DNA of 23,414 bases, from assembly GCA_018398765.1 (NCBI GenBank), contig JAHBMJ010002041.1, positions 1 to 23,414 of the forward strand, in the 5' to 3' direction. The notes under the pieces were generated by a model. It made no database searches and was not told the DNA's origin. It saw nothing but the letters and a program-made list of their open reading frames with translations. A program made the translations under genes and the position numbers. Source of the stretch: Chromera velia (lineage: Eukaryota; Sar; Chromeraceae). The first letter of the stretch is position 1; the number at the start of each line of letters is the position of its first letter. Shown here piece by piece: positions 1-23,414 of the stretch.

Positions 1-1007
1 GTGGTGCATGGGAGACGGGAATGGGAGTTGTAAGACAGATGGAAGACAGGGCAACGATCTTTCCCCGCGAAATCCCCGACTTACTGGCAGCTGTCGTATG
101 CTGGTTGCACGGCCGGTTGGCCAGGGACTCCTGCTGGGCGACGGTAAGGAGGACGTCCCCTGCCTGCCCGACGAAGGAGCTCGCACGACGGTGAAGAGGA
201 ACACGGACGCGAGACAAGAGAAAAAAGAAAGAGGACGCGAGTACAGGTCCTGCCGCGCTGTGACGACCCAACAGGTGACCTAGCCTTCAACGCAGACGCA
301 GTGGAAACGCAGCTGCCCGATCCGTTGGCTGAGTGTTTCATGGTTGTTGCAGAAATGCTCTCGGGTCCTGGAATTGCTTTGGAAATCCGGGGGCCACGGC
401 ACGAGAGGTGGGCTTCTATGGTGTGAGAAGCCCCGGCACGTGTCCGTGTTTTTGCATCGCTGGGCCGCGCGCAACATGCCGTGGCCCCCTCGAGTTCCAA
501 CAAACTTTGTGGTTTCATACCGCGCGGTACAGGAAACTTCGTCTTTTGGAACTTTGCCAAAATGATGTGTGAACTCTGAAGAGTCGAACGGTACCCTTCC
601 CATTTGCCTGCGATTTTTTTGGATTTTTCGGTTTGAATTCGCTCTCTCATCCCGGAACAGCAGGAGTTAGAGCAGGGCTGCTCGGACCCGGGGCCCCACC
701 CGGGTCCTCCGGAAGGAAAATGGTCCGGCATAGCCTAATTGCAGCTCTTCCATATACATGCATGGACATCGCTCGCTATAAAATCTTTTGAAGCACGCAA
801 TTTGAAGCCACTTCTGAAGCTTTTTGATTCCTGACCTCAGAACGTGTGAAATCTGTACTTGGCGGCGCGAAACTTGTTGGATCACTCTGTGACTCTCAGA
901 GATTCCCTGTAGTCTGGTGCTCTCTCTTGTATGTGGAAGAAACGGGTGGGGTAAGAGTTTCCAGGTGGGGACGACTCGGAGAATTTACAGTCCGCTTTCC
1001 TCCAACC
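1..1007. other. Region without a supported gene (5' flank of first gene)
   Basis: Several open frames occur on both strands here, including a 216-codon minus-strand one at 81-731, but none shows a recognisable domain. None has a composition like the exons downstream, and the two strands are open over the same bases. The last part (about 840-1007) is open in frame with the proposed first ATG at 1008 but has no earlier ATG in that stretch, so it is most simply 5' leader or promoter DNA. No tRNA or rRNA pattern was seen. Confidence 0.5.
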
Positions 1008-5411
<4,404 letters not shown>

Positions 5412-6153
5412 AGCACAAATTTGTCCTCATGAGTGAGGAAAAGGGAAGGGTGGGATGCAACGGAAGACCACATACGCGTGAAGGAGTAAAACTTGCAGGC
5501 TGCTGCGCTCTCTGGAAGGGAAGTCCTATGGGAGAAGAAATTTGTACAAAAAGGTGGCACATGAGTACGAAGTGCTTGAATTCAGTGTCTGGGTGATATT
5601 AATATAGATAGGATTTCTGAAAAGCGAGTGGGGGTAGGGAAAGGAAAGAACTTGCACATGTCTTTTAAAATTAAAATTGTATGCAATATATGTTATCAAA
5701 AACTTACATAATTTATGTTTACAGTGAAAACTATTTCAAAAATATTTTGAAGGTGAATAAGTTCATAGTGATGACGGAGATGTGCTTGTGTGTTGCGACT
5801 GTTGTCCATAGGTAGCGATTCATCAGTTTTTTTTGTATTATAAGTTTGATTGCGAGTTTAAGGTCACAGTTTTTTTTTTTTTAGGTTCGGGTATTCAAAT
5901 CATGTCCCAATATACTATGGCCAAATATGATGATCGAAGTTTTTGCTAGGGTTTTTGACCCGTTTAATACAGGCGTTTACTAATTAAGTATAGCTTTAGT
6001 TAATTTGGTAGAGTATGGCTGACGTTTTCACTTCGTAGTAAAACCCCCACCGATCGAAATGTAGCAACTTTTATTGGAACATCAGACACAGACTGGCGCA
6101 TGCAGGTGCTTGGGGTGCAAAGTATGTCAGAATCCGCTCGCGCTTTAAAAGCG

Positions 6154-6183
6154 CCGCCCGTATATGCATGCATGCGCGGGCGG
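6154..6183. repeat. GC-armed palindrome with a TGCATGCATG core
   Basis: The 7-base arms CCGCCCG (6154-6160) and CGGGCGG (6177-6183) are exact reverse complements around a 16-base loop. The loop itself contains the self-complementary ATGCATGCAT. The right arm abuts TATATAAG, the outer end of the 34-bp inverted repeat. Confidence 0.8.
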
Positions 6184-6184
6184 T

Positions 6185-6507
6185 ATATAAGCCCCTGCCC
6201 TTGAATATTGGACGCACGTTTTGAGACCTCTCTGTGGTCAACTTTGCCACGGCGCACCACCCACCCGCCCCTCATTGTCCATGTATGTAACTTGTAAAAT
6301 ACATTTATTTTTGCGATTTTTCGCGCACACCGCGGGCGTGACAAAACCCTTTATAGGGCAAAAACAATAGGGGATCTACCTTAGCGCGACCATTTTTTAA
6401 AATTAAAAAAATGAAAAAAAGAAAATAAAATGAATTCTAATACAATAAGTGATAATACAAAGCCAAGCCAAATCGTGCGTCCAATATTCAAGGGCAGGAG
6501 CTTATAT
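6185..6507. repeat. 34-bp inverted repeat pair enclosing 255 bp (MITE-like or foldback element)
   Basis: The left arm 6185-6218 and right arm 6474-6507 are reverse complements over 34 bases with one mismatch (C/T at the eighth base from the outer end). Outer ends read ATATAAG and CTTATAT; inner ends read CGCACG and CGTGCG. The enclosed DNA has no open frame of note. I see no clear target-site duplication. The left outer end also resembles a TATA box (TATATAAG), so a paired promoter element cannot be excluded. Confidence 0.7.
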
Positions 6508-6918
6508 TTCGATCTGTATATATATATATCTCGAAAATGCAGACCTTTGTATTAATATAATCGAATCGATCCATATGGAAGACTCATATGAAGTGCAGCA
6601 AGCTCTGCATATATGGCTTCACATACAACCATTTGAAAGCCAGTCAGTCAACACAAGCAGCGACCCAGTCATTTCCTCAACCTTAAAAGCAGCCGTCTGT
6701 CGAAGGGAAGGAAGGTCGAAAGAGAAAACCTGTGCGTTTCCGTCTTTCCTGCCGCCGCTTGAGCGAAGGACAGAAGGCGTCGACTCCATTCTGCATCCGT
6801 CCTCGTGAGGGACACGCAGAGCTGGAGATTGAGTGGGTAAGCAGAGGACAGTGAGAGAGAAAGGGGCAGAGAAGGGCGAGAGCTTCTGTCTGACTGCCTG
6901 TATCTGAAGAAGAAGAAG

Positions 6919-8003
6919 ATGGCAGGGGTCTGGGGAGATGAGGATCCTCTGCCTCCTCCGGTAGAGGCGGGGGAGGTCCCAACTCCAGAGCTCTTGGACG
7001 AAGAGGGAGGGGGCGGAGAGATGGGCGACGTGGACGCCCCCCCCCCCTCTGTGCGGAGAGTCTCGAGAGATCTGTCTGGCACTGCTGGACACACTTCGGA
7101 CACCAGCAGCAGCAGTACCTCTCGGGGGTGTCCGTTCGGTCACCGAGCAGGTATGCAGGCTGGCCTGATTTGTGGGGGGAAAGAGTACATATGCTGTGCT
7201 GTGCAGTTTCAGGTGGATGGAGGTGGGTCACCAACCCGCAGCCTGAGAGCACAGGCTTGAAAGAGAAATGACTTCTGCATGCATGCTTTCATACACATCT
7301 GAATTGAACTGCATGCTTTTCTTTATGCTGCTATTTGAGTCCTTCTGTGTGACTCTTTTGCTGGAATGATGTTTGCGGCTGTTCTTTTCGTGCCTCATTT
7401 CTGTTTTTCTTCCCCTCTTGACTCTCTTCTGGCACCTCCTGTGAGTCTCCGACTGATTCAACCCATCCATGTACATACAAGCCCCTGCATGCATGCGCCT
7501 GATTGATTGCAGCGGAGGATGCTGACAGTACAGGGGACGACCAGAGCGTCCCTTTGTGCCCTTTCGGCTTTGATGAGGGCAACCCACTCCTTCCGTTCAC
7601 AAGGAGGGGAGGCAGAAGGGGGGACAGGGGAAGGGAGAGGGAAAGGGAGAGGCAGCAGAGACTGCCCACAGTGTCAGAGGAGGGGGGATCAATAGGAGTG
7701 CCTGATAGAGAGGAGTTTCCTTCAGCAGCTTCCAGGCAGCAACCCGAAACTTTGAGGGAGGAGTTGCACACAGCGCCTCCAGGGGGGGATGGTTCAGAGG
7801 AAAGCAGTGGGAGTGACGGAGGTCGGAGGTACGGGGGCCTGATGCTCCCGGACCCATCTGAGGAAGCCGGGGGGTTGGGATTTCCCTCCTCCCCAGCAAT
7901 AGGCGACGGTGAGAACGTATCAGTGGATTTGGAGAATGAATTAGAGGGCCAACTCGCAAGAGACGAGTCTGCACACCTGGCAGAAGCACTGGATAGAGTG
8001 CTG
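6919..8003 (+). other. Channel N-terminus: acidic disordered region with twin CPFG motifs
   Basis: Exons 1-2 encode residues 1-241, rich in Glu, Asp, Gly, Pro and Ser, with no globular pattern until about residue 225. Two CPFG motifs lie at residues 71-74 and 93-96, on either side of the exon 1/2 junction; the first is followed by His. Cys-Pro dipeptides of this CPF type occur in heme regulatory motifs, for example in heme oxygenase-2. An Arg/Glu-rich run lies near residue 118. The intron between the two exons (7151-7512) contains two TGCATGCATGC words. Confidence 0.6.
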
Positions 8004-11000
8004 GTCAGTAAAGTAAAGTAGAGTTTATAAAGCTCACTTGAGAGACAAATTCAAACTCGGTGTGGAGTAGAGCAGGGCCCAGGACAAGGCGCAAGTGGAG
8101 AAGGAAAGCAACAAGCAAGGGTTCATGTTTGAGCTTTTGCACCTGTCCAGTTATGGCTCTTGCCTCCCTTCCGTGCACCCTTTTTGCTTTTCGCATGCAT
8201 TGGACCTCCTCTTTCAATTGTGAAATCCCACTTTTCACAGTCGCAGTTCCTTGCTCCGTTCCCGATAATCCAATCAAATAGAGCGATCAGGCAAGGTAGT
8301 TGCTGCGGTACCATCTCACTAGTGTTGCGTTTCCAAGCAACCACAATGGGTTTGTTTGAGTTGATTGGATTTGTGTTGTATTTGTCGGATGTATCTGATT
8401 GTTGGTAGTTGCAGCAAAGTTGGACTCGGGTCGTTCGAAGTGGAACGAAATCGGAATCCATCGGTACCCTGATTGTCAGTCTCTCTCTTCTGTGCATGGA
8501 TTAATCCATTTAGATAATTCAATCAATCTATTGCCGAGGAGAACCAATGAATCCGCGCACATGCACAATGATTCTTTCCTTGCATGCACATGTCTGCCTC
8601 TCTCTCTCTCTCGCGCGCGCTCCTGCCCACAAGTATCGGGTATCTTTCTGTCCTGTCCTCTGCCATCTATGTCTGTCTGTATCCTGCCCTTCCCTTTTCC
8701 TGTGCTTCTCGCAACCCGCGTCCCCTTGCTTCCCTACACCATTATATGTCGTGATGTGATGAAATGACGGCTGCATGGATGGATGGATGGATGGATGGGT
8801 TCATGCAGTACGACAACATCGCCCGATTGGCCCCCCCGATCGCGAGTCGGTGGACGAAGGGGAGGCACCAGCTGGCGATGTCCTTCGAGAGTATGATCAC
8901 CGCAATGGTGGCATACGCAAACGACAGGAGCTCCCTCGAGGCTCAGACCAAATACCTCTGCATCAGACACGTCAGTCAATTAATTCATCAAATGGAGGGA
9001 GGGCCCGCATCTGAGCGGACAATTAAGCGTGCACATGCACTCTCTTCGTAGCAGCACCGTCTTTCTTTCATAATGCAGACATGTGCTTCCACTTCAGTTC
9101 GGAGAACTACTCAGGAAGAGGCATGCAGTCTTTTTTGCTCACCTTTTTTTCGTCTCTTGGAATCTATCCATCCTTTTCTCTTCTCTGATGGACCGGGTCG
9201 ACATGAGTCGGGTTTTCTTCGTAATCGTTTTCTTTTCTTGTTCTCTTCTTTCTGCAATCTGGTTGCCTCGTTATCTCTGAGTGGCTGCGAGTGTGCCCAT
9301 GCAGAAAGTGACAGACCTCAACATCATCTGATCTCGCTTTTGCTGCCCGTAAAGCTATTTTTTATTGTCAGTCCCCCACTGCCCTGTGTCTAGGTGCCTT
9401 GACGAGTTCCCTCTACCTTCCTTGACCTGTTCCGTTCCTTTCACTGAATATTCACTCAGAGAAGAGTCTTTGTTTGAATCTTGCAGGCCCACTACATCGG
9501 GAAGACAGAGATCATGCCGGTGATGCAGCAGGCGCTCATCTCCTCCCTCGAGCAGATGCTGGGGGAGGAGTGGAACCTGGACCTCGAGACCAACTGGGTG
9601 AAGCTATGGGACATCGCTTCAGACATCATGAACAAAAGCGTGTCCGTGGCCCAGAAAAGAATGGCACAGGTCTTCCAAGAATGGGCTCTGGTGACGGATC
9701 AGCTCGGGACAGCGGCCTTCACTGCGAAGCTGCAGGCCAACCTTGTGACTCAGATGATGCTCCATGCGGGGGGCTCCAATCATGCAGCAGGGGGGATGGT
9801 GACTAAGCAGGGGTTGGCAGAAGATCTTTCCGACCTTCTTGGGGAGGCTGTGGAGCAATTGAAAGACGTGGAGCGTCTCAGGGTGAGTGGGCGGTCCTTG
9901 CGTGCTTGCTGGTCTGGTGCAGTCTAGTTTTGTGTTGAGTATGGCTCTGTGTCTCTGGCGGTGTGTAACTTGTTTTGTCCTGTCTGTCTGTCTGTCTGTC
10001 TGTCTGTCTCACATATGGTTTTGTGTGTCTGGGTGAGGTTTCATAGAGAAGCTTGGATTTCCCTACTTTATTCTTTTGATGGCTTGGGTGTTTGACTGCA
10101 GGGGAGTCCCAACAGTTTGGGTCTGGACCTGAAGTCTCTCTTCTCCCGGTTCGGGTCTGTGCCGGATCTTGTCAAGGTCAGTCGCGTTTATCAAGGAAAT
10201 CGTCCTTTCAAACAAAACATGGTTGTAATGTAACCTCAAAGATCATTACTGACACACAGCAAAAGCAAGATCACGAAAGACCACAGTCGCAGTAGTGGGA
10301 AGAAAACGCAGAGTTCCTGGTGGCTGGTTTGGGGGTTGAGAGCGATAAGGAGGGGAACGAAATAGACAGGCTGCGCAGAGGTGCCGTGCTTTTTACTCAC
10401 CTTGACACTTTTTCAGAGCAAGAGCCTTTTCAGGGCAAAGTGTTGATAGTTTGTCGTGCGACTTTTCTTCTGCTTGCAGGTCGGGACGGTGGTCATTCAG
10501 ACCATTCGTGAGGTGACCTCTCAGAATTGGTCTCCCGTCTCTGAGGATGCATGGAACTGGATCTGGGGTCTTATTGTGGAGGTACGTCGGTGTTGTTTTT
10601 CTCTCTGCCGCTCTCTCTGTCTGTCTCTCTGCTGGAAGGAAGAGAGCGAGAAACAAGATTGTTCGATGGAGCAGGATGCAGGAACAAGTGATGCGGGTGT
10701 GATTGCTTTGTGTCTTTTTCGAATCGCTTTTCTGAGTGGCAAAGTCCGTCTCTTCCCTTCCCGGACAGCAGTGCAAATACAGTCGTGGCCTTTCACGAAA
10801 ATTGTACTGCCGGCAGGAAGAGATAACGGAAAGATGCTTGCAGTTTTTCACTGTTCGTGCAAAGATTGGCTTTTAAAACTACGCCACTGGTTTTGGATGT
10901 TTGCAGGAAAACAGCAGGAAGATGAAGCCAGGAGACAAGAACGTCTTTATCGCTTCTGTCAATTTCCTCCAGAGAAAGGTCGAGGTGGAGCTGGCAATGG

Positions 11001-14000
11001 GGAAGGGCGGGAGCAACGAGAGTCTTGACTTCTTCGTTGAGGAGGGAGGGGGGTCAGACAAACGAAAAGGGGGTGCAGGGAACTCAACAGGGGGGGGAGG
11101 AGCCAGCTCGTCGGCGGACCACGAAGACTTGAGGGGACGCCGAAAGAGCGCAGCAAGCATGGGAGGGGACGAATTTATAGTCAGTCCGTCGGAGTTTGAG
11201 AGAAAAAGAAGTAGGTAATCGGAGGGTCTTGTCTTTGACTTTTGAAAGAAAAGACTGAGAAAGAGTGAACAAGATTTCCTTCCGTATGTTTGTCTGTATG
11301 GGTGTCTATGCTCCCGTCGTTATCCATCTCTGAGTGTAGCGGCATGTGTTATGTGTGCGACGTTGCGACGCACGCATGCGTGTACCGTCTGCGTATACGC
11401 AACTGCTGAGAGTCTGCGGAGATCCCAGTGGTCTGCAATCCTGGCGCTGGTGACAAAGCGAACAGTGTTTTGCCTAGCTCCTCTGTGTGAATCTGTTTGT
11501 CCCTTTCCTCCCTAATGTCCGATCGATCCTCCTTTTGCTTTTGGTGGCTGTCTGTTTGCAGGAAGAGAGCGATGCAGGATACCAAGCCGGCAAACGGCGG
11601 AGCATCTTGAACGTATTTTCTCAAATGAGACGCAAGAGCAGCGTAGGACTCTCCAAGGTGTTTGGAAAGGTCGGTCCTCCCTCTGTTCGTTTACCTCGTA
11701 CCGGGTGACTTTGAAAGATGATTTGAAAGGAAGGTGTGCATTACGTGGCAACAGACGCGTGGCTCTGCATGACGCGTCCATGCCCTCTCCATGCCTTCCT
11801 TCATCACTGATCAATGAGAAAGTGGGAACTCTGTGAAAGCATTGGACTGCTACTCTATCGACATGAATTTCTTCATCGTGCTTGGCATTTGCAGACGAAA
11901 ACGGTGGAGACTTTGCGGACAGACCAGGACAAATCTGGAGTGGATGACCAGTCGGAGAGGGACCGGGCGATTCGAACTCGGGAGATTGAGGAGAGACAGA
12001 GAAAGGGAATATACGTCAAAAGCAGAGTCTCATATGTCAGTCAGAGGGACACATAGAGAGATAGAGAGACCGACGAGCCGACAGACAGACAGACAGACAA
12101 ACAAACAAACAGACAGAGACACGCATAGTCTACGGAAAGACGCTCTCAATGCGCCTTCTTTGAAATTTCTCTCTCGGTCAACTTTGCCACTCCAATTGAA
12201 CGTCTCACTCTTGTTCCCTCTTTCTCGCGACTCTCACCGCCACTCATAAGTGCAGGCAACACATATTAATAGAACCAGCAAGAATCTATCGATAGAATGA
12301 CCAGCTCTCTGTTCTTTCGTTTCAATCTGTTCTCTGTGCAGGAAATCGGACTTCGGTTTTTTGGGAATCTGTTCCGTCGCGCCCCCTCTTTTCGGAGGAT
12401 TTTCATTCGAACCCTTGAGACTTACGCCAAGCTGATGGAACAAATTTTGGGGTACATGCTCGATCATGTGGACAACCCGAGCTTGATGTTTGCCTCTGAT
12501 TCGAATAAGGTCGGTGGGCCTGTACACCGATTCTTTTTTTTTTCCATGTTTGGATTATTGCCTTCTCAGTGAAAATCGGTTTTTTCCCCATGCTTTTCCG
12601 ATCACGTTCCGGAGTCACCGGAGTCTTCTTCTTGGGTGTGGGGGAAAAGAGAAAAGAAGAAGAGAAAAGTCAGACGCAGGCACTGACAGGAAGAGAGACA
12701 GAGACCTCATTGCACCCCAGTGATCGATGCCGTCCCTTCGTATGTGTTGTTGGTCTGTCCTTGCAGGAACTTGCAATCCGGCACATTCGGTTCGGCGTGC
12801 GTCCAGCAGATGTGCCCGTGTTTGGCCAGGTCTTCCTGGACACTCTCGCGTCGATCGGAGGGATGAACTGGAGTGCAGATTACACCCGCGTGTGGTCACT
12901 CTTCTGGCACTGCGTCAGTCACTCTCTTCATTTGTTTTTCTGTACTCTTCTTTGACGACATCTACTTGAATTCATCCGCTCATTCGACTGTCTTCCCCGA
13001 ATTGATGGACATACTGTCACTTCTCTCCCTGCACACCTCCCCCTGAAAACTCTTCCCCGAATGCCTGGCTGACTGCAGGTCTCTTCGGCGTTTTGCGACG
13101 TGATCAAGGCAGGGAACCACCCGGTGACCCGTGCCTTGATTCTGGGTGAGGAGGAGGAGCTCAGGCTTGCACTCTCAGAGGCCCCCCGCTCTGTGCGCAT
13201 CAAGTGGGCCTGTCAGGTGGATGTGATGGGAAACCTGAGGTCCCCTCTATACTGGTCAGTCAGTCCGTCAGTCAGTCCGTCAGTCAGCACGGGTTACAAT
13301 GAAGTCAGACAGTCTGCACACAGTAAGCTGTGTTCTTCAACTCTGCCAAGGGAAAGAAGGTGCGGTATTCTTCTCTTGCGAGTGTGGACTTCTTCTCGTG
13401 CATGTGCGTCACTTTTTGTTTCCTTCTTCTATGCTACACACACATGCATGCAGGGCAATTGAAGAGGGAAAGATCCAGATGGCCCGGCTGATCCTGACGG
13501 ACACCCTGGCCATCCGGGCCGATAGATCGGGGTACTACTACGGCATGAAGGACTTGTGGGAGCACCACCCTGACTTGGTGGACGTCCTGTGCAGCCAGGC
13601 GGGGAGTCTGATTCCAACAATGCTGGATGGACACATGTGGTGCTCTGATCAGGTTGTGGGGGGAAGGAGGAAGGTTAGTTGATTGATGCATGATGATGTG
13701 GGGAGAGAACTCTGACCATTTAATTGTGAGGGAAAAGAAGACGCTTCCACTCTTTCATCATCTCCTTGCAAGAGACCGCTAGTTTTCTCTCTTCCGCCGT
13801 GTATGTATGTATGTGTTACAGTTTTGTCACTCCATTTTCCGGGGTAGCTCAGTACGTTTGTTGCTGCATGCACCTTGAGGGACCGCCTTCCTTCTATCCC
13901 TTCGGATCGAAAGTAAATTTGCAACTCTTGTATGACTCATGTTTGCTACCAGAGACCCATATCAGTTTGTGCTAGGAAGAGAGTGCGAGGTATTCGGAAA

Positions 14001-17000
14001 TGTATTGCGTCAATCCACTTGCGTGCAGGTGAACTTCTACATCAGGGAGCTGTGGGGAGACCCTAGGCTGAAAAGTTCGGGTGAGAACGTGTTTGAGACA
14101 GTCCTCGCAAAGCTAGTGGATCACGGGAACCCCTCGATCTTCCTTCATCCTGTCATCGAGTACATCCTGGAGGCAAAGTGGAAGCTCTTTGCGAAGAGAC
14201 GGTACGTCAGTTGGGAGGAAAGAAGGGAAGAATCGAGGGGGGAGAGCACCTGAAAACGAGGGAGTCAAGCAAGCAACAGAAAAAGAGACAAACAGCTTTC
14301 ATCGGAGCGAAGGGGAAGAATGGCCACTAGCTGCTGCTGAAGGAGAATCAATGAAAAGAGCCAAATGCATAAGGATCCTTCCGAGAATGTGCCACAGATA
14401 CACAAAAAAGGAGTAAATTTTGGGAGAGCGATACAAGAAGAGGGAGTACCGTGAAGAGCTGAGAGGGTCTCGAATCGGTCCGTGATAAAAGGCACAACGG
14501 CTTTCAAACCTAAGTGCGTGGGTTGGGTGCAATACTCTGTATCAGGAGAATTTTACGAACATGTCGTAACTCTCTGGATTTTCTTCCTTCTGTTTTGTTC
14601 CCATCCCTTTGTGGGGGCAGGTTCTTGGCCCAACAGTCCGTGTACATTCTTCAACTTGCCCTCTGGATGTTCGGATACGTCGGCATTCCTGAAGTCACCA
14701 TGGCGGCCTTCGCGTTCCGTGCGGGATCGTGGCTGTTGTCGATTCTGTACTCGGGAGCGCACATCTGGATCTCGATGAAGCAACTGATGTCGGGGGCAAC
14801 CACACACGACTTCTTCGGACACAAGACCAGATTCCCCGTCCCTCACCACCTGTCTGACAACTCGTTCAACCCTCTCCGACTGATGGTCTCTGCTCTCCTC
14901 CTGGCTGCAGCAGGACTCGAACTCACGGAAGGGGGGCTGAACGCGCTTCAACAAGAAATTCCATACTATGTGTCAGTCTGCATGGACTGTGTCTCAGTGT
15001 ACTTTTCATAGTTTTGGAGAAGAATTTTCTTTATCATTCTGAAGAAACTCTTTCCTTTGCGGGTCTGCTGGAGGAGAAGCACTCAACGTCTGTATGCAGG
15101 CAGAAAGGAAAAAATGTTGGGGGTTCCCAATTTCGATTGCTTTTATCACTTTCGGATCCACTGATTCCCTCTACGAAACGCCTTCTCTTTCCAGTGCATC
15201 CCTCTATGCTCTCTTCGTTTTTCTCCTTCCCCCATCAGTGTCTGTCTGTCTGTGTGTGTGTACTGCCCTCCATCATGTGCCCACATGATGTGAATGCCTG
15301 CCTGCAGGTACCGTAATGGAGGAGAGCTTGTGGACAACCTGGGCGGCTCGGATCCCTGGGTCGTGCTCTCTGCACTCACGGGCATTCTGCTGTGGATGCT
15401 CGCCGTGCAGGTGGGTGGGTGGGTGGGTTGGAGAGGGGAGGGGGGGAGGGAGGGAAGACGTTAGAGAAGGGGAGAAAAAAGATACTTTCATCCATCCTGT
15501 TTTCCGATCTCCAGACCTACCTTTCGTCTGTCTCTCTTCTGCATTTGATGCAAATAGAAAGACCCACGGAGGAAGGCAGGTGAGAGGGCTGAAAGAAGGA
15601 AGAAAATGCTCTTCCTCTCCCCACATTTCCTCTCTCCCTGCAGGCCTGTATGGCCTTCAACGCCCTCGCTGCGTTCTATGCCGCTATCGGGAATCTGATT
15701 GGAGACATCGCTAAGTTCCTCATTGTCATGGTCAGTCAGTCACGCTTTCTTTCTGTCGTCTCGGGGTTCAGCTGCCCTGCCGTGCTGCAGGCTGAACAAT
15801 CAAATGCTTTGAGGTGGGGAGCATAGGAGAGAAATGGGGCAGGCGCCGTGGGATATCCAGAGAGAGGAGAGCAAATGCAGTGGTTAGAAAAACAGTGCTT
15901 AATGAACCCCGCGGTCTTTGTATGCTTTCACAGGTATTTGTACATTCGTATGTGCACATCCGTGCATGAGTTGGCGTGCAGGTGGGAATGGTGATGGCCT
16001 TCAACTGTGCGACGAATCTGATAGCAGCCCACCTGTTGGAGTTTTCCAATCTGGGTAGGGGGTTCATCACGATCTACGCCCTGATGCTGGGTATTTGGTT
16101 CCCTGACTTTGAGGGGAGGTGCGTCGGCTGCTGCATGGGGGGGGAACTTGCCTCTCCTCTCTTGGATGCAATGCCATTTTCTATGCCGCTGCATGATTGT
16201 CCGTCCGTACGCCATCCACATGGCTCTTGAAACTTCGTGGCTTTCCTGTTTCTTTCTCTGGCCGAGACGGAAAGGCTTTTTTCAAGTTTCTGGTTCTTGC
16301 CTTTGGAACCTTTCGCCTATCTGCACTTTTTGTCTGGTCTGCGCTCCCCCGGGACCGTTTCTCCTTGTGTTTGTGCAGGCACAACGACATTTTCCTCCAC
16401 TGTCTTTTCATCACCTTCGCAACCATCGCGATGCTGATCTTGCTGAATCTGCTCATTGCCCAGGTTGGCAGACTGTGACTGCTTGACTGACTGCATCAAC
16501 AAAGACTTGATTTGATTGGGGGGAAAACCAGGGCAGGAAGGAGTTACTGAGTGTCTGTCTTTGTTCATCCATGTGCGGCTCTTTTTTGTCAAAAGTGCCC
16601 AAACACGTTGTCAATCGTCTTGCAGCAATGTCATTCGAGCTGCGTCGCCGTACGCAAGTGAGTGAGTGAGTGTGTTCGACCCCTTCCCCTCCTCTCCCGT
16701 GTGTGCAGCTAGCGTCCTCTTACGCGAACCAGCTGACCGTGATGGCAGGGCTTGCGAAGATGGCGAGAGCACAGCAGGTGATTGAGATAGAGGCCCAGTT
16801 GTCTCTGGACAGAAGGGTCCAGCTGGCTGATGGTCTGAAGTTCGACCAGCCCCTGACGTTCTCCTCCAAGACGGACGTGGGACCTCCAGGGGGTGTACAG
16901 GTGATGATGGGCTCCGACTTCCTTCCTCCGGGGCTGGACAAACTCGGTAACGGGACGGCAGACAGGATGGAGAGGCACATTCACGAAGTCAATGCGGGAC

Positions 17001-18302
17001 CTCTGGCACCCTGGCCGCATGAAATGGGCGAGGGAGACCAGAGGGACTTTGAGCAGGCGGTCCGTCAACTCTCTCTAAAGTTTTCTTCTTTTAGTGCATG
17101 AAGCTATGCACGATCGATCTGCGTAGTTCCACGGACTTTCCTTCTCGGTGGATACAAGTGGCGTGTCGTTGAGTATGAAAAAGACATCATTGGATAAAGG
17201 AATAGAATTCAAATTGTGCGTGAAAAAACGTGAAAAAACGATTAGGCAGTTGATCGACGGCGTGGTTTGTGCAGGCACAATGTCCCACCCAGCCTGAAGA
17301 AAGGGAGAGAACATAGAAGGGAAGATGCACCGTCTGGCCGACTTACTTATTTTGTCTTTCCCCTCAGGAGCTATTAAAAGGGCTGCAGGTCTCAAAAACG
17401 TCCCTGTACTCACTTTCATGGGACACATTTCTTCTTCTTCTTTGTGTTGCTCCTGTTTCTCCTCTCAGGTTGAAAAGCAGTTGAAGACCTTGGTTGTAAA
17501 CAGTCAAAAGATCTTGAAGGGGGTCAGTTGAATCAAGTGGCAGTCAGACTGTCACACTGTGAGTGGTACGGGAGTTCTGTTGAGTGAGTGTGGAATTCAA
17601 AAATTGAGATGGATGATTAGTTTATTTGATGCTTCATCATCATTCAATGCGTGCCCCCCAACTTTGACTTGAGATTGCGCACTGCACTTTCTGCTTCCGT
17701 TGTTCTTTCCATCAAACTCCTTCTTGTTCCTCTTCTCATGAACTCGGGGGCTGTTTGGGTACACGCCGAGCGTCTCATGAACTCGGGGGCTGTTTGGTTT
17801 GGGTACACGCCGAGCGAGCGTCTCAGGAAGGACACACGCTACGGCAATTACGCATGGAGGGCGTTTGTCAATTTGCGTCTCTGTTCAACCATCTGCATCT
17901 GCTATGCAAGACAAACGAAGAGTGCTCGACTTCATGTGCATCGTGTCTGTGTCTCTCTGCATCTCTCTGTGCAGCTGAAGAGAGGAGAGACGCGCAAGAG
18001 GGCTGCCTCGGATGCCTCTCACTGTCAGTCCTCTGAAATTTTTCACTTCCCTTTATTTGTCATTTCTGGAAGCAAAAGACGGGATTGTTTTGGACCGCTA
18101 CCCCTTGCCCGGTCACTGCGGGCGCGCGTCCAACTAGCTGCTCACTGCATGCATGCGTGTCTCCGTGAAAAAGTCCGTCCTCCTTCTCATCATCCTCTTC
18201 ACCATCAGGAGTCCAATCAATCAATCAATCCCCTCTTTTTCCTTTTCTTGCGTTTGATTGAATGCAGCTGTGGTGTCCGGAAGGTCGGGCACCAACCTGT
18301 AA
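6919..18302 (+). CDS. Tri-globin, ankyrin-like, TRP-family cation channel (23 exons)
   Basis: Exons: 6919-7150, 7513-8003, 8809-8970, 9487-9882, 10102-10176, 10480-10581, 10907-11179, 11562-11669, 11895-12035, 12342-12509, 12767-12913, 13079-13254, 13454-13673, 14029-14201, 14621-14971, 15308-15410, 15644-15730, 15982-16118, 16379-16463, 16709-17059, 17469-17522, 17975-18023, 18268-18302. They sum to 4116 nt, or 1371 residues plus TAA, with all phases compatible. Domains: acidic disordered region 1-225; globin 1 about 226-347 (candidate F8 His H295); globin-like 2 about 352-486 (no F8 His); linker 487-613; globin 3 about 650-765 (H722); ankyrin-like 766-897; pre-S1 and S1-S6 about 925-1209; cytosolic tail 1210-1371. 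The likely role is a membrane cation channel gated by heme ligand or redox state. The start at 6919 has an AAGATGG context and is the first ATG of its frame. Intron 2 could instead use GTAAAG at 8013, adding three residues. The last three exons are less certain. Confidence 0.82.
8004..8808 (+). other. Intron 2 of the channel gene (longest intron)
   Basis: It runs from GTCAGT to GCAG, 805 bp, and ends in a (GGAT)n tract at 8775-8798 directly before the acceptor. A 124-codon minus-strand frame at 8123-8497 has no recognisable domain and is taken as chance. Confidence 0.75.
8809..9642 (+). other. Globin domain 1 of the channel (exon 3 and first part of exon 4)
   Basis: Residues about 226-347 follow the bacterial/neuroglobin-type pattern. 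A B-C segment (YDNIARLAPPI) is followed by an E helix with Leu at the E11 position. Next comes LCIRH, whose His (H295) fits the proximal F8 ligand, then a YIGKTE turn. A G helix reading VMQQALISSLEQMLGEEW and an H helix with a conserved Trp (NWVKLWDI) complete it. Spacing from the His to the G-helix Val is 12 residues, the same as in globin 3. The E7 position seems to be Gly rather than His or Gln, tentatively. The intron falls directly after the F8 His codon. Confidence 0.8.
9643..10581 (+). other. Globin-like domain 2 of the channel, proximal His absent
   Basis: Residues about 352-486 over exons 4-6. An A helix with a conserved Trp (VFQEWALVTDQLG) is followed by a long loop, an E-like helix (LSDLLGEAVEQL), an F region and a clear G-H unit. 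The G-H unit has VVIQTIREVTSQNWSPVSED and then AWNWIWGLIVE. In the F region the RH of globins 1 and 3 is replaced by RF or SLF (F441 or F444), and no His occurs anywhere in exon 5. The FG turn is about three residues shorter. This domain therefore probably does not hold heme through a standard proximal His and may be structural. Confidence 0.65.
9979..10010 (+). repeat. (TGTC)n microsatellite in channel intron 4
   Basis: About eight tandem TGTC units lie between the GTGAGT donor at 9883 and the GCAG acceptor at 10101. Confidence 0.95.
10907..11669 (+). other. Linker between globins 2 and 3 with basophilic kinase-type sites
   Basis: Exons 7-8 encode residues 487-613. After a short helical continuation of globin 2, the sequence becomes Gly/Ser/charged low complexity. 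It carries RRKS at 564-567, KRRS at 588-591 and RRKS at 600-603, matching the R-R-x-S or R-x-S consensus of PKA/PKG-like kinases. The intron between the exons starts with GTCAGT at 11180. A downstream GTAGGT could extend exon 7, but its phase gives a poorer protein. Confidence 0.7.
12080..12116 (+). repeat. (ACAG)n/(ACAA)n microsatellite in channel intron 9
   Basis: Tandem ACAG units, then ACAA units, then ACAG again, within the intron 12036-12341. Confidence 0.9.
12342..12913 (+). other. Globin domain 3 of the channel (exons 10-11)
   Basis: This is the clearest of the three globins, residues about 650-765. FFGNLFRRAPSFRRIF matches the B-C/CD segment (LFE-x-xP-x-xR-x-xF). The E helix has KLMEQILGYML, and the next segment reads LDHVDNPSL. 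Then ELAIRHIRFGVRPADVPVFG contains the proximal His candidate H722 and the family's GV-x-P turn. The G helix (VFLDTLASIGGMNW) and H helix with Trp (RVWSLFW) follow. The E7 position seems to be Thr, tentatively. The intron lies just before the F helix, unlike globin 1, where it falls right after the F8 codon. Confidence 0.85.
13079..13673 (+). other. Degenerate ankyrin-type region of the channel (exons 12-13)
   Basis: Residues 766-897 lie between globin 3 and the membrane domain, where TRPA, TRPC and TRPV proteins carry ankyrin repeats. The best single unit is GNLRSPLYWAIEEGKIQMAR, followed by LILTD (about 816-840), which has the ankyrin helix-turn-helix spacing. Flanking sequence (NHPVTRALILGEEEELRLAL, then later HHPDLVDVLCSQAG) looks like diverged copies. 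The phase 2 junction between exons 12 and 13 makes the Trp of LYW. Confidence 0.6.
13255..13288 (+). repeat. Tandem GTCAGTC/GTCC array at the intron 12 donor
   Basis: The donor GTCAGT at 13255 is the first of several near-identical GTCAGTC units spaced by 4-12 bases. Other introns start with a shorter form of the same duplication (GTCAGTCAGT at 15731). Confidence 0.9.
14029..16463 (+). other. TRP-family six-helix channel domain (exons 14-19)
   Basis: Pre-S1 has the TRP signature HPVIEYILEAKWKLF (about 936-950). Hydrophobic segments: S1 956-977, S2 about 983-1007, S3 1038-1056, S4 1089-1110, S4-S5 linker about 1111-1128, S5 about 1129-1152, pore helix and filter about 1162-1180 (FITIYALMLGIWFPDFEG), and S6 1182-1209 ending in the TRP-typical ILLNLLIAQ. 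S4 carries no Arg or Lys, so no voltage sensor is evident. Exons are short (85-351 nt) and introns cut between most helices. Acidic residues D1177 and E1179 next to the filter suit a cation pore. Confidence 0.85.
16709..18302 (+). other. Channel cytosolic tail with alternative 3' ends
   Basis: Exon 20 begins with LASSYANQLTVMAGLAKMAR, an amphipathic helix directly after S6, where other channels of this family have the TRP helix. I splice 17059 (GTCCGT donor) to 17469, giving FEQAVEKQLKTLVVNSQK, a coiled-coil-like helix. Next comes 17522 (GTCAGT) to 17975 (LKRGETRKRAASDASH), then 18023 (GTCAGT) to 18268 (SVVSGRSGTNL, stop). Without the first splice, translation stops at TGA 17099-17101. Without the second, it stops at TGA 17529-17531. 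The spliced form keeps a continuous helix, which is why I prefer it; transcripts must decide. Confidence 0.5.
17734..17816 (+). repeat. 39/44-bp tandem direct duplication within channel intron 21
   Basis: Copy 1 (17734-17772) and copy 2 (17773-17816) both run from TCTCATGAACTCGGGGGCTG to ACACGCCGAGCG. Copy 2 differs only by five extra bases (a repeated GTTTG-like insert). The duplication is head-to-tail without a spacer. Confidence 0.9.
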
Positions 18303-19408
18303 AGAGATTCCGCTGAGAGAATGGGGGGGGGAGGGGGAGAAAGGAAGGGAAGCTGGAGTCTGCAAGAAAGCAGCAACGCACTGTCCCTTCCTAGCTTGAG
18401 TGGATGCAAGGGCTTGGCAGCACACTGGCATGCATGCAGGCATGGAATTGATTTGATTTGATTTGTTCCGGGCTTGGACTCCGGCTCGCCTGCAGGGAAG
18501 CTAGGCGGGTCCGAGCTAAGAAGGGGAAGCTGAGAAGTCTTTTTCCTTCCTTCGTTCGTTCTTGAACATCAGTGGCCAACCGAAGTCATGTTGGTTTGAA
18601 TGGAAACGAGGTGGAAATACGTATGGCCTCTTTTTTTTTCCTTGAGAGGACCCAAATTTAGAGAGAGGGAAAGAGAGAGCTTGTCGTGCAAACTTTTTTC
18701 TCTTCTCGTGCTTCACTGACTGACCGACCGACTGACGGAACAGAAGTCGGATCGCTCTCGTACCCTCGTGACACTAACAACAAGAAAGGAGAAAAGGCAA
18801 AGTAGGGGAAAGGGAAAAGAGATCCACCGCAATAGCGTGCAGGGAGTGGGTTGTGAAGAGAATGGTGACTTTTAGAGTGAGTGCAAAAGAGCACGCATGG
18901 AAGGGGAGGAGGGAGAACGCGGGAAAGGAGTGAAAGGACAAAAAAGGAGGAAAAGGGGAAAGAAAGACGAGGGATGAAAAACAGTTTCTATCAGGTTCCC
19001 GTTTTGGTGGAGGTTTCAGTTGGTACACACATTTTGACGTACTTGTTTGCTTAGGAGCGTCACGAAATGGGAGTCCAAATGTAATGACAGATATGATGAA
19101 TAATTCGATATGGTCAAGCCCCTCGTGGGTTTATCAACTCAACTCTCTTTCCTCCTCTTCCTTCTATCTCTGTATGTCTGTGTATGAAATGGCTGAAGGG
19201 TCTCCTCGACAGGATGGATCCTTCTCGGACAGAATGAAGAAAGAAAGAAAGAAAGAAAGAATGCGATTCCTCAGGTCCAGAGACCCCGACCGAGTAATTT
19301 ATTTATTTGTCAAGTGCACTGCCTAGCTTCATGAGAGGACTCGGAGGGGGCACGCTGTTGGGTATTTCAAACTGAAAAGGGAGAGTGTGCCCTCCCCTCC
19401 TTTGATCC

Positions 19409-19435
19409 AGACAGATGGACAGACAGACAGACAGG

Positions 19436-19466
<31 letters not shown>

Positions 19467-19489
19467 AGACAGAAGGACAGACAGACAGA
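19409..19489 (+). repeat. (ACAG)n imperfect microsatellite
   Basis: More than a dozen ACAG/GACA units with a few single-base interruptions, in the spacer downstream of the channel gene. Confidence 0.95.
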
Positions 19490-20946
19490 GGCTGTGTCTA
19501 TGTATGGCGTCTTTCTTGCCTCTTTCATTCTTTCTTTCCTTGTTTCTTTCATTCTACGCAGAGAGCCCTACAGGGATACAGATAGACAGGCATGCAGAGA
19601 TTCTGCATGGAGAGAGTGTCAAGAGGGGAAAAAAGTAAGGGCACTCTTGATTGGTTAGAGAGCCTCTCTCTTTCTGTTTTTGGAAAGGGTTTCATTCCTG
19701 GCTCGCCTGAGCCAGCGAATGTTTTCATTGTACTATCTTCACTGCCTCCCTCAATTGTTTTAATGCACTCATCAATTATTGATACATGCCTGAACGTTGC
19801 AACAACCCATTGAACCTCTTCTCACACCCATTCACGCACTTTTCCGCCCTCGTATCTCTATCGCTGCATGCATGGCTGCAAAAGGCCGACCGGTCCTTGT
19901 GATTCCTTCCTTCACCTGGGACTCTCTCTTTTGTGCCTGTACGTCTCTCCTGATCTGCCTCTCTATCGTTTGGTCTGCTTATGATCGAATGAAATGGCAC
20001 ATCGCGTTCCCTTTTTTCCTTCCTCACTCCTCGCGGCATGCATGCATTCCCGACTCACCCTGCCAGTTGGTTGGTTGGTGGTTGGTATTCTCCCTCCTCC
20101 TTCGATGAAGTTTCTGTACCTTTCCCTCTTCCTTTCTCTGCATGATGAGTCAATGACGTCATCGCATCCATCGGTGTTTGTTGGAGACTTGTTTGCTTGA
20201 CTGGGCCGAATGTCTGACTTATAGGAAGATAGAAAGGGACTGGCAGACAAGCCAGACCAACGTGAAGGGGAGCTCACACTTAACGAACCGATCAGTCACA
20301 AGGTGGGCGGATGGATATATCGCAACGGGAACAAATTTACCGAATGCAAAGGGCGGGTCAGGAGGCCGACACAGATCGGCGCAGACAGTGACTGCATTAA
20401 TCACCCACGCACACATACACACATACACACACGCACGGATAGATAGAGAGTGGGAGGCCCAACTTTCCATCAAGACACAGTACCGCATAAACCTGCATGC
20501 TCCTAGGAACCCCGAAAAGTCGTTTCTGTTCTTGGAGCGCGAGGAGCACGCAGGCAGGAAGGCAGAACAATTCATAGCCAGCTGCGTGACTAGCTGTGTG
20601 ACAGCACTGGCATGCTCGAATGCTAACAAACTTACTGAATTAATTGGATTACTAATTATTATTCTACGGCCTCTTCTCCGCCACTTCATTGTTATATGAA
20701 CGAACGCTTCATGTTTCCTTCAGATGAGGATTCTTGAAGCAAACTAAAACAAACATTTGTTTGCCAATGCATAGTTAAAAACATCAAAAATGAATGTCAA
20801 ATAATCGTTCAAAGTTGGGTTGAATAATTTAAAATTTATAAAGATAAAAAATGATATAACTGGTAGTGATTGCCAGCAACTGCCAACTGGATTATAGCCC
20901 TACTTCTAACCCCTAATTCGATTTGTTTGTACATCATCATCACATG

Positions 20947-20948
<2 letters not shown>

Positions 20949-21033
<85 letters not shown>
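20949..21033. repeat. (AT)n tract, long and nearly pure
   Basis: Two long TA/AT runs are separated by ACACATATACAT, inside the AT-rich block. The tract is fully self-complementary and could extrude a cruciform. Confidence 0.95.
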
Positions 21034-21281
21034 ATTCTAATAAGTCCGGGCAATGATGACAACGATTCCATAACATCCGTTACACACACCTGCTAAAATC
21101 CTGGCCCTGATAGCCTCAAAATATGTAAAATCCTAGGTAAAATCGATCTTAGCTACCTGCCTGATTGTAGCTTATGCTGATTAAGTCTTAAGAAGCTGAC
21201 CGGTCAAAGTGCTAGCTTTTTTTCTGCTTCTCTCACTTATTACTCATAATTGGGACACGATGGCTGGCGGGTTAAGTCACC

Positions 21282-21306
21282 TCATCATCATCATCATCAT
21301 CATCAT
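21282..21306 (+). repeat. (CAT)n microsatellite
   Basis: About eight tandem CAT/ATC units, about 145 bp downstream of the stop codon of the oxidoreductase gene. Confidence 0.95.
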
Positions 21307-21409
21307 GTATGATGTCTTCCCACACACCGAAAAATGATCCGACAATTAACCCATGTGCCTAGCCATGTGCGCCTTGCAGTCCCTCCCCACCAGAGTTCTG
21401 AGTCACTGA

Positions 21410-21456
21410 CTCACTCACTCACTCACTCACTCATTCACTCACTCACTCACTCACTC
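21410..21456 (+). repeat. (ACTC)n microsatellite reaching into the stop codon of the oxidoreductase gene
   Basis: Tandem ACTC units with one ATTC variant. Read on the minus strand this is (GAGT)n, and its first unit supplies the TGA stop of the gene at 21453-21451. Confidence 0.95.
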
Positions 21457-22599
21457 AAACTCCAGCACAAGCTTCCCGACAGAGTTCCCAGACTCCAGCA
21501 CGTCGTGGGCGCTCCTCGCTTCTGGGGCCGGGAAGACTCTCACAGGGGGCGTTTTCAACTTCCCTTCGTTGGCTAGCTTGAGTATGTTCTCAAATCGCGC
21601 AACGAACTTGTGAACCTCAAAATCGAACAGAAACGACAGATTGAATGCCATCACACTCCGGTTGCTTGCTGTCATATCCAATGGGTTAAAAGCGGGGGTC
21701 CTCAAGTAGTTGTACGCAAGGTACAGCCAGTACAGAACAGAACAACACGACCGAGAGGCCCAAACGGACCCCGACTTCGGCAGCATGGAATGAAATCCGT
21801 AAACAACCAAGCGACCACAGGGCCCCAAATTCTCAAAAGACCAAGACAACGTGCTCACCCCATTGGCGTCAAAAATAGCGTCATACCCCGACCGCTCCCC
21901 TGGAACAAGAGGCGCTCCTGCAGCCTCCACAGCCTCAGCCTTCCACTTGGGGTTGCCCTCTTTGTGAATCACAACGTCAGCGTTAAACGATTGGACAAGC
22001 TCTCTCTTCGACTGTCGACCAACAATTCCAACAACAAAGTGCCCCTGTGCCTTTGCCAACTGCACCAGAAACGACCCGACACCCCCCGCAGCGGAGTGCA
22101 CCAAAAGACGTTTCGAACGGTCCCGATGGTCTTTCCGGGGCCACACATCTCCCAGCTCAAGGGCATAAGCTGCCGTTAGAGCTGCTGCCGGGAGTCCTGC
22201 TGCTTCTGAAAGATTCCATCCTTTTGGAATTGAAAAAACTAAATGGGACGCAACCCGCAGTCTCGAGGCGTAGCACTTGAAGCGCGAGACGGCGAGAACC
22301 TGTTCCCCGACCGTCCGACCTGACACACCCTCCCCGACACCCACTACCTCCCCAGCAACCTCAAACCCCGGAACAATAGGGAAGCCTGTTCCATTGACCC
22401 CCTCATATTTTTTTGCCGATGCGTAGAGACCCTGTCGCACCGCCGTGTCCGCAAAGTTGACCCCCGACCGAAGGACCCTGATATCAACACACCCCTCGGG
22501 AGTGGGCCCTTCGAGTTCAGGAGGGAGAGAGGCGAGGGACTCAAATTCAAGTCGGTCACTGCCTCCAGCAGAGCGAATCACAACCTGTTTGTACGTCAT
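21451..22599 (-). CDS. Medium-chain quinone oxidoreductase-like protein, VAT-1 family
   Basis: One uninterrupted frame of 382 residues from ATG at 22599-22597, close to the length of animal VAT-1 (just under 400). The N-terminus MTYKQVVIRSAGGSDRLEFE matches the usual MDR/VAT-1 start. The GroES-like fold has GVNFADTAVRQGLY and FPIVPGFEVAGEVVGVGEGV. The Rossmann fold has the NADPH-binding AAGGVGSFLVQLAKAQG. A YDAIFDANGV strand and GRLVVYGFHSML follow, then the C-terminal NVGK-like NSVGKLVLEFE. The paired structural or catalytic Cys/His zinc ligands of alcohol dehydrogenases are absent, as in quinone oxidoreductases. Family role: NADPH-dependent reduction of quinones or enones, or membrane-associated VAT-1 functions; the exact substrate is unknown. 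The frame stays open upstream to an ATG at 22794, adding 65 residues that look unlike the family. The gene is intronless, in contrast to its neighbours. Confidence 0.88.
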   Translation of the reverse strand: MTYKQVVIRSAGGSDRLEFESLASLPPELEGPTPEGCVDIRVLRSGVNFADTAVRQGLYASAKKYEGVNGTGFPIVPGFEVAGEVVGVGEGVSGRTVGEQVLAVSRFKCYASRLRVASHLVFSIPKGWNLSEAAGLPAAALTAAYALELGDVWPRKDHRDRSKRLLVHSAAGGVGSFLVQLAKAQGHFVVGIVGRQSKRELVQSFNADVVIHKEGNPKWKAEAVEAAGAPLVPGERSGYDAIFDANGVSTLSWSFENLGPCGRLVVYGFHSMLPKSGSVWASRSCCSVLYWLYLAYNYLRTPAFNPLDMTASNRSVMAFNLSFLFDFEVHKFVARFENILKLANEGKLKTPPVRVFPAPEARSAHDVLESGNSVGKLVLEFE

Positions 22600-23040
22600 C
22601 GGCGGTACCTCCACTGCAACTGAACCAGAAGGGAGACGGATTTCCAAGGTTTGCACCTGACGTCGACACCTCACCGCTCCTGTGCACCTCAAGAAACATG
22701 AATGGGTTTCAACTGTTACGGAAAGCCAGAGGTAATGTTCGGGATAGTGAAAACCAGCTACATCAAACCTCATCATCGTGCCATGAATTGCCATGATCGT
22801 GGAATTTCATGGATAACATCACTTGCCCGTCGTGATGATATATATGTGATGATTGCATAGGATTTGCATGTAGCTATAGGTGATAGCTAGGTGCATGCCG
22901 CGGGCACGCATGCAGGCAGGCACGCGCGCAAAACGCGCTGCTTTCCGCGGGGGCGCGTCATGCATGCATGGCGCGTCGATCGAATTGAGAATGCAGGCAC
23001 CAAAAGGTTGGGGCAGCATTTTTTGAGCTGTTAACGGGGG
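22600..23040. other. Upstream flank of the oxidoreductase gene
   Basis: The flank carries the possible in-frame extension up to 22794, then noncoding DNA with many GCATGC, GCGCGC and GATGAT words. A near-perfect palindrome lies at 22954-22975: CGCG arms around TCATGCATGCATGG. This could be promoter DNA for the minus-strand gene, but no TATA or initiator element stands out. Confidence 0.45.
22954..22975. promoter_or_regulatory. CGCG-flanked TGCATGCATG palindrome upstream of the oxidoreductase gene
   Basis: CGCG (22954-22957) and CGCG (22972-22975) flank a self-complementary CATGCATGCATG core. TGCATGCA-type words are known binding motifs of apicomplexan ApiAP2 factors. A regulatory role here is inference from the motif and its position about 360 bp upstream of the start. 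Confidence 0.3.
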
Positions 23041-23202
23041 TAAGATACTATACGGTTGGGGGGCGAGACGACGATGGGATCGTTGGGGCTCGATTTGACA
23101 GGACCGTTGGCCGAGGAACGCGACAAACGACCAGACTTGTTCGCGACTTTACCAAATGGGGACTCTGTTCTAGGGGATGTGGCTCTGATCCACCCAATCT
23201 AG
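23041..23202 (+). pseudogene. Probable retroelement polyprotein fragment (reverse transcriptase C-terminal region)
   Basis: The frame is open from TAA at 23041 to TAG at 23200-23202, with an ATG at 23074 (42 residues). It includes EERDKRPDLFATLPNG, then DSVLGDVALIHP. The pattern KRPD-x-x-x-L-x-(N/D)G-x-x-x-x-x-DV-x-x-x-HP resembles the segment near the end of many protist and algal non-LTR reverse transcriptase polyproteins. The frame stops right after HPI and nothing matching follows, so it looks like a decayed remnant. A small first exon of an unrelated gene running off the window is the alternative. Confidence 0.35.
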
Positions 23203-23414
23203 GATGTAACCCACCTGCACAGAAACACCAAGAAAACAGGGGCTACAGCTAAGGAGAAGGGGGACGTAGGGAAGCTTGGTTACCCACCTCTTAAGCTAGT
23301 TCAGGACAAATGCATACTTTTCTATTTAATTCTATTTGTCGTACGTTAATTACTCCCGTCTGCATATTATTTTTCTTCCAATACAGACTGCCATGGCAGC
23401 GCCTCCATGAGCCT
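23203..23414. other. Window end, nothing supported
   Basis: No frame of note. An AATACAG followed by ACTGCCATGGCAGCG close to the end could be an acceptor and an ATG, but too little sequence remains to judge. Confidence 0.4.

Follow-up and report, generated by a model that had tools for sequence, protein, structure and literature searches.

A gene in the window, the whole stretch of 23,414 nucleotides analysed here from Chromera velia, is predicted to encode globin 1, a globin-like module 2, globin 3, a short ankyrin-like region and a TRP-type channel core in one polypeptide, and both the domain matches and the reading frames of paralogs support this order. The gene is likewise supported by sequence comparison as a member of a multi-copy family of globin-fused TRP-type channels in the same genome. 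A search of the literature for a globin-fused ion channel found none.

Gene model and domain order

The predicted gene consists of GT-AG exons (Table 1) with a spliced length of 4143 nt and a single terminal stop. Its exon borders were picked by hand with a preference for GCAG acceptors, and 20 of the 22 introns end in this way. Third-position G+C is 0.69 in exons against 0.48 in introns. When the predicted protein itself was used as the query, a spliced aligner recovered exons 3-19 at the same borders and added one spurious 24-base exon at the start of the query; this is circular and tests the aligner more than the gene. The weak point of the model is the exon 7/8 junction, which requires an atypical acceptor (11210|11566 or 11214|11570). 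The original prediction of globin, globin-like and globin modules followed by an ankyrin-like region and a TRP-type core in one frame is borne out by the coherent 23-exon frame, the domain matches and single frames in paralogs.

Table 1. Features of the predicted gene, in positions of the window.
Feature	Position	Strand	Evidence
Whole predicted gene, 23 exons, 1380 aa and stop codon	6919..18302	+	Spliced translation
Exons 1-2, acidic/low-complexity N-terminus, aa 1-241	6919..8003	+	Open frame only; without paralog support
Globin 1, exon 3 and start of exon 4, aa ~242-345	8809..9636	+	phmmer, profile
Globin-like module 2, exons 4-7, aa ~346-495	9637..10933	+	Weak globin match
Charged linker, exons 7-9, with the weak exon 7/8 junction	10934..12008	+	Spliced translation; paralog single frames
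Globin 3, exons 9-12, aa ~661-785	12009..13111	+	Pfam, phmmer, PDB profile, residue table
Ankyrin-like/pre-channel region, aa ~786-940	13112..14130	+	Highest paralog scores of all parts; one sub-threshold repeat
Pre-S1 HP...KW motif and S1-S6 with pore loop, aa ~941-1218	14131..16463	+	PDB profile, sub-threshold Ion_trans, hydropathy
Exon 20, post-S6 helix resembling the TRP helix and C-terminal region	16709..17059	+	L026 paralog match, TRPV6 alignment
Exons 21-23, short C-terminal tail	17469..18302	+	Open frame only; without paralog support

The globin modules

On the whole predicted protein, Pfam Globin matches two stretches with an E-value of 5e-12. Against a cut-off of 22 bits, a segment that starts in exon 3 and reaches into exon 7 totals 26 bits over two stretches, and the one covering exons 9-12 reaches 33.9 bits; the exon 4 frame taken alone gives no match. 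The original prediction depended on globin matches for exons 3-4 and exons 10-11, and both were found, the former by phmmer and also by Pfam in the longer segment. The profile check it proposed succeeded for Globin in these segments and failed for Ion_trans and ankyrin, both of which stayed below their cut-offs.

Globin 3 is the best supported of the three modules. The window sequence alone matches an F-type globin among solved structures (phmmer, 1.2e-10), the paralog profile reaches 3e-14 against the PDB, and the structure matches of globins 1 and 3 are of the Hell's Gate and flavohemoglobin type. In the window the module carries Phe690 at CD1, Tyr697 at E7 (12423-12425) and His731 at F8 (12782-12784). 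Across the 12 rows of its alignment the F8 His and the C2 Pro are invariant, and CD1 Phe and E7 Tyr are each present in 11. Pfam Globin calls no globin in four of these rows. Two loci, L024 (on contig C132) and L025, were left out of the alignment, as their models looked wrong in the B-E region; at F8 they have Ser and His, respectively, so that the count including them is 13 of 14. Two paralog pairs gave dN/dS values of 0.11 and 0.16 over 122-123 codons, and two 29-codon comparisons involving C1929 gave 0.51 and 0.26; in the pairs without C1929, synonymous changes approach saturation. In the paralog pairs that can be compared along its whole length, globin 3 looks to be under selection. We considered a decayed gene and rejected it, as the frame is open and some pairs have a low dN/dS; the C1929 copy, however, is interrupted by an in-frame stop.

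Pfam calls nothing in the window's globin 1 taken alone, whereas phmmer matches the same sequence to a solved F-type globin at 1.6e-5 and the paralog profile to the PDB at 3e-12. Its alignment, six rows selected from 17 loci and the window, has the F8 His in every row (window His295, codon 8968-8970), and Tyr242 lies at the position equivalent to B10. CD1 Phe is found in none of the five rows with a letter at that position.

Module 2 is weaker throughout. The Pfam Globin match has an E-value of 0.18, and in the PDB profile search leghemoglobin comes first at 0.057, with non-globins from 0.23; a profile-profile comparison with globin 3 gives 2e-6 (probability 89%, 79 columns). All five rows selected from the 17 loci and the window have Phe at the F8 position (window Phe441) and none has His. 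Module 2 therefore probably lacks heme, and at most two of the globins would be heme sensors. Three equal heme globins were rejected on this ground, which leaves globins 1 and 3, with their F8 His, as candidate sensors.

The ankyrin-like region and the channel core

The ankyrin-type region of the original prediction amounts to about one recognisable, weak repeat that stays below the Pfam cut-off. Several repeats above the cut-off were not found, and a normal ankyrin stack was rejected.

Pfam Ion_trans is also below its cut-off of 25 bits, with 17.5 bits for the channel segment and 14.4 for the whole protein, and it matches two of 11 family members at E-values up to 1 (best 5.5e-6). The channel becomes clear solely with the paralog profile. 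Built from 11 rows selected from 17 loci and the window, that profile matches TRPV6 at 1e-11 and PKD2 at 7e-10, and the matches displayed are to TRPV3, TRPV5, TRPV6 and PKD2, except one labelled only Inactive. The pore-region stretch by itself reaches 2e-7, with 8 bits of composition bias. Hydropathy gives six groups, of which S1 and S2 are weak. The predicted six-helix TRP core is thus upheld by the profile matches to TRPV6, TRPV3 and PKD2 and by the six hydropathy groups. Beyond S6, residues 1220-1323 match L026 (on contig C3489) at 1e-10, and RAQ-V in the post-S6 helix aligns to WRAQVV of TRPV6, the Trp being absent. The residue aligned to what we take to be the filter aspartate of TRPV6 varies across the family, and a preference for Ca2+ is therefore not readable from the sequence.

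A paralog family and the physical fusion

The ankyrin-like/pre-S1 probe matched 20 contigs of the genome, the window's included, 12 of which are also matched by the globin 3 probe. On contig C2621, one uninterrupted 487-codon frame spans globin 3, the ankyrin-like region, pre-S1 and S1-S2. In BLASTP this frame matches globin 3 at 2e-22 and the ankyrin-like/pre-S1/S1 part at 3e-58; on its own it matches solved globins at 6e-5, and Pfam Globin calls no globin in it. Since C2621 carries both parts in one frame, the fusion of globin 3 to the channel is independent of the predicted introns. Separate genes for globin and channel, which would contradict the original prediction, are not what these genomic frames give, as globin 3 and the start of the channel share the C2621 frame. 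Upstream, a single frame in C3489 joins globin 1 to module 2, and C132 and C3489 each have a single frame that leads from module 2 to the start of globin 3, bridging the counterpart of the exon 7/8 junction. Raw tblastn matches are collinear from globin 1 through the channel in C132, C3489 and C1946, the globin 1 match of C132 being weak when taken alone (0.067).

With a profile trained on these same loci, spliced alignment scored 1263-3246 in 16 of 17 loci and 254 in C3641, compared with 107-187 when the opposite strand of each of the 17 was used. With the window protein alone as the query, the best opposite-strand score was exceeded by globin 3 in 14 of 17 loci, by the ankyrin-like region in 15 and by the membrane region in 13, in one of them by a single point. 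Query-only scores of globin 1 are modest (97-162 in 13 of 17 loci; control maximum 96), and those of module 2 are clear in L024, L026, L027 and L032 (216-256 against a control of 111) and marginal elsewhere. The opposite-strand controls reject chance or artefact as an explanation. The paralog gene models are our own predictions and are partly wrong, as for globin 3 of L024.

The full layout is absent from the stretches taken of C3641, C2536 (50500-60499, globin 1 and module 2 only), C1217 (the channel side alone), C1929 (no more than the end of globin 3) and C1757 (no clear membrane region); several paralog stretches were cut at 10 kb. A genome-wide Pfam Globin search recovered a flavohemoglobin alone and none of the channel-fused globins. 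A search for plastid PsaA/PsaB gave no match. Searches for relatives in viral and prokaryotic collections, in which protists are not covered, used one short peptide pattern each and gave 4 and 2 pattern matches, none of them confirmed.

Proposed mechanism and alternative explanations

The reading we moderately favour is a family of globin-fused TRP-type channels in which heme drives gating through globin 3 and perhaps globin 1. By analogy with TRP channels, the N-terminus is assumed to lie in the cytosol; it would carry globin 1, module 2 as a heme-less spacer, and globin 3, which directly adjoins the ankyrin-like/pre-S1 coupling region. Globin 3 would hold a heme between proximal His731 and distal Tyr697, and globin 1 may hold one as well; this heme would bind or release O2, NO or CO or change its redox state. 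The helix shift that follows would reach the S6 gate by way of the ankyrin-like/pre-S1 region and the post-S6 TRP-like helix. The sequences show the open-frame gene structure, the domain homology, the fusion inside single paralog frames, the conserved heme-ligand residues of globin 3 and its low dN/dS in two pairs. That the protein is expressed, binds heme and is gated through it, and with which ligand and which ions, is inferred, as are direct gating by O2, NO, CO or redox state and Ca2+ selectivity.

The fusion may instead be real and the globin folds heme-less scaffolds or binders of non-gas ligands that serve channel assembly or mechanical coupling. The missing proximal His of module 2, the missing CD1 Phe of globin 1 and the L024 copy without the globin 3 His agree with this, and the myoglobin-like domain of HemAT is reported to bind ethanol with heme not involved (PMC7542364). 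The conservation of F8 His, CD1 Phe and distal Tyr in globin 3 is unlikely for a pure scaffold, and we regard this explanation as unlikely, though the most serious of the three alternatives considered. It is less probable still that the heme domain is catalytic, as an NO dioxygenase, nitrite reductase or peroxidase-like enzyme beside the channel rather than a ligand-gated sensor: the nearest solved globins are of the flavohemoglobin and Hell's Gate types, but the Pfam scan of the predicted protein gave no reductase domain, and a separate flavohemoglobin-like gene lies elsewhere in the genome (C3421).

Two adjacent genes, one for a soluble protein of globin 1 and module 2 (exons 1-7) and one for a globin 3-channel protein from exon 8, would also fit the atypical junction between exons 7 and 8 and the stop codon (11216-11218) that closely follows exon 7 in its frame. 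The frames of C132 and C3489 that pass from module 2 into globin 3 speak against this, and we give it very little weight; even if it were right, globin 3 would remain fused to the channel, as in C2621.

Comparison with known systems

In globin-coupled sensors of the HemAT and DosC type, a globin lies N-terminal to an output domain and senses gas. The window protein shares this order and the proposed gas sensing but differs in that its output is an ion channel, in its several globin modules and in being eukaryotic. Its layout, with a globin ahead of an output domain, agrees with that of S-family sensors, whereas its best globin matches in pairwise and profile comparisons are F-type. Globins 1 and 3 resemble Hell's Gate globin and flavohemoglobins in sequence; globin 3 is channel-fused and has Tyr where the aligned Hell's Gate globin has Gln, a position we take to be E7. 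The pre-S1 KW segment, the S4-S6 region and the post-S6 helix align in order with TRPV6. Unlike in TRPV3, TRPV5, TRPV6 and polycystin-2, globins occupy the place of the ankyrin stack, the filter residues differ and Ion_trans is sub-threshold.

Globins joined to other domains are known from eukaryotes. The C. elegans globin with a GPCR-like part is presumably glb-33. A eukaryotic globin joined to a membrane domain has been described (PMC13331133), as has a C. elegans globin with an N-terminal GPCR-like 7-helix part (PMC1457004). The window globins are similarly joined to a membrane domain, but the known one is GPCR-like, not a channel, and has no TRP motifs. Androglobin is, like the window protein, a large eukaryotic chimeric globin, but its fusion is to calpain and its globin is permuted (PMC13331133).

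Biological meaning

The wider proposal, which we hold tentatively and at slightly less than even chances, is that a gas bound to globin, or the redox state of the heme, would directly gate the whole family, as represented by the 20 contigs matching the channel-side probe; the His/Tyr pocket of globin 3 would be the sensor and module 2 a heme-less transmission module. Globin-gated ion channels would then count as a new class of sensors that diversified in an organism which is probably a photosynthetic alveolate and presumably meets strong oxygen swings. In a family of globin-fused channels, a single protein would link a gas, or the redox state of a heme, to ion flux in a way open to direct test. 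TRP-type channels would thereby gain a new kind of input, and the family might supply a gas-controlled tool.

Globins and channel in one predicted polypeptide

That the globins and the channel form one protein is supported by paralogs in which the domains are joined without any splicing. On contig C2621, a single 487-codon frame contains globin 3 (30% identity, 2e-22) and continues through the ankyrin-like region and the HP...KW motif into S1 (43%, 3e-58). Searched by itself against solved structures, this frame matched the globin 3wfw at 6e-5 (residues 129-228) and ankyrin weakly; Pfam made no globin call on it. Globin 2 runs into globin 3 within one frame on C132, and C3489 has globin 2 followed by the start of globin 3 in one frame and globins 1 and 2 in another. 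As each of the three junctions thus lies within one frame of some paralog, the fusion is independent of predicted introns, in agreement with the original prediction of a single polypeptide. By analogy, these frames also answer for the weak exon 7/8 border of the window gene. The overall architecture is very probably real.

The window gene itself joins 23 exons, with borders picked by hand, into 1380 aa with one stop, at the end. GCAG is found at 20 of 22 acceptors, and G+C at third positions is 0.69 versus 0.48 in introns. Our own spliced protein-to-DNA aligner, queried with the predicted protein, returned exons 3-19 at identical borders, a result that says more about the aligner than about the gene. 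Between exons 7 and 8 the border is atypical, and at both ends of the gene (exons 1-2 and 21-23) the model is based solely on open frames. The assembly is eukaryotic (178 Mb, 4040 contigs, the window being on C2033) and its genes are intron-rich; it holds 58 matches to the light-harvesting family and 11 to the alveolin family, whose model also matches Caulobacter among the control genomes. Taken with the genome size and the introns, these families point to a photosynthetic alveolate, for which Chromera velia would fit best.

The paralog family

When the genome was searched with residues 242-1245, 18 of the 47 matches were exons of the window itself and the other 29 were spread across 16 contigs. 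At E up to 0.01, a probe for the ankyrin-like/pre-S1 region matched 20 contigs, among them the window's, and a probe for globin 3 matched 15, one of which is C3421, the contig with the flavohemoglobin. Both probes matched on 12 contigs, C1929 being one of these. Seventeen stretches of at most 10 kb each were taken for paralog analysis; in three (L024, L026, L027) the raw tblastn matches are collinear from globin 1 to the channel. Spliced-profile scores on the true strand were 1263-3246 in 16 of the 17 loci and 254 in L030, as against 107-187 on the opposite strand. Because this profile was trained on the same loci, the query-only test carries more weight: of the 17 loci, 14 scored above the best opposite-strand value for globin 3, 15 for the ankyrin-like region and 13 for the membrane region (L030 by one point). 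Globins 1 and 2 were marginal at most loci.

Selection was estimated as dN/dS (Nei-Gojobori) between paralog pairs. Globin 3 gave 0.11 (L033-L035, 123 codons) and 0.16 (L034-L036, 122 codons), and over 29 codons each 0.51 (L033-L037) and 0.26 (L035-L037); the ankyrin-like region gave 0.17 (L033-L037) and 0.13 (L034-L036). Synonymous sites were saturated in all remaining pairs.

Individual copies have features of their own. On C1929 (L037) the match is limited to the last 26 residues of the globin probe. This copy also has an in-frame stop inside the conserved DGHI-CSD exon and is perhaps a young pseudogene. The triple exon of L034 possibly represents alternative exons or an assembly repeat. 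In L023 and L024, CAGTCAGT-type repeats adjoin globin exons and the frame stays open as SVSQSVSQ. The paralog linker after globin 2 has a conserved W/Y-x-x-V-E, then an RDIF/KDFY-like motif and a long charged stretch, and resembles a stray globin A-B start.

Coordinates of individual features in the window and on other contigs
Sequence	Position	Strand	Feature
Window	21451-22806	minus	Unbroken 451-codon frame, zinc-type alcohol dehydrogenase/quinone oxidoreductase family (Pfam ADH_N, ADH_zinc_N)
C2034	8023-8355		Ion_trans match within a 2870-codon open frame
C3421 (L001)	1252-2616		Uninterrupted flavohemoglobin-like frame; sole Pfam Globin match genome-wide
C2153 (L034)	3396-3560, 4351-4515, 5184-5348	minus	Ankyrin-like exon, three tandem copies of equal score
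C132 (L024)	6300-7451		Frame with linker motif
C3489 (L026)	2960-3967		Frame with linker motif

The globin domains

With the full protein as query, Pfam Globin matched two stretches at 5e-12. Taken as separate segments, exon 3 into exon 7 scored 26 bits and exons 9-12 scored 33.9 bits (cut-off 22). Pfam made no call on the globin 1 segment alone, and missed all channel-linked globins in the genome-wide search. The globin similarity expected for exons 3-4 and 10-11 is present: with phmmer against solved structures, the window's own globins 1 and 3 matched 3wfw, which we take to be a Methylacidiphilum-type globin, at 1.6e-5 and 1.2e-10. Against solved F-type (flavohemoglobin/Hell's Gate-like) globins, the profiles reached 3e-14 for globin 3 (12 rows) and 3e-12 for globin 1 (6 rows), and they matched each other at 6e-19. 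Globin 2 is a weak match to globin and aligns with globin 3 at 2e-6 (probability 89%).

Residue positions were taken from ungapped alignments to Hell's Gate globin, under helix names (C2, CD1, E7, F8, B10) that we assume. The proximal His is found at F8 in globin 1 (6/6) and globin 3 (12/12); globin 2 has Phe there (5/5). Globin 1 has B10 Tyr in 4/5 rows and CD1 Phe in 0/5. Globin 3 has C2 Pro in 12/12, CD1 Phe in 11/12 and E7 Tyr in 11/12, counts that leave out L024 (F8 Ser) and L025 (F8 His). Tyr at E7 is unusual among globins, and its retention throughout the family would fit a functional ligand pocket. Globin 3 probably binds heme.

The channel core

Of the predicted ankyrin-type region and TRP core, both Ion_trans and ankyrin fell under the Pfam cut-off in the predicted protein, while the channel was recovered by the paralog profile. 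This 11-row profile matched 223 distinct solved sequences at E up to 10; the 60 matches listed are all TRPV3, TRPV5, TRPV6 or polycystin-2, apart from one whose label reads just Inactive. In the alignment with TRPV6, the S4-S6 stretch by itself gave 2e-7, with a composition bias of 8 bits. The pre-S1 KW segment and S4-S6 align with TRPV6 in the correct order, and the proposed six-helix core appears as six hydropathy groups across rows, weakest in S1 and S2 and strongest in S5 and S6. At what we take to be the TRPV6 filter aspartate position, the rows have Phe, Asp, Glu, Thr, Arg or Lys; therefore, Ca2+ selectivity is not claimed.

A putative sensor channel

In metazoans, globin chimeras comparable to prokaryotic sensors are described as essentially absent, glb-33 excepted (PMC13331133). 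No channel of this build is known to have been described, and no globin-fused channel stood among the titles and abstract openings listed from the open-access literature. Gating by gas or redox is the best single reading, with about an even chance of being right, and such gating of the channel is fully testable.
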